Assembly (NCBI RefSeq): GCF_004116625.1
Contig: NZ_NXIE01000001.1
Span: 248,001-312,000 of the forward strand
Length of the DNA stretch: 64,000 bases
From: Halarcobacter mediterraneus
Lineage (GTDB): Bacteria; Campylobacterota; Campylobacteria; Campylobacterales; Arcobacteraceae
Reading direction: 5' to 3'
Shown here: piece by piece, positions 1 to 64,000 of the stretch
How the letters are laid out: every line of letters starts with the position of its first letter
Position numbering within the stretch: the first letter of the stretch is position 1
Made by a program: the position numbers and the translations under genes
The notes under the pieces: model-generated
Told to the model about the DNA's origin: nothing
The model's input: the letters and a program-made list of their open reading frames with translations, nothing else
Database searches by the model: none

Positions 1-681
1 AATATATTTTTTATAAGAAGTGGCTTTTATAGAGTTTTTCATTTTTATACCAAAAAATACACCAATTAAAGATGCAAGCCCTACAACAAGCCCTTCTTTA
101 TAAAGCATTTGTTCACTTATTGCCAAAGAAGTGAATCCTGCTACGGAAGAGAAAATTACAAAAAATAGACTTAGGCTAGTAGCTACTTTTAATGGATATT
201 TCATAAAACCAACTAAAATTGGTATTAACATTACTGCTCCACCAACACCAATACTCATTGCAATAATTCCAATAAAAAAACCAACTGTAAAAAGTCTTAA
301 TTTACTATGTTGTTTTATTTCTTCAGTGGGTTCAGAAGGTGAGAAAAAAATTTTTACAATAGAAAATATAATGATTAGTATAAATAAATATTGTAAAAAG
401 AGGTCAGAAACTAAAGAGTGGATAAAGCTATTTTGCAATCCTCCTACAAAACCACCAAGTCCAATAACAATACCATCTTTGAAAACAGATTTTGCTTTCT
501 TTGAGTTTAAAAAAGAACCATAAATTGAAGAAAAAACCATTTGCATAATAGAAATTGCAATGGCTTCTTTCATAATAAAACCACTAGCTATAAGCATAGG
601 AACAAGAATCATTCCTCCTCCTACACCAAAAAAACCAGATACAAAACCTGTAATAATTCCAAATATTGAAAGTTCTAACAT
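1..681 (-). CDS. TauE/SafE family sulfite/anion exporter (3' end outside the window)
   Basis: This is a polytopic inner-membrane protein of the TauE/SafE family, which exports sulfite, sulfoacetate or related anions. Translation from the ATG at 681 gives an N-terminus with the family's glycine-rich turn (FGVGGGMILVPML), and a second copy of that motif (SIGVGGAVMLIPIL) about 140 residues later, the typical internal duplication. The gene runs off the left edge, so the last part of the second half is missing. It begins 1 base after the cysE stop codon, so it is probably co-transcribed with cysE; a link to sulfur metabolism is suggestive only. The substrate cannot be told from sequence. Confidence 0.85.
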   Translation of the reverse strand, partial: MLELSIFGIITGFVSGFFGVGGGMILVPMLIASGFIMKEAIAISIMQMVFSSIYGSFLNSKKAKSVFKDGIVIGLGGFVGGLQNSFIHSLVSDLFLQYLFILIIIFSIVKIFFSPSEPTEEIKQHSKLRLFTVGFFIGIIAMSIGVGGAVMLIPILVGFMKYPLKVATSLSLFFVIFSSVAGFTSLAISEQMLYKEGLVVGLASLIGVFFGIKMKNSIKATSYKKYI

Positions 682-682
682 T

Positions 683-1465
683 TTATTTCTTTATTGAATT
701 CATAGCATCAATAAATCTATTGTAATCTTCTTCTAATTTTTTATCTTTGTTGCTTACATCTATACCATCTTCTTCTTTAAGTACTTCTTCTAAAATATGA
801 ATTCTCTCTATAAGATATTTAAACATCTCTTTATTAATATCTGGTAAATCATCATGGGCAAGTCTACAGTTTTTCTTATCTTTTTTAATAATTTTAGCTG
901 GAACTCCAACGGCTGTAGAGTTTTTAGGAACATTACAAACAACTACAGAATTTGCACCAACTTTTGAGTTTTTATCAATTATGATATTTCCTAATACTTT
1001 TGCTCCACTTCCTATAACTGCATTTGATCTAATAGTAGGGTGACGTTTACCTTTATCCAGACTTACTCCACCTAAGGTTACTCCTTGATAAATAAGAACA
1101 TCATCTTCAATAATAGTTGTAGCTCCAATAACAACCCCAATTGCATGATCTATAAATACTCTTCTTCCAATTGTTGCAGCTGGGTGAATATCTGTTTTTG
1201 TTAGTAAAGATCCTATTCCTACTAAAGCTCTTGCTGTTTTTGTCCAACCTTTATTATAAAGTTTATTTGCAATTCTATGATTAATAATTGCCCAAACACC
1301 TGGATAGTTAAAGAATAGTTCAAAACTAGAGTCTAATGCTGGATCATTTAATTTAGGAACGGAAAAATCTTCTTTTATTTGTTTCCATAAAGATATTTTC
1401 TTTTGATCATTTAAAATATGTGTTTTAATTTTTTCATGTATATTTTTTTCTTTTGCTTCACTCAT
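683..1465 (-). CDS. cysE: Serine O-acetyltransferase
   Basis: CysE acetylates L-serine with acetyl-CoA to O-acetylserine, the precursor of cysteine. The 260-residue protein has a helical N-terminal domain (about 1-90), then a left-handed beta-helix of hexapeptide repeats. The active-site signature is present: D92-I-H94-P at the domain boundary and H107 in FIDHAIGVVIG. After the beta-helix there is an acidic/lysine-rich tail of roughly 60 residues. The start overlaps the 3' end of speA by 8 bases, so the two are translationally coupled. No cysK lies nearby. The order cysE-speA-hisS-tmk-coaD-ubiX is the same as in C. jejuni, which supports the assignment. Confidence 0.95.
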   Translation of the reverse strand: MSEAKEKNIHEKIKTHILNDQKKISLWKQIKEDFSVPKLNDPALDSSFELFFNYPGVWAIINHRIANKLYNKGWTKTARALVGIGSLLTKTDIHPAATIGRRVFIDHAIGVVIGATTIIEDDVLIYQGVTLGGVSLDKGKRHPTIRSNAVIGSGAKVLGNIIIDKNSKVGANSVVVCNVPKNSTAVGVPAKIIKKDKKNCRLAHDDLPDINKEMFKYLIERIHILEEVLKEEDGIDVSNKDKKLEEDYNRFIDAMNSIKK

Positions 1466-3263
1466 TATAACTCCATGCTGTTTTTAGATAGCTATTTTCA
1501 TGTAAATATTTTTCTAAAATTTCATAGGTATTTCTATCTAAATCTTTTTCTAATATATTTTTTATTTCACCTGTGTCATAATCAATATCTTCTAAGATAT
1601 CAATAATTTTTTGAGATTCAATAATCTTTTCTAATTTTAATTCATTATTTTCAAAAACAACATTAACCTCTGTAGGATGAGAAAATAGATTATGTTTCAT
1701 TCCTAAAGTATCTTGATATGCTCCTACATTAAAAAATGCAAGATAATATTCTTCTTTTTCTAAATCTACATTATGTAAATATAAAGGTTTTTTAGCATTA
1801 AACTCTATTTCTCCATCACTATCACAAGTAATATCCCATAAAGAAGCACTTCTTGTAGGTTTTTTATCTAAATGACTAATTGGCATGATAGGAAACTCTT
1901 GATTTATCCCCCATAAATCAGGAAGTGATTGGAAGATAGAGAAGTTTAACAGATATTTTTCTTGTATCTTATTATCGATTCTTTTTAACTCTTCATAGTC
2001 TTCTATTTCAAGTAAATTTATAGATTTCTTAATAATTAATTGAGCAAGTATTTCTGCATTACTTCTATCTTGTAAATCAATATAACCTAAATCAAAAAGT
2101 TTTAATAAAGATTCTAAATGATCCATACTATCATGCATATATTCTAATGCTGTTTTTATATTAATGTCTTCATATAATTCATTTAATTCTTCAATTAAAG
2201 GTGGATTTACTTCTTTTAGCCTTAAGTTATTTTCTTCGTACTCCGCTGAAAATAGTTCAAGGACAGGTGTAATTAAAACAGTACTATTTGCAGAAATAAA
2301 TCTTCCAGACTCTGTATAAATATCTGGTTCTTCTACACCTTTTTGTTTTGCAATATTTTTTAAAGTAAAAATTACATCATTCGCAAACTCTTGTAAGTGA
2401 TATTGTGTAGTTCTTTGATATTGTGAATATTCAACTGCTAGTCCACCACCAATATTTATAGCACTTAAGTTTGTAGCTCCTAAGTTTTTTAGTTCGGCAT
2501 AAATATGTCCTGACTCTTTGAGTGCTTTTTTTAGTGGTTTTATTGTCGTCATTGCTGAACCAATATGAAAATGAATCATAGTTAAGTAATGAAGAAGATC
2601 GTTCTTCTTTAGTAGTTCATATGCTTCAAGTATTTCAGTAGAACTAAGACCAAATTTAGAATCAATACCACCTGACTTTGCCCAAGCTCCACCTCCACTA
2701 TTAAATAGTCTAACTCTAATTCCTACATTTGGTGTTGGTAAAGAGGTCTCTTTTTCTACTTCTAATATCATTTCAAGTTCTGTTAGACCTTCAATAATAA
2801 TAGTTATATTATGACCCATTTTTTTTGCAATAAAAGCTATATGAATCATTTCTTTATCTTTAAATCCATTAATTGTAATAGGAGAACCATAATTATTATA
2901 AGTCATAGCTAAAATAAGTTCAGCCTTACTTCCTGCTTCTAAACCATATCCAAACTCCTCTCCTGATTTTACAAGGGGTAATAAAAAGTTTGGAAGTTGA
3001 TTTACTTTTAAAGGAAACACTGCATTAAATTTTCCTTTATAATCATACTCTTTTATCGCATTTTCATATAATGTAAACAATTTTGATATCTGTTTATTTG
3101 TTAAATGGGGGAATCTAAGTAGTAAGGGACCTTTAAAATCTTGTGCTCTAATATCTCTTACAATATCTAAAAGTGCAGGTTTTGATGCATAATTTATTTT
3201 TGCTAATCCATTTTCAATGAAAAAGTTATCATCAGACCAAATATCTATACCATAATTTTCCAA
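1458..3263 (-). CDS. speA: Biosynthetic arginine decarboxylase
   Basis: SpeA is a PLP-dependent fold-III decarboxylase that converts arginine to agmatine, the first step of putrescine/spermidine synthesis. The likely Schiff-base lysine is K86 in FPLKVNQ. The motifs GYGLEAGSKAEL and the glycine-rich INIGGGLAVEY phosphate-binding loop follow in the barrel. The 601-residue length fits the biosynthetic (SpeA) type, not the shorter ornithine decarboxylase-type enzymes. It starts 2 bases downstream of the hisS stop and overlaps cysE by 8 bases, so it is internal to one operon. No agmatine-processing gene is visible in the window. Confidence 0.95.
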   Translation of the reverse strand: MENYGIDIWSDDNFFIENGLAKINYASKPALLDIVRDIRAQDFKGPLLLRFPHLTNKQISKLFTLYENAIKEYDYKGKFNAVFPLKVNQLPNFLLPLVKSGEEFGYGLEAGSKAELILAMTYNNYGSPITINGFKDKEMIHIAFIAKKMGHNITIIIEGLTELEMILEVEKETSLPTPNVGIRVRLFNSGGGAWAKSGGIDSKFGLSSTEILEAYELLKKNDLLHYLTMIHFHIGSAMTTIKPLKKALKESGHIYAELKNLGATNLSAINIGGGLAVEYSQYQRTTQYHLQEFANDVIFTLKNIAKQKGVEEPDIYTESGRFISANSTVLITPVLELFSAEYEENNLRLKEVNPPLIEELNELYEDINIKTALEYMHDSMDHLESLLKLFDLGYIDLQDRSNAEILAQLIIKKSINLLEIEDYEELKRIDNKIQEKYLLNFSIFQSLPDLWGINQEFPIMPISHLDKKPTRSASLWDITCDSDGEIEFNAKKPLYLHNVDLEKEEYYLAFFNVGAYQDTLGMKHNLFSHPTEVNVVFENNELKLEKIIESQKIIDILEDIDYDTGEIKNILEKDLDRNTYEILEKYLHENSYLKTAWSYNE

Positions 3264-3265
3264 TA

Positions 3266-4483
3266 TTAAAAATCCTCTATTTTTATAGTTTTTTCTTCTT
3301 GTGTTTCAATATTTTTTACATAAATAGTGTTATCATTCAGTTCATTTTCACCAATTAAAGCAACTATATTTGCTCCTTGCTTTTGAGCAAGTTTAAAGTG
3401 TTTTCCAAAACCTCTTGATGTATATTCCATAATAGTTTTTGTAGTTTTTCTTTTATTATTTACAACTTTAGATACTAAATTTAATGCTTTATCATCCATT
3501 GCGCCTACATAAACTATATCCTCTTTTTGTTCTTTCATTTTTACAAGTTCTAGTAATCTTTCTATTCCAATAGCAAACCCAATTCCAGGAGTTTCTCTTC
3601 CACCAAGGAATTCAACAAGTTTGTCATATCTTCCTCCACCTGCAATTGCACTTTGTGATCCAATCTCATTTGAAGTAAACTCGAATGCTGTTTGAGAGTA
3701 ATAATCTAAACCTCTAACAAGATTTGTATCTATCTCATATTTAATATTATTGAAGTCTAAAATCTCTTTTAACTTTTCAAAATCTGTATCACATTTCTCA
3801 CAAAGATTATTAGTGATTTTAGGAGCATTGTATAATAGTTTTTGACAGGTTTCATTTTTACAATCTAAAACTCTAATTGGATTTGTATGAATTCTTCTAT
3901 TACAGTCTTCGCAAAGGTTTTCTTGAATGTTTGTTAAATACTTAATAAGTTTTTCTCTATACGGAGGCATACAAGTTGGACAACCAAGTGAATTAAGCTG
4001 TAAAGTAAATTTAATTCCAAAAAAATCTAAAATATCTTTTAGCATCATTATAATATTTGCATCTTCATAAACTGAAGCTTGACCAAATACTTCACAACCA
4101 AATTGGTGAAATTGTCTTAGTCTTCCTTTTTGAGGTCTTTCATATCTAAACATAGGTCCATAATAGAACCATTTATATGTTCCACCAGCTCTATCAAACT
4201 TATTTTGAACAAAACTTCTTACAACACCTGCTGTTCCTTCTGGTCTTAAACAAACGTCATTTTCACCTTTGTCTATAAACTGATACATCTCTTTATTTAC
4301 AATATCAGAACTTTCACCTACTGATCTTTTAAATAAAGCTGTTTCTTCTAATATAGGGGTTTCAATATAGGAAAAACCATAGTTTCTAGCAATTCTTGAT
4401 GCATTTTCAATAAAGTATGTAAAGTATTTACTATCATCATTTAAAATATCATTCATTCCTCTTAAACTTTGAATATTAGCCAT
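3266..4483 (-). CDS. hisS: Histidyl-tRNA synthetase
   Basis: HisS is a class II aminoacyl-tRNA synthetase that charges tRNA-His in the cytoplasm. The 405-residue protein shows motif 2 (FRYERPQKGRLRQFHQFG), the histidine-specific loop LVRGLDYYSQTAFEF, motif 3 (GIGFAIGIERLLEL) and the C-terminal anticodon-binding domain. The insertion domain between motifs 2 and 3 carries several CxxC pairs (CPTC, CEDC, CEKC), as is usual in bacterial HisS of this branch. The start ATG overlaps the end of tmk by 8 bases, so expression is coupled. Confidence 0.97.
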   Translation of the reverse strand: MANIQSLRGMNDILNDDSKYFTYFIENASRIARNYGFSYIETPILEETALFKRSVGESSDIVNKEMYQFIDKGENDVCLRPEGTAGVVRSFVQNKFDRAGGTYKWFYYGPMFRYERPQKGRLRQFHQFGCEVFGQASVYEDANIIMMLKDILDFFGIKFTLQLNSLGCPTCMPPYREKLIKYLTNIQENLCEDCNRRIHTNPIRVLDCKNETCQKLLYNAPKITNNLCEKCDTDFEKLKEILDFNNIKYEIDTNLVRGLDYYSQTAFEFTSNEIGSQSAIAGGGRYDKLVEFLGGRETPGIGFAIGIERLLELVKMKEQKEDIVYVGAMDDKALNLVSKVVNNKRKTTKTIMEYTSRGFGKHFKLAQKQGANIVALIGENELNDNTIYVKNIETQEEKTIKIEDF

Positions 4484-5042
4484 TAATAAATCCTTCTATT
4501 TTTTCTGCAATTTCTTCGATGCTTAAGCTTGCATCTATATAAATATGGTTTAAATTTAATATTTCTATTGTTTTTTTCATTCTGTTTTGAATATCAAGTA
4601 AATACTCAATTCCTCTTGATTCTATTGAATCATTTGATTTATTTCCTAATCTTTTAATTAACTCTTCTTTTGATAATTCAAGTAAAATAACATGACTAGG
4701 TAGTATATTTTGTGTTGCAATTAAATTTAAATTTGTTACAAGTTCTAAAGGTAGTTGTTTTGCATAAGAGATACCACTAATTATACTTCTATCACTTATA
4801 ACCATCTTTTCTTCATTTGGTTTAATAACTTGCTCTATATGTTCAGCTCTGTCTGCAAGAAATAAAAACATTTCAGCAGTTTTACTTGTCGCTTCACCAT
4901 TTAAAGCCATTGCTCTTAGTTTTAAACCTATTTGAGTTCCACCTGGTTCTTTTGTAAAAACCGCATCTTTGTGGTTTTTTTTCAAAATATCAAGTTGAGT
5001 TGATTTACCAGCTGTATCAACTCCTTCAATTACTACATACAT
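4476..5042 (-). CDS. tmk: Thymidylate kinase
   Basis: Tmk phosphorylates dTMP to dTDP for DNA synthesis. The P-loop lies at the very N-terminus (GVDTAGKST, residues 7-15; most homologues have GVDGAGKST). TKEPGGT and the DRSIISGISY segment are the substrate-binding DR motif and its neighbourhood. At 188 residues it is slightly shorter than the usual 200-210. It overlaps coaD upstream by 10 bases and hisS downstream by 8 bases, which places it inside the same coupled operon. Confidence 0.95.
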   Translation of the reverse strand: MYVVIEGVDTAGKSTQLDILKKNHKDAVFTKEPGGTQIGLKLRAMALNGEATSKTAEMFLFLADRAEHIEQVIKPNEEKMVISDRSIISGISYAKQLPLELVTNLNLIATQNILPSHVILLELSKEELIKRLGNKSNDSIESRGIEYLLDIQNRMKKTIEILNLNHIYIDASLSIEEIAEKIEGFING

Positions 5043-5527
5043 TTTAATACCTCGTCTGGTACAAGATGACAGAACTTACCATCAAACCTAATTATCTCTC
5101 TTACAATTGTTGAAGAAACAAAGGCATTTTCTAATGTTGGCATTAGATAAAGTGTTTCTAGTTTTTTATTGATTGATGAGTTTGCATAACCCATTTGTAG
5201 TTCGTATTCAAAATCAGAAACAGCTCTAAGTCCTCTAATAATAGTATGTATTTCTAGTTCTGTTGCTAAATCAACTAATAAAGTATCAAAGCCAATAACT
5301 TTAACTGTTTCCATATTTTTTGTTGCAGCTTTAGCAAATTCAACTCTTCTTTCATGGGAAAACATTGGACCTTTTCTTTCACTTTTTGCAACTGCAATAA
5401 TAACTTCATCAAAGATATTTGCAGCTCTTCTGATAATATCCATATGTCCATTAGTAATTGGGTCAAAAGTCCCACTATAAATAGCTTTTCTATAAGAGTC
5501 AAGAGGTTTTTTTAAATTTTCTGCCAT
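5033..5527 (-). CDS. coaD: Phosphopantetheine adenylyltransferase
   Basis: CoaD adenylates 4'-phosphopantetheine to dephospho-CoA. The nucleotidyltransferase signature GTFDPITNGHMD, containing the T-x-G-H form of the HIGH motif, and the VSSTIVRE motif identify it. I chose the ATG at 5527 (MAENLKK) over the one at 5539, because the purine-rich GGAAAT sits about 8 bases before it and the earlier ATG lies inside ubiX without a Shine-Dalgarno sequence. Even so, the N-terminus is some 15 residues longer than in typical CoaD, where the first strand begins at residue 2-4. It is coupled to ubiX upstream and tmk downstream. Confidence 0.94.
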   Translation of the reverse strand: MAENLKKPLDSYRKAIYSGTFDPITNGHMDIIRRAANIFDEVIIAVAKSERKGPMFSHERRVEFAKAATKNMETVKVIGFDTLLVDLATELEIHTIIRGLRAVSDFEYELQMGYANSSINKKLETLYLMPTLENAFVSSTIVREIIRFDGKFCHLVPDEVLKCM

Positions 5528-5529
5528 TA

Positions 5530-6084
5530 TTATTTCCATCTTTTATATAAATTGTGGTCAATTTTTAATAAATCAAACCATTTTCCTATCATAAAGTCTT
5601 CCATCATTTCTAGTGAATCTTGTTTTGAATAATATGCAAGTGTAGGGGGAGCAATAGTTACACCTAGTTTTGAAAGTTTTAACATATTCTCCAAGGCTAT
5701 TGAAGAATAAGGCATTTCTCTAGGGGCTAAGATAATATCTCTATTCTCTTTAAGCATAACTGTAAATGCTCTAGTAACTAAGTTATCGCTGATTCCTACA
5801 GCACATTTTGCAAGGGTATTCATAGAGCAAGGAAGAATAATCATCTTGTCTGTTTTAAAAGAACCTGATGCGATAGGGGCTTCTATTTGAGTTTCTTTAT
5901 AGATAAAAGAGTCTTTTCTTTCATTTATCAAGTCTTTTATATTTATATTTTCTTCAAGTTTTAAGGCTTTTTTAGCACTTTTTGAAATTACTGTATGAAC
6001 TTCTATATTGCTAGGAAGTTTTTGTATAAATTTTAAACCTAGTCTAGAACCACTAGCACCAGTTATCGCAACAACTAATTTCAT
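5530..6084 (-). CDS. ubiX: Flavin prenyltransferase UbiX
   Basis: UbiX attaches dimethylallyl phosphate to FMN, making the prenylated flavin cofactor of UbiD-type decarboxylases (menaquinone/ubiquinone or aromatic acid pathways). The flavoprotein fold is clear: N-terminal VVAITGASGSRLGL, the SGSFKTDKMIILPCSMNTLAKCAVGISDNL segment (in two parts: SGSF and PCSMNTLAKCAVG), and LAPREMPYS. The 184-residue length is normal. It is the first gene of the minus-strand operon; in C. jejuni flgA precedes ubiX, whereas here a divergent regulatory island does. No ubiD is in the window. Confidence 0.95.
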   Translation of the reverse strand: MKLVVAITGASGSRLGLKFIQKLPSNIEVHTVISKSAKKALKLEENINIKDLINERKDSFIYKETQIEAPIASGSFKTDKMIILPCSMNTLAKCAVGISDNLVTRAFTVMLKENRDIILAPREMPYSSIALENMLKLSKLGVTIAPPTLAYYSKQDSLEMMEDFMIGKWFDLLKIDHNLYKRWK

Positions 6085-6308
6085 TTAAAACCTTTTTTGA
6101 TTTTTAGAAGAAGTAGATGTTAGCTAAAAATGACTTTATTTTCAAAAAGATAGATAAAAATACAAATAAAAATTATCAAAAAGTACATTAAGTTTAATCT
6201 AATATTAAGCAATGTTTATATATCATTTTGTATAAGTATTTTATATCTTTTATTTTACAATATGTTAACTAAAAAATATAAAATAATACTTTTTGTAAAG
6301 GAAATAAT

Positions 6309-6950
6309 ATGTCTAATATTTTAAGTTTTGTGAGAGTTAACAACAATAATGAGATTTATACAAAAAAACAAATAGAGGGATTAGAAAACTATATAGAAAA
6401 AAACAATATTTCAATTTCTCAAAATATAGAAATTGAAATTGATACCCCAGAAGAAGAAAAAAATATTTTAGAGTTTTTAAAAAGATGTCAACCTTCATCT
6501 ACAATTATTGTTTATGATTTAAATGTTTTTGGAAGAACTATTGAGACAATTTTAGAAATTGTAAAATTTCTTTTATCAAACAAAGTTAGAATTATTGTTG
6601 TTAAACAAAATTTAGATTTAATTGATGATAAAGATATGTTAACACAGATGATTCTTGGTGTTATATCAATGACAGTAAATTTAGAAAAAGATTTAATGAG
6701 TATAAGAACTAAAGAAGCTCTAGCTGCAAAGAAATTAAAAGGCGAACATTTAGGTAAACCAAAAGGCACAATTCAAAAGTCTAAATTTGATAAACAAAGG
6801 GATAAAATTGAAGAGTTATTAGCAGTTGGTTTATCTGTTAGAAAAATTGCAAAACTTTTAGGGTATAATAATCATATAGGATTAAATAATTATGTTAAAA
6901 AAAGGAATATTAGACATAATTTGCCAAGCACCTTAGAAATAGCAAGCTAA
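6309..6950 (+). CDS. Serine-recombinase/resolvase homologue lacking catalytic residues
   Basis: The protein aligns along its length with resolvase/invertase-type serine recombinases: an N-terminal catalytic-domain fold (1-140), the E-helix region with RTKEALAAKKLKGEHLGKPKG, and a C-terminal helix-turn-helix (about 160-205, KIEELLAVGLSVRKIAKLLG). Key residues are missing. The R-V-S-T motif is R-V-N-N here, so the nucleophilic serine is asparagine; L-D-R-L-G-R is L-N-V-F-G-R, so one catalytic arginine is valine; and the DR pair near residue 45 is acidic. It should bind DNA but not cut it. Upstream lies a 224-base A+T-rich gap that must hold its promoter. It is followed 22 bases later by a CBS-domain gene. 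Confidence 0.8.
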   Translation: MSNILSFVRVNNNNEIYTKKQIEGLENYIEKNNISISQNIEIEIDTPEEEKNILEFLKRCQPSSTIIVYDLNVFGRTIETILEIVKFLLSNKVRIIVVKQNLDLIDDKDMLTQMILGVISMTVNLEKDLMSIRTKEALAAKKLKGEHLGKPKGTIQKSKFDKQRDKIEELLAVGLSVRKIAKLLGYNNHIGLNNYVKKRNIRHNLPSTLEIAS

Positions 6951-6972
6951 GGGATTAAAAAAGGAGTAAAAA

Positions 6973-7635
6973 ATGTTTGCAATATATAATAAAGCAGGTT
7001 TGAACTTTAGAAGTACTATTGACAATCTTTACTCCTTATCAAATGTAGACTCAATATCAAGAGTTAGAAATAATACAGAAGAAGGTCTTCCTAAAGATCA
7101 TTCCCTTAAAAATAAAAAAAGAACTGGTAAAACTTTTGAAGAAGAATTAAATAATAAAGATACTTCTGATGTAACATCTGTATATAAGGAAATTGCAAAT
7201 ATAGATACAAAAGAACCTATATTTCATATAAAAGAACTGATGAAAACTGATGTAATTACTTTAAATGAAGATGATACTATTAAAAAAGCATATGAATTAA
7301 TGGAAGAATATGAAGTTAGACAAATACCTGTTTTAAGTATAGAAGACGGGAAAATTATAGGTATGGTGACTCATAAATTATTAGTAGAATATATTTTTAA
7401 TGATTTAGAGTATGCAGAACACAATGCCAATAGAACTTTAGATACTTTGGATTTTGGACAAGTAATAACAGCAGATCCTATAACAGATATAAGAAGAGTT
7501 GCAAAAGTTATGTCTGATTTTAGCTTAACAGCTATTCCTGTAGTAGATGAAGAGGATAATATTAAAGGAATAGTTTCACGTGCAAATATTTTAAAAGCAA
7601 TTGCAAATACTCCTCCTTTACAAATTTGGGGATAA
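6973..7635 (+). CDS. CBS-domain pair protein
   Basis: Two consecutive CBS domains fill residues about 85-215 (MKTDVITLNEDDTIKKAY and then VITADPITDIRRVAKVMS). Such Bateman modules bind adenosine nucleotides and usually regulate a partner. The first 80 residues are polar and unlike any domain I recognise. The C-terminus (TPPLQIWG) resembles the ends of stand-alone CBS proteins in related bacteria. A good ribosome-binding site (AAGGAGT) precedes the ATG. It sits between the recombinase-like gene and a response regulator on the same strand, hinting at a small regulatory operon; the target is unknown. Confidence 0.8.
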   Translation: MFAIYNKAGLNFRSTIDNLYSLSNVDSISRVRNNTEEGLPKDHSLKNKKRTGKTFEEELNNKDTSDVTSVYKEIANIDTKEPIFHIKELMKTDVITLNEDDTIKKAYELMEEYEVRQIPVLSIEDGKIIGMVTHKLLVEYIFNDLEYAEHNANRTLDTLDFGQVITADPITDIRRVAKVMSDFSLTAIPVVDEEDNIKGIVSRANILKAIANTPPLQIWG

Positions 7636-7709
7636 TCTTTTTTATAACTAACAAATAATTAATACATCTATTATAAGATTCCATAACTATAATACTATGG
7701 AGAATATAT

Positions 7710-8381
7710 TTGAGTGCATTAAAAGTTTTAGTTTTAGAAAATAAAGATAGTTTTAATACTCAGATTATAAAAGTACTAAAAGATAATGATTTTTATATAG
7801 ACATTTCCAAAGATGATAATGATTTTTTATCACAGATTTATGAAAAGCATTATGATTTATATTTAATAGGTATAAATGAAGATTCTTTACCTCGCTTTAA
7901 CTTAATGAAAGCATTAAATGATTTTAAGGATTTGACTTTAAAAATGGTTATAACATCTACTCCTGATATAACTAAACGCTCTTTTTTATATGGTTGTGAT
8001 GAATGTGTAATTAAAAATCTTGCAGATGAGAAAGAAATAATTTTAAGAATTAAAGCTTTAATTAGAAGACAGTTCAGAGTTTATGGTGATTTTATTCTTT
8101 TAAAAAAAAATATCAAATATGATATTTTTACAAAAAAGATATATAAAAATAATGTTGAAGTTTTTTTAGGAGAAAAACCTTCGATGATTTTAGATTATTT
8201 ATTAAAATATAAAGAGATATTTGTATCTTCAGAAAAACTAGAAGTAGGTGTTTATCCCGCAAATAGTAAATCTAAAAACGCTTCTATACGATTTCATATA
8301 CATAAAATAAGACAAGCACTAGGTAATGACATAATTATTTCTAGTAGAACAAATGGATATAAAATTAATATTGATTTATAA
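7710..8381 (+). CDS. OmpR-type orphan response regulator with degenerate receiver
   Basis: Residues 1-120 have the receiver fold and 125-223 an OmpR/PhoB winged helix (HIHKIRQALGNDIIISSRTNGYKINI). The receiver is degenerate: the strand-3 segment reads DLYLIGINEDS, with glycine where the phosphorylated aspartate should be, and the acidic pair after strand 1 is E-N. The conserved T (VITSTP) and K (CVIKNL) remain. It should therefore act independently of phosphorylation, as known for HP1043/HsrA-type orphan regulators, although this is a different protein. Translation begins at TTG with GGAGAA just upstream. No kinase gene is adjacent. A strong hairpin separates it from the convergent oxidase operon. 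Confidence 0.82.
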   Translation: MSALKVLVLENKDSFNTQIIKVLKDNDFYIDISKDDNDFLSQIYEKHYDLYLIGINEDSLPRFNLMKALNDFKDLTLKMVITSTPDITKRSFLYGCDECVIKNLADEKEIILRIKALIRRQFRVYGDFILLKKNIKYDIFTKKIYKNNVEVFLGEKPSMILDYLLKYKEIFVSSEKLEVGVYPANSKSKNASIRFHIHKIRQALGNDIIISSRTNGYKINIDL

Positions 8382-8410
8382 AAAAGAAGAAATTAAATTT
8401 CTTCTTTTTT
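8380..8410. terminator. Bidirectional terminator between the response regulator and the oxidase operon
   Basis: A perfect 15-base inverted repeat with one central base (A6-GAAGAAATT and its complement) has A-runs on one side and T-runs on the other, so it can end transcription from both convergent units. It overlaps the last bases of the response-regulator gene and ends just before the stop codon of the minus-strand gene. Confidence 0.8.
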
Positions 8411-8413
8411 AAT

Positions 8414-9607
8414 TTATAGAGAGTTTTTAAATAAAATATAAAATCCCCAAGCAAAATAGACAATGCACCAAGTAGATAAAATCCAAAGTAAAGAGTTAGC
8501 CATTAAAGTAACTGTTTTATCTTTTGAAGCATCAAAATATCCATTGCTTTTACCTACTTTCCATGCCATAGTAGCAATAAAAGTCACTCCCACTCCTCCT
8601 AAAGAAAGAAAAGTTAAAACAAACATACTAATTGAAGCCCATTCAATATTTAGAGGATATTCATAAATGTTATATCCAAAATTATTCATAATATTAAATC
8701 TTAAATATTCTCTAAATCCAGAGATTACTAAAAGAAATACTATAAATAGTAGAGATGTTAGATAACTATTTTTCATTTTATTTGATAATACAATCATAAG
8801 AAGTGTAAAAACTATAATTAAAATAGAGTATATATCAGCAAGTTTATTTATTTGAAAACTCCAAGTAATAAATAGAATAAAACTAATAACAAAGCCACTA
8901 ATAGCAATTTTTGTTCCTATTTCTCTAGTTTTTGTTAAAAAGCTTTCGGAAAACTTTTTAGTAGATTTTAAAAAATCACTATAGTTTTGTAAAAATAATC
9001 CAACGGCTGGAATACTTAAACTCATTAAAAATAAAAATCTAATTGTTTCAGGATTAAAAGTTAAACCTGAAGTATCAACTGTTCCATTTGGAGCATACCA
9101 TTGCATCCATTTCTCAGGTTGAATAGCTTGTACTGAAAATACATGCATTAATAAACCTGCAAAAACCAAAAGGCAGAAAGATATAACTCCAATAAGTTTG
9201 CTTGAAGAAGAACCTTTTTTATTTGCATAATAATACCAATAATACATACTGTATCCTACTAATAAAGTATATATAAAAATCACTACCCAAAGCCCTGATA
9301 AAGTATTAATTGTGTACCAATTAGGATCATATATCACTTGAGTAAATAATAAAGGAGCAACTCCTAAAACTATTAATAAAGAAACACTTAACTTTCCAGT
9401 TTGAAGTAAGTGTGGTGTTATAATTTTCCACGTTTCATCATCTTTTTGTTTATATGTTCCATAAAGTGATAAACCAAGACTTCCTATTGATAAGAATACA
9501 AATAAAGCATGTAAAGCCCAAGTTAATATGTATAAACCTTGAAAAACAACAGGATAAAATGGAACACCTGCTGGATCTCTTAATAAATTTAATATATCAG
9601 CATTCAT
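8414..9607 (-). CDS. CydA-like membrane subunit of a bd-type oxidase-like complex (no cytochrome c domain)
   Basis: A polytopic membrane protein of 397 residues with about nine hydrophobic segments. Its first helix (ALHALFVFLSIGSLGLSLYG) resembles helix 1 of CydA, where the equivalent histidine ligates a heme. A later segment (LIVLGVAPLLFTQVIY) resembles the helix of CydA carrying conserved E99, here glutamine. It starts on the last base of the upstream gene's stop codon, so the two subunits are made together. I infer that it pairs with the cytochrome c-containing subunit as a heterodimer of two CydA-like proteins. It is not an obvious CydB. Function in oxygen or other electron-acceptor reduction is not proven. 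Confidence 0.6.
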   Translation of the reverse strand: MNADILNLLRDPAGVPFYPVVFQGLYILTWALHALFVFLSIGSLGLSLYGTYKQKDDETWKIITPHLLQTGKLSVSLLIVLGVAPLLFTQVIYDPNWYTINTLSGLWVVIFIYTLLVGYSMYYWYYYANKKGSSSSKLIGVISFCLLVFAGLLMHVFSVQAIQPEKWMQWYAPNGTVDTSGLTFNPETIRFLFLMSLSIPAVGLFLQNYSDFLKSTKKFSESFLTKTREIGTKIAISGFVISFILFITWSFQINKLADIYSILIIVFTLLMIVLSNKMKNSYLTSLLFIVFLLVISGFREYLRFNIMNNFGYNIYEYPLNIEWASISMFVLTFLSLGGVGVTFIATMAWKVGKSNGYFDASKDKTVTLMANSLLWILSTWCIVYFAWGFYILFKNSL

Positions 9608-10947
9608 TAATTCTCCTTATTTTGACTTGCAATCCAAGTTGCAATGGCATCAAACTCTTCATCAGGTAAATCAATTCTTGGCATATATGGAATAGCCCCT
9701 GTTGCTAAAGAGTATTGTAAAAATGATTTAATCATATCTTTGTCTTGACCTATAAACTTATCTAATAAAGGTCTAAATTTACCAGTTTTTTCTAAAGAAT
9801 GGCAATTTGAACACGCAATTTTTGTAAGTAAATGTCCAACTTCAAGTTTATTTTCATCAGTTATAGTTTTCAATCTTTCAGGAATCCATACATTTGTTTT
9901 AAGTAAGCCATGTTTTGCAACAATTTCTACTTCATTTTTTATATTTTTCCCAGGTACTTCTCTACCCATAATTTGATTACTATATACATATTGTCCTACA
10001 ACATATGGCTTTCTAATACTTTCTCTTAATTTTTCTCCAGGCCATAAACCAAAAATTGCAACTACAAAAAGCATTGTTATAGAAAAAGCTCTATTTATAA
10101 ACAATGGTTTAAAAATAGCAATAGCAAAATATAAAGAGAATACTACAATTAAAATGGCTTTGTTTCTAATCATATCAGCCATATAGATTTGTAATAGAAG
10201 TTTTGCATTTTCTGGAAGTGTTGTCATATACCACATAAAACAGATTAAAGTAATAAAACCACCAATAAAACTAATAACACCCATTTTTCTTATTAATTCT
10301 ATTTTTAGTTCTTTATTATCTAATGCAGATGCAATAATTAAACCAATTACTCCAGACATCATTATCATAAAACCTATTCTTAAGAATAAATGAGGGAAGG
10401 TTGTTAGACCAAAAAAAGCATCACTTACTGAACCAGTTTGATAAAAAGCATCATTCCCTGGCCACATCATAAAACTAATAATTCCTATAATTAGGAATAA
10501 AGTTCCTACAGAAGCTAAAGCAAAAGCATAAGTTAATTTAAGGTGAGTCTTTCTATTTATTTTATTAATAAAATAAACTAAAGCAAAAACACCAACAACT
10601 TCAAAAACAAAAAATACCCATTCTGTTGCCCAAACCCATACAAAGTTATGTATTAAAGCACTGATTCCCCTTGGACTTGCAGCAGTTGCTGTATACCAAA
10701 TTCCTGGACCAGTTATTGAACCTACAACATATGAAAAGATTAGTAAAAACATTCCATATTTTTTCATATACCCATATAAGTCTGCTCTATCTTCTTTATA
10801 TGCTTTATGTGCAAGAAAAGCAAATAGTAAAGCAGCACCAACAGAAGTATGTGAAGCAAGGATATGAATTGTCCCTGTTATTCCCATAATCCAGGCTGAA
10901 CCTATTTCTGGAAAATAGAAAAGAGGAAACATTCCTATTTGTTCCAT
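9607..10947 (-). CDS. CydA-like subunit fused to a C-terminal cytochrome c domain
   Basis: The N-terminal 330 residues are a multi-helix membrane domain with CydA features: a helix-1 histidine (TGTIHILASHTSVGAALL), a TGPGIW segment at the place of the E99 motif, and ATEWVFFVFEVVGVF, which matches the conserved E-x(n)-FF-x-E helix. The long quinol-binding Q loop is not apparent. The last 100 residues are a mono-heme cytochrome c (ACSNCH, distal Met probably in YMPRID). I start it at the ATG at 10947, which has a strong GAAGGAGAAATT ribosome site; a longer frame to 10986 lacks one. A cytochrome c electron donor is therefore more likely than quinol. Confidence 0.7.
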   Translation of the reverse strand: MEQIGMFPLFYFPEIGSAWIMGITGTIHILASHTSVGAALLFAFLAHKAYKEDRADLYGYMKKYGMFLLIFSYVVGSITGPGIWYTATAASPRGISALIHNFVWVWATEWVFFVFEVVGVFALVYFINKINRKTHLKLTYAFALASVGTLFLIIGIISFMMWPGNDAFYQTGSVSDAFFGLTTFPHLFLRIGFMIMMSGVIGLIIASALDNKELKIELIRKMGVISFIGGFITLICFMWYMTTLPENAKLLLQIYMADMIRNKAILIVVFSLYFAIAIFKPLFINRAFSITMLFVVAIFGLWPGEKLRESIRKPYVVGQYVYSNQIMGREVPGKNIKNEVEIVAKHGLLKTNVWIPERLKTITDENKLEVGHLLTKIACSNCHSLEKTGKFRPLLDKFIGQDKDMIKSFLQYSLATGAIPYMPRIDLPDEEFDAIATWIASQNKEN

Positions 10948-10970
10948 AATTTCTCCTTCAATAATATTTA

Positions 10971-10988
10971 TTTTGCAAAATTGCAAAA
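10971..10988. promoter_or_regulatory. Palindrome upstream of the CydA-like operon
   Basis: TTTTGCAA-AA-TTGCAAAA is a perfect 8-2-8 inverted repeat 24 bases upstream of the start of the CydA-like/cytochrome c gene and about 120 bases before rplI. Its position suggests an operator or a leader hairpin of the oxidase operon. The binding protein is unknown. Confidence 0.4.
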
Positions 10989-11108
10989 CTAAGATGCTAT
11001 GTTAATGCTAGAGTGTTAATTTTGTGTTATTCTTAATTAAATTAATTATTAATTCTTACTTCAAATACTTTATAGTAAAATATTCAACTTTTTGAAAATG
11101 GAGAAATT

Positions 11109-11558
11109 ATGAAAGTATTATTATTAAAAGATGTAAATGGAACTGGAAAAGAAGGTGATGTAGTTGAGGTAAAAGATGGCTATGGTAAAAATTTTTTAAT
11201 TGGAAAAGGTCTTGCTTTACTTGCAACTAATGAAGTTTTAAATAAATATAAAGCACAACAAAGAAAAAAAGCAGAAATTGAAGCACAAGAAATTGCAGAA
11301 GCAAAAGAGTTAGCTGAAAAACTAAATTCTACAAAATTAACTATTAAACATAAAGTTGGAGCTAATGGACATTTAATAGGTTCAGTTACAAATAAGGAAA
11401 TTAGTGAAGAGTTAAGTACTCAATATGGAATTGAACTTGATAAAAAAGCTATTACATTAAAAGCTAAAATAAAAGCAGAAGGTATTTTTGAAGTTGATTG
11501 TAAATTAGGGCATGGTATTCATGCAACATTAAAAGTGGATATTATAGGAGTTCAATAG
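11109..11558 (+). CDS. rplI: 50S ribosomal protein L9
   Basis: L9 binds domain V of 23S rRNA near the base of the L1 stalk. The 149-residue protein has the compact N-terminal domain ([34 protein letters not shown], written here as its two parts [14 protein letters not shown] and [12 protein letters not shown]), a long lysine/glutamate helix (about 40-75) and the C-terminal domain ending [17 protein letters not shown] precedes the ATG. Its last stop base is the first base of the hslV start, so rplI-hslV-hslU form an operon. Confidence 0.97.
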
Positions 11559-12094
11559 TGTTTGACGCAACTACTATACTTGCATATAAAGGACAAGGTC
11601 AAGCCGTAATAGGTGGAGATGGACAAGTTACTTTTGGAAATACAGTTTTAAAAGGTAATGCTACAAAGATTAGAACATTATATAAAGATCAAATTTTAGC
11701 AGGTTTTGCAGGAAGTACAGCAGATGCTTTCAATTTATTTGATATGTTTGAAACTCATCTTGAAACAACAAAAGGTGATTTATTAAAAGCAGTTATTGCT
11801 TTCTCTAAAGAGTGGAGAAAAGATAAAGTATTAAGAAGACTTGAGGCAATGATGATTGTTTTAAATAAAGAACATATATTTATTTTATCTGGAACAGGTG
11901 ATGTTGTTGAACCTGAAGATGGAAGTATCGCTTCAATTGGAAGTGGGGGAAATTTTGCTATTTCAGCAGCACGAGCTTTAGCAAAACATTCAGATTTAAA
12001 ACCAATTGATTTAGTAAAAGAATCTCTAATGATTGCTGGAGAACTTTGTATATATACAAATCAAAATATTAAAATTTTAGAAATAGAGGATTAA
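11558..12094 (+). CDS. hslV: ATP-dependent protease peptidase subunit HslV
   Basis: HslV is the proteolytic dodecamer of the HslUV (ClpQY) heat-shock protease. The N-terminus reads [12 protein letters not shown]; aligned with E. coli HslV the catalytic threonine is T5, exposed after removal of a four-residue propeptide. [15 protein letters not shown] and SIGSGG are conserved proteasome-type motifs. Translation starts at GTG, overlapping the rplI stop codon by one base, with TAGGAG upstream. Confidence 0.96.
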
Positions 12095-12101
12095 TAAGCT
12101 T

Positions 12102-13430
12102 ATGAATATGACACCCAAAGAAATTGTCCAATTTTTAGATGATTACGTTATTGGTCAAAATGATGCAAAAAAAACAATTGCACTTGCTTTAAGAAATAGA
12201 TATAGAAGAATGAGAGTAAAGCCAGAACTTCAAGAAGAAATTATGCCTAAGAATATTTTGATGATAGGAAGTACAGGTGTTGGTAAAACTGAGATTGCTA
12301 GAAGACTTTCTAAAATGATGGGATTACCATTTATTAAAGTTGAAGCTTCAAAATATACTGAAGTTGGTTTTGTTGGTCGAGATGTTGAATCTATGGTTAG
12401 AGATTTAGTTTATGAATCAATTAATTTAGTGACAAAAGAGTTTGAAGAAAAAATTAAAGATAAAATTGATGAAGAAATAAATAAGCAAATAATTGAAAAA
12501 CTAGTTCCATCTTTACCTGATACAGCAAGTGAAAGTGCAAAAGAATCATTTATTAAGACATTTAATAAAATGGAAGAAAAACTTTTATCAGGAGAACTTG
12601 ATGAAAAGAAAATAGAAATTGAAGTTCCTAAAAAAGCTCATGTAGAAATTATTGATTCCTCAATTCCTATGGATATGAGTTCTATGCAAGAAAGTCTTAA
12701 TAAAATGCTTGGTGGACTTAATAAAGAGAAAATAAAAAAAGAAGTAGCCATTAAAGATGCAAAAGTTTTATTAAAAGATGTAGCAAGTGATAAGCTTTTA
12801 GATCAAGAAGCTATTAAAGTAGAAGCTATAAAAAGAGCAGAAAATGGTGGTATTATTTTCTTAGATGAAATTGATAAAATAGCAACTGGTTCAAAAGCTC
12901 AAAATCAAGACCCATCAAAAGAGGGTGTTCAAAGAGACTTATTACCAATAGTAGAAGGAAGTTCTGTTCATACAAAATTTGGGCAAATTAAAACTGATCA
13001 TATCTTGTTTATAGCAGCAGGTGCATTTCATGTTTCAAAACCAAGTGATTTATTACCAGAATTACAAGGAAGATTTCCCTTACGAGTTGAATTAGATAAT
13101 TTAGATGAGGAAGCTTTATATAAAATTTTAACAAATACAAAAAGCTCTTTATTAAAACAGTATAAAGCTCTTTTAGAAGTAGAAGGTGTTGAATTAGAGT
13201 TTGATGATGAAGCTATACATGCTTTTGCTAAATATTCAGTAACAGCAAATGAAAAAACAGAAGATATTGGAGCAAGAAGGCTTCATACTGTTATAGAAAA
13301 AGTTATTGAAGATATCTCTTTTAATGCAGATGAAAAAAAAGGAGAAAAAGTTTTAGTTGATAAGCAACTTGTTGAAGAAAAATTAGATGATATTGTTGAT
13401 AATGAAGATACAGCAAGATATATTTTGTAA
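12102..13430 (+). CDS. hslU: ATP-dependent protease ATPase subunit HslU
   Basis: HslU is the AAA+ unfoldase partner of HslV. Present are Walker A (GSTGVGKTEIARRL), the pore loop in SKYTEVGFVGRDVE, Walker B (GGIIFLDEIDKIA), sensor-2/GARRL (GARRLHTVIEKV) and the C-terminal DTARYIL that inserts into HslV. The I domain (about 110-240) is of normal length. It begins 7 bases after hslV and is clearly co-expressed. No HspR operator is visible upstream of rplI. Confidence 0.97.
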   Translation: MNMTPKEIVQFLDDYVIGQNDAKKTIALALRNRYRRMRVKPELQEEIMPKNILMIGSTGVGKTEIARRLSKMMGLPFIKVEASKYTEVGFVGRDVESMVRDLVYESINLVTKEFEEKIKDKIDEEINKQIIEKLVPSLPDTASESAKESFIKTFNKMEEKLLSGELDEKKIEIEVPKKAHVEIIDSSIPMDMSSMQESLNKMLGGLNKEKIKKEVAIKDAKVLLKDVASDKLLDQEAIKVEAIKRAENGGIIFLDEIDKIATGSKAQNQDPSKEGVQRDLLPIVEGSSVHTKFGQIKTDHILFIAAGAFHVSKPSDLLPELQGRFPLRVELDNLDEEALYKILTNTKSSLLKQYKALLEVEGVELEFDDEAIHAFAKYSVTANEKTEDIGARRLHTVIEKVIEDISFNADEKKGEKVLVDKQLVEEKLDDIVDNEDTARYIL

Positions 13431-13483
13431 AAGTTTAAATCTAATTTTGATAAAATTGGTAAAAATCTAAAATGGGGAAGAAA

Positions 13484-13789
13484 ATGAAGATCGTTACATT
13501 TAAAGAACTTGATGATTCACTAATTGATAGTAGACATGAAGTTGAATATTTTCAAAGTGGAACAAATGGTAATGCACAAGTAATAATATTAGATATTGAT
13601 ACAATATTTGATTTTGAAGAAAATAAGCATGAAATTTGTGTAGAAGATTTTAAATCAATAGCAATTATTGAAGATGATAGTGATTTTGAAGCTTTTAAAA
13701 ACTTTGGAATAGATGCTTGGATAAAAGCAACAGACTTAGGTGACTTAAATGGTTTATTAAACTTAATTGAAAAGAGGTATTTCTCATAA
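13484..13789 (+). CDS. Conserved hypothetical protein, acidic, about 101 residues
   Basis: I do not recognise a family. The protein is small, soluble and acidic, with alternating strand/helix pattern (KIVTFKELDD, AQVIILDIDTIFDF, FKSIAIIEDDSDFEAF). I place the start at the second ATG (13484), because GGGGAAG lies at the right distance before it; an ATG at 13472 overlaps that ribosome site and would add only MGKK. It stands between hslU and tatD, and its stop codon overlaps the apparent start of tatD, so the two are translationally coupled. Confidence 0.75.
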   Translation: MKIVTFKELDDSLIDSRHEVEYFQSGTNGNAQVIILDIDTIFDFEENKHEICVEDFKSIAIIEDDSDFEAFKNFGIDAWIKATDLGDLNGLLNLIEKRYFS

Positions 13790-14574
13790 TTATAGATTCA
13801 CATTGTCATTTAGACAACAAACAATTTTATGACGATATTGATGAGGTTATATGTCGTGCCTTAGACCATGGAGTAAAAGGTTTCTTAATCCCTGGTGCTG
13901 ACCCTGATGATCTTCCTAAAGCTATGCAATTAGCAGAAAAATATAAAGAAGTATTTTTTTCTGCTGGTGTTCATCCTTATGATATTAAAGCTTATGATAA
14001 AAAAATATTACAAGAATATATTTCTCATCCTAAGTGTATTGCAGTAGGAGAGTGTGGTTTAGATTATTTTAGATTACCTGAAGATGAACAAGAAAAGAAA
14101 GAAGAAGTTCAATTACAAAAAGAAATTTTTATAAAACAAATAGAGTTTGCAAAAGAAGTAAAAAAGCCTTTAATAGTACATGTTCGTGAAGCTTCTAATG
14201 ATTCTAGAACTATATTAGAAAACTATGGAGCAAAAGAGGTTGGTGGTGTTTTACATTGCTTTAACGCAAGTGAACATTTATTACCTTTATCTGAACATAA
14301 TTTCTATTTTGGAATAGGTGGTGTTTTAACTTTTAAAAATGCTAGAAAATTAGTTGAAGTTTTACCTAAAATTCCTAGAGATAAAATTATTTTAGAAACA
14401 GATTGCCCTTATTTAACTCCTCATCCCCATAGAGGAAAAAGAAATGAACCTTTTTACACTACTTTTGTAGCTCAAAAAGTTTCTGAACTTTTAAATTTAG
14501 AACTTAGCGAGGTTGAGAAGCTTACCGTGGATAATACTAAAAATTTATTTAAGCAGTTTTCTACAATTATTTAG
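13789..14574 (+). CDS. tatD: TatD family metal-dependent DNase, apparently starting at AUU
   Basis: TatD-type hydrolases are TIM-barrel metal enzymes with 3'-5' exonuclease activity. The frame encodes the N-terminal metal motif H-C-H directly after I-I-D-S, then GECGLDYF, PLIVHVREA, GVLHCFN and ETDCPYLTPHP, all expected. Between an in-frame TGA at 13768 and the HxH motif there is no ATG, GTG or TTG; the first ATG (13924) would delete the HxH motif. The candidate start is ATT at 13789 (M-I-D-S-H-C-H), sharing its A with the upstream stop TAA, or ATA at 13786, with AGAGG 8-11 bases before. With ATT the length is 261 residues, normal for the family. Confidence 0.85.
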   Translation: MIDSHCHLDNKQFYDDIDEVICRALDHGVKGFLIPGADPDDLPKAMQLAEKYKEVFFSAGVHPYDIKAYDKKILQEYISHPKCIAVGECGLDYFRLPEDEQEKKEEVQLQKEIFIKQIEFAKEVKKPLIVHVREASNDSRTILENYGAKEVGGVLHCFNASEHLLPLSEHNFYFGIGGVLTFKNARKLVEVLPKIPRDKIILETDCPYLTPHPHRGKRNEPFYTTFVAQKVSELLNLELSEVEKLTVDNTKNLFKQFSTII

Positions 14575-14611
14575 ATAAAATATTACCTATTTCACAAAAA
14601 TAGGATAGTAT

Positions 14612-16015
14612 TTGAGAAAACTTGCTTTATTATTTGCCCTTTCATTTTACTCGTACGCTTCGTTAATTGGTTCTAGTTACTCACAAAGAGATTTAAGTAT
14701 TTTAGAAAATTTAGATATTAACCCTTCATTTATTACAGACTATAAACTTCAAAAAGTTTATGAACAATATCAAAGTAAATATAATTCGAATAACTATATT
14801 GAAAAGTTAAATGAGGCTTCTTTATTTGTACCTAAAGTAAAAGATATTCTTAGACAAGAAGGAATACCTGATGTATTTATATATATGGCAATGGCAGAAT
14901 CTAACTTTACAATTGATGCAAAATCAAGAGTGAGAGCAACAGGACTTTGGCAATTTATGAGTGCTACAGGAAGAAGATATGGTTTAGAAAATAATTTATA
15001 TGTTGATGAAAGAATGGACTTAATTAAATCAACAAGAGCTGCTGCAAAATATTTAAATAGATTACATACATTATTTGGGAAATGGTACTTAGCTGCAATA
15101 GCTTATAACTGTGGTGAAGGTAGAGTTATAGAAGCAATTACAAGAGCTACAATAGATTTATATGTTGAAAAAAATCCTAAAATGAAAAATAATGAAAAGA
15201 TTAAAGAATATAGAAAGATAATAAGAGCTTATCAAGAAAGAAGAGTTAGATTTAGAGAACTTAGAAAAGTTTATAATAGAGTTAAGAAATGGGGAATAGA
15301 ACCAGATATTAATGATTTATTAAAAGTTCAAACAGTTGTAAGTAGACAATATATTCCAAGTGAAAGTAGAAGATATATTAGAAAAATTATCTCTTTAGCA
15401 ATGATGAAATCTCAAAGTTTTATAAGACATGATGAAAATTCGCACTTACTTAATATGGGAATTTCAACAACGGTAGCTACTGTTCCTGTTAAAGGTGGAC
15501 TTCATTTAAGAAATATTGCCCAATCAATTGGAATGACTTATGATGAGTTGTTAGGTTTAAATAAGCATATTAAACAATCAATAATTCCTCCTAATGAAGA
15601 GTTATATGAGATTAATATTCCATATAGTAGATTAAGTAGATTCAATGAGAATAAAGATACTATAAAAGATACTCAATATCTAGTACATATAGTAAAAAGA
15701 GGGGATACTTTATATGATCTTTCAAGAAAATATAATATACCTTATAAGATTATAAAAGACTATAATAAATTAAAAACAAATCTTTTGTCATTGAAACAAA
15801 AAATAATTCTTCCTATGCCTAAAAGTATGTACAATAAAATCAAACTTTCAAGTATTAAGAAAAAGGTAAAACAAATTAAAAAATACACTGTTAAAAGTGG
15901 TGACTCTTTATATTCGATTGCAAAAAAATATAAAATTAAAATTGATAAATTAAAAAAAGATAATAATTTAAAAACTTCACTTTTAAGAATAGGAGATAAG
16001 ATTGTTATTCGATAA
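14612..16015 (+). CDS. mltD: Membrane-bound lytic murein transglycosylase with two LysM domains (MltD type)
   Basis: The enzyme cleaves peptidoglycan glycan strands, forming 1,6-anhydro ends, in the periplasm. A signal peptide ([15 protein letters not shown]) is followed by a family-1 SLT domain with catalytic E96 in MAMAESNF and the GLWQFM motif, and then two LysM peptidoglycan-binding repeats (about 345-388 and 424-467; [14 protein letters not shown] and [14 protein letters not shown]). No lipobox is evident. The start is TTG at 14612 with TAGGATAG upstream. It overlaps rlpA by 14 bases, so two cell-wall lytic enzymes are coupled. Confidence 0.9.
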
Positions 16016-16817
16016 ATCTTTAAAAATAACTATTTTTAGTACCTTATGTACAACTTTTATTTTTACAGGATGTTCTACAAAAACAACTTCAGGTTATTAT
16101 ATCCCTTTTGTAAGTAAAGAATCTTCTTCGAGCACAAATAGAAATCTTAATCCTTTAGGGGAACAAGAAATTAGAAATTCAAAAGCAATGCATCGTGCAA
16201 CAATGAGACCTTATAAAGTTCATGGGAAATGGTATTATCCTACACTGGCAAAAGTAGGGGATTCTCAAAAAGGTATTGCATCTTGGTATGGACCAAATTT
16301 TCATGCTAAAAAAACCTCTAATGGAGAAGTTTATGATATGCATGCAATGACTGCAGCTCATAAAACTTTACCTATGAATACTATGGTAAAAGTAGATAAT
16401 TTAGAAAATGGGAAGTCAACTATTGTAAGAATAAATGATAGAGGACCTTTTATTACTGGAAGAATTATTGATTTATCAAATAAAGCTGCTCATGCAATCA
16501 ATATGGTTGGAAAAGGAACTGTTAGTGTAAAAATTACGGTTCTTGGGTTTAATGCTAAAATTGCAAAAACAAAAGAAGAAAAACAACAAACAGCAAGTGT
16601 TGGAAGATATTATGTTCAAGTTGGTGCTTTTAGTAAACTTGAAGGTGCAAAAATTACAAAAAGAAAATTTGAGTTAATTTTAGAAGATAGATATAGTGTT
16701 ATAATTAAAAGTACAGATTTAAATAGAGTTTGGATTAGTGGTTTTAGGTCTGAAGAAGAAGCACAGGATTTCAAAGAAGCAAATGGATTAAGTGGTGCAT
16801 TAATTATTGCAAAATAG
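16002..16817 (+). CDS. rlpA: Septal ring lytic transglycosylase RlpA, lipoprotein with SPOR domain
   Basis: RlpA cleaves denuded glycan strands, usually at division sites. A signal peptide ends in the lipobox FTGC (C24). The double-psi beta-barrel covers about 90-180 ([30 protein letters not shown], with the catalytic-type aspartate in NDRGPF). A SPOR domain at 200-271 ([14 protein letters not shown]) would direct it to septal peptidoglycan. The start is TTG, overlapping the MltD-like gene. hisB follows after 8 bases. Confidence 0.92.
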
Positions 16818-16825
16818 GAACAAAT

Positions 16826-17398
16826 ATGATAGAAATTAATAGAAAAACAAAAGAAACAGATATTAAATGTAAATTAGATATTCAAGGGAATGGAACTTCA
16901 AATATAAATACTGGAGTTGGTTTTTTTGATCATATGTTAGAAGCACTTTCAAAACATAGTGGTATAGATATTGATTTATCATGTGAAGGTGATTTACATA
17001 TTGATGCACATCATACTGTAGAAGATTGTGGTATTGTTTTAGGGAAAGCTTTAAAAGATGAGATTTTCCCAATTAAAAATGTAGAAAGATATGGTAATGC
17101 TACTGTTGTTATGGATGAAGCTTCTACTACCTGTGCTTTAGATTTATCTAATAGACCTTTTTTAGTTTATGAAGTGAATTTAAGTGGAAAAGTAGGAGAG
17201 TTTGATGTTGAACTCGCTGAAGAATTTTTTCATGCTATTGTTATGAATTCAGGTCTTACTTGCCATATAATAAATGAAAGAGGAAGAAACAAACATCATA
17301 TTTTAGAAGCCAGTTTTAAAGCTTTTGCTGTTGCTTTAAGACGAGCAATGGCTAAAAATGAAAAACTAGGAGTTCCTAGTACAAAAGGTGTTTTATGA
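16826..17398 (+). CDS. hisB: Imidazoleglycerol-phosphate dehydratase
   Basis: HisB performs the dehydration step of histidine biosynthesis using manganese. The 190-residue protein is the monofunctional form with no phosphatase domain. Metal-binding motifs are visible: GFFDHMLEALSKHSG, DAHHTVEDCGI, EFFHAIV and KHHILEASFKAFA. It overlaps kdsC by 4 bases (ATGA). No other his genes are nearby, so histidine synthesis is scattered in this genome. Confidence 0.96.
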   Translation: MIEINRKTKETDIKCKLDIQGNGTSNINTGVGFFDHMLEALSKHSGIDIDLSCEGDLHIDAHHTVEDCGIVLGKALKDEIFPIKNVERYGNATVVMDEASTTCALDLSNRPFLVYEVNLSGKVGEFDVELAEEFFHAIVMNSGLTCHIINERGRNKHHILEASFKAFAVALRRAMAKNEKLGVPSTKGVL

Positions 17399-17892
17399 TT
17401 GAGTTACTTGTTCTTGATGTTGATGGAACTTTGACTAATGGACAAATAACTTATACTAATAGTGGAGATGAATTAAAATCCTTTGATGTTGCCGATGGTT
17501 TGGCAATTGCTACTTGGACGAAGAAACTTGGTAAAAAAGTAGCTATTATTACAGGAAGAACTTCTAAAATAGTAGAAACAAGAGCAAAAGACTTAAATAT
17601 AACTCATCTTTATCAAAAAGTTGATAATAAAGATGAAGTTCTAGAAAATATTTTAAAAGAAGAAAATTTATCTTGGAATCAAGTTGCTGCAATTGGTGAT
17701 GACTTGAATGACTATAAAATGTTAAAAAAAGTTGGTCTTTCTTTTACTCCTGCAAATGGTTCAAAATATATTAAAGATATAGTGAATATACAATGTAAAG
17801 CTTTTGGTGGAAGTGGTGCAGTAAAAGAAATGATAGAATATATTATAAAAGAAGATGGAATTGAAGAGGAATATGTAAATTCATGGTTGTAA
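17395..17892 (+). CDS. kdsC: 3-deoxy-D-manno-octulosonate 8-phosphate phosphatase
   Basis: KdsC dephosphorylates KDO-8-P, giving KDO for the LPS inner core. It is a small capless HAD phosphatase of 165 residues with DVDGTLTNG (nucleophile D8, acid/base D10), ITGRTS and AAIGDDLNDYKML. It is coupled at both ends (hisB 4-base overlap, lptC 10-base overlap). The order kdsC-lptC-lptA is the classical LPS assembly arrangement. Confidence 0.93.
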   Translation: MIELLVLDVDGTLTNGQITYTNSGDELKSFDVADGLAIATWTKKLGKKVAIITGRTSKIVETRAKDLNITHLYQKVDNKDEVLENILKEENLSWNQVAAIGDDLNDYKMLKKVGLSFTPANGSKYIKDIVNIQCKAFGGSGAVKEMIEYIIKEDGIEEEYVNSWL

Positions 17893-18413
17893 GAGTTTTT
17901 GTAGTAGTACTTTTAATTTTATCAGTAGTTAGCTATTTTATACCTGTTAATAATAGTACAAAAAATGATTCAATTGATGATATGCCTCTTTTAGTATTTA
18001 AAGATTCTACAATGTATACTCTAACAACAGAGAATATGAATAGAATAGTTTATTCAAAAGAAGTTCAAAGATTTAGAGATAGAGATGTTATGTATGAAGG
18101 TGCTTTAACTTTAAAAGGAAAAGATAAAAATAATAATGATATTACTGATATTTTATATTCAGATATTATCATAAAAAAAGCTGAACTTTATAAATTTTTA
18201 AAGAATGTAAGATTTAGAAGAGATGACTTTGTTACTTTAAATACAGATGAATTGTTTTATGATTCTTTGAAAGAAGTAGCAACAAATACTTTACCCTTTT
18301 ATGGTACTTATTATAGTAATAAAATTGAAGGAGAGAGTTTATATTTAGATATGAACTCTTATCATATGAAATCAAATAATACTCATTTTGAAATAGAAAT
18401 TGAAAAAAATTAA
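17883..18413 (+). CDS. lptC: LPS export protein LptC-like
   Basis: LptC is the bitopic inner-membrane protein that hands LPS from LptBFG to LptA. Here one N-terminal hydrophobic helix (VVVLLILSVVSYFI, about residues 5-20) is followed by a periplasmic beta-rich domain of about 150 residues. Sequence conservation in this family is weak, so the call rests on topology, size and its place between kdsC and lptA. The start lies inside the 3' end of kdsC. Confidence 0.82.
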   Translation: MVVRVFVVVLLILSVVSYFIPVNNSTKNDSIDDMPLLVFKDSTMYTLTTENMNRIVYSKEVQRFRDRDVMYEGALTLKGKDKNNNDITDILYSDIIIKKAELYKFLKNVRFRRDDFVTLNTDELFYDSLKEVATNTLPFYGTYYSNKIEGESLYLDMNSYHMKSNNTHFEIEIEKN

Positions 18414-18425
18414 AGGAAATATTTA

Positions 18426-18920
18426 ATGAAATTATTATTAAAAGTTGCATTGATTTCTACTTTTCTTTTTGCTAATGCAAATACAGAGAAACTCATAATT
18501 GATGCAAAAAACTTTGAGACAGATGATAGTAAAGGTGTTTCAATATTTACAGGAAATGTAAAATTGAAGATGGCAAAAGATAAACTAAACTCTGATAAAT
18601 TAGAAGTTTTTATGAAGCCTAAGTCTCAAGGTAAAAATGTAGAGCCTTTAAAATATATTGCTACAGGAAATGTAAGTTTTACAATTTTTTCAAATGGTAA
18701 ACATTATGAAGGAAAAGGTAGTAAAGTTATTTATGATCCAAAAAAATTAGAGTATACTGTTATTGGTAAAGGTTATTTAAATGAAGTAACAGAAAGTAGA
18801 GAACTTTATGGAGAAAAAATTTTTATAAACCAACAAACAGGAAGTGCTAAAGTTAGTGGTACAGATAATAAGCCTGTTAGATTTATTTTAAATATAGAAA
18901 GTAGTAATAAAGAAAAATGA
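18426..18920 (+). CDS. lptA: LPS transport periplasmic protein LptA
   Basis: LptA bridges the periplasm in LPS transport. A signal peptide (LLLKVALISTFLFANA) precedes an OstA-type beta-jellyroll (LIIDAKNFETDDSKGVSIF, then FTGNVKLKMAKDKLNSDK and YIATGNVSF). AAGGAAAT precedes the ATG. It overlaps engB by 4 bases. The other Lpt components (LptB, F, G, D, E) are not in this window. Confidence 0.92.
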   Translation: MKLLLKVALISTFLFANANTEKLIIDAKNFETDDSKGVSIFTGNVKLKMAKDKLNSDKLEVFMKPKSQGKNVEPLKYIATGNVSFTIFSNGKHYEGKGSKVIYDPKKLEYTVIGKGYLNEVTESRELYGEKIFINQQTGSAKVSGTDNKPVRFILNIESSNKEK

Positions 18921-19519
18921 AAATAGTAGATGCCCAATTTTTAACATCAGCACAAAGTATTATAGACTCTCCTGCTCCAGATAAAGCAGAAGTTGCTTTT
19001 TTAGGTAGATCTAATGTAGGAAAGTCTTCTTTATTAAATACTTTAACAAATAGAAAAGGTTTAGCTAAGTCTTCTTCAACACCAGGAAAAACTCAATTAA
19101 TAAACTATTTTGATATTAAGTTTAAAACCTCAAATGAAGAGTTACCTTATCTTTATGCAAGATTTGTTGATTTACCTGGATTTGGTTATGCAAAAGTCTC
19201 TAAAAGCTTAAAAAGAGACTGGAATAAAAACTTAACAGGTTATTTAGAAGAAAGACCATGTTTACAAATATTTGTTCATTTAGTTGATGCCCGACATACA
19301 GAGTTAGAAATAGATAAGAATGTGGATGATTTTTTACAAACAATAAAAAGAGGAGACCAAATAATTATTCATGCTTTTACAAAGATTGATAAATTAAAAC
19401 AAAATGACTTACAAAAATTAAAAAGAGCATACCCTGATGGAATTTTTATCTCAAATTTAAAAAAAAGAGGTTTAGAGCAACTTCAAAATAAAATTACAGG
19501 ATATCTCTTTGGAAATTAA
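18917..19519 (+). CDS. engB: Ribosome biogenesis GTP-binding protein EngB (YsxC/YihA)
   Basis: EngB is an essential small GTPase for 50S subunit assembly. G1 is GRSNVGKSSLLN, G2 region is SSSTPGKTQ, G3 is DLPGFGYAKVS and G4 is TKIDKL. The 200-residue length is normal. It is coupled to lptA (ATGA overlap) and to the GNAT gene, whose start lies 11 bases inside it. Confidence 0.95.
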   Translation: MKIVDAQFLTSAQSIIDSPAPDKAEVAFLGRSNVGKSSLLNTLTNRKGLAKSSSTPGKTQLINYFDIKFKTSNEELPYLYARFVDLPGFGYAKVSKSLKRDWNKNLTGYLEERPCLQIFVHLVDARHTELEIDKNVDDFLQTIKRGDQIIIHAFTKIDKLKQNDLQKLKRAYPDGIFISNLKKRGLEQLQNKITGYLFGN

Positions 19520-19970
19520 TTTTGTTAAACCTGATGTAAGTCATATAAAATCAATGCAAGAACTTGTAAAAGAAGAAGTAGAGAATGGAAATATTCTTTT
19601 AAGAACAGAAGATGAAATGGCTAATACTATTAGGTCTTATACTTTGGTTGAAGTAGATAGTAAGATAGCTGGATTTACTGCTTTGCATATTCATTCAGCA
19701 AGGTTAGCAGAAGTAAGAAGCTTGGTCGTATCTAAAAACTACAGGGGACTTAAACTTGGAAAAAAATTAGTAGAGGCCTGTATTACTGAAGCTAAAAAGC
19801 TAGGCTTGGAACAAATTTTATCATTAACATATGAAAAAGGCTTTTTTGAAAGTTGTGGTTTTCATGAAATTGCAAAAGAGGATATTCCTGAACATAAAAT
19901 TTGGGCTGATTGTATTAGATGTAAGCATTTCCCTATTTGCGAAGAAATAGCGATGGTATATGACTTATGA
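19509..19970 (+). CDS. GNAT N-acetyltransferase, candidate short N-acetylglutamate synthase
   Basis: A single GNAT domain fills the 153 residues: the acetyl-CoA pyrophosphate loop is VSKNYRGLKLGKKLVEAC, followed by YEKGFFESCGFHEI. The C-terminus (DCIRCKHFPICEEIAMVYDL) has three cysteines and resembles the short ArgA-like acetyltransferases of Campylobacterota, which are thought to make N-acetylglutamate for arginine synthesis. That function is inference from resemblance, not proven. Start is TTG inside engB; it overlaps the following kinase gene by 4 bases. Confidence 0.75.
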   Translation: MEINFVKPDVSHIKSMQELVKEEVENGNILLRTEDEMANTIRSYTLVEVDSKIAGFTALHIHSARLAEVRSLVVSKNYRGLKLGKKLVEACITEAKKLGLEQILSLTYEKGFFESCGFHEIAKEDIPEHKIWADCIRCKHFPICEEIAMVYDL

Positions 19971-22090
19971 AAAAAACTCTGCTAATAATATTAACTTTTC
20001 CTTTTATATTATTAGCAGAAACTAATTTTTCTTTTAAAACTAATTTAATTAAACTTACTAAAGAAGAAAAACTTTTCTTAATTGAAAAAAATATTGATTG
20101 TGTTGTTAGCAAAAATTGGCCTCCTTTTATTTTTGAAGATAATAACAAACTAGTTGGAATTTCAAAAGACTTTTGGGATTTGATCAAAAATAAAACTTTA
20201 ATTAGTTCTTCATGTCGTGATGTTGGTACCTTTCACGAACTTTTAACTTTAATACAGAATAAAAAAGCAGATATTAGTTTATCTTCTGCAGTAAGTGAAG
20301 AAACTCTTGATTTTGCCTTATTTTCTAAACCTTATATTTCTTATCCTCTTGCAATTGCTACAACTATGGATAAACAATATATTTCAAATACTTCTTTACT
20401 TAATAATAAAAAAATTGCTGTTGGTAAAAATTATAGTTCTTATCAAATTTTAAAAGCAAAGTACCCTAAAATTGAGTTTGTTGAAGTTGAAAATAATATA
20501 GAAGCTTTAAATCTTCTTGCTAGAGGGGATGTTTATGCTGTTGTAGATATTTTGCCTGTTTTATCTTTAATTATTTCAGAATATGGTTTTAAAAATATAA
20601 AGATCAGTGGAACAACAGAGTTTAATTTTGATGTTAGATTTATGGTTAGAAATGATTATGAAGAACTAGTTTCAATTATAAATAAGGCAATTGATTCTAT
20701 TACGAAAGAAGAGTTAAATCAAATCAAAAATAAATGGCTCTCCGTGCGATTAGAAAGTGTTGTTGATTATTCTAGATTTTGGGAAATAGGATTTATTATC
20801 TTTTTAGTATTAATTATTTTATTTTATAGACAATACATTCTTAATAAACATAATAAAAAATTACAAGAAGCTAATGAAGAAATAGAAAAGAAAACCATTG
20901 AATTGGAAAAAAAGACTAAGCAATTAGCAAAACAAAAAGAGTTGTTTGAAAAAATTTATAATGAATCAACTGATGGCATTTTTTTAGTAGATTTAAAACA
21001 AAATAGAATTATTGATTGTAATGACTCTGCTTTAAAAATATTAAAATATACTTTTAAAGAAGAGTTTATTCAACTAAAATTAGAAGATTTTTTCCCTTTT
21101 AAACAAGCAAATGGAATATCTTCAATTTTTAGAATATATAAAATGATTGATATAGCAATAGAAAAAGGTTCAAACTCTTTTGAGTTTATTTTTAAAAATA
21201 AAAAAGCCCAAAATATTTGGTTAGAAGTTGTATTAACAACTATTAATTTAGATGATAGTAATTTAATGCATGTTGTTTTAAGAGATATTGATAAAAGAAA
21301 AGAGATGGAAGAGGAACTGAATATCCTTACTTTTAATTTAGAAGGAAAAGTAAAACAAGAAGTAAAAAAGAATGAGGAAAAAACAAAACAATTGTTACAG
21401 CAAAGTAGATTAGCCCAAATGGGAGAAATGATTTCTATGATTGCCCATCAATGGAGACAACCTTTAACTGCAATATCTGCTACAACTAATAATTTACTTC
21501 TTAGAATGATGATAAAAGATAGACCAAAAGATGAAGATTTAGAAAAAGAGATATCTTTGATTTCTGATTATTCTCAATATCTTTCTAATACAATAGATGA
21601 TTTTAGGAACTTTTTTAAAAGTGAAAAAGAGAAAATTGATATAACTTTAGAAACTATCGTAAACAATTCAATTTCAATTATTAAAAATTCATTGGAATCA
21701 AATAGTATTAAATTGTCTATAGACTACTCTTGTAATGAAACAGTAAATGTTTTTGCATCAGAAGTAAATCAAGTAATTTTGAATTTAATTAAAAATGCAG
21801 AAGATGCTATTTTAGAAAGTAATTTAGAAGAAGGAGAAATAAAAGTATCAACTTTTTGTGAAGAAGCATTTTGTTATATTACTATAGAAGATAATGCAAA
21901 GGGAATTCCTGAAAAGATTATAGATAAAATCTTTGATCCTTATTTCTCAACTAAAACTTCAAAAGATGGTACAGGTTTAGGTTTGTATATGAGTAAAATT
22001 ATTATAAAAGATCATTGTGGAGGAGAGTTAATAGCATCAAATAGTAAAAATGGAGCTATTTTTACAATAAAAATACCTAAAAGTTTATAA
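19967..22090 (+). CDS. Hybrid-type sensor histidine kinase with periplasmic solute-binding and PAS domains
   Basis: The order is: signal/anchor helix (1-18), periplasmic family-3 solute-binding domain (about 45-265; GISKDFWDLIKNK, IAVGKNYSSYQIL), transmembrane helix (about 272-292), lysine/glutamate coiled coil (293-330), PAS (about 330-445), and a kinase core. H494 in IAHQWRQPL is the phospho-acceptor, and N, G1 and G2 boxes follow (NLIKNAEDA, DNAKGI, GTGLGLYMSKII). The N-terminal domain probably senses an amino acid-like ligand directly or via a partner. There is no receiver domain and no adjacent regulator gene, so it is an orphan kinase. Confidence 0.9.
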   Translation: MKKTLLIILTFPFILLAETNFSFKTNLIKLTKEEKLFLIEKNIDCVVSKNWPPFIFEDNNKLVGISKDFWDLIKNKTLISSSCRDVGTFHELLTLIQNKKADISLSSAVSEETLDFALFSKPYISYPLAIATTMDKQYISNTSLLNNKKIAVGKNYSSYQILKAKYPKIEFVEVENNIEALNLLARGDVYAVVDILPVLSLIISEYGFKNIKISGTTEFNFDVRFMVRNDYEELVSIINKAIDSITKEELNQIKNKWLSVRLESVVDYSRFWEIGFIIFLVLIILFYRQYILNKHNKKLQEANEEIEKKTIELEKKTKQLAKQKELFEKIYNESTDGIFLVDLKQNRIIDCNDSALKILKYTFKEEFIQLKLEDFFPFKQANGISSIFRIYKMIDIAIEKGSNSFEFIFKNKKAQNIWLEVVLTTINLDDSNLMHVVLRDIDKRKEMEEELNILTFNLEGKVKQEVKKNEEKTKQLLQQSRLAQMGEMISMIAHQWRQPLTAISATTNNLLLRMMIKDRPKDEDLEKEISLISDYSQYLSNTIDDFRNFFKSEKEKIDITLETIVNNSISIIKNSLESNSIKLSIDYSCNETVNVFASEVNQVILNLIKNAEDAILESNLEEGEIKVSTFCEEAFCYITIEDNAKGIPEKIIDKIFDPYFSTKTSKDGTGLGLYMSKIIIKDHCGGELIASNSKNGAIFTIKIPKSL

Positions 22091-22093
22091 GAA

Positions 22094-22588
22094 TTAATTA
22101 CTCCACCACATTCTTAAATATAATCCTAAAGTTGAAGTATAGCCTACTTCACTAAAATTAAGATTTTGGTTTTTATCATAGATAAAAGTTGTAGGAAAAG
22201 CTTTTATATTAAATTGTTTTGTTAAAAAACCATCTTCATCATTTACTACTTTAAAAGTAAGATTGTTTTTTTCTAAGTATTTTTTTATTTCTTTTTCATT
22301 TCCTGATTGTGTGGCAATAGTTATTACTTGATAGTTTTTTGAAACTTTTTCAATATTACTTGCTTCTAATTCGCAAATAGGGCACCATGTTGCCCAAAAA
22401 TGAATTAAGAGAGGTTTTTCCTTATCTATAAGATATTTCTCATTATTTAGAAGTTTAAATTCTTGTATATTTAACTTTTCTTTATTTAAATCAAGAGACT
22501 TATAATAGCTCACAATATTTAATACAATAACAAAAATTACTGTATATTTAATAGTTTCTTTTATATATTTTTTTATTTTACTATTCAT
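22094..22588 (-). CDS. Membrane-anchored thioredoxin-like (TlpA/ResA family) protein
   Basis: One N-terminal membrane helix (YTVIFVIVLNIVSYY, about 13-30) anchors a periplasmic thioredoxin fold. The redox motif is W-C-P-I-C in LIHFWATWCPICELEA, and the cis-proline segment is AFPTTFIYD. It is the reductase/cytochrome-maturation type rather than a DsbA type. It converges on the kinase gene with only 3 bases between their ends. It lies downstream of the RND operon, separated by a hairpin, so it may have its own promoter. Confidence 0.85.
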   Translation of the reverse strand: MNSKIKKYIKETIKYTVIFVIVLNIVSYYKSLDLNKEKLNIQEFKLLNNEKYLIDKEKPLLIHFWATWCPICELEASNIEKVSKNYQVITIATQSGNEKEIKKYLEKNNLTFKVVNDEDGFLTKQFNIKAFPTTFIYDKNQNLNFSEVGYTSTLGLYLRMWWSN

Positions 22589-22605
22589 TTAAAACCTTAG
22601 AAGTA

Positions 22606-22638
22606 TTTCCTTATGATTATTTATAAATCATAAGGAAA
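22606..22638. terminator. Stem-loop between the thioredoxin-like gene and the RND operon
   Basis: A 13-bp inverted repeat (TTTCCTTATGATT and complement) with a 7-base loop. It stands just after the RND permease gene on the minus strand. The T-run is better on the plus side (TTTT) than on the minus side, so as a terminator for the operon it is imperfect; it could also protect mRNA 3' ends. Confidence 0.5.
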
Positions 22639-22666
22639 TTTTAGCATTTTAGTATAAAGTGAATGT

Positions 22667-24322
22667 TTATAATATTTTATATATATGGTTTTTTATTATA
22701 ACTGGTACAAAAAACATTGATACTACATATGAAATTAATGTTCCACCAATTAATGCAACCCCAAGTCCTCCAAAAACTGCATCAGTTGCAAGTAATGAAG
22801 ATGCGAATACCATTGTTAAAACAGTTAGAATAATAGGTTTAGATCTGGTTGCTGTTGCTTTTGCAATGGCTTGATTTATAGTTAGTCCTTCATTTTGAAT
22901 TAATTGTTTTGTAAAATCAATAATTAAAGTAGAATTTCTTGAATTAATTCCAATAAGTCCAATAAAACCAATCAAAGAAGTTGCTGTTAGGTAAAAGGTG
23001 TCATTAGTAATAGTATCCATAATAATATGTGCAAAAATTACTCCAATAATTGAAATAAAACTAGCTAAAACTATTCCTCCTGAAATAGCGAAGCTTTTAT
23101 AGTAAACAACCATTAAAAAGAAAATTAAAACTAAAGCTATAATAAATGCTCCCCCTAAGTCTATAAAAGTATCTATTGTTACTTTTAATTCTCCATCCCA
23201 GATAAGTTTAAATTTTTCATTAGTTTGCTTGTTTATAAACTCTAAATTTAACATATCACTTTTTATCACTTTATAGTCTTTATCAAAATTATTTAAAAAA
23301 TCATCTCTTGCATCAAGTAAAGGATATATTTGACTATCTTTGTTTGTTTCAGCTATTACATTTATAAATGGAGTTAAATTTTTAGAAGTTAGCGTTGCTT
23401 CTGTTTTTGTTTTTGTGATTTTAACAAGTTCATTTACTGGTATTAAATTTCCATATTTATTTACAAGTTTTAGTTTTGAAAGTTCATTTAAAATGGCTTC
23501 TTTATTATTTGTATCAAATATTCTATTATCATCAAGCCTTAAGAAAATAGGTATTTGACTTTGTTTATTACTTTCATTAACAGCTGCAACACTTAAGCCT
23601 TGGTAAGCTAAATATATAGTATTTTTAACTTGTTCTAAAGAAATACCACTTTCAATAATCTTATTGTTGTCTAAACTTAATTCGAATTTATCAAGTTCAT
23701 CATCTGCCATAACATCTACATCTACCAAAGTTTTTTGCTTTTCTAAAACTTTTGCTACTTTTTTTGAAAAATCTCTTCTGCTGTCAAAAGAGTTTCCTCC
23801 ATAAACTTCTGCAACAATTGAGGCTAAAACAGGAGGACCAGCTGGTAATTCTATTAATTTGATATTGGCTTCATAGTTAGAACATTTTTCTTGAAGTTCT
23901 TCTCTAATTGAACTTACAAAGTTATAACTAGTAATATCTCTATCTTTAAATTTTTTTATATTTACAACAATTTCAGCTTGAGATTGTTTATCCTTTAAAG
24001 AACTTTGTTTTACTAAAGCTGCAAAGTCTAAAGGTTGTCCTTGCCCTAGAAAAACTGAAATATCTGTAACAATATCTTTGGTAATCAAAATTTTTGAAAT
24101 ACAAGAAGTTACTTCTTTTGTTTGATTTAATGAAGCTTTATCATGTAAATCTACATAAACTGAAAAAGTATCAGAATCCTTACTTGGTAACATTTTAGCT
24201 TTTGTAATCTCTATAGGAAAAGTAAGTACACTAAGTAAAAATAAAATAAGTGTAATTACATAAACCATCAAGGATTTAAAAGGATTTTCTAAAATTGTAT
24301 AAATAAAATTTTCAAGTTTCAT
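22667..24322 (-). CDS. RND efflux permease, C-terminal half (separate ORF)
   Basis: This 551-residue protein equals the second half of an AcrB/HAE-type permease: TM7 (VYVITLILFLLSVLTF), the periplasmic pore/docking region, and TM8-12 with GGIVLASFISIIGVI, TSLIGFIGLIGINSRNS and GALIGGTLISYV-like ends. It lies in the same reading frame as the N-terminal half, separated only by TAA and three codons. It has its own AAGGAT ribosome site 6 bases before its ATG. The two halves together (about 1060 residues) match one full permease. They may assemble post-translationally, or this may be a nonsense-mutated gene. Confidence 0.82.
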   Translation of the reverse strand: MKLENFIYTILENPFKSLMVYVITLILFLLSVLTFPIEITKAKMLPSKDSDTFSVYVDLHDKASLNQTKEVTSCISKILITKDIVTDISVFLGQGQPLDFAALVKQSSLKDKQSQAEIVVNIKKFKDRDITSYNFVSSIREELQEKCSNYEANIKLIELPAGPPVLASIVAEVYGGNSFDSRRDFSKKVAKVLEKQKTLVDVDVMADDELDKFELSLDNNKIIESGISLEQVKNTIYLAYQGLSVAAVNESNKQSQIPIFLRLDDNRIFDTNNKEAILNELSKLKLVNKYGNLIPVNELVKITKTKTEATLTSKNLTPFINVIAETNKDSQIYPLLDARDDFLNNFDKDYKVIKSDMLNLEFINKQTNEKFKLIWDGELKVTIDTFIDLGGAFIIALVLIFFLMVVYYKSFAISGGIVLASFISIIGVIFAHIIMDTITNDTFYLTATSLIGFIGLIGINSRNSTLIIDFTKQLIQNEGLTINQAIAKATATRSKPIILTVLTMVFASSLLATDAVFGGLGVALIGGTLISYVVSMFFVPVIIKNHIYKIL

Positions 24323-24331
24323 ATAAATCCT

Positions 24332-25864
24332 TTATAAAAATTTCTTAACTAAATAAGGAGTAAACATATATGCAACAATTAATGAAACAATAAGTGCAAT
24401 TGGTACAAATACAGGAAGAGGGTTCATAAATTGTCCCATCATACCTCCTACAAAAAACATTGGAATAAAAGTCATAATAATAGCTATTGTTGCAATATTT
24501 GTTGCATTTCCAATTTCATTTGTTGCAGTTATGGATAAGGTTTTGATATCAGTAGTTTTTTTATCCTCTTTTCTATGCCTAACTATATTTTCAATTACAA
24601 TAATTGCTGCATCAACAAGCATACCTAAACTTACAATTAAAGCAAAAAGAGTGATTCTATTTATAGTTTCATCTAAAATAAAACCAATAAAAAGTGTCAT
24701 TGATAAAATCATTGGAACCAATAATGAAACAATCATAGCTTCTTTAAAACCTAAAGTAAATATTAGTAAAATAGCAATAATTATAATAGAAATTAAAAGA
24801 TTCTGAACTAAAGAGTTCACAGCATTATTTGCTGTATATCCATCATCTCTTGTAATAACATATTTTATATTTTTATTTTCTAGTTTATTTTCTATACTTT
24901 TGATATATTCAAATATCTTTTCATTTATTATTACAGAGTTTGAACCTTTTAATTTTGATATTTCTAAAGTAAGTTGAGAAATACCCTCTTTGTGTTCCTT
25001 CGTATATAAAATAGCTTCTTTTTTATTTTGGATATCAAAGCCTTTAGTAACTTTTGCTACATCTTTTAAATAAATAGGGGTATTAAAATTATATGAAATA
25101 ATAATATTTTCTAAATCTTCTTTTGATTCTATAGCATTTTTTATACTTAATACAGTTAGGTTTTTTTCTTTATTATCACTTTTTATATTAGGAGTAATCT
25201 GTGATAAAGCTTTTACTCTTTGGGCAATTGCCCCTAAAGATAAATTATAGCTAGCTAATTTATTTGCATTGAATTCAACATTATATTGATCTTTTTTTTC
25301 TCCTTTAAAATCAACTAAAGCTACATTTTCTATTTTGTTTATTTCATGGGAAATCTTACTTATTTCATTATATAATTGAGTCTGAGAGATTTTATTATTA
25401 TCTACATAAAAAGCAATAGTTGCAATGGGAATATCTGTATCTATATCCATTGTTTTGACAATAGGTTCTAAGGCTCCTTTTGGCATCATATCTATATTCC
25501 TCATCACTTGGTCATATAGTTTTAAATTAGAATCTTTTTTATCTTCCCCTATATAATACTGTACTTGAACTATTCCTACTGATTCTTTTGCATAAGAATA
25601 AATATATTCAACACCTTTTATTTCTCTTATTTTTTTTTCCAAAGGTTCTATGATAACTTTTTGTATTTCACTTGGTTTTGCACCAGGAAGAGGAACTATT
25701 ACAGCTCCTCCACTTACTTTTATTTGAGGATTTTCTTCCCTTGGCATAAATTCTAATGAAATAAGTCCTAAAGATAAAATAAAAATACTCAAAATAAAAG
25801 TTAAGGGATGATCTATAAAGGTTTTGGCTAACTTCCCTGCAATATTATAGTTAATATCATTCAT
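24332..25864 (-). CDS. RND efflux permease, N-terminal half (separate ORF)
   Basis: This 510-residue protein equals the first half of a HAE-type RND permease: TM1 (FILSIFILSLGLISLEFMP), periplasmic domain with GAVIVPLPGAKPSEI, and TM2-TM6. The proton-relay helix 4 has the expected aspartates in ALIVSLGMLVDAAIIVIENI. It ends at TAA after MFTPYLVKKFL, just past TM6, at the junction between the two internal repeats. Downstream, in the same frame, is the C-terminal half. It overlaps the adaptor gene by 8 bases, giving the operon order TolC-adaptor-permease N-permease C. Confidence 0.85.
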   Translation of the reverse strand: MNDINYNIAGKLAKTFIDHPLTFILSIFILSLGLISLEFMPREENPQIKVSGGAVIVPLPGAKPSEIQKVIIEPLEKKIREIKGVEYIYSYAKESVGIVQVQYYIGEDKKDSNLKLYDQVMRNIDMMPKGALEPIVKTMDIDTDIPIATIAFYVDNNKISQTQLYNEISKISHEINKIENVALVDFKGEKKDQYNVEFNANKLASYNLSLGAIAQRVKALSQITPNIKSDNKEKNLTVLSIKNAIESKEDLENIIISYNFNTPIYLKDVAKVTKGFDIQNKKEAILYTKEHKEGISQLTLEISKLKGSNSVIINEKIFEYIKSIENKLENKNIKYVITRDDGYTANNAVNSLVQNLLISIIIIAILLIFTLGFKEAMIVSLLVPMILSMTLFIGFILDETINRITLFALIVSLGMLVDAAIIVIENIVRHRKEDKKTTDIKTLSITATNEIGNATNIATIAIIMTFIPMFFVGGMMGQFMNPLPVFVPIALIVSLIVAYMFTPYLVKKFL

Positions 25865-26615
25865 TATTTTGCCCTAAAATAACTTTACTATACATACCAG
25901 GATAGATATTTTTATCTTTTTTATCAAACTCTATTTTTAGTATAAAAGAGTGAGTCATATTTACAGTATTTGGAATAATTGATTTTATCTTTCCTTTTGT
26001 TTTATAGTTAATAGAATCAATTATTACTATAACTTCATCATTGATTTTAACTTTTGATAGCTGACTTTCTGAAATAGAAGTTTTTATTTTTAATGAGTTT
26101 AAATCTGTTAAAATAAATGCAGGAGAAGAGGGCATAGCTAATTCACCTTCTTTTATACTCTTTTTTATAATTAAACCATCATTTGGTGCTTTAATTTTTA
26201 AATATTCATATTGAGTATTTATTTCTTTAACTTTTGCTTGAGCTATTTTTAGCATTTTTTCTGTATTTTTTAGTTTTAGTTCCAAAAGTTCTAAATCATA
26301 TTTTGCAACTAAATCTTTTTTATATAATCGTTTATATCTTTCATAGTTTAATTTTATATTTTCTAAATTGTTCCTTTGTATTTCATAACTTGATAAGGCT
26401 TCATTTTTTAGACTATCAATATTAGAAGAGTCAATTATATATAAGATCTCTCCTTTTTTAACAAAGTCTCCTTCTGAAACATTGACTTCTTTTATATATC
26501 CCATAAATTTACTTGAAATGATTTTCTCATTGTCTGAAATAACTGTTCCTGTTAGTTCTTGTGCATATAAGTTTAAACTAGTTATAAAAGCTAGAATCGT
26601 TAAAAAATATTTCAT
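25857..26615 (-). CDS. RND efflux periplasmic adaptor subunit (membrane fusion protein)
   Basis: A signal peptide (MKYFLTILAFITSLNLYA) precedes a first lipoyl half (GYIKEVNVSEGDFVKKGEIL), an alpha-hairpin coiled coil (about 75-130), a second lipoyl half (LKIKAPNDGLIIKKSIKEGE) and a beta-barrel domain. At 252 residues it lacks most of the membrane-proximal domain of typical 350-400-residue adaptors. It overlaps the TolC gene by 4 bases and the permease by 8, so the three pump parts are coupled. Confidence 0.88.
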   Translation of the reverse strand: MKYFLTILAFITSLNLYAQELTGTVISDNEKIISSKFMGYIKEVNVSEGDFVKKGEILYIIDSSNIDSLKNEALSSYEIQRNNLENIKLNYERYKRLYKKDLVAKYDLELLELKLKNTEKMLKIAQAKVKEINTQYEYLKIKAPNDGLIIKKSIKEGELAMPSSPAFILTDLNSLKIKTSISESQLSKVKINDEVIVIIDSINYKTKGKIKSIIPNTVNMTHSFILKIEFDKKDKNIYPGMYSKVILGQNNE

Positions 26616-27961
26616 TTACTCTCTCCGTTTATATTATTTCCAATTGCTAAATTAAGTTTTCCTTGAGCTAAAGAGTGCTCATATTTAGCCAAAATAAAAG
26701 CTGCTTCATTTTCTCTATATATAGCTTCTTGTTTTAAAAGTTCTGACATTGCAATTAATTGATTTTTATACATTTGTTTTGATTGTTCTAGAACTTCATA
26801 TGCTAAAACCTTTGCTTCTTTTTTTTCTTTTAAAAGTTTTTCTTTTGCTTGAAGATTTAAAGTGGCTTTTTTCAGTTCTAGTTTAATAGCATCTTCTAGT
26901 TCTTGTTTTTGTAAGAGAGATTTTTGATATTCAAGTTTACTTTTTTGAAATTCATATTCTCTTGCTGGGTCAAATAGTGGAAACTTTATTCCAATCATAG
27001 CTAAGTAGTAGTCTTTCTCACTTGAAAAGTTTACTCTATCATCATTTACACCATACTCTAAGTGAGTATAAATATTTGGATAATATGCTGCTTTATTAAG
27101 AGCGATATTTTTTTTATTAATTTGATTAGCAAGGGTAATTATTTTTATGTCATCTCTATTTTTTAAAGCTTTTTCATAAGAATTAGTTGGATTAAGAGAA
27201 TTATTATATGTTTTTAATCCTTGAATATCTTCTATTTTTTCAATACTTGTTAAGAAAGATAAGTAAGCAAGAGCAAGTTCATAATTATTTTTAGCTTGAG
27301 TTAGTTTACTTTGAATATTTAAAGAGTAAACTTTGGCTTGTTTTTTATCTATTTTTGTTACAAGACCTTCCTTATAAAATTCATTTGCAGTTATTTCGAA
27401 AATATTAGTAACTTCTTTTGCTTTTTTTATAGCTTTAATATACTCTTTTGCTACAACTGCATTATTATAAGCTTTTAGAACTTCATAAGATAAATCTTTT
27501 ATATTTTTATTTAAAATAGTCTTTTCTATTTTTTTCTGTAAAGAAATCATATCTTTTTGGTTTGATAATTTAAAGCCAGTAAATAAAGGAATATTATAGG
27601 TTACTTTTGTTGTAAAATTATTTCTATTTTCAGGTTGATTTAAATCAAAGGGCTGTGTATCAATAGGTCCTCCAAACTCTGAAAATCCAAAATCTTTAAA
27701 GCTAGCTTCCCTTGAAGATAGTTTATAATTAAAAACATAACCTGCATGATTAGTTCTACTAGCTTCATGTATTAAATTTACATTACCATAAGAAAAAGAT
27801 TTAATCTTTTTTAAATCAGAATTTTTTTGTTCAATATTTATTTTTTGTTGTTTTATTTTTTTACTATTTTCTAAAGTAGCTGCAAGAGCTTTTTCAAAAT
27901 TTATAGTTTGGGCATTTGCTATTGAAAATATTAATAATATATATAAAAAAAACTTATACAT
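26612..27961 (-). CDS. TolC-family outer-membrane efflux protein
   Basis: The outer-membrane channel of the RND pump encoded downstream. A signal peptide (FFLYILLIFSIANAQ) is followed by two OEP repeats rich in long amphipathic helices (about 30-230 and 240-445), e.g. EKALAATLENSKKIKQQKIN and the late helix ALNKAAYYPNIY. The 449-residue length is normal. First gene of the operon; TAGGAGAG precedes the ATG and a TATAAT-like box lies at about 27990-28000 on the minus strand. Confidence 0.9.
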   Translation of the reverse strand: MYKFFLYILLIFSIANAQTINFEKALAATLENSKKIKQQKINIEQKNSDLKKIKSFSYGNVNLIHEASRTNHAGYVFNYKLSSREASFKDFGFSEFGGPIDTQPFDLNQPENRNNFTTKVTYNIPLFTGFKLSNQKDMISLQKKIEKTILNKNIKDLSYEVLKAYNNAVVAKEYIKAIKKAKEVTNIFEITANEFYKEGLVTKIDKKQAKVYSLNIQSKLTQAKNNYELALAYLSFLTSIEKIEDIQGLKTYNNSLNPTNSYEKALKNRDDIKIITLANQINKKNIALNKAAYYPNIYTHLEYGVNDDRVNFSSEKDYYLAMIGIKFPLFDPAREYEFQKSKLEYQKSLLQKQELEDAIKLELKKATLNLQAKEKLLKEKKEAKVLAYEVLEQSKQMYKNQLIAMSELLKQEAIYRENEAAFILAKYEHSLAQGKLNLAIGNNINGESK

Positions 27962-28030
27962 TTGCTCTCCTATAAGTTAAATTCAGGGATTATACTATAA
28001 AAAATAAAATATAAGTATTATAAGAAAAAA

Positions 28031-28132
28031 TTATCTATTTTTATTTTCCAATTTTTTAGTTAATAGTGCTAAAAGTAACACTACTATACTTATTATTAAA
28101 AAGCTAATGACTTCATTTAAAAAAGTTTCCAT
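28031..28132 (-). CDS. Small single-pass membrane protein (33 residues) downstream of fliP
   Basis: ATG at 28132 opens a 33-residue frame beginning METFLNEVISFL, with one strongly hydrophobic helix (residues 8-25), then a basic tail (TKKLENKNR). It starts 9 bases after the fliP stop codon with AAAGA between, the same stop-to-start layout seen at other junctions here (for example between the RND permease halves). I do not recognise a family. The evidence for it being real is the frame, the membrane segment and the operon spacing. Confidence 0.5.
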   Translation of the reverse strand: METFLNEVISFLIISIVVLLLALLTKKLENKNR

Positions 28133-28141
28133 AATAAATCT

Positions 28142-28873
28142 TTATTTAAAGGACTGGGCTAAGTTACCAATAATTAATGACCATCCATCAATTACAATAA
28201 AAAAGATTAGTTTTATGGGTAAGGATATCATTACAGGAGGAAGCATCATCATACCTAGAGACATTAAAATAGAAGCAACAATAATATCAATAACTAAAAA
28301 AGGTAGAAAAATCAAAAAACCAATTTCAAAAGCTGTTTTTAATTCACTTACAATAAAAGCTGGCATTAATAAAGTTAAAGGTACATCATCAATATTTTTT
28401 GGGTTTTCTTCTTTTTTTATTCTATAAAATAGTGCTAAATCTTTTTCACGAGTATTTTTAATCATAAACTCTTTAAAGGGTTTTACACCTTTTTCAAAAG
28501 CTACTTCATATCCTATAGTTTCCTCCATATATGGTTTTATAGCATCATCCCAAGATTTTTTAAAGTATGGTTCCATTATAAAAATTGTTAAAATCAAAGA
28601 TAAAGAGATAATTATTTGACTAGGGGGTGTTTGTTGTAAACCTAAAGCTTGTCTTAGAAGAGAAAATACAATTACAAGTCTAGTAAAACTTGTTACCATT
28701 AAAATAAGTGTTGGAGCTAAAACAAGTAAAGTTAAAATAATTGCAATATTAATTGTTTTAACAAACTGAGCAGGTTCTTCAAGTGCAGCAATAGAAAGAT
28801 TTACTACTGGTGGTGTAACCTCTTGTGCAAATAATGAAAGTGAAAAAATCAATAAACTAAATAATAGTTTCAA
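28142..28873 (-). CDS. fliP: Flagellar type III export protein FliP
   Basis: FliP forms, with FliQ and FliR, the export gate of the flagellar secretion apparatus. It has a cleavable signal peptide (LLFSLLIFSLSLFAQ) and the signature TSFTRLVIVFSLLRQALGLQQTPPSQ (in two parts, TSFTRLVIVFSLLRQALG and QTPPSQ), followed by FMIKNTREKDLALF and the C-terminal membrane hairpin. 243 residues is normal. The flagellar genes next to it (flhX, FliK-like) are separated by mrdA and an MreD-like gene. Confidence 0.96.
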   Translation of the reverse strand: MKLLFSLLIFSLSLFAQEVTPPVVNLSIAALEEPAQFVKTINIAIILTLLVLAPTLILMVTSFTRLVIVFSLLRQALGLQQTPPSQIIISLSLILTIFIMEPYFKKSWDDAIKPYMEETIGYEVAFEKGVKPFKEFMIKNTREKDLALFYRIKKEENPKNIDDVPLTLLMPAFIVSELKTAFEIGFLIFLPFLVIDIIVASILMSLGMMMLPPVMISLPIKLIFFIVIDGWSLIIGNLAQSFK

Positions 28874-28937
28874 AAAGTGTCCTCATTTAAAATAAGAAAT
28901 TACTATATCTAAAAAATAATTAAATCTCAAAAGTTGT

Positions 28938-30719
28938 TTATTTAGTATCTTTTATATAACCTAATTCTTGAAGTTTATGATAAATCTTTTTTACCATATC
29001 CCCTGCTGCACTTCCTCCATGTCCCCCATGTTCAACTATTGCCGTAATAACATATTTTCTATCAGAATCATATGGACCATAAGAGGTAACCCAAGCATGA
29101 GATCTGTGATAGTATTCAAGTTCACTTTCTTTCATTCTTTTCTTTTCAGATTGTGGTATTGAAACAACTTGAGCTGTACCTGTTTTCCCTGCCATAATAA
29201 TTTTACTATTCCTTGAATATTTATATAAAGTCCCTTTTTTATGATTATTTACTTCATACATACCTTTTCTTATAATATTTAAATGTTTTTTCTCATGGGG
29301 AATTTCAAGTGGTTCTTCATAGCTATCTTTTGCAAAATGAGGCTTAGGAAGTTTCCCTGTAGCTAAAAAGGCTGTGTATCTTGCAATTTGCATAGGAGTT
29401 GTAAGCATTTCTCCTTGACCTATTGATGTAATTACTGTTTCTCCTACATACCAAGGTAAGTTATGTCGTTTTAGTTTCCAATCTTTATTAGGATTTGTTC
29501 CATAATGTTCATTATCTAAATCAATACCTGTTTTTTGTCCTATCCCATATTTTCCTAAAGTTGTAGAGATTTTATTTATTCCTACTTTTAAACTGCCTTT
29601 ATAGAAAAAGTCATCACAACTTTCTCGTATAGCTTTTACAAAACCAGTTTTTCCATGTCCACTTTGTTTCCAACATCTAAATTTTCTATTACCAATTTGT
29701 AAAACACCAGTACAATAAACACTATAATTTGGTGGAATTCCATTTTCTAGAAAAGATAAAGCAACACCCATTTTTATTACAGAACCTGGAGGATATTTCC
29801 CATTAATTAATTTATTTGTAAAAGGATGATTAAAGTCAGTTCTCATTTTATTCCATTCTTTTACTGAAATTCCATCTACAAAGATATTGTTATCAAACTC
29901 GGGGAAAGAACTTGCAGTTAAAAGTTCCCCTGTTTGAGCATCCATAACAATAACAGCTCCACCTTTTCCTGGAAAAATATTTTGTACATATTCTTGAAGT
30001 TCTATATCAATAGAGATAGTTAAATCATTATCAGTTGATGGTTTTTTTTCTTCAAGAAGTTCAATTTCTTTATTTAGAGCATTTACTTTAATATTTCTAT
30101 ATCCTAGTTCTCCTTGAAGTTTATTATTATAATATTTTTCAAGTCCTATTTTTCCAATAATTCCACTATGTTTAGAAAAATCATTATTCTCAATATCTAG
30201 TCTTGAAGCTTTTCCTACATAGCCTATAATATGAGAGGCATTTTGTCTATAAGGATAGATTCTTTTAACTTCAGGCTTTATTTGAATATTATCTAAAGAG
30301 TTAAACAGAGTATATTTTTTAAAAAATTTATCATAAGGTATATATTTTACAACTTTTACAAAATCATGTTTATAAGGAGAGTCTACTTTCTTATATTCTT
30401 TATATAACTCTTCTTTTTCATATTCAGGAAAATGTTTATTTATCAAGGATATTAATTTGTCTAAATTTTTCTTATTTTTATATGATCTTAAATGAGGTTT
30501 TAGGTTAATTGAAAAACCTAACTTATTCATCGCTAAGGCTTTTCCATTCCTATCTTTAATAATTCCTCTATTTGGGACATCATAAATTTTTTTTATATAA
30601 TTTCTTTTTGATAATTCTTCATAATAAGTATTTGATTTAATACTTAAAAAATAGACTCTAGCAAGTAAAGTAAAGATTACGATAAATATAAAAACAAAAA
30701 TTAGGTTTAATCTTTTCAA
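28938..30719 (-). CDS. mrdA: Penicillin-binding protein 2, elongasome transpeptidase
   Basis: PBP2 cross-links peptidoglycan during lateral wall growth with RodA and MreBCD. One N-terminal membrane helix (LIFVFIFIVIFTLLARVYFL) precedes the pedestal (about 40-220) and the transpeptidase domain. The active-site motifs are SVIK (catalytic serine in PPGSVIKMG), SCD (RESCDDFF) and KTG (AGKTGTAQ). 593 residues is normal. Its start overlaps the MreD-like gene by 4 bases. Confidence 0.95.
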   Translation of the reverse strand: MKRLNLIFVFIFIVIFTLLARVYFLSIKSNTYYEELSKRNYIKKIYDVPNRGIIKDRNGKALAMNKLGFSINLKPHLRSYKNKKNLDKLISLINKHFPEYEKEELYKEYKKVDSPYKHDFVKVVKYIPYDKFFKKYTLFNSLDNIQIKPEVKRIYPYRQNASHIIGYVGKASRLDIENNDFSKHSGIIGKIGLEKYYNNKLQGELGYRNIKVNALNKEIELLEEKKPSTDNDLTISIDIELQEYVQNIFPGKGGAVIVMDAQTGELLTASSFPEFDNNIFVDGISVKEWNKMRTDFNHPFTNKLINGKYPPGSVIKMGVALSFLENGIPPNYSVYCTGVLQIGNRKFRCWKQSGHGKTGFVKAIRESCDDFFYKGSLKVGINKISTTLGKYGIGQKTGIDLDNEHYGTNPNKDWKLKRHNLPWYVGETVITSIGQGEMLTTPMQIARYTAFLATGKLPKPHFAKDSYEEPLEIPHEKKHLNIIRKGMYEVNNHKKGTLYKYSRNSKIIMAGKTGTAQVVSIPQSEKKRMKESELEYYHRSHAWVTSYGPYDSDRKYVITAIVEHGGHGGSAAGDMVKKIYHKLQELGYIKDTK

Positions 30720-31156
30720 ATAAAAACTCCAAAGATAATCAAATCAAGAATTAAATTTATCAATAATGTTAGGTTTAGTTGCATACTTGATTCATTGTTT
30801 AAAATCCATAATATATATATTCCACAATAGAAAACTAAAATATAAATATATAGATTAATACCATCAACGGATAAAACTCTTGTAATATAAGGGATAATAA
30901 AAGCATAAATAAAAAAACATAAAAGTAATATAGAAAAAGGTTTAAACCCATTGTTTATTTCAATAATTAAAATTGTAAGACTTAAGAAAAATAAAGTATA
31001 TGTGTAATTTCTCTCCATACAAACGTAAAAAGCAACAAATAATATACCAGTTAAAAGAATAGGAAAAAAATATATAGAAGAAATTGCATTAATAATTAAT
31101 GAAAAAATGCAAAATAAAAATATATAAAAAGGATTATCTAAATTGTTGATTTTCAT
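30716..31156 (-). CDS. Small polytopic membrane protein, MreD-like
   Basis: 146 residues with four to five hydrophobic segments and little else. It immediately precedes and overlaps mrdA (ATGA), which is where rod-shape protein MreD usually stands, and its size (MreD is about 160) fits. Sequence conservation in MreD is low, so the call rests mostly on context. mreB and mreC are not next to it. Confidence 0.55.
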   Translation of the reverse strand: MKINNLDNPFYIFLFCIFSLIINAISSIYFFPILLTGILFVAFYVCMERNYTYTLFFLSLTILIIEINNGFKPFSILLLCFFIYAFIIPYITRVLSVDGINLYIYILVFYCGIYILWILNNESSMQLNLTLLINLILDLIIFGVFI

Positions 31157-31225
31157 AAGTTATTATTGGCTTTTCTTTTTGTGATTTTAAGGGAGGATTA
31201 TAATAAAATTATACTTATATATATA

Positions 31226-31525
31226 TCAAATACTATTATTACTTTTTTCTTTTTTGTCTCTTTCCTTTTTTGTTAGGTCATAAATAAAAGCAAATATTTC
31301 TGAAACCGCTTTATACATACTAGGAGGTATCTCTTTATCAATATCAATTGCAGAAAGAAGTTCAATTAAATCTTCATCTTTTTTTATAGGTATATCATTG
31401 TCTTGGGCAACTTTAATTATATTTTTTGCAATATCACCTTTCCCTTTTGCAATTACTTTAGGAGCATTATCAATTTCCATTTCATATTCTAAAGCTACAG
31501 CTTTTTTTATATTTTGTTCATTCAT
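31226..31525 (-). CDS. flhX: FlhX: stand-alone homologue of the FlhB C-terminal domain
   Basis: This 99-residue soluble protein resembles the cytoplasmic C-terminal part of FlhB/YscU: KAVALEYEMEIDNAPKVIAKGKGDIA, i.e. ALEYE and APKVIAKG, then a helix PIKKDEDLIELLSAIDIDKE and IPPSMYKAVSEIFAFIY. The autocleavage motif NPTH is absent, so it corresponds to the part after the cleavage site. Campylobacterota FlhX is known to be able to stand in for that part of FlhB. It is 1 base downstream of a FliK-like gene, the hook-length control partner of FlhB. Confidence 0.87.
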   Translation of the reverse strand: MNEQNIKKAVALEYEMEIDNAPKVIAKGKGDIAKNIIKVAQDNDIPIKKDEDLIELLSAIDIDKEIPPSMYKAVSEIFAFIYDLTKKERDKKEKSNNSI

Positions 31526-31526
31526 T

Positions 31527-33176
31527 TTAAACCTTTATATCTATCCCAAAACCTAAAGTATTTTCATTTTTTGTATAAATATTTGTTTTTTCCTCTTTAA
31601 CTTCTTTTTTTAAATCTATTATATTAATAGACATAGGAATTAGTTCTACAGAGTTTAATGCTCTTTTCAATTTAAATAAGTTTTCTCTAATAGCTTGTTT
31701 AAATTCATTTTTTGAAGCATAAATAGTCAAATCCAATTTATTTTTATCAAATAGTGATAAAAAAAGTTTTGTGTCTCCAAACTCTTTTAAATTTAAGTTT
31801 ATTTCACAGTAAAACTTTTCATCTTTTCCTTCTTTCATTGAAATTGAACCATCTTCTAGCATATCCCAAAGGAAAGGAATGTAAACATTATTACTATTTG
31901 AAACAATAGATAAGAGTTGATGATACTCAATTTGTGTAATCATTCTTTCAACTTGTCTAAAAGTTTCAAGAGATTTTGAATCTGTTTTATTTGAGAGTTC
32001 TTCTTGTACTTTAAGAAGAACAGTTTTTAAATCATCTTGAATAGGGTTATTATTTATCTGTTTATCATTTAAATTATTGTTTATAAAATTGTTACTAAAA
32101 TTATTTATAGTATGTTCTAATTTCTCTATTATTTTATTAAAATTTTGTATAATATTTTGATTAGGATTCTTTATATTTACTTGTTCTATTGTAGTTTTTA
32201 AAGAGTTGACTAAATTTTCAAGAGTAGAAGAAAAATTTGTATGAAAATTACTTAAAATAGATTTATTATCTACAAAATTTCTATTTACCAAATCCTTTGA
32301 TTGAAGTAGAGTGTCTATTTGCTTTAAAAGATTATCTTGATTTGGTATATTTTTATTTAGAATTATTTCATTTTTTAAGTTTTGTAATATGTCTTTAGTT
32401 TGAGTTAAAACTTCACGTTTGACTTGATTTAAATTCTGTATTTGGTTTGTTGCACTATTTTCAATTTTTGATTGAGTTAGTTGTATATTTTCTAATATAG
32501 GTTTTAGTTTATTTGTTAATTGTTCAAAATTTATTATTTGTTTATTTTGAAGCCCTTTTGTTAAAGACTCTAGCTGGGTTGACAAGGTTTTTAAATCATT
32601 AAGGTTTTGATCTTCTTTCCCTTGTAGGCCTTTTATGTTCTGATTTAATATTTTATCAATCAAATTATTTATTTTTGTATTTTCTTGAGAAGGAGACTCC
32701 TTTAATAAAGCTTTTAATTGATTTAAAATAGTTTCCAAATTATTTGTTAAAGAAGTTTTTCCTTGATTTTGTATTAATAGTTTTGACTCCAAAAAAATAC
32801 CTGAATTTTCAATTGAGTTTTTTAAATTATTACTATTTATCGTTTCTATATTTTTTAAAAAGTTTTCAATTTGTGGTTTAAATTTTTGTAAATTTTCATT
32901 ATTTTGAATATTTTTTAATAAAGAGTCAATTGTTTTAGAAAAGTTACCCAAATCTTTAAAAAGTGTAGTATTTTTAAGTAATGTTTCTATTGAAGAGTTA
33001 GTTTTTGTGGACATTTTTGTTTCATTAAATAAATTTTTTAAAATGTCACTTATATTTGTATCACCTTTTTTTAAATTATCTAATGTTTGTGTATCAGCTT
33101 CTTTTAAAGCCTCTTTTAAAAGCTTATTATTATTTGGTAATAAAATATTCAATAAGTTATTATTTGAAACTAACAT
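31527..33176 (-). CDS. Flagellar hook-length control protein FliK-like
   Basis: 549 residues. The N-terminal 370 are low-complexity, extremely rich in Asn, Lys, Leu, Gln and Ser, with predicted disordered/helical repeats, as in the ruler part of FliK. The C-terminal 150 (FYCEINLNLKEFGDTKLFLS, LDLTIYASKNEFKQAIRENL) resemble the FliK C-terminal (T3S4) domain, which touches FlhB to switch substrate specificity. The pairing with flhX strongly supports this, as in the B. subtilis ylqG-ylqH pair. A second FliK may exist elsewhere. Confidence 0.65.
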   Translation of the reverse strand: MLVSNNNLLNILLPNNNKLLKEALKEADTQTLDNLKKGDTNISDILKNLFNETKMSTKTNSSIETLLKNTTLFKDLGNFSKTIDSLLKNIQNNENLQKFKPQIENFLKNIETINSNNLKNSIENSGIFLESKLLIQNQGKTSLTNNLETILNQLKALLKESPSQENTKINNLIDKILNQNIKGLQGKEDQNLNDLKTLSTQLESLTKGLQNKQIINFEQLTNKLKPILENIQLTQSKIENSATNQIQNLNQVKREVLTQTKDILQNLKNEIILNKNIPNQDNLLKQIDTLLQSKDLVNRNFVDNKSILSNFHTNFSSTLENLVNSLKTTIEQVNIKNPNQNIIQNFNKIIEKLEHTINNFSNNFINNNLNDKQINNNPIQDDLKTVLLKVQEELSNKTDSKSLETFRQVERMITQIEYHQLLSIVSNSNNVYIPFLWDMLEDGSISMKEGKDEKFYCEINLNLKEFGDTKLFLSLFDKNKLDLTIYASKNEFKQAIRENLFKLKRALNSVELIPMSINIIDLKKEVKEEKTNIYTKNENTLGFGIDIKV

Positions 33177-33273
33177 AAGAAAAGTATAGCATAAATAATT
33201 GGAAAATTTCTGCTTTTCTTTTATATAAAAAACTTTTAGATATAATTAAAAACTATTTTAAAAAGGGATAAAA

Positions 33274-33648
33274 ATGAAATTTGAAGTAGTTACTCCTATT
33301 GATGGTTTTGAAAATGAAAAAGAATTTGAATTATCAAAATTAGATGACTTTTTTTCAGTTATAAAAGGTGTTGAAACAGGGGAAACTATAAGATTAATGA
33401 GTTTTGGAGCTTTAAAGTCATTAGAGTTTGAACTTCCTGAAGATATTGTTTCTAAACTACAAATTGATAACATTGAAGATATTTCAATATTTTATATATT
33501 TGTTTTACAAGCACAAACTTCTGATTCTTCAATGAATATTTTTACTCCTATTATAACAAATAATAAAACTAAAAAAATGGGACAGATTCATTTAGATATC
33601 CATGAATTAGGCTTGGATAGTTTAAATGATATTTTGCCAAAATTTTAA
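33274..33648 (+). CDS. fliW: Flagellar assembly factor FliW
   Basis: FliW binds flagellin and antagonises CsrA, so flagellin translation follows secretion. The 124-residue beta-barrel protein shows the family pattern DGFENEKEFELSKLDDFFSVIKG (core: IDGFENEKEFEL), IFYIFVLQ and NIFTPIITNNKTKKMGQ. AAAAGGGATAAAA precedes the ATG. It is divergent from the FliK-like gene across a 97-base gap. Confidence 0.93.
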   Translation: MKFEVVTPIDGFENEKEFELSKLDDFFSVIKGVETGETIRLMSFGALKSLEFELPEDIVSKLQIDNIEDISIFYIFVLQAQTSDSSMNIFTPIITNNKTKKMGQIHLDIHELGLDSLNDILPKF

Positions 33649-33664
33649 AAAAGATATAGATTTT

Positions 33665-34018
33665 ATGCATGAAAAACAATTAAGAATTAGATATATTAGA
33701 GTTTTAGAAAAGTTCTTTACAAGAACAGTTTCTTTATTAAAGTTAGAGAATTTTGATAAAAACTTATTTAAAGAACGAACTGTAAAAAATTATGAAGATA
33801 TTAAAAAAGTTAAATCAGTAGAATTAAACTCTCAATATTTAAGTCAATTAATTGCTTTTATTAATAAAACCCTTCAATATGCTGAAAACTCAAGTGAAAC
33901 CTTTGAAAATGAAAGAAATACACTTTTAAAAGAAGCAAATTTATTACAAAAAGAAAAAAAGAGAAATACTTATAAAAAAGATAAACATAAAAGAGCTAAA
34001 TTTGATGATGGATATTAA
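33665..34018 (+). CDS. Conserved hypothetical protein, basic and helical, 117 residues
   Basis: I recognise no domain. The protein is almost wholly helical and ends in a lysine-rich tail (EKKRNTYKKDKHKRAKFDDGY, i.e. KKDKHKRAKF). A longer frame starts at 33626 inside fliW; I prefer the ATG at 33665 because the first 13 residues of the longer frame look non-native and overlap fliW. It sits between fliW and the recD2-like gene, 2 bases from the latter, so it is co-expressed with them. Confidence 0.6.
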   Translation: MHEKQLRIRYIRVLEKFFTRTVSLLKLENFDKNLFKERTVKNYEDIKKVKSVELNSQYLSQLIAFINKTLQYAENSSETFENERNTLLKEANLLQKEKKRNTYKKDKHKRAKFDDGY

Positions 34019-34020
34019 TA

Positions 34021-36339
34021 GTGTCAGAATCAAGTAATAATGAACATAAAACCTTTAATCTTACAGGTGTTTTAAAGAAGGTTTTATATAAAAATGAAGA
34101 AAATAGTTATGTTATAGCAGTTTTAGAAAATAATCAAAAGATATGTGGAAATTATTTTGATACAGATATTGAAAAAATTGTGGGAGAAGAAGTACTTTTA
34201 AAAGGAAATTGGACTACTCATAAAAAATATGGTGTTCAGTTTGAATTTGAAACTTTAGAATTAAAAGAAGCAGAAATGTTTTTTTTCTTAACAAAAATAG
34301 TAAAGGGCATTGGAAAAAAGTTTGCCCACGAACTACTTGAAAAATATACAGAAGATGAATTAGTTGAAATATTGAATGAAAAGCCCAGTGAGCTCTTACA
34401 GTTTAAGGGAATAAAAGAAAAAAAATTAGATAAAATAGTATCTTCTTGGCAAAAATTTAAGCACTTAAGAGAACTTGGAAAATTTTTATCAAAGTTTGGT
34501 GTTACTTCAAACTTAATTAATAAAATATATTCTCATTTTAGTGAAGTAGATAACTTAATAGAAAAAATAAAAGCAAATCCTTATATTTTAATAAATATAA
34601 AAGGTATTGGGTTTAAAAGAGCTGATGAAATAGCAAAAGCTTTAGGTATAGATCCTAAGTCAGATTTTAGAATAAGTGCTTGTGTAAATTATACTTTAAG
34701 AGAATTCTGTGACAATAATGGAAACTCTTCAATTGACAAATCACATTTATACAAACTTTTAGATGAAGCTTTACATTTTAAAGATGAAGAAATTTTATAT
34801 GAGCAGGTTGTTAGTAAAATGTTAATTGAGGAAGAGGTTTTTCAAACTGATGAATATAGAATTTCTCCATCAATGTTATATTATGCAGAAAGAAGAATTT
34901 TAGAGTTTTTTCAAAGAAGGGAAAATGAAAGAAATAGAAAAATTATTGCTTCTTTTGATGAATATATTGAAAAAAAAGAAAAAACTTTAGGTTTTACATT
35001 AAGTGAAGAACAAAAAAAAGCAGTTGAACTTATAAATGAAGGACATAAAACTCTTTTTTTAATAGGATATGCAGGAACAGGAAAATCAACTTCAAGTAGG
35101 GCAGTTTTAGAACTACTTGAGGAGGTTGTAGCCTATGATGATATTATTGCTATTGCATTAAGTGGTATAGCAAGTCAAAGAATTTCTGATACTACAGGGT
35201 ATGAAAGTTCTACAATTCAATCACTTTTTGTAAAGCATGAAGATAAAGAGTTTTTCCCCCATAAAGTTATCTTATTAGATGAAGCTTCTATGGTTAATTC
35301 TGTTATGTTTTATAATTTAACAAAAAAAATCTCAGATGACACAATATTTATTATTGTAGGAGACGATGGCCAGCTTCCTGCAATTGGAGCAGGAAATATT
35401 TTGGCAGATGCAATAAAATTTGATTTAGCTCCAATTTGTAAATTAACTAAAATATATAGACAAAGTGAAGACCAAGCAATTGCTGTAATTGCAAATGATA
35501 TTAGACAAGGAGAAGTTCCTGAATATAATAAAGATTATAAGGACTTTAAGTTTATAGATATTTCTATAAATAATTATTATGCCATTAAAAATTCTTCTTC
35601 TCAAAGTGAATTTTCTGATGTTAGAAGTAGAATAAGTGAATCTATATTAAATACAATTTTAAATATATCAAGTCAATATATACAAAAATATTATGATTAT
35701 ATAAAAGACAAAAATATTTCAAAAGCCTTAACTCTTTTTCAAGTAATTACTCCTATGAAAGCTGGTGTTTTAGGCGTTGAGAATTTAAATATGCAATTAC
35801 AAACTCTTTTTAATCATACAAAAGCAAAGGCTTATAAAAGTAAACTTTATGAGTATAAAATGAGTGATAAGGTTATTCATATTAAAAATGAGAATATGAA
35901 AGCTCAAACAATGCAAATGTATAAAACAAACTCTAGTGAATATTTAGAAAAAAGAGTTTTTAATGGGCAGTTAGGTCTTATAATAAAAGTTGATTTTGAT
36001 GAGAATCAATGTATAGTTTTATATCCAAATGATGATATGGTTGTTTTTTATGAGTTTGATGAATTGAACTCTTTATTATCACTTGCATATTGTTTAACAA
36101 TACATAAAACACAAGGAATGGAGTATGAAAATGCTCTTATTCCTATGAGTTTTTCTCATTATATTATGCATAATACAAAGCTTTTATATACAGCTATAAC
36201 AAGAGCTAAAGATATGTGTTTTATTGTGGGCGAAGAAGAAGCTTTTAAAAGTGCTTGTAAAAGAATAGAAACAACAAGAAGACAATCTGTAATAAATGAT
36301 CTTCTTTCAAAAAAAACTAATAACATTTTACCTATATAA
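34021..36339 (+). CDS. recD2: RecD2-like superfamily 1B DNA helicase
   Basis: A 5'-3' DNA helicase of the RecD-like, RecBC-independent type. The N-terminus has an OB-like domain (GVLKKVLYKNEENSYVIAVL) and helix-hairpin-helix repeats (IVKGIGKKFAHELLEKY, IKGIGFKRADEIAKALG) typical of RecD2. Walker A is GYAGTGKSTSSRAVL near residue 350; motif II is VILLDEASMVNS; motif VI region is YTAITRAKDMCFIVG. 772 residues is the usual size. Translation starts at GTG, 2 bases after the previous gene. No recB or recC is nearby. Confidence 0.9.
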   Translation: MSESSNNEHKTFNLTGVLKKVLYKNEENSYVIAVLENNQKICGNYFDTDIEKIVGEEVLLKGNWTTHKKYGVQFEFETLELKEAEMFFFLTKIVKGIGKKFAHELLEKYTEDELVEILNEKPSELLQFKGIKEKKLDKIVSSWQKFKHLRELGKFLSKFGVTSNLINKIYSHFSEVDNLIEKIKANPYILINIKGIGFKRADEIAKALGIDPKSDFRISACVNYTLREFCDNNGNSSIDKSHLYKLLDEALHFKDEEILYEQVVSKMLIEEEVFQTDEYRISPSMLYYAERRILEFFQRRENERNRKIIASFDEYIEKKEKTLGFTLSEEQKKAVELINEGHKTLFLIGYAGTGKSTSSRAVLELLEEVVAYDDIIAIALSGIASQRISDTTGYESSTIQSLFVKHEDKEFFPHKVILLDEASMVNSVMFYNLTKKISDDTIFIIVGDDGQLPAIGAGNILADAIKFDLAPICKLTKIYRQSEDQAIAVIANDIRQGEVPEYNKDYKDFKFIDISINNYYAIKNSSSQSEFSDVRSRISESILNTILNISSQYIQKYYDYIKDKNISKALTLFQVITPMKAGVLGVENLNMQLQTLFNHTKAKAYKSKLYEYKMSDKVIHIKNENMKAQTMQMYKTNSSEYLEKRVFNGQLGLIIKVDFDENQCIVLYPNDDMVVFYEFDELNSLLSLAYCLTIHKTQGMEYENALIPMSFSHYIMHNTKLLYTAITRAKDMCFIVGEEEAFKSACKRIETTRRQSVINDLLSKKTNNILPI

Positions 36340-36388
36340 AAGTAATCTTTTTGTATTATATCTAAAATTTTTTAGAGGATAATATTTT

Positions 36389-37852
36389 ATGATAAGTTGG
36401 ATGCAAAGACACAAAAAGTGGCTTGTAATTACTATTTGGATAAGTACAATAGCCTTTGTAGGAGCTGGATTTGTAGGTTGGGGATCTTACGATTATGGTT
36501 CAAAAGGTGGAGCAGTAGCTGTTGTAGGAGATAGAGAAATTACAGTTGAGGAATATCAAAAAGAGTATTCTTCTTTATATGAACAATACGCAAGAATGTT
36601 TGGTAGTCAATTTAATCAAGAAATGGCAGACCAATTAAAATTGAAAGATGCTGCATATAGGTTAGTAATTCAAAAAAATCTTATTTTATCTCTTGCTGAT
36701 GATTTAGGTTTAGATGTTTCTGAAAATGAAATAGCAAAACAATTAATTCAAATTCCAGCATTTCAAAAAGATGGAAAATTTGATAAAGATATTTATATTG
36801 GAGTTTTACAACAAAATAGAACAAATCCTATAGATTTTGAGGCTTCGATAAAAAGAGATTTACTTTTACAAAAAGTACAAGCTTTATTTGAAATAAAAGC
36901 AAATAAAAAGCAAATAGAAAACCTGAATCAACTACTATTTGCAGAAGATAAAGTAAGTATTAAAATATTAAATTCTAATGATATTAAAGTAGAAATAAAA
37001 GAAGATGAATTAAAAAAATATTGGGAAGAAAATAAAAATAGATATATGTCTGAACCTTCTTTAAAACTTTCAATAAAAGAAATACCAGTAGCTTTAGGTT
37101 CTTTTTCTCAAGAAGAGTTAACAGAACATTATAATAATTTTAAAACAGATTATGTAAAAGAAGATGGTAAATTAAAATCTTTTGATGAAGCAAAAGATGA
37201 TATGATAAGAGTGCTTAGTGAAAAAGAAACAAAAAAGACAGCTTTAAAAAAATATTTAGCCTTAAAAAAATCAGAAGCTAAATTTACAAAAGAAATGGAA
37301 GTAAAAGAGAATAGTTTAGATTTTCCTGAAGAAGAAATTAAAAATCTAAATGATGCTGTTCCTGGAGATATTCTTAAACCTTTTGTTTATAGAGGTAATT
37401 ATATAGTTGTTAAACTTATTAACAGAAATTTACCTAAACCTTTATCTTATGAAGAAGCTAAAGTACAAACAACAATTGACTTTAGACAAAATAAGGAAGC
37501 TAAGGCTTTAGAAGAACTTGCTAAAAAAGAACTTGAAAACTTTAAAGGAATAGATTTAGGTTATGTTTCAAGGACATCTTTTGACAAAGTAAAAGGTTTA
37601 ACTCAACAAGAAGCTTTAAATTTCCTAAATCAGTTATTTGCATCAACAGAAAAAGAAGGTAAAATAACTTTAAGGGATAAAATAGTACTTTATAAAATAC
37701 ATGAGACAAAATTGGCTAAATATGATTCATCTAAGGATGAAGCAGTAAAAACTACAGTTGATAATTTATTAAATCAAGAATTAATTAATAATTTAATAAA
37801 TAATTTAGAAAATAGGTATGAAGTTCAATCTTCAATTACATTAGAGGAGTAA
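36389..37852 (+). CDS. SurA/PpiD-like periplasmic folding factor (membrane anchored)
   Basis: One N-terminal membrane helix (WLVITIWISTIAFVGAGFVG) anchors a periplasmic protein of 487 residues. Residues 40-190 are the SurA/PpiD N-terminal chaperone domain (VAVVGDREITVEEYQKEYS, LVIQKNLILSLADDLGLDVS). A clear parvulin signature is not visible in the middle (about 230-370), so it may be a chaperone rather than an active isomerase. It is 3 bases before ftsA, and ppiD-like-ftsA-ftsZ seem to form one unit. Confidence 0.82.
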   Translation: MISWMQRHKKWLVITIWISTIAFVGAGFVGWGSYDYGSKGGAVAVVGDREITVEEYQKEYSSLYEQYARMFGSQFNQEMADQLKLKDAAYRLVIQKNLILSLADDLGLDVSENEIAKQLIQIPAFQKDGKFDKDIYIGVLQQNRTNPIDFEASIKRDLLLQKVQALFEIKANKKQIENLNQLLFAEDKVSIKILNSNDIKVEIKEDELKKYWEENKNRYMSEPSLKLSIKEIPVALGSFSQEELTEHYNNFKTDYVKEDGKLKSFDEAKDDMIRVLSEKETKKTALKKYLALKKSEAKFTKEMEVKENSLDFPEEEIKNLNDAVPGDILKPFVYRGNYIVVKLINRNLPKPLSYEEAKVQTTIDFRQNKEAKALEELAKKELENFKGIDLGYVSRTSFDKVKGLTQQEALNFLNQLFASTEKEGKITLRDKIVLYKIHETKLAKYDSSKDEAVKTTVDNLLNQELINNLINNLENRYEVQSSITLEE

Positions 37853-37855
37853 TAC

Positions 37856-39265
37856 TTGAACAAAACTCTTTTAGCAATTGACATCGGTTCATCGAATATA
37901 ACAGCAGTAATTGCTAGAAACAATTTAGATTATAAAATAAATATTTTAGGAACTGGTTCATCAAAAAGTAGTGGTATAAATAAGGGTGTAATTTCAAATA
38001 TCGAGGCAGCATCAAAGAGTATTAAAGATGCTGTATTGATTGCTAAGAAAAATACAAGTGAAGAAATAGACTCTACAATAGTATCTATTTCAGGTGCTTA
38101 TACTAAAGGAATAAGAAGTTCAGGTAGTGTTAATGTTCCAAATGGACTAATTACCGAAAATGAGATTAATCAAGTTCTTCAAATGGCATTATATAATGCA
38201 ACAATTATTCCTGAATATGAAGTAGTGCATGTTGTTCCTATTTCATATAAAATAGATGATTCTTCTGACGTAGAAAATCCTTTAAATATGAATGGTTCAA
38301 GACTTGAAGCTTCTGTTTTTGTTCTTACTGCAAAAAAAACAGCACTTACTAATATTAAGTCAGCTATGAAAATAGCAGGACTTTCTGTAAATAATTTTAT
38401 TCTTGATGGATATGCTGCAACAATATCTGTTTTAGATGAACAGCAAAAAAAGTTTGGGGCAACAGTAATAAATATTGGATCAACAACTACAGAGTTTGTC
38501 TGTTATAAAGGTTATTCAATGATTTATAATGGTTTTATTCCTGTTGGTTCTAATCATATAACAAATGACTTATCAGTTATGCTACATACTCCTCCTTTAG
38601 CAGCTGAAAAAATTAAAACAGAATATGGTGATTTATTAAAACCAGAAGAAGAAGTTGTTAATAAAAAAATTAGAACACCAAGAATAGGTGATGAAAAAAA
38701 CTCTTCGGAAGTTTCTTTAGAATATATTCAAACAATAGTTCATGCAAGAGTTGAAGAAGCTTTAACTTTAGTAAAAAAAGATTTGAAAAAAAGTGGTATA
38801 CATGAAAATCTAGGTGCAGGAATTGTTTTAACAGGTGGAATGAGTAAATTAAATGGCTTAAAGGAACTTGCAGCACTTGTGTTTGATGATTTACCAACTA
38901 AAGTTTCTAATCCTATAAATATAAAAAATGGTTATTTGAGTTTTGAAGATTCAAAAATGGCAACTATTGTTGGTATTTTATTATATTCTTTAGAACCAAA
39001 TAGAGGTTTTGAGCTTGATTCAAATAAAAATTTAATCAAAAAAATTAATATAAATGAAACAGGTTCTAAAATTGATGATATTCCAATGGCTCAAGAGAAA
39101 GTAAAAATGGCTCAAAAAGAGCAAAATAAAATAAGAAGAACTCAAAATGCAAGTTCATCATCAAAACAAAATCCAGATGGTTCAACTACTCTTACGAGAT
39201 TGCCAGAAAATAGTAAAAAGAAAGGTGTTGGTAAGATCTGGAATATGATCACGGAGTGGTTCTAA
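37856..39265 (+). CDS. ftsA: Cell division protein FtsA
   Basis: FtsA is the actin-like protein that ties FtsZ to the membrane. Visible are phosphate 1 (AIDIGSSNITAVIAR), the SHS2/1C domain (VSISGAYTKGIRS), phosphate 2 (VINIGSTTTEFVCYKG) and the adenosine motif (GIVLTGGMSKLNGL). The C-terminus has a roughly 70-residue basic, Gln/Ser/Thr-rich linker before a probable amphipathic membrane helix (KIWNMITEWF). Start is TTG. The stop overlaps the ftsZ start (TAATG). Confidence 0.95.
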   Translation: MNKTLLAIDIGSSNITAVIARNNLDYKINILGTGSSKSSGINKGVISNIEAASKSIKDAVLIAKKNTSEEIDSTIVSISGAYTKGIRSSGSVNVPNGLITENEINQVLQMALYNATIIPEYEVVHVVPISYKIDDSSDVENPLNMNGSRLEASVFVLTAKKTALTNIKSAMKIAGLSVNNFILDGYAATISVLDEQQKKFGATVINIGSTTTEFVCYKGYSMIYNGFIPVGSNHITNDLSVMLHTPPLAAEKIKTEYGDLLKPEEEVVNKKIRTPRIGDEKNSSEVSLEYIQTIVHARVEEALTLVKKDLKKSGIHENLGAGIVLTGGMSKLNGLKELAALVFDDLPTKVSNPINIKNGYLSFEDSKMATIVGILLYSLEPNRGFELDSNKNLIKKININETGSKIDDIPMAQEKVKMAQKEQNKIRRTQNASSSSKQNPDGSTTLTRLPENSKKKGVGKIWNMITEWF

Positions 39266-40407
39266 TGGATAATAACTTATTTAAGGTGGATGATATTAAA
39301 GTGGAAATGCCAAATAAAACTCTTTCAGATAATGTTGCCAAAATATCAGTGATTGGTGTTGGTGGCGGTGGTTGTAATATGATCAATCACATGATAAACG
39401 AAGGTTCTCATAAAATTGATTTAATTGCAGCGAATACTGATTTACAAGTATTATATATATCTAAAGCTCCTAAAAAAATACAATTAGGGATAAAGCTTAC
39501 AAAGGGTCTTGGTGCTGGTATGAAACCAGAAATTGGTAGAGATTCAGCTGTTGAAAGCTACGAAGATATAAAAACAGCTTTAAAAGGTGCTGATATTGTT
39601 TTTATAGCTGCTGGTTTAGGTGGAGGTACAGGTACTGGAGCTGCAGCAATTATTGCTAAAGCAGCTAAAGAAATAGGAGCATTAACTGTTTCTGTTGTAA
39701 CAAAACCTTTTACTTGGGAAGGTAAAAAAAGAGCAGGGCTTGCTAATTTAGGACTTGAAGAAATTAAAAAAGTAAGTGATTCTATAATTGTAGTTCCTAA
39801 TGATAGACTTCTTGAAATAATTGACCAAAATGTTGGAATGAAAGATGCCTTTAAAATAATTGATAATATCCTTTACCAGGCAGTAAATGGAATGACAGAA
39901 GTAATTCTTACTCCTGGAAATTCAGATATTAATACTGACTTTGCAGATGTTAAAACTATTATGCAACATAAAGGTATGGCATTAATGGGTATAGGTAAAG
40001 CAAAAGGAGAAAATGCTGCTCAAAAAGCTTTAGAAGATGCTATAGACTCTCCTTTATTAGACAAAGTATCTTTAGGTGGAGCTAAAGGTATTCTAATTCA
40101 CTTTAACATTCATCCACAAGTATCATTATTTGCAATAAATGATGTAATGTCAAGAATTCATGATACAATAGATTCTAATGCTGAAATTATTTTTGGTACA
40201 ACTTCTGATAATACTCTTGAAACAGATGAAGTTAAAATTACTATAGTTGCAACAGGTTTTGAATCTAAAAATGATCCTATAGTAGAAACTGAAGAAGCTC
40301 AAGAAGATAATAAGTCTAAAAAAATCAGTCCTGATGATGAAAATTATTTAGATATTCCACCACTTATGAGAAATTATAAAGTTCAATATTCTTTAAAAGA
40401 AGAGTAA
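39265..40407 (+). CDS. ftsZ: Cell division protein FtsZ
   Basis: FtsZ is the tubulin-like GTPase of the division ring. The glycine-rich motif VGGGGCNMIN, tubulin signature LGGGTGTGAA, synergy loop region and C-terminal conserved peptide (YLDIPPLMR) are all present. I start it at ATG 39265, whose A is also the last base of the ftsA stop, with GGAG 9 bases upstream; an in-frame GTG at 39256 would use that ribosome site as codons. 380 residues. Confidence 0.97.
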   Translation: MDNNLFKVDDIKVEMPNKTLSDNVAKISVIGVGGGGCNMINHMINEGSHKIDLIAANTDLQVLYISKAPKKIQLGIKLTKGLGAGMKPEIGRDSAVESYEDIKTALKGADIVFIAAGLGGGTGTGAAAIIAKAAKEIGALTVSVVTKPFTWEGKKRAGLANLGLEEIKKVSDSIIVVPNDRLLEIIDQNVGMKDAFKIIDNILYQAVNGMTEVILTPGNSDINTDFADVKTIMQHKGMALMGIGKAKGENAAQKALEDAIDSPLLDKVSLGGAKGILIHFNIHPQVSLFAINDVMSRIHDTIDSNAEIIFGTTSDNTLETDEVKITIVATGFESKNDPIVETEEAQEDNKSKKISPDDENYLDIPPLMRNYKVQYSLKEE

Positions 40408-40427
40408 AATAAAAAGTTTTACTCTTC
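40399..40427. terminator. Stem-loop between convergent ftsZ and hspR
   Basis: An 11-bp perfect stem (GAAGAGTAAAA and complement) with a 7-base loop spans the two stop codons. On the minus strand it is followed by TTTT, so it looks like a terminator for cbpA-hspR; on the plus side the T-run is absent. Confidence 0.6.
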
Positions 40428-40802
40428 AAAAATTACTATATCATAAGAACTTTTTTTAATTACTAAAGCTTTAGAATTAGGTACAATTCCAAATTTATTA
40501 ATATCTTTCATTTTTGTTTTATATGTAATAATATCTGCTTCAAGCTTTTCTATCTTTTCATTTAATTGTAAAATCAAATCAACTCCAGCAAGATTTATAC
40601 CCATTTCTCTGGTAAGGGTTAAAACATATTTAATATGGTCAATATCTTTTTGAGAATAAAGTCTAATTTTACCATTTGTTCGAGAAGGCTTTATTAAGCC
40701 TTCTCTTTCATATTGTCTTAATGTTTGAGGATGTATATTTAATATTTCAGCAACTGCAGATATCAAATACACTGGTTCATTATATGCATTATTAGAATTC
40801 AT
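40419..40802 (-). CDS. hspR: MerR-family heat-shock repressor HspR
   Basis: HspR represses heat-shock operons by binding HAIR sites, with DnaK or its co-chaperone as co-repressor. The MerR-type helix-turn-helix is clear (LISAVAEILNIHPQTLRQYE), followed by GLIKPSRTNGKIRLYSQKDI and a short coiled coil (about 80-105). It is second in the operon behind cbpA, 11 bases downstream. Two HAIR-like sites lie in front of the operon, which implies autorepression. Confidence 0.94.
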   Translation of the reverse strand: MNSNNAYNEPVYLISAVAEILNIHPQTLRQYEREGLIKPSRTNGKIRLYSQKDIDHIKYVLTLTREMGINLAGVDLILQLNEKIEKLEADIITYKTKMKDINKFGIVPNSKALVIKKSSYDIVIFEE

Positions 40803-40813
40803 ATTTATCTCCT

Positions 40814-41698
40814 TTAGATTGTATCAGGAAGTTTCTCTTGTAAATATTCTTGTACTTCTTCTTCCAAATCTTCAAGTTTTGGTAATATAATATTTGCTTT
40901 TAAATGTAAATCACCTTTTATTGAGGTTTTTCTATCTAAAACTCCTAATTCTTTTACTCTAAACTTCTGATTTTGTTTAGTATTTTGTGGAACTTTTAAA
41001 GTAATTGTTTTATGAATTGTTTTTATCTCAACTTTACCTCCAAATAAAGCTGTTTTTAGAGGTATATCAAATGTTTTAATTAAAGTTGAACCTTCTCTTT
41101 CATATTCAGGACTTGAAGCTATATTTATTTTTATTATTAAATCTCCTCTTTGCCCTTGATATGATTTCCCTTTTCCTTTTGCTCTGATTTTTTGACCATT
41201 ATTTATACCTTCAGGTATTTTTATATCAAAAGAATCATTATTTAAAGAAATGTGTTGTTTTCCTCCTAATACAGCAACATCAAAAGGAATTGTTATTTGT
41301 GCTTGAGTATCTAAATCTGGTTCATTAAAACCTTGTGAAAAACCTCCAAAGTTGTTAAATCCATTTTGCGAAAACCCTGATGAACTAAAACCACCTTGCC
41401 CTCCAAACATTTGTCTTAATATTTCATCTAAGTCAACTCCTTGACCTTGACCTCTTGCAAAATCATGGAAATTTTGCCCTCCAAACATTGAATCCCCAAA
41501 TTGATCATATTGTTGTTTTTTTTCTGGATCACTTAAAACTTCATATGCAGCATTAATTTCTTTGAATTTATCTTCTGCATCTTTATCTTTATTTACATCA
41601 GGGTGATATTTTCTTGCTAATTTTCTATATGCTTTTTTTATTTCATCTGTTGAAGCATTTTCCTTTACTTCAAGTGTTTCATATAAACTTTTTGCCAT
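40814..41698 (-). CDS. cbpA: DnaJ-family co-chaperone, CbpA type
   Basis: The 294-residue protein has an N-terminal J domain (residues 3-66; [16 protein letters not shown] with the HPD triad), a Gly/Phe-rich linker (about 70-125: [18 protein letters not shown]) and two substrate-binding C-terminal domains. The Cys-rich zinc finger of true DnaJ is missing, which defines the CbpA type. It stimulates DnaK. It is first in the cbpA-hspR operon; its ribosome site AAGGAC lies immediately after a terminator-like hairpin in an unusually long leader. Confidence 0.94.
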
Positions 41699-41699
41699 T

Positions 41700-41871
41700 T
41701 TTTTGTCCTTAAAAAAGTTCCTTCTTTAAAGGAACCAAATAATTTATGACTACTTTTAACGATGGAAATAAAGTCCATCACAAGGTACCTTAAAAAAATT
41801 AATTTTTAAGGACACCTTAAGTAGCAAACCCTAAAGAGAACAACGAGTTGTTCTTACTTTAAGACTTGATA
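41700..41871 (-). promoter_or_regulatory. Structured leader RNA of cbpA-hspR with terminator/anti-Shine-Dalgarno switch
   Basis: From the predicted start (about 41871) to the cbpA ATG the transcript is about 170 nt and richly paired. In RNA order: a 7-bp hairpin (41837-41854), an outer stem (41819-41824 with 41750-41755) closing a three-way junction with a long hairpin (41783-41819) and a 6-bp hairpin (41761-41779), then a terminator-like hairpin with U6 (41717-41735, U-run 41711-41716), then AAGGAC. RNA segment GUCCUUAAAAA (41813-41803) is perfectly complementary to UUUUUAAGGAC at the ribosome site (41715-41705), so two alternative folds exist. I match no known riboswitch class. Confidence 0.6.
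41717..41735 (-). terminator. Terminator-like hairpin directly before the cbpA ribosome site
   Basis: A 7-bp stem (GTTCCTT/AAGGAAC) with a 5-base loop, followed on the minus strand by six T residues and then AAGGAC. The position, 19 bases before the ATG, suggests attenuation rather than the end of another gene. Confidence 0.6.
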
Positions 41872-41877
41872 TTTTCA

Positions 41878-41905
41878 TTTATATTTTATCATAAACTTGA
41901 GTCAA
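41878..41905 (-). promoter_or_regulatory. Sigma-70-type promoter of cbpA-hspR
   Basis: On the minus strand TTGACT (41905-41900) and TATAAA (41883-41878) are separated by 16 bases. The -35 box overlaps HAIR site 1, so bound HspR would block RNA polymerase. Predicted start of transcription about 41871. Confidence 0.65.
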
Positions 41906-41916
41906 AGTCAATCAAG
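41896..41916. promoter_or_regulatory. HAIR operator 1 (HspR-binding site)
   Basis: CTTGAGT-N7-AATCAAG matches the known HAIR consensus CTTGAGT-N7-ACTCAAG at 13 of 14 positions. Confidence 0.85.
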
Positions 41917-41937
41917 TTGAAAATTTGAATTCTTAAA

Positions 41938-41958
41938 CTTGAGTCTTAGGAACTAAGA
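41938..41958. promoter_or_regulatory. HAIR-like operator 2
   Basis: CTTGAGT-N7-ACTAAGA: left arm perfect, right arm 5 of 7 matching the HAIR consensus. It lies 42 bases (four helical turns) from operator 1 in the same orientation and about 50 bases before the plus-strand gene at 42010, so HspR could bind cooperatively and might also affect that gene. Confidence 0.6.
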
Positions 41959-42009
41959 ATTAATACTACTTTTAACACTTTTTAATAATATTTTTGCAAT
42001 GATATATTT

Positions 42010-42330
42010 ATGTTTGAAAAAGATGAATGGACTCAACAAGAGTTATATAAATATACGCAAGAATTGGATAAAATAGGAATCAAAGTGGTTCTTATTGATA
42101 CTATTTTAAAACCTCTTGCAAAAATTGATACAATAACCTATAATCCTTATGAAATGAAAGAATATCCAAAAGGAACAGTTTTTGTATTTTATTGTGATAC
42201 TGGTAAAACTACAAAGGAAAGATTAACTTATTATAAGAAAAAATTTCCAGATTATAAATGTATTAGTTTAAGAGGTGGTAGAGGATATTGGAGACCTAAT
42301 TATCAAATGCAAGAAGAGATATCTAGATGA
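42010..42330 (+). CDS. Rhodanese-like domain protein, 106 residues
   Basis: A small single-domain protein whose second half resembles a rhodanese: strand KGTVFVFYCDTGKTTKERLTYY with a cysteine at the start of the active-site loop (core YCDTGKTTKE), a following helix, and FPDYKCISLRGGRGYW at the place of the loop before the last helix. The loop is shorter than C-x5-R of true sulfurtransferases, so activity is uncertain. It overlaps the MnmC-like gene by 4 bases; both may serve thiolation/modification of tRNA, which is inference. HAIR-like site 2 stands just upstream. Confidence 0.6.
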   Translation: MFEKDEWTQQELYKYTQELDKIGIKVVLIDTILKPLAKIDTITYNPYEMKEYPKGTVFVFYCDTGKTTKERLTYYKKKFPDYKCISLRGGRGYWRPNYQMQEEISR

Positions 42331-43490
42331 AAACATATGAATATGTAATAATTGGTGGAGGTATTGCAGGGTGCAGTACCTCATTTTTTCTATCAAAGTA
42401 TTCAGATTCAGTTTTATTAATTGATAGAAATAATGATCTATCACAAGGAGCAAGTGGAGCAGCAGGAGCATTTTTATCTCCACTTTTAGGTAAAGCAAAT
42501 CAGTTTAAAGATTTAGTAACTAAAGCTTTAAATTTTTCTACAAACTTTTATAAAGAAAATACACCTAATGAAATAATAAACTGTGGAGTAGTTAGAATAC
42601 CAAAAAATAATGAAGATGAAAAGAAATTTCAATCTTATAAACCCTATATGGACTTTGAATATAAACAGGAAGAAAATGGATATTTTTTTAAAATAGGTTC
42701 ACAGGTTAACCCTTATAATATTTGTAAAATACTTACAAAAAAAGTAGAGAAAAAGTTTAATTATGAAGTTCTGTCTTGTGAAAAAAAAGACGGTATTTGG
42801 TTTCTTAATAATGAAATAAAAGCAATAAATTTAATTATTTGTACGGGAGCAGATACTTCTTTAATAAAAGAAAAATATTTTAATATTCGAGCAGTTTGGG
42901 GGCAAAAAATCGATATCTCTTCTACAACTTGTTTAACAAAAAACTATCATAAATCTTGTTCATTGTCTCATTCCCGTAAAATAGAAGGAGAAGAAATATA
43001 TTTGACATCAATTGGAGCAACTCATAATAGAATAAGCTGTGATTTAGGTGTTTGTAACAACCTTTTAGGAAAAGACAAGTTAATACTTAATGGTTTTAAT
43101 AGTTATACAAAAGAGTTAATACAAGCAAATACAACGGAACTATTAGAAAAAGCAAATGATATAAAGCTTATACAAAATCCAAAGATAGTTGATATTAAGA
43201 TTGGAGCTAGAGCTTCAAGTATAGATTATTTTCCTATGGTTGGAAAATTAATTGATTCAGAAAAAACTTTAGAGAAATACCCTCATTTAAAAAATGGCTC
43301 CCATATGAAAAATGAAATGTTATCAACAATTGAGAATTTATATGTATTAAATGGAGTGGGTGGAAGAGGTTTTGTTTTATCTCCTTATTTAGCTAAGAAT
43401 CTAGTAGATCATATTATAAAAAATAATTTTTTAGAAGAATCTATTTCTACTCATAGATTATTTAAACGCTGGGTTAAAAAAATAGTTTAA
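42327..43490 (+). CDS. FAD-dependent oxidoreductase resembling the MnmC C-terminal domain
   Basis: A DAO-fold flavoenzyme: Rossmann motif YVIIGGGIAGCSTSFFLSK, then QGASGAAGAFLSPLLGK, which parallels the ASGN-x-AG-x-LYP-L motif of MnmC, and near the C-terminus VDIKIGARASSIDYFPMVGK and VLNGVGGRGFVLSPYLA. MnmC's FAD domain demodifies cmnm5(s2)U34 to nm5(s2)U34 in tRNA. The methyltransferase half is absent here, so this would be a stand-alone oxidase domain; a different amine substrate is possible. Confidence 0.72.
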   Translation: MKTYEYVIIGGGIAGCSTSFFLSKYSDSVLLIDRNNDLSQGASGAAGAFLSPLLGKANQFKDLVTKALNFSTNFYKENTPNEIINCGVVRIPKNNEDEKKFQSYKPYMDFEYKQEENGYFFKIGSQVNPYNICKILTKKVEKKFNYEVLSCEKKDGIWFLNNEIKAINLIICTGADTSLIKEKYFNIRAVWGQKIDISSTTCLTKNYHKSCSLSHSRKIEGEEIYLTSIGATHNRISCDLGVCNNLLGKDKLILNGFNSYTKELIQANTTELLEKANDIKLIQNPKIVDIKIGARASSIDYFPMVGKLIDSEKTLEKYPHLKNGSHMKNEMLSTIENLYVLNGVGGRGFVLSPYLAKNLVDHIIKNNFLEESISTHRLFKRWVKKIV

Positions 43491-43544
43491 AGAATCATTA
43501 ATATTATATAGATAAAATTTATCATTTTAAATTGAAGGACAAAA

Positions 43545-44129
43545 ATGGCAAATTTATTAAAAGTTGTTTTTTTAGGTTTATTCGGATTTGCATTACTGGT
43601 TTATTTTACAGCAGAAAAACCAAAGCAAATAGTTGCAGACGATAATGTTGTTAATATAGTGAAATATAATGCTTTACCAAATCTTTTTGAATTAGTAGGA
43701 AAAGATGATAAAGTAAAAAAAGAAGATCTTTTAAAAGAAGGGGAAAAGACTCTTATTGTAGTTGGAAATCATGATTCTTTATCTGTTGTAAAAGAACTTC
43801 CAAAATATTTTGATTTAAAAATACCATATGTAATGGTAGCAAATATTTCAAGTGCACCTTGGTTTGTAAAAAAAATGTTTATTCCAGGAAAGCTTGAAGA
43901 TTTAAATGAAGATTCAAATATCCCAATGATTTATGATTTTGATGGGGATATGGTTAATACTTTACATGTTATTGATAATGCAAAAACAAAATTTGTTGCT
44001 TTTCTTCTTTCAGAGGATGGAGTTATTTCTAAACTTTATGAAGGTAATGTTAAAGAAGGTGCTTTAGATGGTTCTATGAATGAAGAAGAAAAGAAAAAAG
44101 TTTTATCTCCTTTATATAATCTACTTTAA
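43545..44129 (+). CDS. Exported or membrane-anchored hypothetical protein
   Basis: No family recognised with certainty. The N-terminus (VVFLGLFGFALLVYFTA) is a signal anchor; the remaining 170 residues look like a thioredoxin-type alpha/beta fold (EKTLIVVGNHDSLSVVKELP, IPYVMVANISSAPWFVKK, FVAFLLSEDGVI) with no cysteines. The pattern recalls periplasmic YtfJ-like proteins. It has an AAGGAC ribosome site. It is followed by a bidirectional terminator, so it ends its transcription unit. Confidence 0.7.
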   Translation: MANLLKVVFLGLFGFALLVYFTAEKPKQIVADDNVVNIVKYNALPNLFELVGKDDKVKKEDLLKEGEKTLIVVGNHDSLSVVKELPKYFDLKIPYVMVANISSAPWFVKKMFIPGKLEDLNEDSNIPMIYDFDGDMVNTLHVIDNAKTKFVAFLLSEDGVISKLYEGNVKEGALDGSMNEEEKKKVLSPLYNLL

Positions 44130-44139
44130 AACTTAAAAT

Positions 44140-44166
44140 AAAAAGAAAGCTTTAAACTTTCTTTTT
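44140..44166. terminator. Rho-independent terminator after the hypothetical exported protein
   Basis: A 10-bp stem (AAAAAGAAAG and complement) with a 7-base loop, A-run before and T-run in the 3' arm. It lies 11 bases after the stop codon. Confidence 0.75.
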
Positions 44167-44329
44167 ATTATAAAATACAAAACTAATACTCATTATCAAT
44201 AAATATTTAAGAATTTAAAAGTTATAATTATACATATATAATATTTTTACTTATATTAAAATATTAATTACTTGATTTTTTTACTATAAATTAGATTTAT
44301 AGTGATTGATTATATAAAAAGGGCTTAAG

Positions 44330-44908
44330 ATGAGTAACAATGAAATTATAATAAAAAATGAATTATCTCAATTACTAATTGAAAATATAAATAATGAATA
44401 TACTTTTAATCAACTAATACTCAATGGAGCAGATGTAAATTATCAAAATACAAATGGTTGGGCTGCTCTTTTTGAGATTATAATTAAAAATGAAAATGAA
44501 AAACTTAAAGAGTTGATTACTTTAGGTGTTAATATACACCAAAGAGATAAAGAAACAAGAAATGCTCTTTTTTGGGCAATCTATTCTTTAAATGACAAAG
44601 CTTTTGATATTTTACTAAATGAAAATATAGATTTAAATGTTTATTTAAAAGATAAATTACATGCCTTTCATTATAGTATTTACAAAGGAAAAATTGAATA
44701 TGTAGAAAAATTTCTAGAATTGGGAGTTGATATAAATTTTTCAGACCATTTAGAAGCAAATGGATTATTTTATGCAGTTTTATATAAACATTATGATTTA
44801 GTAAGGTTTTTATTAGATAAAGGTGCAAATATGTATCAAAAGGATATTTTTGGAAATACAGCAGATAAACAAGCTAAAGAATATGGAATAAATTTAAATG
44901 AATTATAA
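44330..44908 (+). CDS. Ankyrin-repeat protein
   Basis: Four to five ankyrin repeats cover the 192 residues, recognisable by LILNGADVNYQNTNGWAAL, LITLGVNIHQRDKETRNAL, FLELGVDINFSD and LLDKGANMYQKDIFGNTA. No signal peptide, so it is probably cytoplasmic. Ankyrin proteins in related bacteria often lie beside catalase; here the next gene is superoxide dismutase, 116 bases on. GGGCTTAAG is the only ribosome-site candidate. The binding partner is unknown. Confidence 0.85.
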   Translation: MSNNEIIIKNELSQLLIENINNEYTFNQLILNGADVNYQNTNGWAALFEIIIKNENEKLKELITLGVNIHQRDKETRNALFWAIYSLNDKAFDILLNENIDLNVYLKDKLHAFHYSIYKGKIEYVEKFLELGVDINFSDHLEANGLFYAVLYKHYDLVRFLLDKGANMYQKDIFGNTADKQAKEYGINLNEL

Positions 44909-45024
44909 TAAAAAAAATAATTTAGGCATGAATTGACTTAATTGCTTAATTTACTTTAGTTTTGTTAAGATATTTTTAATAAAATCTTGTATCATATTAT
45001 TCTATTTTATTAAAAGGATATAAT

Positions 45025-45603
45025 ATGAAACATGAATTAATGAAACTACCTTATGAATTAGATGCTTTAGAACCTCAAATGTCTAAAGAGACTTTAGAAT
45101 TTCACTATGGAAAGCATCATCAAACATATGTAACAAAATTAAATGGTCTTATTGAAGGAACAAAGTATGAAAATCTTTCTTTAATAGAAATTATTAAAGA
45201 TTCTGAAGGTGGTGTTTTTAATAACGCAGCACAAGTATATAATCATGATTTCTTTTGGAATGGATTAACTCCAAATGGTTCAACTATTCCAGCACAAGTA
45301 GAAAGTGCATTAACAGAAACTTTTGGTTCTGTAGATAGTTTTAAAGAAGAATTCACTAATGCAGCAGTTAATAACTTTGGTTCAGGATGGACTTGGTTAG
45401 TAAAAAATAATGAAGGAAAATTAGAAATTGTTTCAACTTCAAATGCCTGTACTCCTATTACTGATGGATTAACTCCTCTTTTAACATGTGATGTTTGGGA
45501 ACATGCTTACTATATTGATGTTAGAAATGCTAGACCTGCTTATTTAGAAAACTTTTGGGCTTTAGTAAATTGGAATTTTGTAGCTGAGAATTTAGCTAAA
45601 TAA
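45025..45603 (+). CDS. sodB: Iron superoxide dismutase
   Basis: Converts superoxide to peroxide and oxygen. The metal ligands are in place: H in [12 protein letters not shown] in NHDFFWNG, and D/H in [25 protein letters not shown] and the general sequence are of the Fe-type cytoplasmic family (192 residues). It has an AAAAGGATATAAT ribosome site and a strong terminator directly after it, so it is a single-gene unit. Confidence 0.95.
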
Positions 45604-45604
45604 T

Positions 45605-45630
45605 AAAAGAAGAGAAATATCTCTTCTTTT
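45605..45630. terminator. Bidirectional terminator between sodB and copA
   Basis: A 10-bp perfect stem (AAAAGAAGAG and complement) with a 6-base loop, T-run on either strand, between two convergent genes. Confidence 0.85.
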
Positions 45631-47809
45631 AAATCTTTTTCATCTTTAATCTTAGTGAGTTTAAAACTACTGTAACTGAACTAAAACTCATTGCAATCCC
45701 TGCATATACAGGACTTAACATTAATCCATTAAAAGAGTATAAAATTCCTGCTGCTAAAGGAATTCCTATAATATTATAAATAAATGCCCAAAAAAGGTTT
45801 TGTTTTATTATTTTCATAGTTTGAAATGATAAGTTAATACTTTTTGTTATAGATAATAGCTCATTATTTACTAGTATTATATCTCCAGCATCTTTTGTAA
45901 TATCAGAACCAGAATTTAAAGTAATACCTATATTAGCTTGTTTTATTGATAAAGCATCATTTACCCCATCACCTACAAACATAGTTTTACCTTCTTTTTG
46001 TATCTTTTTTATAATATTATATTTCTCTGTAGGAAGTACTTGACTATACACTTTTTCTATATTTAATTTATTAGCAATTTTATTTGCAGTTATATTATTA
46101 TCTCCTGTTAATAAAATAGGCTTAATTTTTAATTCTTTTAGTTGAGTGATTAATTCTTTTGCATTTTCTTTTAATTTATCTTCTAAAGCAAAAGAACCAA
46201 TTGATTCTTTATTTAAAGCAGCTAAGATAACACCATTTGCCATTTCTAATCTTTTATTATAAAAGTCTAAGTGATTTTTAGAAACTTGAACCATATTTTC
46301 ATTAAGTAGTTGAATATTTCCAAGTATTATCTCATCTTCATTTATAATGGCTTTAATACCTTTACCTGGAATAATTTCAAAATCTTTTACTTGGTAAATT
46401 TCTTTATTAACTTTATTTTCTTCAATATATTTTACAATAGCTTGAGAAATAGGGTGTTCACTAAGTTTTTCTATATCATATATTTTATTTAAATATTTAG
46501 TTTCAATATCAGTTTTAGATACTATTATCTCACCTTTTGTTAAAGTTCCAGTTTTATCAAAAACTGCATACTTAATATCTTTAATAACTTCTAATATTTC
46601 AGGGTTTTTTATTAAAATACCTTCTTGTGCTCCTCTACTCACTGAACTTACAATAGCTATTGGTGTAGCAAGTCCTAATGCACAAGGGCAAGATACAATT
46701 AATACACTGATACTTGCCAATATAGCATTTTGGAAGTTTCCTAGTAAAGACCAAATTATAAAAGTTAAAATGGAGATTAAAATAACACTAGGTACAAAAA
46801 TATTAGCTATTTTATCGGCAAATCTACTAATAGGAATCTGTTTACCTTGAGCCGTTTTTAATAACTCTATAATTTTTGATAAAGTTGTATTATCTGCTTG
46901 TTTTAAAACCTCTACAGTAATTACTGCATTTGTATTTAATGTTCCAGATAAAACTTCATCACCTTCTTGTTTTAAAATAGGTAAAGATTCTCCTGTTATC
47001 ATTGACGTATTGATATCAGCTTTTCCTTTGATTATTTTACCATCAATAGGAATTTTTTCACCAGCTTTAACTAGAATTTTATCTGTAACTTTAAGTTTAG
47101 AAGGGGAAATTCTTTCTATCGTTTCATCTTCATTTATTAGATTTGCATATTCAGGAGTTAAAGACATAAGTTTTTTCAAAAAATCACTTGCTTTTTGTTT
47201 TGAACGCTCTTCTAAATATCTACCTAATAATACAAAAGAAATTATAACAGCAGCTCCATCAAAGTATAAAAATCTTAAGTTTTCAGGAAATAGTTGGGGT
47301 AAAAATAGTACAAATGTTGAATAAAAATAAGCAGCACTAGTTCCTAGTGCAACTAAAACATTCATATCATAATTTCTATTTTTTATTGATTTAAAGGCTG
47401 CTTTATAAAATCTACTTCCACTATAAAATTGTATAAAACTTGCAATAGCAAATACAATATATTTTTTTGTATTAGAATCAAAAAAATCAGTAAATGATAA
47501 AACAAAAATATAAATAGTAAGAAAAATTGAGATAAAAAAAGTTTCTTTTAATTTCTTAAACTCTTTTTCTTGAGTTTTTTCAAGTAGATTTAAATCTTTT
47601 GTTGCCTTATAACCTAAGTCCTCAATCTTGTGTATTATTTGTTTTTCTGAAATCTTTTCTGTATCAATTTTAAATTCTCCTTCACTTGAGGCAAAATTAA
47701 CTTTGACACTTAAAATACCTTCTTTTTCTTTAAGAGAATTTTCAATTCCTTTAGAACAATTTACACAAGACATACCTGAAATATTCAGGTTTATTGTCTT
47801 TGTATTCAT
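45629..47809 (-). CDS. copA: Copper-exporting P1B-type ATPase
   Basis: CopA pumps Cu(I) out of the cytoplasm. One N-terminal HMA domain (GMSCVNCSKGIENSL) is followed by two membrane helices, the actuator domain (ITGES), the CPC ion-binding motif in helix 6 (SCPCALGLATP), the phosphorylation loop (DKTGTLTKG), HP motif (SEHPIS), GDGVNDA, and the CopA-type last helices with YNIIGIPLAAG and MSFSSVTVVLNSLRL. 726 residues. The copper chaperone gene lies 11 bases upstream. Confidence 0.94.
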   Translation of the reverse strand: MNTKTINLNISGMSCVNCSKGIENSLKEKEGILSVKVNFASSEGEFKIDTEKISEKQIIHKIEDLGYKATKDLNLLEKTQEKEFKKLKETFFISIFLTIYIFVLSFTDFFDSNTKKYIVFAIASFIQFYSGSRFYKAAFKSIKNRNYDMNVLVALGTSAAYFYSTFVLFLPQLFPENLRFLYFDGAAVIISFVLLGRYLEERSKQKASDFLKKLMSLTPEYANLINEDETIERISPSKLKVTDKILVKAGEKIPIDGKIIKGKADINTSMITGESLPILKQEGDEVLSGTLNTNAVITVEVLKQADNTTLSKIIELLKTAQGKQIPISRFADKIANIFVPSVILISILTFIIWSLLGNFQNAILASISVLIVSCPCALGLATPIAIVSSVSRGAQEGILIKNPEILEVIKDIKYAVFDKTGTLTKGEIIVSKTDIETKYLNKIYDIEKLSEHPISQAIVKYIEENKVNKEIYQVKDFEIIPGKGIKAIINEDEIILGNIQLLNENMVQVSKNHLDFYNKRLEMANGVILAALNKESIGSFALEDKLKENAKELITQLKELKIKPILLTGDNNITANKIANKLNIEKVYSQVLPTEKYNIIKKIQKEGKTMFVGDGVNDALSIKQANIGITLNSGSDITKDAGDIILVNNELLSITKSINLSFQTMKIIKQNLFWAFIYNIIGIPLAAGILYSFNGLMLSPVYAGIAMSFSSVTVVLNSLRLKMKKI

Positions 47810-47820
47810 AACTTTAGAAT

Positions 47821-48111
47821 CTATTTTGATGTTGCTACATTAAATTTCCCAACTGCACAAGATACAAAACTTTTTGCAGTTGCAGCAGCTTTATCAAAAC
47901 CAGATAGTTCATCACTAACTAAAGGATAACCTAAACTTCTTAGTTTTAATTTTAATTTTTCTTCTTGACTCTCTTCTAAGTCTAGAGTAATTTTTCTTGG
48001 ATTTACGTCTAAATCTACTTCAACGTTACCAAAGTCTTCCTTTAACGAGCTTATTAATGTATTTGCACAACCTCCACATTTAACATTGTGAACTTCATAT
48101 GTTTTTTTCAT
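47821..48111 (-). CDS. CopZ-like heavy-metal-associated protein with C-terminal extension
   Basis: Residues 1-65 are an HMA (ferredoxin-like) domain with the metal motif HNVKCGGCAN, i.e. C-x-x-C preceded by K instead of the usual T/S. The last 30 residues (GFDKAAATAKSFVSCAVGKF) extend beyond normal CopZ and contain another cysteine. It probably delivers Cu(I) to the CopA encoded just downstream. Confidence 0.85.
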   Translation of the reverse strand: MKKTYEVHNVKCGGCANTLISSLKEDFGNVEVDLDVNPRKITLDLEESQEEKLKLKLRSLGYPLVSDELSGFDKAAATAKSFVSCAVGKFNVATSK

Positions 48112-48166
48112 AATATATTACCTTTAATATTTTTTTCATAATATCTAAGATGTGTGGAAAAATTGT

Positions 48167-49114
48167 TTAAATATTAAAAAACTTTTCCTCCAAAACATTT
48201 ATTAATGTTTCTACAGATGAGATTGATTTTTTAAAAAGATTTTTTTCTTCTTCATTTAAATTTAACTCTATTACTTTTTCAACTCCCGTACTTCCTAACA
48301 TAACAGGAACACCTCCTACCACATCTTTATATCCATATTCACCCTCTAAGTAAACGGCACAAGGGTATATCTTCTTTTTGTTATTTAGTATTGCTTCTAC
48401 CATTAAAGAAGTAGCATAAGCTGGAGCATAATAAGCAGAACCTGATTCTAATAGTTTTACGATTTGTAAACCACCATTTTTTGTTTTTTCAATTATTTCG
48501 TTTATATCTTTTTCTGATAAAAGTTCAGGAATAGGAACGCCTGCAACAGTTGAATATTTTGGTAAAGGAACCATTGCATCACCATGACCTCCCATTACAG
48601 AAGATTCTATTTGTCCTGCCCCAAAGCCAATTTTTTCTAAAATAAAGTGGCTCATTCTTGCACTATCTAAAATACCTGCCATACCTAAAACTTGTCTTCT
48701 TGGAAAACCTGATGTTTTTAAAGCTGTATAAACCATTGCATCAAGAGGGTTTGATACAATAATTATAATTGCATTAGAGGCATATTTTTTAATGTCTTCT
48801 ATAACTCCTTGCATAATTTTTGCATTTGTTAATAATAAATCATCTCTACTCATTCCAGGTTTTCTTGGAATCCCTGCTGTAATAACTACAATATCACTAT
48901 TTTCTAAATCTTTACCATCTTTTGCGGCTTTTACCACTGTATGTGATTTTGCTGCATTTGCACTTTGTGAAATATCTAATGTCATAGCTTGAACAATATT
49001 TTCTCTAATATCTTTTAATACAACTTCTGTACACACTGCTTTGTGAGCAAGAGTATATGCTAAAGTAGAACCAACATGACCAACCCCAATAATACTTACT
49101 TTTTTATTTATCAA
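48167..49114 (-). CDS. mdh: Malate dehydrogenase (LDH-like type)
   Basis: Interconverts malate and oxaloacetate with NAD in the TCA cycle. The Rossmann motif KVSIIGVGHVGSTLAY, the substrate arginines in ITAGIPRKPGMSRDDLL, VSNPLDAMVY and the catalytic histidine in SSVMGGHGDAMVPL are present. 315 residues and these motifs place it in the LDH-like MDH group. It lies downstream of icd, another TCA gene, but a terminator hairpin separates the two. Confidence 0.9.
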   Translation of the reverse strand: MINKKVSIIGVGHVGSTLAYTLAHKAVCTEVVLKDIRENIVQAMTLDISQSANAAKSHTVVKAAKDGKDLENSDIVVITAGIPRKPGMSRDDLLLTNAKIMQGVIEDIKKYASNAIIIIVSNPLDAMVYTALKTSGFPRRQVLGMAGILDSARMSHFILEKIGFGAGQIESSVMGGHGDAMVPLPKYSTVAGVPIPELLSEKDINEIIEKTKNGGLQIVKLLESGSAYYAPAYATSLMVEAILNNKKKIYPCAVYLEGEYGYKDVVGGVPVMLGSTGVEKVIELNLNEEEKNLFKKSISSVETLINVLEEKFFNI

Positions 49115-49141
49115 AGTAAATCCTTTCTTTTGTAGATATAA

Positions 49142-49171
49142 AAAAAGGCAAAGCCTAAGCTTTGCCTTTTT
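49142..49171 (-). terminator. Rho-independent terminator downstream of icd
   Basis: A 12-bp G/C-containing stem (AAAAGGCAAAGC and complement) with a CTAA loop, followed by T-runs in both directions. It separates icd from mdh on the minus strand. Confidence 0.85.
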
Positions 49172-49189
49172 ATTTTATAGAAATTTGTT

Positions 49190-51397
<2,208 letters not shown>

Positions 51398-51503
51398 TTA
51401 ATTTTGAATAAGCCATATCATAGCACTATTTAAATTTATGATAAATGAAATCTTTATTTTAAATAATTAGGAAACTTCCATTGTTTCAATTTTTCACAAA
51501 AAA

Positions 51504-52613
51504 TTATTTAACATTATTCCAAAGAGATTTTATAGATGAAGGTTTTTGCTTTGTTACATCTGTCTGCATAATTTTTTTAGCTTCTTTATCAAATTTATTT
51601 TCTACTTTTTTAACTTTTGTATATGTTTTTTTCGTATCTCTATTAATATTTATATTTCTAATATGTTCTTTATATGAACTTGTAAATTTATGTAAACCAG
51701 TAGAGTTGTCTCTTACAAAATATAAAAAATCACTTTTTACAGGAAAAATTGCAGCTTTAATTGCATTTAAACTTACTGCACAAACTGGGTTGTCAGGTAA
51801 ACCTCTATTTTTATAAGTATTATAAGAACTATTGTCTTCTCTAATTTTTTGAGCAGTAACTTTTTGATGGGAATATTCACCATAGTTTAATGTTCCATCC
51901 ATTTGTAAGGCCATCCCTTTTTTTAATCTATTATAGATAACACTTGAGACTAAAGGCATTTCATCAATACTTGCAGCTTCTTTTTGAATAATTGATGCCA
52001 TAATAATATAGTAATACCATTTCTTTTTATCATAATACCCAAAAATCTTTTTTGAAAATTCTTCATACTGTTTATTAGTATTTGAAAATAAATAAAATAA
52101 TAAATGGTCTTCTTTCATTCCATAAGGTAATGAGTATGTTTCAGCAAGTATATTCCCATCTTTTTTATAGGCATACTTATTATAAACTTCATGGAGCTTT
52201 TCTTCTGATAGATTAAATTTTTGGGCAATATCTTTGATGAAAAAATAAGATGTTTCCCCAGGAATTAGAGTAATTGTCTTTAGTGCTGCTTTTGAAGTTG
52301 TTAGTTTATATAAAAAGTCAGCTTTTTTCATATATTGTGATTTTAAATCAATCCAACCACTTTGAGGATAACCTAAAAAATTAATTATATATTTATCTAC
52401 ATTATTTAGTTCATAACCAGTTTTATTTAAATGTGATATAATACTTTTCGTACTGCCTTTAGGGATATATAAAACTTTTGTTGAAGTTAATGGTATATTT
52501 ACGTAAAACAGTATGGCAATTATTGCTAAAAGGATAAACTCAATAATGCTAAAAGCTATTAAGCTACTTATTTTAATATTTCTATTTTTATTTTCTGTTC
52601 TCATTTTTCTCAT
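51504..52613 (-). CDS. mltG: Endolytic murein transglycosylase MltG
   Basis: MltG cleaves nascent glycan strands and sets their length. A membrane helix near the N-terminus (LIAFSIIEFILLAIIAILFY) is followed by a LysM-like region (VLYIPKGSTKSIISHL) and the YceG domain with the catalytic glutamate in QKEAASIDEMPLVSSVIYNR and GMALQMDGTLNYG. The C-terminus has an unusual 50-residue lysine-rich tail. The first ATG has no ribosome site; the one at 52604, three codons in, has GAGAAAA. Its 5' end overlaps the divergent AsmA-like gene. Confidence 0.93.
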   Translation of the reverse strand: MRKMRTENKNRNIKISSLIAFSIIEFILLAIIAILFYVNIPLTSTKVLYIPKGSTKSIISHLNKTGYELNNVDKYIINFLGYPQSGWIDLKSQYMKKADFLYKLTTSKAALKTITLIPGETSYFFIKDIAQKFNLSEEKLHEVYNKYAYKKDGNILAETYSLPYGMKEDHLLFYLFSNTNKQYEEFSKKIFGYYDKKKWYYYIIMASIIQKEAASIDEMPLVSSVIYNRLKKGMALQMDGTLNYGEYSHQKVTAQKIREDNSSYNTYKNRGLPDNPVCAVSLNAIKAAIFPVKSDFLYFVRDNSTGLHKFTSSYKEHIRNININRDTKKTYTKVKKVENKFDKEAKKIMQTDVTKQKPSSIKSLWNNVK

Positions 52614-55458
52614 TTTTTATGGGGTAAAGATTGACTCTTTTTCTTTTTCAAATATTTCAATTTCGAAATTGTATTTAAAATATGATAAAAAACTTATTTT
52701 AGAAGTAGATGATTTGCTTATAAATTATATTTCTTCTAATAAAAAATTAACAACTCAAGAATTAAAAGATGATTTTTTAGAAGTACCTAAACTTTTAAAA
52801 TACTTTAGAAAAATAGATATAAAAAGACTAAAAGTTAAAGATAATGAATTTACAATATTAATAAATGAAAAAGAACTTTATGTAGATAATAAAGATATAA
52901 ATCTATCTGCAAGTTTGGATTTTGTAAATGGAAAAATGAAAATGAATATTTATTCTATGTATTTTAAAAGTTTAAATTTGACTTTTTTTGGAGAAGCATT
53001 AGTTGAATCTTCAAAAAATAAAGTACTTTTTTCAGGATATTTCAATAAAGACAATAATATAAATGGAGAAATAAATTTAAAATCAGATGATAAATATTTA
53101 GATTTTTTTGTTAATACAACAAATTCTATTAAATCAATTTCTTTTTTAAAAGATTTCTTCAGACTTGATTCTATTGCAGAAAGTTGGATGTATGATAATG
53201 TAAAAGGAGATATAAACTTAAAATATTTATCTGGAAAAATCGATTTAGAAGAAAAAGAGCCAATTCCTTCTTCAATAAAAGGTAAAGCATATGTAGAAAA
53301 TGCCCATATAAGGTTTAATAAAAAAGTAAAAACAGTAAATACTTCTAAACTAGAAATTAATTATGATAACGATACTTTATCTTTTAACTTGAATGAACCG
53401 AAATATGATAATAGTAAATTATATGGAAGCAGGGTATACATTAATAATTTGACAAGTCTAGATAAAGGTAGAGTTATTGTTGAATTAAAAAGTGACTCAA
53501 TATTAAATGATGATATTTTAGAAATTCTTAAAGCTTATGAAATAAAACTACCTTTTAAACAAATTGATGGAGAAAATATTTCTTCCCTTCGTCTAGAAAT
53601 ACCATATTTAGCTTCAAAAAAAATGGAAATCATTGGAGATTTTTCTTTAAAAAATGCACATATTCAGTTAAATGATTTTAAAGTTTTTGTTAATCATGCA
53701 AATATTTCTTTGAAAAATAATATGGTTTCTATAAATAATTCTTTAATAAAATACAAAGATTTGGCAGAAGGAAAGTTATTTTTAAATATTGATACAAAAA
53801 AAATGTTAGCAAAAGGGAAAGTTGATTTTACTGATTTTGAAATAATATCAAATGAAAAGAATATTTTAAATTTATCAAATAAAGAAATACCTTTATCTAT
53901 AGACTTCAATAACAATACAATTATTAATTTAGAAAACTTAAACTCTAAAATAGTAATTGATGAAAATAATTTAACTTTGAATATCCCTAATTTAGAAGAT
54001 TTTTATGATTATTCTGAATTATTAAAAGACAGTGGGTTAGGTAAGGGTGATTTAAAAGTATCTATAAATAAAAATGATGAAATATTTTTTTCTACAAATT
54101 TAAAAGAGTTAGATTTTCCTTTTGAAAAAAATACAGAAAAAATTACTACTTTGTCTGCTAAAGGTAGAATTTTAGATGATATTATAACAATAAAAACAGA
54201 TGATTCTGATATTGAAATTATTTTAGAAAAAGAAAAAAATCCCTTAATTAGACTTTCTAATATTGACTTATCTTTAGAGAAAGAAGAAGATAATACTTTA
54301 AATAAAGAATTTCTTAGTATAGATTTAGAATTAAATAATTCTTTTATAAAATTTGATGAAAAACATAAATATAAAACTCAATGGGCTAAAATCAATTTAA
54401 ACAAGGAAATTATATCTTTTGAAGGTAAAGCTTTAGACGTAGATTTACCTTTAGCAAAAGGATTTAAGAAACTTTCTGAATTAACTTTAAAAGGTACATT
54501 TAAAGATAAAATATTAGAAATAAAAAGTAAAGATAATAAATTAGATTTTAAATATGACATAACAAAAGAAAAAATGTTTATGAATGTTCAAGAATACAAT
54601 GTATTATATAATACAGATGATGCATTTTCTGAAGGAGAAAGAACATCTTATTATATTGATGGTAAAAATTCTAATATTATTATTAATGGTAAATATGTTG
54701 CAAAAGCAGAGACTTATAAATTTATTTTTGAAGAACATAAAACGGATGTAAAATTAAAATATAAAGAAACTGAGTTTAAATATCACGAAGATTTTGATGA
54801 TAACTTAAATTTAGAAGCTATAAATATGAGTGATGACTTTTTAAATTCACTTATAAGTAAAGATATAATAAGTGGAGGAAGTGTTAACCTTAATGCTTAT
54901 GGCAAAAATGGCTTTATAGAAGGAACAGCATTTATAAAAGAGAGTAAAATAAAAGATTTAGCTATTTTAAATAACTTATTAATGTTTATTAATACTTCTC
55001 CTGCTTTAATAAATCCTTTATTTGCAGTTCCGTCTGTAGTTGGAATGGCTACAGAAGGTGGATTTAACATAAATGGTTATAGAGTAACAGATGGAAGAAT
55101 TGACTTTACCTATAACTTTGATAATAAATTGTTAAATATGTATAAAATATTTACAAAGGGTAATGGTATTGACTTTGAAGGTTTTGCAAATATAAACTTT
55201 AATTCTTCAAGGATAGACTCAGAACTTAAATTAATTTTCTTTAAAAGTTATAGTAAAGTTGTTGGGGCTATTCCTGTATTAAATTACTTATTTTTAGGAG
55301 ATGAAAAGAGGGTTGATACTGAAGTGGAAATTTATGGAACTTTAGATGATCCAAAGTATAAAACAAATGTCGCAAGAGATGGAGTTAATGCACCTGTTAA
55401 TTTTTTAAAAAGATTAATCAATTCTCCTATGAAGATAATAGACTCTTTATCTGAATAA
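52546..55458 (+). CDS. Large AsmA-like/DUF3971-type envelope protein
   Basis: 970 residues: an N-terminal membrane helix (ILIFLFLFSVLIFLIFYGV), then a long periplasmic beta-rich repetitive region, ending with the conserved AsmA-type block (IKDLAILNNLLMFINTSPAL, GFNINGYRVTDGRIDFTY, LIFFKSYSKVVGAIPVLNYL). Such proteins (YhdP/TamB/AsmA family) are thought to form hydrophobic grooves for phospholipid transfer to the outer membrane. The ATG at 52546 has AGGATAA upstream; another ATG at 52513 has none. It is divergent from mltG, the coding regions overlapping by about 60 bases. Confidence 0.82.
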   Translation: MLKAIKLLILIFLFLFSVLIFLIFYGVKIDSFSFSNISISKLYLKYDKKLILEVDDLLINYISSNKKLTTQELKDDFLEVPKLLKYFRKIDIKRLKVKDNEFTILINEKELYVDNKDINLSASLDFVNGKMKMNIYSMYFKSLNLTFFGEALVESSKNKVLFSGYFNKDNNINGEINLKSDDKYLDFFVNTTNSIKSISFLKDFFRLDSIAESWMYDNVKGDINLKYLSGKIDLEEKEPIPSSIKGKAYVENAHIRFNKKVKTVNTSKLEINYDNDTLSFNLNEPKYDNSKLYGSRVYINNLTSLDKGRVIVELKSDSILNDDILEILKAYEIKLPFKQIDGENISSLRLEIPYLASKKMEIIGDFSLKNAHIQLNDFKVFVNHANISLKNNMVSINNSLIKYKDLAEGKLFLNIDTKKMLAKGKVDFTDFEIISNEKNILNLSNKEIPLSIDFNNNTIINLENLNSKIVIDENNLTLNIPNLEDFYDYSELLKDSGLGKGDLKVSINKNDEIFFSTNLKELDFPFEKNTEKITTLSAKGRILDDIITIKTDDSDIEIILEKEKNPLIRLSNIDLSLEKEEDNTLNKEFLSIDLELNNSFIKFDEKHKYKTQWAKINLNKEIISFEGKALDVDLPLAKGFKKLSELTLKGTFKDKILEIKSKDNKLDFKYDITKEKMFMNVQEYNVLYNTDDAFSEGERTSYYIDGKNSNIIINGKYVAKAETYKFIFEEHKTDVKLKYKETEFKYHEDFDDNLNLEAINMSDDFLNSLISKDIISGGSVNLNAYGKNGFIEGTAFIKESKIKDLAILNNLLMFINTSPALINPLFAVPSVVGMATEGGFNINGYRVTDGRIDFTYNFDNKLLNMYKIFTKGNGIDFEGFANINFNSSRIDSELKLIFFKSYSKVVGAIPVLNYLFLGDEKRVDTEVEIYGTLDDPKYKTNVARDGVNAPVNFLKRLINSPMKIIDSLSE

Positions 55459-55459
55459 A

Positions 55460-55490
55460 AAGAAATGAATAAGATTTTTATTCATTTCTT
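55460..55490. terminator. Bidirectional terminator between the AsmA-like gene and the LolC-type permease
   Basis: A 13-bp perfect stem (AAGAAATGAATAA and complement) with a 5-base loop between convergent genes, overlapping the last codons of the permease. Confidence 0.8.
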
Positions 55491-56683
55491 AAAACATCAA
55501 TTACATCAATATTTGTAGCTTTCTTTGCTGGATAATATGAAGAAATCAAAACAATAAAACTTGCTCCAATAACAATTGATACAAAATCAATTATTGATAA
55601 ATCAAGGGGAAGTTTAGAGGTTCCATAAACATCTGCTGGTAAAGATATTATTTCAAAAGTATCTAATAACCACATTCCAAAAAAACCTAAAAGAATACCT
55701 ATTAGAATACCTGAAAATCCAATTATTGTTCCAAGTTTTAAAAAAATATTTTTAATTTCTTTTGTACTTGCTCCCATTGAAAGAAGTAGGGCTATCTCTT
55801 TTCTTCTACTCATAACAGTCATTAATAAAGAAGAGATAATATTTAATGAAGCAACTAAAATTATAAGCATTAAAACTATAAATAAAGCTTTTTTTTCCAT
55901 TTCCATTGCTGCAAAAAAGTTTCCATTTTGTTGCCACCAACCAATAACCCCTGCACCTTGAGACAATAAAAAATCTTTAATATTTTTTATATCTTTCATT
56001 GCATTGTCAGAATAAACATGAATTCCATCATAAATATTATCGGGCTTTCTAAGAAGTGTTTGTAAGGCTTCTAATGAAGTATAAACATAAGTTTTATCAT
56101 AAGCATGAAGACCTGATTTAAAATAGCCTTTATATGTAAATCTTTTTAATTTTGGCATCATTGAAAGACCACTTGGACTTAATGAAGTAAAATATAAAGT
56201 TGCTTTTTCTCTTGGAAGTAAATAAAGATTATCTTTTATTCCCTCTCCAATAATAATATCATACTTTTTTAAATCTAAATTTTTTATAGCTTTTTTATAA
56301 ATAGAATTTATTTCAGCTTCTCTTTTTGAATCAACTCCAAAAATCATCCCTCCATTCATGTTTTCACCATTTTGTAATATTACTTGAGAACTTAAATATG
56401 GAGAAAACTTTAAAGAAGGAAACTGTTTTTCTAATGATTCTAATAGTTCTTTATTTACACTGTTTTGGAATTTTGGATAGATTGAAAGAGGGTAGTTCAT
56501 TGTAAAAAGTTTATTTTCAAACTCTTTAGCTGTACCATTCATTATAGCCATTGTAATTATTAATACCATAACTCCAATAGCAACACCGATAAATGCTAAA
56601 ATAGCACTTATCGAAATAAAAGGATTTTTCTTATCAAATTTTAGATATTTTTTAACAATAAAATTAACTAATTTTTTATTCAA
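55478..56683 (-). CDS. LolC/E-type lipoprotein-releasing ABC transporter permease
   Basis: Four membrane helices in the FtsX/MacB arrangement: helix 1 (ISAILAFIGVAIGVMVLIIT), a large periplasmic domain (about 50-250), then three helices at the C-terminus (VLMLIILVASLNIISSLLMT and so on) with SRRKEIALLLSMGAS. It would extract lipoproteins from the inner membrane for LolA. A single such permease, rather than separate LolC and LolE, fits a LolF-type homodimer. Its ATPase is not next to it. It lies 1 base after secA; lolA is on the other side of secA. Confidence 0.88.
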   Translation of the reverse strand: MNKKLVNFIVKKYLKFDKKNPFISISAILAFIGVAIGVMVLIITMAIMNGTAKEFENKLFTMNYPLSIYPKFQNSVNKELLESLEKQFPSLKFSPYLSSQVILQNGENMNGGMIFGVDSKREAEINSIYKKAIKNLDLKKYDIIIGEGIKDNLYLLPREKATLYFTSLSPSGLSMMPKLKRFTYKGYFKSGLHAYDKTYVYTSLEALQTLLRKPDNIYDGIHVYSDNAMKDIKNIKDFLLSQGAGVIGWWQQNGNFFAAMEMEKKALFIVLMLIILVASLNIISSLLMTVMSRRKEIALLLSMGASTKEIKNIFLKLGTIIGFSGILIGILLGFFGMWLLDTFEIISLPADVYGTSKLPLDLSIIDFVSIVIGASFIVLISSYYPAKKATNIDVIDVLRNE

Positions 56684-56684
56684 A

Positions 56685-59303
56685 CTAGTTTCCTACTACT
56701 AAACCTCTTTTAGGTCCACTTTTCCCACAACATTGTTTATATTTTTTACCACTTCCACAAGGACAAGGTGCATTTCTTGCTATCTTTTTTTCAGTTGAAA
56801 GAATTTGTTCCGTTTCAAGGTTTGTCATTGCACCTTCATTTGCTTCTTCCATTGCAGCTTTCATTTTTTCTAAAGCTTCTTGTTCTTTTCTTGCATCTTC
56901 TTGACTTTGAAGTTGTACAGTAAATAGAATCTTAATAATTTCATTTTTTATATTAGAAATTAATTCTATAAACATATTATATGATTCTTTTTTATATTCA
57001 ACTAATGGATCTTTTTGATTATATCCTCTAAGTCCAATACCTGTTTTTAATGTATCCATTGAATATAAATGCTCTCTCCAAGCATTGTCTAAAATTTGTA
57101 AATATAAAATTCTTTCAATTTCACTTTTTTGCTCAGGTGCTGCAACACTCATTTTTTCTTCATAAACAGATTTAATTAGAGAAACTAGTTTTTCTTCTAA
57201 TTCTGCATAGTTTTGTGCTTCAATATCTTCTTTTTCAACAATTAAATTTAGTTCTTCTTTAAATTTAGTAATTATAAATTCATAATTAAAGTCTTCTGCT
57301 GGCATACCATCTATTATCTCTGCATTTGCTAGAAGATTTTGAATGTATTCTAATCTATTTTCATCTAACTTAGAATTTATATCATAATCAGGATTTAGTA
57401 AGTCATTTCTAAAAGCATATATTACTTTTCTTTGTTCATTTGCAACATCATCATATTCAAGTAAATGTTTTCTACTTTCAAAGTGCATAGTTTCTACTTT
57501 TTTCTGTGCATTTTCTACAGCTCTTGTAACCATTCTTGATTCAATATGTTCACCTTCTTCTATACCAATTCTTTCCATTATTCCTTTAATTTTATCACTT
57601 CCAAAAATTCTAAGAAGATTATCTTCTAGAGATAAATAAAATTGAGATTCTCCTACATCACCTTGTCTTCCGGCTCTTCCTCTTAATTGGTTATCAATTC
57701 TTCTTGATTCATGTCTTTCTGTTCCTACAATTGCTAAACCACCTAAATCAAGAGTTTCTTTTGTAAGTTTGATATCAACTCCACGACCTGCCATATTTGT
57801 AGCAATTGTTACAGCTCCTTTTTGTCCTGCATCTGCAATAATTTTACCTTCTTTTTCATGTTGTTTTGCATTTAAAACTGTGTGAGGAATTTTTAATTTT
57901 GTTAATAATTTACTTAAATGTTCAGATTTTTCAATTGAGGCAGTACCTACAAGAACAGGTTGTCCTTTTTCATTATATTCTTTAATCTTTTTAGAAACTG
58001 CATCAAATTTCTCAATTTCACTTTTGAAGATTAAATCATTTTTATCAATTCTTTGAATTGGTACATTTGTTGGGATTGATACAACATCTAAGTTATAAAT
58101 TTCTGCAAACTCTGTTGCTTCAGTTTGAGCTGTACCTGTCATACCTGCTAATTTATCATACATTCTAAAATAATTTTGGAAAGTAATATCTGCTAATGTT
58201 TGAGATTCTTCTTGTATAGCAACACCTTCTTTTGCTTCTAATGCTTGATGTAAACCTTCACTGAATCTTCTTCCTTCACTTAGTCTTCCTGTAAACTCAT
58301 CAACTATAATTACTTCATTGTCTTTTACAACATAATCAACATCTTTTTCAAAAATATAATTTGATTTTAAAGCTTGATCTAGATTGTGTGATAACATTGC
58401 ATTTTCAAGAGAATATAAATTATCTACATCAAATAATTTTTCTGCTTTTTCAATTCCTTGTTCTGTTAATAAAACAGAACGATTTTTTTCATCAACAGTA
58501 AAATCTCCTGTTGCATATGCTTTTTCAGAAGGATCTTTAGGTTCAAATAACTCACCTTTTTCAAGTTGCAAAGCAATATTGTTTGCTCTTACATAGTCTG
58601 TATTTTTATGATTTGTTGGTCCCGAAATAATTAGTGGTGTTCTTGCTTCATCAATTAAAATTGAGTCAACTTCATCTACTATAACAAAAAAATGTTCTCT
58701 TTGAACTTTTTCTTCAAGGTCATAATGCATATTGTCTCTTAAATAATCAAAACCAAATTCATTATTTGTTCCGTATGTAATATCTGCATTGTATTGTTCT
58801 TTTCTTAAGTCATCATCTTTTAAGTCCCCTGTTAAAGAACCAACTTGAAAACCAAGAAAATTATATAAAGGTTCAAGCTCTTGAGCATCTCTACTTGCTA
58901 AATAGTCATTTACTGTTACAACATGAACCCCTTTTCCTGTCATTGCATTTAAAACTACGGGTAAACTTGCAACTAGTGTTTTACCTTCACCCGTTTTCAT
59001 TTCTGCAATTCTTCCATCATTTAGTACCATACCACCAATTAATTGAACATCATAATGTCTCATATTTAAAACTCTTTTACTAGCTTCTCTAGTAATGGCA
59101 AAAGAATCATTTAATACTTCATTTAAGGTTTTCTTTTCAGCTTGAACCTCTTCTTTCAGTATATTAAAACTATTTTGAAGTTCTTCATCACTCATTTTTT
59201 CATATTTTTCTTCTAGTTCAGTTATTAAACTGGCTCTTTTTTTATATTTTTTTACTTCTCTATCATTTGATGTGCCAAAAATACTTGAAAAAATATTAAT
59301 CAT
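56685..59303 (-). CDS. secA: Preprotein translocase ATPase SecA
   Basis: SecA drives proteins through SecYEG. Walker A is [16 protein letters not shown], Walker B is [20 protein letters not shown] (core DEVD), motif VI has [10 protein letters not shown], followed by the helical wing/scaffold domains. The C-terminal SEC-C zinc motif is complete ([13 protein letters not shown]). 872 residues. The leader carries a possible hairpin overlapping its ribosome site AAAAGGAT. Divergent from lolA, as in other Campylobacterota. Confidence 0.97.
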
Positions 59304-59319
59304 AAAATAAAATCCTTTT

Positions 59320-59356
59320 TACCAAATAATTTATGTTGGATTAGTTTAATTTGGTA
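59320..59356 (-). promoter_or_regulatory. Inverted repeat in the secA leader/lolA promoter region
   Basis: TACCAAAT (59320-59327) and ATTTGGTA (59349-59356) can pair across 21 bases. In the secA transcript the hairpin would end 1-2 bases before the AAAAGGAT ribosome site. It may be an operator or an mRNA element. Weak evidence. Confidence 0.35.
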
Positions 59357-59398
59357 TTAGTTATAATCTGACGATTATATAAAAAACAAGGTTAAATT

Positions 59399-59926
59399 AT
59401 GGTTTATAAACTATGTATAGTTTTACTTATTACATTTTCAAATCTTTTTGCTCTTAATGAATTAGAAAAAATAAAAACTTTTAAAGCTACTTTTGAACAA
59501 ATAGTTGAAAATTCTTCTTCAAATAAAATTATTTATAAAGGTAATGTTTTTATAAAAAATGATGGAAAAGTTTTATGGCAATACTTAACTCCAATTAAAA
59601 AAAATGTATATTTATTAAGAGATATTGTAGTTATAGATGAACCTGAATTAGAACAAGTTATTTATTCTCGATTAAAACAAGAAATAAATATTTTAAACTT
59701 ATTAAAAAACTCTAAAAAAATAGATAAACAAACATACTCTTCAAAAATAGATGAAAGAGTTTATTTTATAAAAATCATAGAGGGAAAAATAGTTTCTTTG
59801 AAATTCAGTGATGAATTAGAGAATACTATTATGATAAAATTCTCATCAATAGAACAAAATATAGAATTAAGAAATGAAATTTTTAGATTTGTTCCACCTG
59901 AATATTATGATATTATAAAGAAATAA
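59399..59926 (+). CDS. lolA: Outer-membrane lipoprotein carrier LolA
   Basis: LolA shuttles lipoproteins through the periplasm from the Lol permease to the outer membrane. A signal peptide (LCIVLLITFSNLFA) precedes the half-barrel domain with IKTFKATFEQIVENSS, IYKGNVFIKNDGKVLWQYLT and YLLRDIVVIDEPELEQVIY. 175 residues, somewhat short but usual for this phylum. rnpB starts 27 bases after the stop. Confidence 0.9.
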   Translation: MVYKLCIVLLITFSNLFALNELEKIKTFKATFEQIVENSSSNKIIYKGNVFIKNDGKVLWQYLTPIKKNVYLLRDIVVIDEPELEQVIYSRLKQEINILNLLKNSKKIDKQTYSSKIDERVYFIKIIEGKIVSLKFSDELENTIMIKFSSIEQNIELRNEIFRFVPPEYYDIIKK

Positions 59927-59952
59927 AGAAAAATTGGTTAGTATTCTTTCTT

Positions 59953-60270
59953 AGGTATAACAGACAATAGCTTGAGTTTTCAAGAGGAAAGTCTGGGCTG
60001 CAGTGAAGTATAGTTCCATTTAACAAATGGCTAGGGAAACCTAAGGGACAGTGCAACAGAGAGTAGACCGCCATTTATGGTAAGGGTGAAAGGGTAAGGT
60101 AAGAGCTTACCAGCATTTTAAGTAATTTTAATGGCTATGTAAACCCAACTAGCAGCAAGAAGAATATGGTAATAAACTTCACACTAATTGTTCTTCGCAA
60201 GATTGTTTAAGTAATTTAACAACTAGATAAATTATTGTTTAATACATAACCCAGCTTATAGTTATGCCTA
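59953..60270 (+). ncRNA. rnpB: RNase P RNA
   Basis: The RNA subunit of RNase P, which removes 5' leaders of pre-tRNA. The conserved core is evident: GAGGAAAGTCTGGGCT (59985-60000 region), GACAGTGCAACAGAGAGTAG with ACCGCC (60048-60075), AAACCCAACTAGCAGCAAG region, and CATAACCCAGCTTATA near the 3' end. Terminal helix P1 pairs AGGTATAAC (59953-59961) with GTTATGCCT (60261-60269), one G-U pair. In helix P4 the usual CCGGG/CCCGG pairing is CTGGG/CCCAG, a compensated change. A terminator follows at once. Confidence 0.95.
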
Positions 60271-60272
60271 AA

Positions 60273-60305
60273 TTTAGACACTAATTAAAGTGTCTAAATA
60301 TTTTT
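60273..60305 (+). terminator. Terminator of rnpB
   Basis: A 10-bp stem (TTTAGACACT and complement) with a 6-base loop followed by TATTTTT, directly after the RNA's 3' end. Confidence 0.88.
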
Positions 60306-60310
60306 GATAA

Positions 60311-60721
60311 TTAAAAACCAGCTGAGTAACCTCTACTTGAATGACTTTTAATTAATCCATAATAAGTTTTATCTCTAATTTGTTTTATCATATTTCTTAG
60401 AGTAAAAATTGATGTATTTTTGTCTTTCCAGGCACTTTTTTTAATTGTTTCAACATCAACTATAGTACCTTTACTTTTTAAAATGATATCAAAAATATTC
60501 ATTTGAGTCTTTGTAAGACCTACATCAATATTTTTTCTATCAAAAACTTTTTTTAATACTTTATCATAGTAGAAACCTTTTCCTAAATCAATTCTACTAT
60601 CAACTTGTTGACTTAAAATTTCTTTTACAGTCTCTTCCACTGAAAGGTTAAATTCTCTAGATTTACTTTTTAAGAATCTTTCCATTTCTTTTGTTAAATC
60701 AATTGTAATATTATTACTCAT
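60311..60721 (-). CDS. Regulator fusing a ribbon-helix-helix domain to an OmpR-type winged helix
   Basis: Residues 1-42 look like a ribbon-helix-helix DNA-binding domain (strand NITIDLTKEM, then two helices, FLKSKSREFNLSVEETVKEI). Residues 48-136 match the OmpR/PhoB effector domain: GFYYDKVLKKVFDRKNIDVG, LTKTQMNIFDIILKSKGTIV, a recognition helix with IFTLRNMIKQIRDK and the wing SHSSRGYSAGF. There is no receiver domain, so it is not a two-component regulator. The ribosome site (GAGGTGAC) is strong. A tandem TGAGACAA repeat overlaps the predicted -35 box, suggesting autoregulation. Regulon unknown. Confidence 0.75.
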   Translation of the reverse strand: MSNNITIDLTKEMERFLKSKSREFNLSVEETVKEILSQQVDSRIDLGKGFYYDKVLKKVFDRKNIDVGLTKTQMNIFDIILKSKGTIVDVETIKKSAWKDKNTSIFTLRNMIKQIRDKTYYGLIKSHSSRGYSAGF

Positions 60722-60761
60722 AATGTCACCTCATATTTTTATTTTAATTATAACACATATA

Positions 60762-60789
60762 ATTATAGTAAAGCTTAAAAATGAGACAA
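60762..60789 (-). promoter_or_regulatory. Predicted promoter of the RHH-winged-helix regulator
   Basis: On the minus strand TTGTCT (60789-60784) and TATAAT (60767-60762) are separated by 16 bases. The -35 box is part of the tandem repeat at 60782-60800. Confidence 0.5.
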
Positions 60790-60800
60790 TTGTGAGACAA
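60782..60800. repeat. Tandem direct repeat TGAGACAA, 11-base period
   Basis: TGAGACAA occurs at 60782-60789 and 60793-60800. The one-helical-turn spacing is that of OmpR-family operators, and the winged-helix gene follows immediately. Confidence 0.55.
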
Positions 60801-60847
60801 ATCTTACTAATTTTTTAATTTTTGTTAAAAAAATGTAAAAAAATTAC

Positions 60848-61540
60848 TTATATATTCTTTTCCCAAAGCTTTAAAAAGTCACTTCGATTATATATTTTTG
60901 CACCTAAGTCTATTTTATATTGTAGCTGTGGATGCCCTAAGTTCCATAACTTGAATCCTTTTACTTTTAAGTAATTATTTAATAAAACTAATTGTAGTTT
61001 TCCCCAATTATTATATTTTTTACTTCTTGTAGTAAATCCAGTTAAAGATGTATATGTTGAGCCAATTTGGTAACCAATTTCACCAGAAATGAGTTTTTTT
61101 GTATTTTTTTCGTATATTTCTGTGCTAAATAAATTAAAATATTTTTTTAAGTTTTTATTAATATTTAACTTATTTAGCAACTCAATATACTCTTGAGTTA
61201 CCCAAGAGTCGGGATGGTATGAGCTAATTCTATTTAGTACTTCTTGAAAATCCCTATTAATATCAAAAATGTAGTTATTTTCATTAATCAATTTATTTAC
61301 TTTTTTTGGAATAATAATTTTATCAAAATGTAATACTGCATAATCAAATTGTATCTCAGGAAGCAAAATAAATTGATTATCATGATATATTGATGTTGTA
61401 ATAAAACCTGCTCTTGCTGCTTCAATATAAAACTCAGTAGATAAATCATCACTCCAATAATAGTTGTCTTTCATATTATTATAAATATAATTTGTTAATA
61501 TTTCTTTACTTTTTAAATCATCTAAAGTTAGATAGTAAAT
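60848..61540 (-). CDS. Divergent leucyl/phenylalanyl-tRNA-protein transferase (Aat)-like protein
   Basis: Aat enzymes add Leu/Phe to protein N-termini for N-end-rule degradation. Similar features: DDLSTEFYIEAARAGFI (family: GGDLS...AYRRGIFPW), SWVTQEYIELLNKL, LISGEIGYQIGSTYTSLTGF and LWNLGHPQLQYKIDLGAKIY (family: LIDCQ...H-x-SLGA). The FPW and GESMFS motifs are lost, so the substrate may differ. The first ATG (61474) has no ribosome site, while coding-like sequence extends 23 codons upstream to AAAGGA with no ATG, GTG or TTG; I place the start at ATT 61540 (or ATA 61543). It lies 13 bases after the ABC exporter. Confidence 0.6.
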   Translation of the reverse strand: MYYLTLDDLKSKEILTNYIYNNMKDNYYWSDDLSTEFYIEAARAGFITTSIYHDNQFILLPEIQFDYAVLHFDKIIIPKKVNKLINENNYIFDINRDFQEVLNRISSYHPDSWVTQEYIELLNKLNINKNLKKYFNLFSTEIYEKNTKKLISGEIGYQIGSTYTSLTGFTTRSKKYNNWGKLQLVLLNNYLKVKGFKLWNLGHPQLQYKIDLGAKIYNRSDFLKLWEKNI

Positions 61541-61553
61541 TATAGAATATCCT

Positions 61554-63320
61554 TTATATTAATTGTTTTTTTACAAACTCTTGATAATGACCTTCTTTTT
61601 CTTGTAATTCTTTATGTGTTCCATTTTGAACAATTTTACCATTATCTAAAACAAAGATTTTTGATGCATTTTTTACTGTACTTAATCTATGAGCAATTGT
61701 TATTACTGTCTTATCTTTTAAAATCTTTTCTAAAGCATTGAAAAGTTTTGTTTCTGTATGAACATCTAAAGCTGATGTAGACTCATCAAAAATTACTACG
61801 CTAGGATTTGCAATTATCATTCTTGCTACTGAAAGTCTTTGTCTTTGACCTCCACTTAATCTTATACCATGTCTTCCTACAATTGTGTCAAGACCTTTTG
61901 TCATTTCCTTTATCATCTCACTTAATTGGGCTACTTCTAAAGCTTTTAGTATTTCTTCATCTTTTATATGATTATTTCCCATTGTTATATTAAATCTAAG
62001 TGTATTATTAAATAAAATAGGCATTTGTAAAACTAAAAAAACAGACTCTCTTAATGATTTTTTATCAATATTTTCTATATTTATATTATTATAAAAAATA
62101 TTCCCAGCATTTTTTTCATAAAAACCTGCAATTATTTGACTTAATGTTGTTTTCCCACTACCACTTGCTCCAATAAATGCAATTTTTTCTTTTGGTTTTA
62201 TTTCTAAAGATATATTTTCTAATGTTTGTTTATCATTATTATAAGAAAAGTCTAAATCTTCTATTTTTATATGAATATTACCATCTTTATGTAGTTTTTC
62301 TTTTCCATTTTTTTCTTTATTAAGGGTGAAAATCTTGTTTATTCTTTTTATTGCTGCTAAAGCTGTTGCGTAAGAGTATTGCATTGCTATGATATCTTGA
62401 ACAGGTGTCATAATAAACCAAATATATCCAAACATTGCAAACATCATACCAATACTTAAGTCACTATAAGCAACCATCACTAGCCCAGCTGCTCTTAATA
62501 TTTCAAAAGCTGAAAGAAAAATAGTAAAAGAAAACCTTTCATAGGCTACACTTTTGTAATTGTAGTCATTTGAAGTATTTTTTATAATATTTGCTTTTTT
62601 TATAGAATTATTAAAAAAATAGGTTTCTTTATTACTTGCTTTTATTTGTCCAAATAATTCTAATGTTTCCCCAATATCATTTTGAAACTCTTCAATTGCT
62701 TGATTTTCTTCTTTTTTTAGTGTTCCCACTTTCTTAGAAATTTTTTTAGAAAGTAGTAGTATTATTGGTTGTATTAATAAAATCATTATTCCTAAAATAG
62801 GGTGAATGGTTATGATTACTATAGAAACTGCAATTAAAGTAAGTATTGATGAAATAAGTTTACTTGCGCCTTTTATAATAAAGTCATCTAAAGTATTTAC
62901 ATCTGTTACTAAATTTGCTGCAATGGAACCACTTCCTAAGCTTTCATATTCATTCATTGAAACTTGTTCTAAATACAAGATTGTTTTTCTTCTTATTTCA
63001 TAGGTAATATATTTTGAAATTTTTGTAAATATTTTTGTTGTGATAATATTTAATAATAAATGGATAAAACGTAAAAATATAACTACAATAGTCACAATTG
63101 TAATATAATAAAAAGCATTTCCTATTCCAAATGATGAATTAATTATATTTACAAAAAAATCAGGTTTTTTTAAAAGTACTTCATCTACAAGAGCAGGAAG
63201 CATTAAAGGAATAGGAACACTTATTAAAATTGCAATTACAGTTATAATTTGTCCAAGAATTAAATCTTTTTTGTTATTTAGTAAAAGTTTAAAAAGGTAT
63301 TTAAAAGATAAATCTTTCAT
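61554..63320 (-). CDS. ABC exporter half-transporter (MsbA/lipid-multidrug type)
   Basis: A fused permease-ATPase of 588 residues that would act as a homodimer. Six membrane helices lie in the first 310 residues (IITVIAILISVPIPLMLPAL is the first), the nucleotide-binding domain in the rest: Walker A IGASGSGKTTLSQ, signature RLSGGQRQRLS, Walker B NPSVVIFDESTSALD, H-loop TIAHRLSTVK. The substrate (lipid, drug or peptide) is unknown. It precedes the Aat-like gene in the same direction. Confidence 0.9.
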   Translation of the reverse strand: MKDLSFKYLFKLLLNNKKDLILGQIITVIAILISVPIPLMLPALVDEVLLKKPDFFVNIINSSFGIGNAFYYITIVTIVVIFLRFIHLLLNIITTKIFTKISKYITYEIRRKTILYLEQVSMNEYESLGSGSIAANLVTDVNTLDDFIIKGASKLISSILTLIAVSIVIITIHPILGIMILLIQPIILLLSKKISKKVGTLKKEENQAIEEFQNDIGETLELFGQIKASNKETYFFNNSIKKANIIKNTSNDYNYKSVAYERFSFTIFLSAFEILRAAGLVMVAYSDLSIGMMFAMFGYIWFIMTPVQDIIAMQYSYATALAAIKRINKIFTLNKEKNGKEKLHKDGNIHIKIEDLDFSYNNDKQTLENISLEIKPKEKIAFIGASGSGKTTLSQIIAGFYEKNAGNIFYNNINIENIDKKSLRESVFLVLQMPILFNNTLRFNITMGNNHIKDEEILKALEVAQLSEMIKEMTKGLDTIVGRHGIRLSGGQRQRLSVARMIIANPSVVIFDESTSALDVHTETKLFNALEKILKDKTVITIAHRLSTVKNASKIFVLDNGKIVQNGTHKELQEKEGHYQEFVKKQLI

Positions 63321-63334
63321 AAAATATAAAAATA

Positions 63335-63622
63335 TTACTTACTTAGTTTTTCACAAATATCTAACTTCATTCCTTCATGAAATTTACAATTTAGTCCACA
63401 TTGGTAAGTTCCTCTTTCAGATAAGTTTAATCTTATCAACTCTTTTTTTGATTCTTCTCTACATTGTTCTAAAGAATTGAATACTCCATATTTTTTACTT
63501 CTTTTTTCATTTTCTTTATCAGGATAAATTAAAGAAGTCCATTTTTGATCTTTAACTTGTCCAGAGAAACAAGCTGATAAAATAATTGACATAAAAACTG
63601 AAAGTAGTAAAGTTTTTTTCAT
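63335..63622 (-). CDS. Small lipoprotein of unknown function
   Basis: A signal peptide ending in the lipobox LSAC (C18) precedes a 77-residue mature part with four further cysteines (QCREE, YQCGLNCKF, DICEKL), probably two disulfides. No family recognised. It begins a minus-strand unit leading into the ABC exporter, 14 bases downstream. Confidence 0.75.
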   Translation of the reverse strand: MKKTLLLSVFMSIILSACFSGQVKDQKWTSLIYPDKENEKRSKKYGVFNSLEQCREESKKELIRLNLSERGTYQCGLNCKFHEGMKLDICEKLSK

Positions 63623-63720
63623 AATAATTCTCTTATTTATAATTTTTAATATAGATATATTTACAATTTTTCTACAATTAATATGTTATCATATCACAAA
63701 AATAATTAAGAGATGGAAAA

Positions 63721-63936
63721 ATGAAAAAACTGATTATTATATTGATGTTTTTAGGAGTTTTCTTATATGCAGAAAATTTTTCTGAAATGAGTAATCAAGA
63801 ACTAATTTCTATAATGGGATATGTTGATAAAAAAAATCAAAAAAAATTTGAACAGGAACTAAAAAGTAGAATTTCAACAATGAGTGAAAAAGAAAAAGAA
63901 ATGTATAAAGAAAATCTAAAAAAGATGAAAAAGTGA
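63721..63936 (+). CDS. Small exported protein, DUF1104-like
   Basis: A signal peptide (LIIILMFLGVFLYA) precedes about 53 charged, helical residues (FSEMSNQELISIMGYVDKKN, then KFEQELKSRISTMSEKEKEM). It resembles the short DUF1104-type periplasmic proteins of Campylobacterota, which often precede a two-component system. Consistent with that, its TGA stop overlaps the ATG of a response-regulator gene. Confidence 0.75.
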   Translation: MKKLIIILMFLGVFLYAENFSEMSNQELISIMGYVDKKNQKKFEQELKSRISTMSEKEKEMYKENLKKMKK

Positions 63937-64000
63937 TGAAAACAAAGCTTTTGTTATTAGAAGATGATTTAACACTTAGTGAAACAATTGTTGATTATTT
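63936..64000 (+). CDS. Response regulator, N-terminal fragment (continues outside the window)
   Basis: The first 21-22 codons read MKTKLLLLEDDLTLSETIVD, a typical receiver start with the acidic pair EDD after strand 1. It overlaps the preceding gene (TGATG). The rest, including the output domain, is outside the window. Confidence 0.85.
   Translation, partial: MKTKLLLLEDDLTLSETIVDY

Follow-up and report, generated by a model that had tools for sequence, protein, structure and literature searches.

An operon in the window, by which we mean the whole 64,000-nucleotide stretch of Halarcobacter mediterraneus DNA analyzed here, very probably encodes a tripartite RND efflux pump whose permease gene underwent a single split long ago, giving a protomer of two chains. 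In the usual view, an AcrB-type RND pump is one long chain that arose by an old internal duplication. Here the two repeats are encoded by neighboring genes, and sequence comparison across genomes indicates that this arrangement is a fixed, ancient, order-wide gene fission and not a recent mutation. A sequence-only reading of the same DNA had offered natural fission giving a two-chain pump as one of three options, and this option is supported by the order-wide occurrence of the split, its restriction to one clade, and purifying selection on both halves.

A tripartite efflux operon with its permease in two genes

The operon encodes a TolC-type outer-membrane factor (OMF), a periplasmic adaptor (MFP), and the N and C halves of an RND permease (Table 1). 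Because the two halves cover successive parts of the Pfam ACR_tran family, the break lies between the two repeats. Coordinates and sequence both agree with the junction as first read: the N half stops at a TAA and the ATG of the C half follows four codons on in the same frame, the minus strand reading TAA-AGG-ATT-TAT-ATG. The Shine-Dalgarno (SD) sequence of the C half lies 5 nt before its ATG and has two bases in common with the N-half stop codon. Six other matches to the C half occur in the same genome (E ≤ 0.001), all of them full-length frames of 1025-1043 aa, so the split is special to this permease gene.

Table 1. Features of the efflux operon, in window coordinates
Feature	Position	Strand	Evidence
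TolC-type outer-membrane factor gene, 449 aa, operon gene 1	26612..27961	-	Pfam OEP PF02321, E 1.2e-43
Periplasmic adaptor (MFP) gene, 252 aa	25857..26615	-	TIGR01730 RND_mfp 134.5 bits (above the curated cut-off of 94.9 bits); HlyD_D23
RND permease N half, 510 aa, TM1-TM6 and first periplasmic repeat	24332..25864	-	Pfam ACR_tran (PF00873) 2-489, E 2.8e-75
RND permease C half, 551 aa, I-alpha helix, TM7-TM12 and second periplasmic repeat	22667..24322	-	Pfam ACR_tran (PF00873) 518-1016, E 1.6e-42
Junction: TAA 24334-24332, three codons, ATG 24322-24320	24320..24334	-	Sequence
Shine-Dalgarno AAAGGA of the C half	24328..24333	-	Sequence

OMF and MFP genes upstream of the permease are usual in split and fused loci alike, with exceptions that include L041, L069, and L078. 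At L078 the best adaptor match is downstream rather than upstream. At L046-L049 and L076 the OMF gene directly precedes the N half, with no intervening adaptor match.

Two further genes lie beside the operon in the window. A thioredoxin-like, membrane-anchored protein with a CPIC motif is encoded 78 bp downstream of the C half in the same direction (22094-22588, minus strand), and a similar gene is found near the relative L023. Convergent to the operon is an apparent sensor histidine kinase with a solute-binding-like N-terminal part, as judged from its translation (19967-22090, plus strand); no response regulator adjoins it among the listed ORFs.

Fold, proton relay, and a probable two-chain protomer

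We modeled the two halves, read through the stop as one continuous chain, from a 62-row alignment; such a model speaks to the fold of the joined chain, and the association of separate chains is outside its reach. The mean pLDDT is 86.7 and the pTM 0.80. Among the stretches listed, pLDDT falls below 50 only at residues 233-236 and at the junction, residues 511-516. Residue 509 is the last of the TM6 helix, and the next helix, at 518-526, is taken as the equivalent of the I-alpha helix. In this model the cut thus falls in a flexible cytoplasmic linker after TM6 and before the I-alpha helix, which bears out the earlier placement of the split just after TM6, between the pseudo-symmetric halves. 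The fold is that of the HAE-type permeases (PF00873) AcrB, MexB, BpeB, and CmeB (Z 45-48, rmsd 2.7-4.2), although identity to solved HAE-type permeases is about 17-20%. The best match is BpeB (Z 48.2, rmsd 2.8, 985 residues), with AcrB at a Z of about 47.

The proton relay of AcrB, which we take to comprise D407, D408, K940, R971, and T978, was compared across the split forms. Among rows with the residue, the D407 counterpart is identical in 74/74, R971 in 73/73, and T978 in 73/73. The D408 site is Ala in 67 of the 74 split rows, and the K940 site is Arg in all 73; Arg at the latter site is also found in fused relatives (15/15 and 77/77 rows) and is thus general in the wider family. The window permease follows this pattern, keeping D407, R971, and T978 with D408 replaced by Ala and K940 by Arg, so that three of five relay residues are identical. 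Together, the D408 and K940 changes may mean that the pump runs differently. The TM4 Asp is on the N half, and the Arg, Arg, and Thr are on the C half. Since the relay residues are divided over both chains, both would have to be present for the relay to work.

We regard a two-chain protomer as the most likely product, with three of each chain predicted per pump. Both halves would be made in coupled fashion from one mRNA and would insert separately, each with six TM helices. The N and C chains would then pair into one AcrB-like protomer with relay residues from both, and three such pairs would form a trimer working with the adaptor and the TolC partner. By inference from sequence, the split pump is predicted to be trimeric and to carry out proton-driven drug export.

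It is tempting to suppose that the fission is used and not merely tolerated, as a means of controlled or exchangeable assembly in an obligate three-plus-three heterohexamer with mixed protomers. We consider this improbable. Several genomes carry more than one split copy, i.e., G062 (L040, L041, L042), G118 (L077, L078), and G109 (L081, L082), and here hybrid N/C pairings could form. Fused and split permeases occur together in G107 (L184, L186) and G126 (L185, L187), where such hybrid pairings could likewise arise. Because of this coexistence the two forms are to some extent paralogous, and tasks could have been shared out between them.

That the two halves instead form separate homo-oligomers with separate tasks, without pairing, seems very unlikely. 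Each half does contain a complete 6-TM repeat, and PMC8277102 describes SecD and SecF as RND halves, with six TM helices each, that can be separate chains. However, the two genes are neighbors and probably coupled, each chain supplies part of the proton relay, and the read-through model is one normal RND protomer.

Slightly less likely still is a pump in decay, of which the halves would be remnants with no function left in one or both. The loss of the second TM4 Asp in most split rows would fit decay, as would one broken remnant in the relative L054, which has one internal TGA. However, the dN/dS values between the window and six relatives are 0.10-0.19 for the N half and 0.11-0.21 for the C half, indicating that both halves are under purifying selection. 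In addition, internal stops are absent from 90/91 matches in the family, the D407, R971, and T978 equivalents are conserved, and the operon with OMF and MFP is kept in most loci.

Junction architecture and the start of the second gene

The split loci differ in how the two genes meet. Among 73 distinct loci, an overlap of 1-14 nt is found at 41 junctions, a gap of 0-2 nt at 7, and a gap of 8-12 nt at 25. The second gene is out of frame with the first in 54 loci and in frame in 19, a share not above the one third expected by chance. An SD 4-mer precedes the C-half start in 68/73 distinct loci (69/74 rows; L056, at the same place as L023, is outside the 73 but inside the 74-row junction, relay, and dN/dS sets), as compared with 154/2528 internal ATGs of the same genes. 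The earlier proposal of a ribosome site for the second half thus holds for the window, where AAAGGA precedes the ATG, and for most other split loci. Given these SD sites and the close or overlapping starts, translational coupling of the two halves is likely.

In each of the 25 loci whose gap is 8-12 nt long, GG or AGG follows immediately on the stop codon, which is thereby included in the ribosome site. The single in-frame stop that caught attention in the window is indeed present, but the emphasis placed on it was misleading: the stop belongs to the ribosome-binding site of the second gene, and its in-frame position is, by comparison with the other junctions, a coincidence. In L024 and L026, ATG and TGA overlap; comparison of either with L008 suggests that the TAA of a TAAGG already present came into frame through a small shift before it, which also trimmed the tail of the N half.

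The agreement of frames in the window and 18 other distinct loci could be read as programmed readthrough (or frameshifting) that still gives a full-length chain at useful levels. We give this as little credence as decay. In 54 of the 73 loci the two genes are in different frames, 41 junctions overlap, three different stop codons are used, and the second gene is usually preceded by a ribosome site of its own at a suitable distance. Readthrough, raised in the sequence-only reading, is refuted as a conserved mode, since the majority of orthologous junctions overlap or change frame.

Some junctions have an unusual composition. In split loci beyond the close relatives of the window (e.g., L073, L043, and L039), the cytoplasmic junction segments are rich in His, as are the fused linkers of L057-L071. 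His makes up 15.5% of the junction in 40 split rows, as compared with 1.7% over the whole proteins, and at least three His are found in 21 of these 40; none of the 34 rows close to the window shows this richness. Metal binding or sensing is a possible role for such segments.

Distribution and origin of the split

The earlier reading had called for a comparison of this junction in related genomes, which we carried out at increasing phylogenetic distance. In the genus, 16/16 genomes have the C half as an open frame of its own, with 77-81% identity in the 15 relatives. In the family it is separate in 91/91 matches, from 88 of 104 genomes, in frames of at most 616 aa, a few of which are shortened by contig ends. 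In a draw from the order, 316/398 genomes match the C half at E 1e-12, a threshold at which ordinary full-length RND proteins are included; among the order matches listed, every frame is 551-663 aa long. A further 80 genomes of the order gave 90 matches, 88 in frames of 445-676 aa and 2 in frames of 1116-1126 aa. Two groups of the order, f10 and f13, gave weak matches only. A draw at the level of the phylum contained genomes of this same order alone. The N half adjoins the C half on the same strand in 74/75 loci with a split-type C half; the exception is L054, a broken contig fragment with one internal TGA.

Phylogenetic trees place the split forms together. In a tree of 129 concatenated rows, made after 41 of 170 rows were removed as near-copies and with four E. 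coli K-12 permeases as the outgroup, the 61 split rows group in a single clade (support 100) and the label changes once. The neighbors of this clade are single-chain Campylobacterota, followed by single-chain proteins of other phyla. An IQ-TREE analysis under a mixture model, with 70 chosen rows, also recovers the split rows (37) as one clade with support 100, and so does a tree with six further rows (135 in all, 65 of them split). Trees of the N part alone and of the C part alone likewise put the split forms in one clade. In these trees, most of the N half is missing from L040 and most of the C half from L042, and L041 and L069 are long branches whose exact positions are unsure; L100 and L155 were left out, as they are apparently the same places as L071 and L069.

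As the split forms are one clade nested among single-chain homologues, one change of label suffices, and with single-chain outgroups a fission is a simpler assumption than a fusion. Among the loci examined, none proved to be a re-fused member of the split clade. Judged from these trees, the fission looks like a single event.

The weakest alternative, a sequencing error or a recent nonsense mutation whose effect is offset by reinitiation at the next ATG, would account for a single in-frame stop with an ATG four codons on but can be set aside: the split is found in every genus and family relative recovered and across the order in one clade, which refutes a recent mutation, and sequencing error is excluded by a conserved split in which the second gene is often in another frame.

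Single-chain relatives and known systems

Single-chain forms were found within the order and well beyond it. With the N half as the query, six genomes of family f15 have one open frame of 1156-1181 aa. Among 40 genomes, most with intermediate scores, 29 of 42 matches are in frames of 1012-1238 aa; of the rest, 12 are split or fragmentary, and one, of 632 aa, is a single-chain gene cut by a contig end. L068, with an open frame of 1076 aa, is fused; it was treated as such in the trees and is outside the split counts. A scan of named bacterial genomes with nine single-chain queries gave 80 loci in many phyla, 79 of them with one frame of at least 1020 aa and the remaining one running off its contig; the scan favors long matches and hence single-chain forms, so split forms elsewhere are compatible with this result.

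The nearest relatives in the trees are the single-chain Campylobacterota sister clade (L057-L071) and relatives in other phyla (L101-L179). Most loci of the sister clade have an operon with OMF and MFP, as in the window, but their permease is one frame of 1012-1238 aa with a continuous cytoplasmic linker. The fused permeases of L057, L059-L061, L063, and L064, at their predicted starts, have an apparent charged, coiled-coil-like N-terminal extension of some tens of residues before TM1.

The split pump resembles AcrB, MexB, BpeB, and CmeB in its 12 TM helices in two repeats, its TM4 Asp, and its partner adaptor and TolC protein. In contrast to these, it has two chains in place of one, with Ala for D408 and Arg for K940; CusA has Ala at the D408 site, as do most split rows. 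In terms of the HAE type, the window has ACR_tran over both repeats, an AcrB-like fold in the read-through model, and an operon with an adaptor and a TolC-type factor, and it has two polypeptides instead of a single one of ~1,000 residues. The NCBIfam models RND_permease_1 and RND_permease_2 score the N half at no more than 238.6 bits and the C half at no more than 112.4 bits, below a cut-off of 1250 that applies to the whole protein and that a half chain cannot be expected to reach.

Two other known arrangements were considered and rejected as identities for these genes. The N half matches a SecD/SecF model at E 2e-4 (19.2 bits against a cut-off of 723), as compared with 1e-70 for RND permease models, while the C half has no SecDF model match; no such Pfam match was found either. 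MdtBC/MuxBC is a pump needing two permease gene products, and a review (PMC8277102) calls hetero-oligomeric RND pumps such as MdtBC rare. MdtBC/MuxBC has two full-length homologous permeases, whereas the genes in the window are complementary halves of one, which rules out an MdtBC-type pump.

The closest precedent is artificial. In the engineered split MexB of Eda, Yoneyama, and Nakae (2003, Biochemistry 42:7238), the protein was cut at the N-terminal end of I-alpha and was reportedly functional, according to PMC4359379. The natural cut is in the same place. However, the split MexB was one engineered protein, whereas the split described here is natural, ancient, and order-wide. The literature searched, which covered few subscription papers, yielded no account of an HAE-type permease that is split in nature. 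A whole order has kept this RND permease as two chains, cut at a site that engineering found harmless, which offers a natural setting in which to examine whether folding, energy coupling, and assembly depend on a covalent link between the repeats.

The split also carries a warning for genome annotation. In the public records of Sulfurovum mangrovi and Sulfuricurvum kujiense, the halves are two genes, each named "efflux RND transporter permease subunit." Because both halves are named alike, automated surveys may count them as truncated or duplicated pumps. In Sulfurovum mangrovi (L181), a cation:proton antiporter near the split pump, at 14528-15653, is also annotated as two overlapping genes.

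Follow-up and report, generated by a model that had tools for sequence, protein, structure and literature searches.

A dispersed family of predicted leader RNAs in Campylobacterales includes the leader of the cbpA-hspR operon

Comparison of sequences indicates that the leader of the cbpA-hspR operon in the window (the whole 64,000-nucleotide stretch of Halarcobacter mediterraneus DNA analysed here) is one copy of an unnamed family of folded leaders of about 110 bases, which stand before many unrelated genes. Most Arcobacteraceae carry this covarying RNA family, with up to about 26 copies in one genome; it is not in Rfam, and no paper describing it was found. On balance we think it probable that its members are generic attenuators in cis, that is, dispersed sense-oriented 5'-leader RNAs of Campylobacterales that would lower or tune the expression of the gene downstream.

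The cbpA leader in the window

The genes cbpA and hspR form one operon on the minus strand (Table 1). The inverted repeat that overlaps the cbpA promoter is of HspR type, with a HAIR-like consensus. The predicted promoter fits a transcript start near 41876, and not one downstream of 41800, in agreement with the long leader assumed in an earlier sequence-only reading of this DNA. The leader would then be about 178 nt long, from 41876 to 41699 on the minus strand. Its folding energy is calculated as -51.4 kcal/mol, compared with -30.6 kcal/mol (sd 4.0) for shuffled sequences (z -5.2; 0 of 200 shuffles as low), and the hairpins, the U6 terminator-like site and the Shine-Dalgarno (SD) sequence described in that reading are all present.

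Table 1. Features of the cbpA-hspR region, and one further RNA, in the window.
Feature	Position	Strand	Evidence or remark
cbpA-type DnaJ co-chaperone, 294 aa	40814..41698	-	ATG at 41698
hspR, 127 aa, next operon gene after cbpA	40419..40802	-	NCBIfam HeatShock_HspR 117 bits, cutoff 105
HspR-type inverted repeat CTTGATTGACTTTGACTCAAG, overlapping cbpA promoter	41896..41916	-	sequence
Predicted sigma-70-like promoter TTGACT-17-TAAAAT	41883..41911	-	consensus scan
Element core (P1, linker, P2, P3) with nested insert	41745..41857	-	match to covariance model R1 (window left out of its seeds), E=3.5e-10, 59 bits
P1 hairpin AGAACAA-CUCG-UUGUUCU	41837..41854	-	7/7 pairs covary; 100 distinct sequences, 98% of cells paired
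Conserved linker CUUUAGGGUUU	41826..41836	-	CUUUAG and UUU near-invariant family-wide
P2 5' strand GCUACUU	41819..41825	-	6/8 P2 pairs covary
P2 3' strand AAGUAGU	41749..41755	-	6/8 P2 pairs covary
Nested 37-nt palindrome AAGGTGTCC..GGTACCTT, the long hairpin of the sequence-only reading	41782..41818	-	holds GUCCUUAAAAA (41813-41803)
P3 hairpin GAUGGA-CUUUAUU-UCCAUC	41761..41779	-	7/7 pairs covary
Terminator-like hairpin (T) GGUUCC..GGAAC and U6	41711..41736	-	hairpin 41736-41716, U6 41716-41711; 0.1 expected
Shine-Dalgarno AAGGA	41706..41710	-	would pair in hairpin S, which is the alternative to T in the family
Bacterial RNase P class A RNA	59952-60274		Rfam RF00010, 240 bits

A three-way junction had also been described. 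It does form in the predicted structure of this leader, but only because the nested palindrome adjoins P3; element copies that do not carry the palindrome have a two-way P2-P3 stem. The palindrome belongs to a small family of palindromes (AAGGT..ACCTT) whose members also occur within further element copies, the terminator loop being one of their sites. A second family of nested hairpins (TTCATAGCG.AGTCTTGTG.CGAACG.AGTGAAG) is inserted in the P3 loop or the terminator loop at three loci (L013, L292 and L366), and in three variant cores (L446, L448 and L459) the linker is extended by CUCAAAGAGAG..GUACAAGUAC, in which CUCUUU can pair with AAAGAG.

Among the 16 species of the genus that were compared, the element is present at cbpA in six (G000, G003, G008, G009, G010 and G013), and a decayed remnant of it is seen in the cbpA leader of G002. 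The remaining 9 have no element there, and their cbpA leader is just a few dozen nucleotides with a plain SD. Because it is absent in 9 of 16 species while the HspR-type promoter upstream of cbpA is kept in all 16, with or without the RNA element, the comparison indicates that the element is optional at cbpA. In the cbpA leaders of G003, G009 and G013, and at a HIT-protein locus (L043), an SD-like motif remains on the left side of the element. Such motifs are not enriched to the left of P1 overall (5 of 112 copies, against 3 and 7 in controls).

Structure, distribution and position of the family

When the genome to which the window belongs was searched at the DNA level, the same leader turned up in other places. 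A short pattern then located the element in 9 of the genus's 16 genomes, where it precedes cbpA, nifD, ureC, gatC, aroQ and other genes. The covariance model R1 was built from 12 sequences with the window left out, and it recognises in the window the P1 hairpin, the CUUUAG-UUU linker and the P2/P3 core. The core as a whole consists of the P1 hairpin, this linker, and the P2 stem closing P3. In an alignment of 100 distinct copies that was fitted to the model, which favours structure, 20 of the 22 pairs change on both sides; there are 595 cells with changes on both sides, where shuffles give 159 and slid partners no more than 156, and 96% of cells are paired (69% in shuffles, 39-55% with slid partners). 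For P1 and P3 the result is the same when the 12 seeds are aligned by MAFFT with no fitting to the model. P2 has compensatory variants in other genera and families (CUACUUU/AAAGUAG, CUUCUUU/AAAGAAG and CUCCUUU/AAAGGAG). While the sequence drifts, compensatory changes maintain the helices, and the conclusion from these alignments is that the core structure is under selection.

R1 has matches in 78 of 104 Arcobacteraceae genomes, with up to 24-26 copies per genome (26 at a looser threshold). Copies are rarer in other Campylobacterales, their prophages and viral contigs, and neither the covariance nor the pattern searches gave a convincing score outside the phylum, where there were two weak matches to Firmicutes contigs that had been preselected by the pattern. 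No match was found to named plasmids or phages as carriers. Within one genus, close species differ in copy number from 5 to 23. Identity is 0.77 between copies that stand at orthologous genes of different genomes, 0.67 between those at different genes within a genome, and 0.66 between unrelated ones; most Arcobacteraceae copies are thus old and inherited, with no recent burst. In Campylobacter-type genomes many copies lie away from gene starts, oriented either way and embedded in larger repeats, and the terminator module is missing; the near-identical copies in these larger repeats suggest recent spread.

The element is closely tied to start codons. An ORF start led by an SD lies 38-56 nt after the core in 117 of 147 Arcobacteraceae copies, compared with 1 for an antisense control and 5 for a control shifted by 300 nt. 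In 12 more copies the distance is 57-110 nt, so that 129 of the 147 have a start codon within 110 nt. In 124 of 146 cases the gene upstream has the same orientation, and in 74 its stop codon lies within 20 nt or inside P1. The downstream genes, whose names were read off their N-termini with no comparison to a family library, are mostly housekeeping genes that are unrelated and share no common pathway; they include glnK, nifD, ureC, rpsB, gatC, guaA and dnaK. At two loci (L055 and L126) the core abuts the start of a prophage gene. Here the 3' strand of P2 reads AAAGGAG, a perfect SD 6-10 nt before the ATG, and its pairing with CUCCUUU would make an SD-hiding stem within the core.

The terminator/Shine-Dalgarno module and the proposed 11-base switch

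At their 3' end Arcobacteraceae copies carry a module of the form GGUCCC-X-GGGAC-X'-AAGGA, which can form one of two mutually exclusive hairpins: T, in which GUCCC pairs with GGGAC ahead of a run of U, or S, a longer hairpin in which X pairs with X' and the SD pairs with CCUU. The two halves of the T stem vary together in 95 of 104 copies (77 are TCCC/GGGA and 18 TTCC/GGAA, with 8 mixed), and the X-X' pairing of S scores 8.19, compared with 6.60 (sd 0.12) when shuffled. The T/S pattern occurs 89 times in 16 genomes, and a reversed-pattern control not at all. Tandem copies of the element have a period of 111-112 nt that includes T, and therefore the terminator module belongs to the repeated unit. 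A locus in G004 (L315) has three tandem copies with an exact spacing of 112 nt, there are tandem pairs at 111-112 nt in G081 (L043) and G061 (L278), and three unevenly spaced copies are found in G410 (L051).

When the family consensus is modelled, the form that hides the SD is the more stable (-13.8 kcal/mol). The window copy has the T hairpin, U6, AAGGA and ATG all at the family distance, and as a sequence feature it has a terminator-like hairpin in the leader upstream of the ORF, as expected of an attenuator with an intrinsic terminator. Its S hairpin is weakened by a mismatch, and because of this the terminator form wins in the model (-8.9 kcal/mol). Some copies have no terminator (those before rpsB and panC, and L045). 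At mnmA in the window's own genome (L005) only the terminator/SD hairpin is left, relatives having the full element there (L017 and L372). Several other solo T/S modules were found, and the module may outlive the core. A comparison across copies gave no covarying duplex or contact between the core and the T/S module, and an antiterminator between core and terminator was rejected for this lack of covariation.

The sequence-only reading had placed a switch elsewhere in the leader, between GUCCUUAAAAA (41813-41803) and UUUUUAAGGAC at the SD (41715-41705), and had likened the two competing pairings of this segment to those of a riboswitch or RNA thermometer, here at cbpA. The 11-base complementarity is exact, and a complement to the SD segment of this length arises in only 0.25% of 2000 dinucleotide shuffles, which is above chance. 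However, it exists because of the nested, AT-rich palindrome insert that contains GUCCUUAAAAA, and it is not conserved in sister cbpA leaders. Four of the five element-bearing sisters (G003, G008, G010 and G013) have no palindrome, and the fifth (G009) has at the same place a diverged copy with no complementarity. The leaders of G008 and G010 show only 5-6 nt of complementarity, and the 11 nt found in G003 and G013 stem from a local hairpin in the terminator loop. The mean pair probability calculated for the 11-bp pairing is 0.06% at 25 C, 2.6% at 37 C and 9% at 45 C. It is thus a minor state in the model, and would hide the SD slightly more when hot, which is the wrong direction for a heat-shock gene, even though the SD itself is modelled as somewhat more open at higher temperature. 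A thermometer would have at this gene a conserved SD-hiding structure that melts with heat; the pairing is instead unconserved and rises with temperature, and the element itself stands before dozens of genes with no relation to heat shock and is missing from cbpA in more than half of the genus, where the HspR-type promoter is still in place. For lack of conservation, its minor population and its temperature direction the 11-base switch was rejected, and a cbpA-specific thermosensor or riboswitch acting through it is very improbable. What survives of the idea is more general. Two exclusive structures, one of which hides the SD, do occur in the family, as the local T and S hairpins, which both covary, but not at the sites first proposed; the leader is a conserved structured RNA; and control at the RNA level is likely, but it would be generic and local rather than specific to cbpA.

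Possible function and relation to known elements

The attenuator mechanism that we favour is inferred from the anatomy of the element. T would end part of the transcripts as they are made, and in read-through RNA S would limit the access of ribosomes until warmth, a protein or the ribosomes themselves open it. Folding probably begins with the core, which may bind a trans factor or slow the polymerase. At cbpA the element would have come in downstream of the HspR promoter and then taken up the nested palindrome, while S decayed, and the copy would therefore now be mainly an attenuator of the terminator type. The element as such probably arose as a mobile or copyable one that was kept for its effect on expression. 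The bias in position and the compensatory changes argue for a function; that presence varies and that the genes are unrelated argues against a specific signal. Against attenuation it has to be said that core and T/S module have no covarying contact, that the downstream genes share no pathway, that many Campylobacter-type copies lie outside gene starts, that some copies have no terminator, and that there is no target duplication. A further and more tentative proposal, possible though not one we would lean on, is that these RNAs are a general-purpose cis-regulatory class: a mobile or copyable cassette set before start codons, often right behind an upstream stop, which puts unrelated genes under one shared control by means of the bistable terminator/SD-hiding switch and answers to some cell-wide state, for example the supply of ribosomes, an RNA-binding protein or temperature.

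The chief rival is that the element is mostly a selfish dispersed repeat, MITE-like in the manner of ERIC, BOX or SPRITE, that is tolerated at the least harmful sites and keeps genes running by supplying an SD of its own, its RNA structure being a reflection of copying rather than of regulation. We regard this as rather unlikely, even though the element is, like a MITE, dispersed, non-coding, under 200 bp and structured, and though its variable copy number and presence at cbpA, its tandem copies and nested palindromes, the copies in both orientations in Campylobacter-type genomes and those at rRNA genes all fit. Against it stand the fixed distance to an SD-led start codon (1 case in the antisense control), the inheritance of orthologous copies, and a structure held by compensation. 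Nor is there a target site duplication, the left and right flanks being no more alike than shuffled pairs (4.95 against 4.85, sd 0.09), and terminal inverted repeats were not seen by eye at the element ends. A metabolite riboswitch or protein-bound leader that answers one broad signal (be it a nucleotide alarmone, the availability of ribosomes or an RNA-binding protein) and serves a scattered regulon through T/S seems less plausible still. It would account for an aptamer-like core with a near-invariant linker and P3 loop, for the adjoining terminator and SD, for the tandem copies, and for the use before glnK, nifD, ureC, rpsB, guaA and others. However, the genes have no common pathway, sister species have gained and lost copies at one and the same gene, the core exists without the platform, and no switching helix was found between core and platform, that is, no covarying core-T/S duplex of the kind by which a riboswitch links its sensing domain to its expression platform.

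Transcribed dispersed repeats are a known kind; one that is locked to start codons and has a bistable terminator/SD end is a new form of it. ERIC, BIMEs and Correia (NEMIS) elements, transcribed in mRNAs, resemble it in being dispersed non-coding units of about 100-130 nt with strong RNA hairpins inside operons, and ERIC and BIMEs alter the expression of neighbouring genes (PMC2229807, PMC10969869, PMC3049150). Unlike these, our element showed no terminal inverted repeats or target duplication, is locked to start codons in the sense orientation, carries its own SD with a terminator/SD-hiding module, and has pairs held by compensation in old copies. The pneumococcal BOX, RUP and SPRITE repeats are likewise modular, AT-rich, terminator-like, nested and spread over many unrelated genes, but they favour convergent gaps (PMC3049150), whereas our element lies upstream of starts, 38-56 nt away. 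This fixed place would set it apart from them even if it is mostly selfish; if it is a plug-in attenuator, it would show that repeats of a dispersed kind can turn into a 5'-UTR regulator shared by many genes. Riboswitch and attenuator leaders also have a conserved folded domain followed by a terminator or SD-hiding hairpin upstream of an ORF, but in our family there is no shared ligand pathway and no covarying link between domain and platform, and the domain is also found on its own. ROSE and fourU thermometers, like the cbpA leader, have an SD in an AU-rich hairpin before a heat-shock gene. They differ in that the exclusive pairing claimed for cbpA fails, S is decayed in this copy, and most family members precede genes that have nothing to do with heat shock.

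No Rfam family (riboswitches, thermometers or leaders) reaches its gathering score on the element; a match to RF02514 at one locus (L021) is ureB coding sequence and not the element. In the main text of Stav et al. 2019 (PMC6429828), 38 intergenic regions of Arcobacter sp. L are screened and most of the Arcobacter-confined motifs are left unnamed. The present family could be among these, and no such motif appears in that main text, to which the comparison was confined.

Finally, an origin of the element from an rRNA leader or boxA was rejected, as Arcobacter rRNA leaders have no element and only G242 (Sulfurospirillum cavolei, NZ_AP014724.1) has one just before 16S. In that genome the core, with no terminator, lies directly before the start of mature 16S rRNA in rrn operons (L066 and L070, and also L392, L401 and L410). 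The rRNA leaders of other species that were checked have no core before 16S, and a possibly related fold is seen in the rRNA leader of G106. In two different families (L054 in G242 and L056 in G143), a core lies close to where 23S ends at its 3' side, in antisense orientation to the rRNA.
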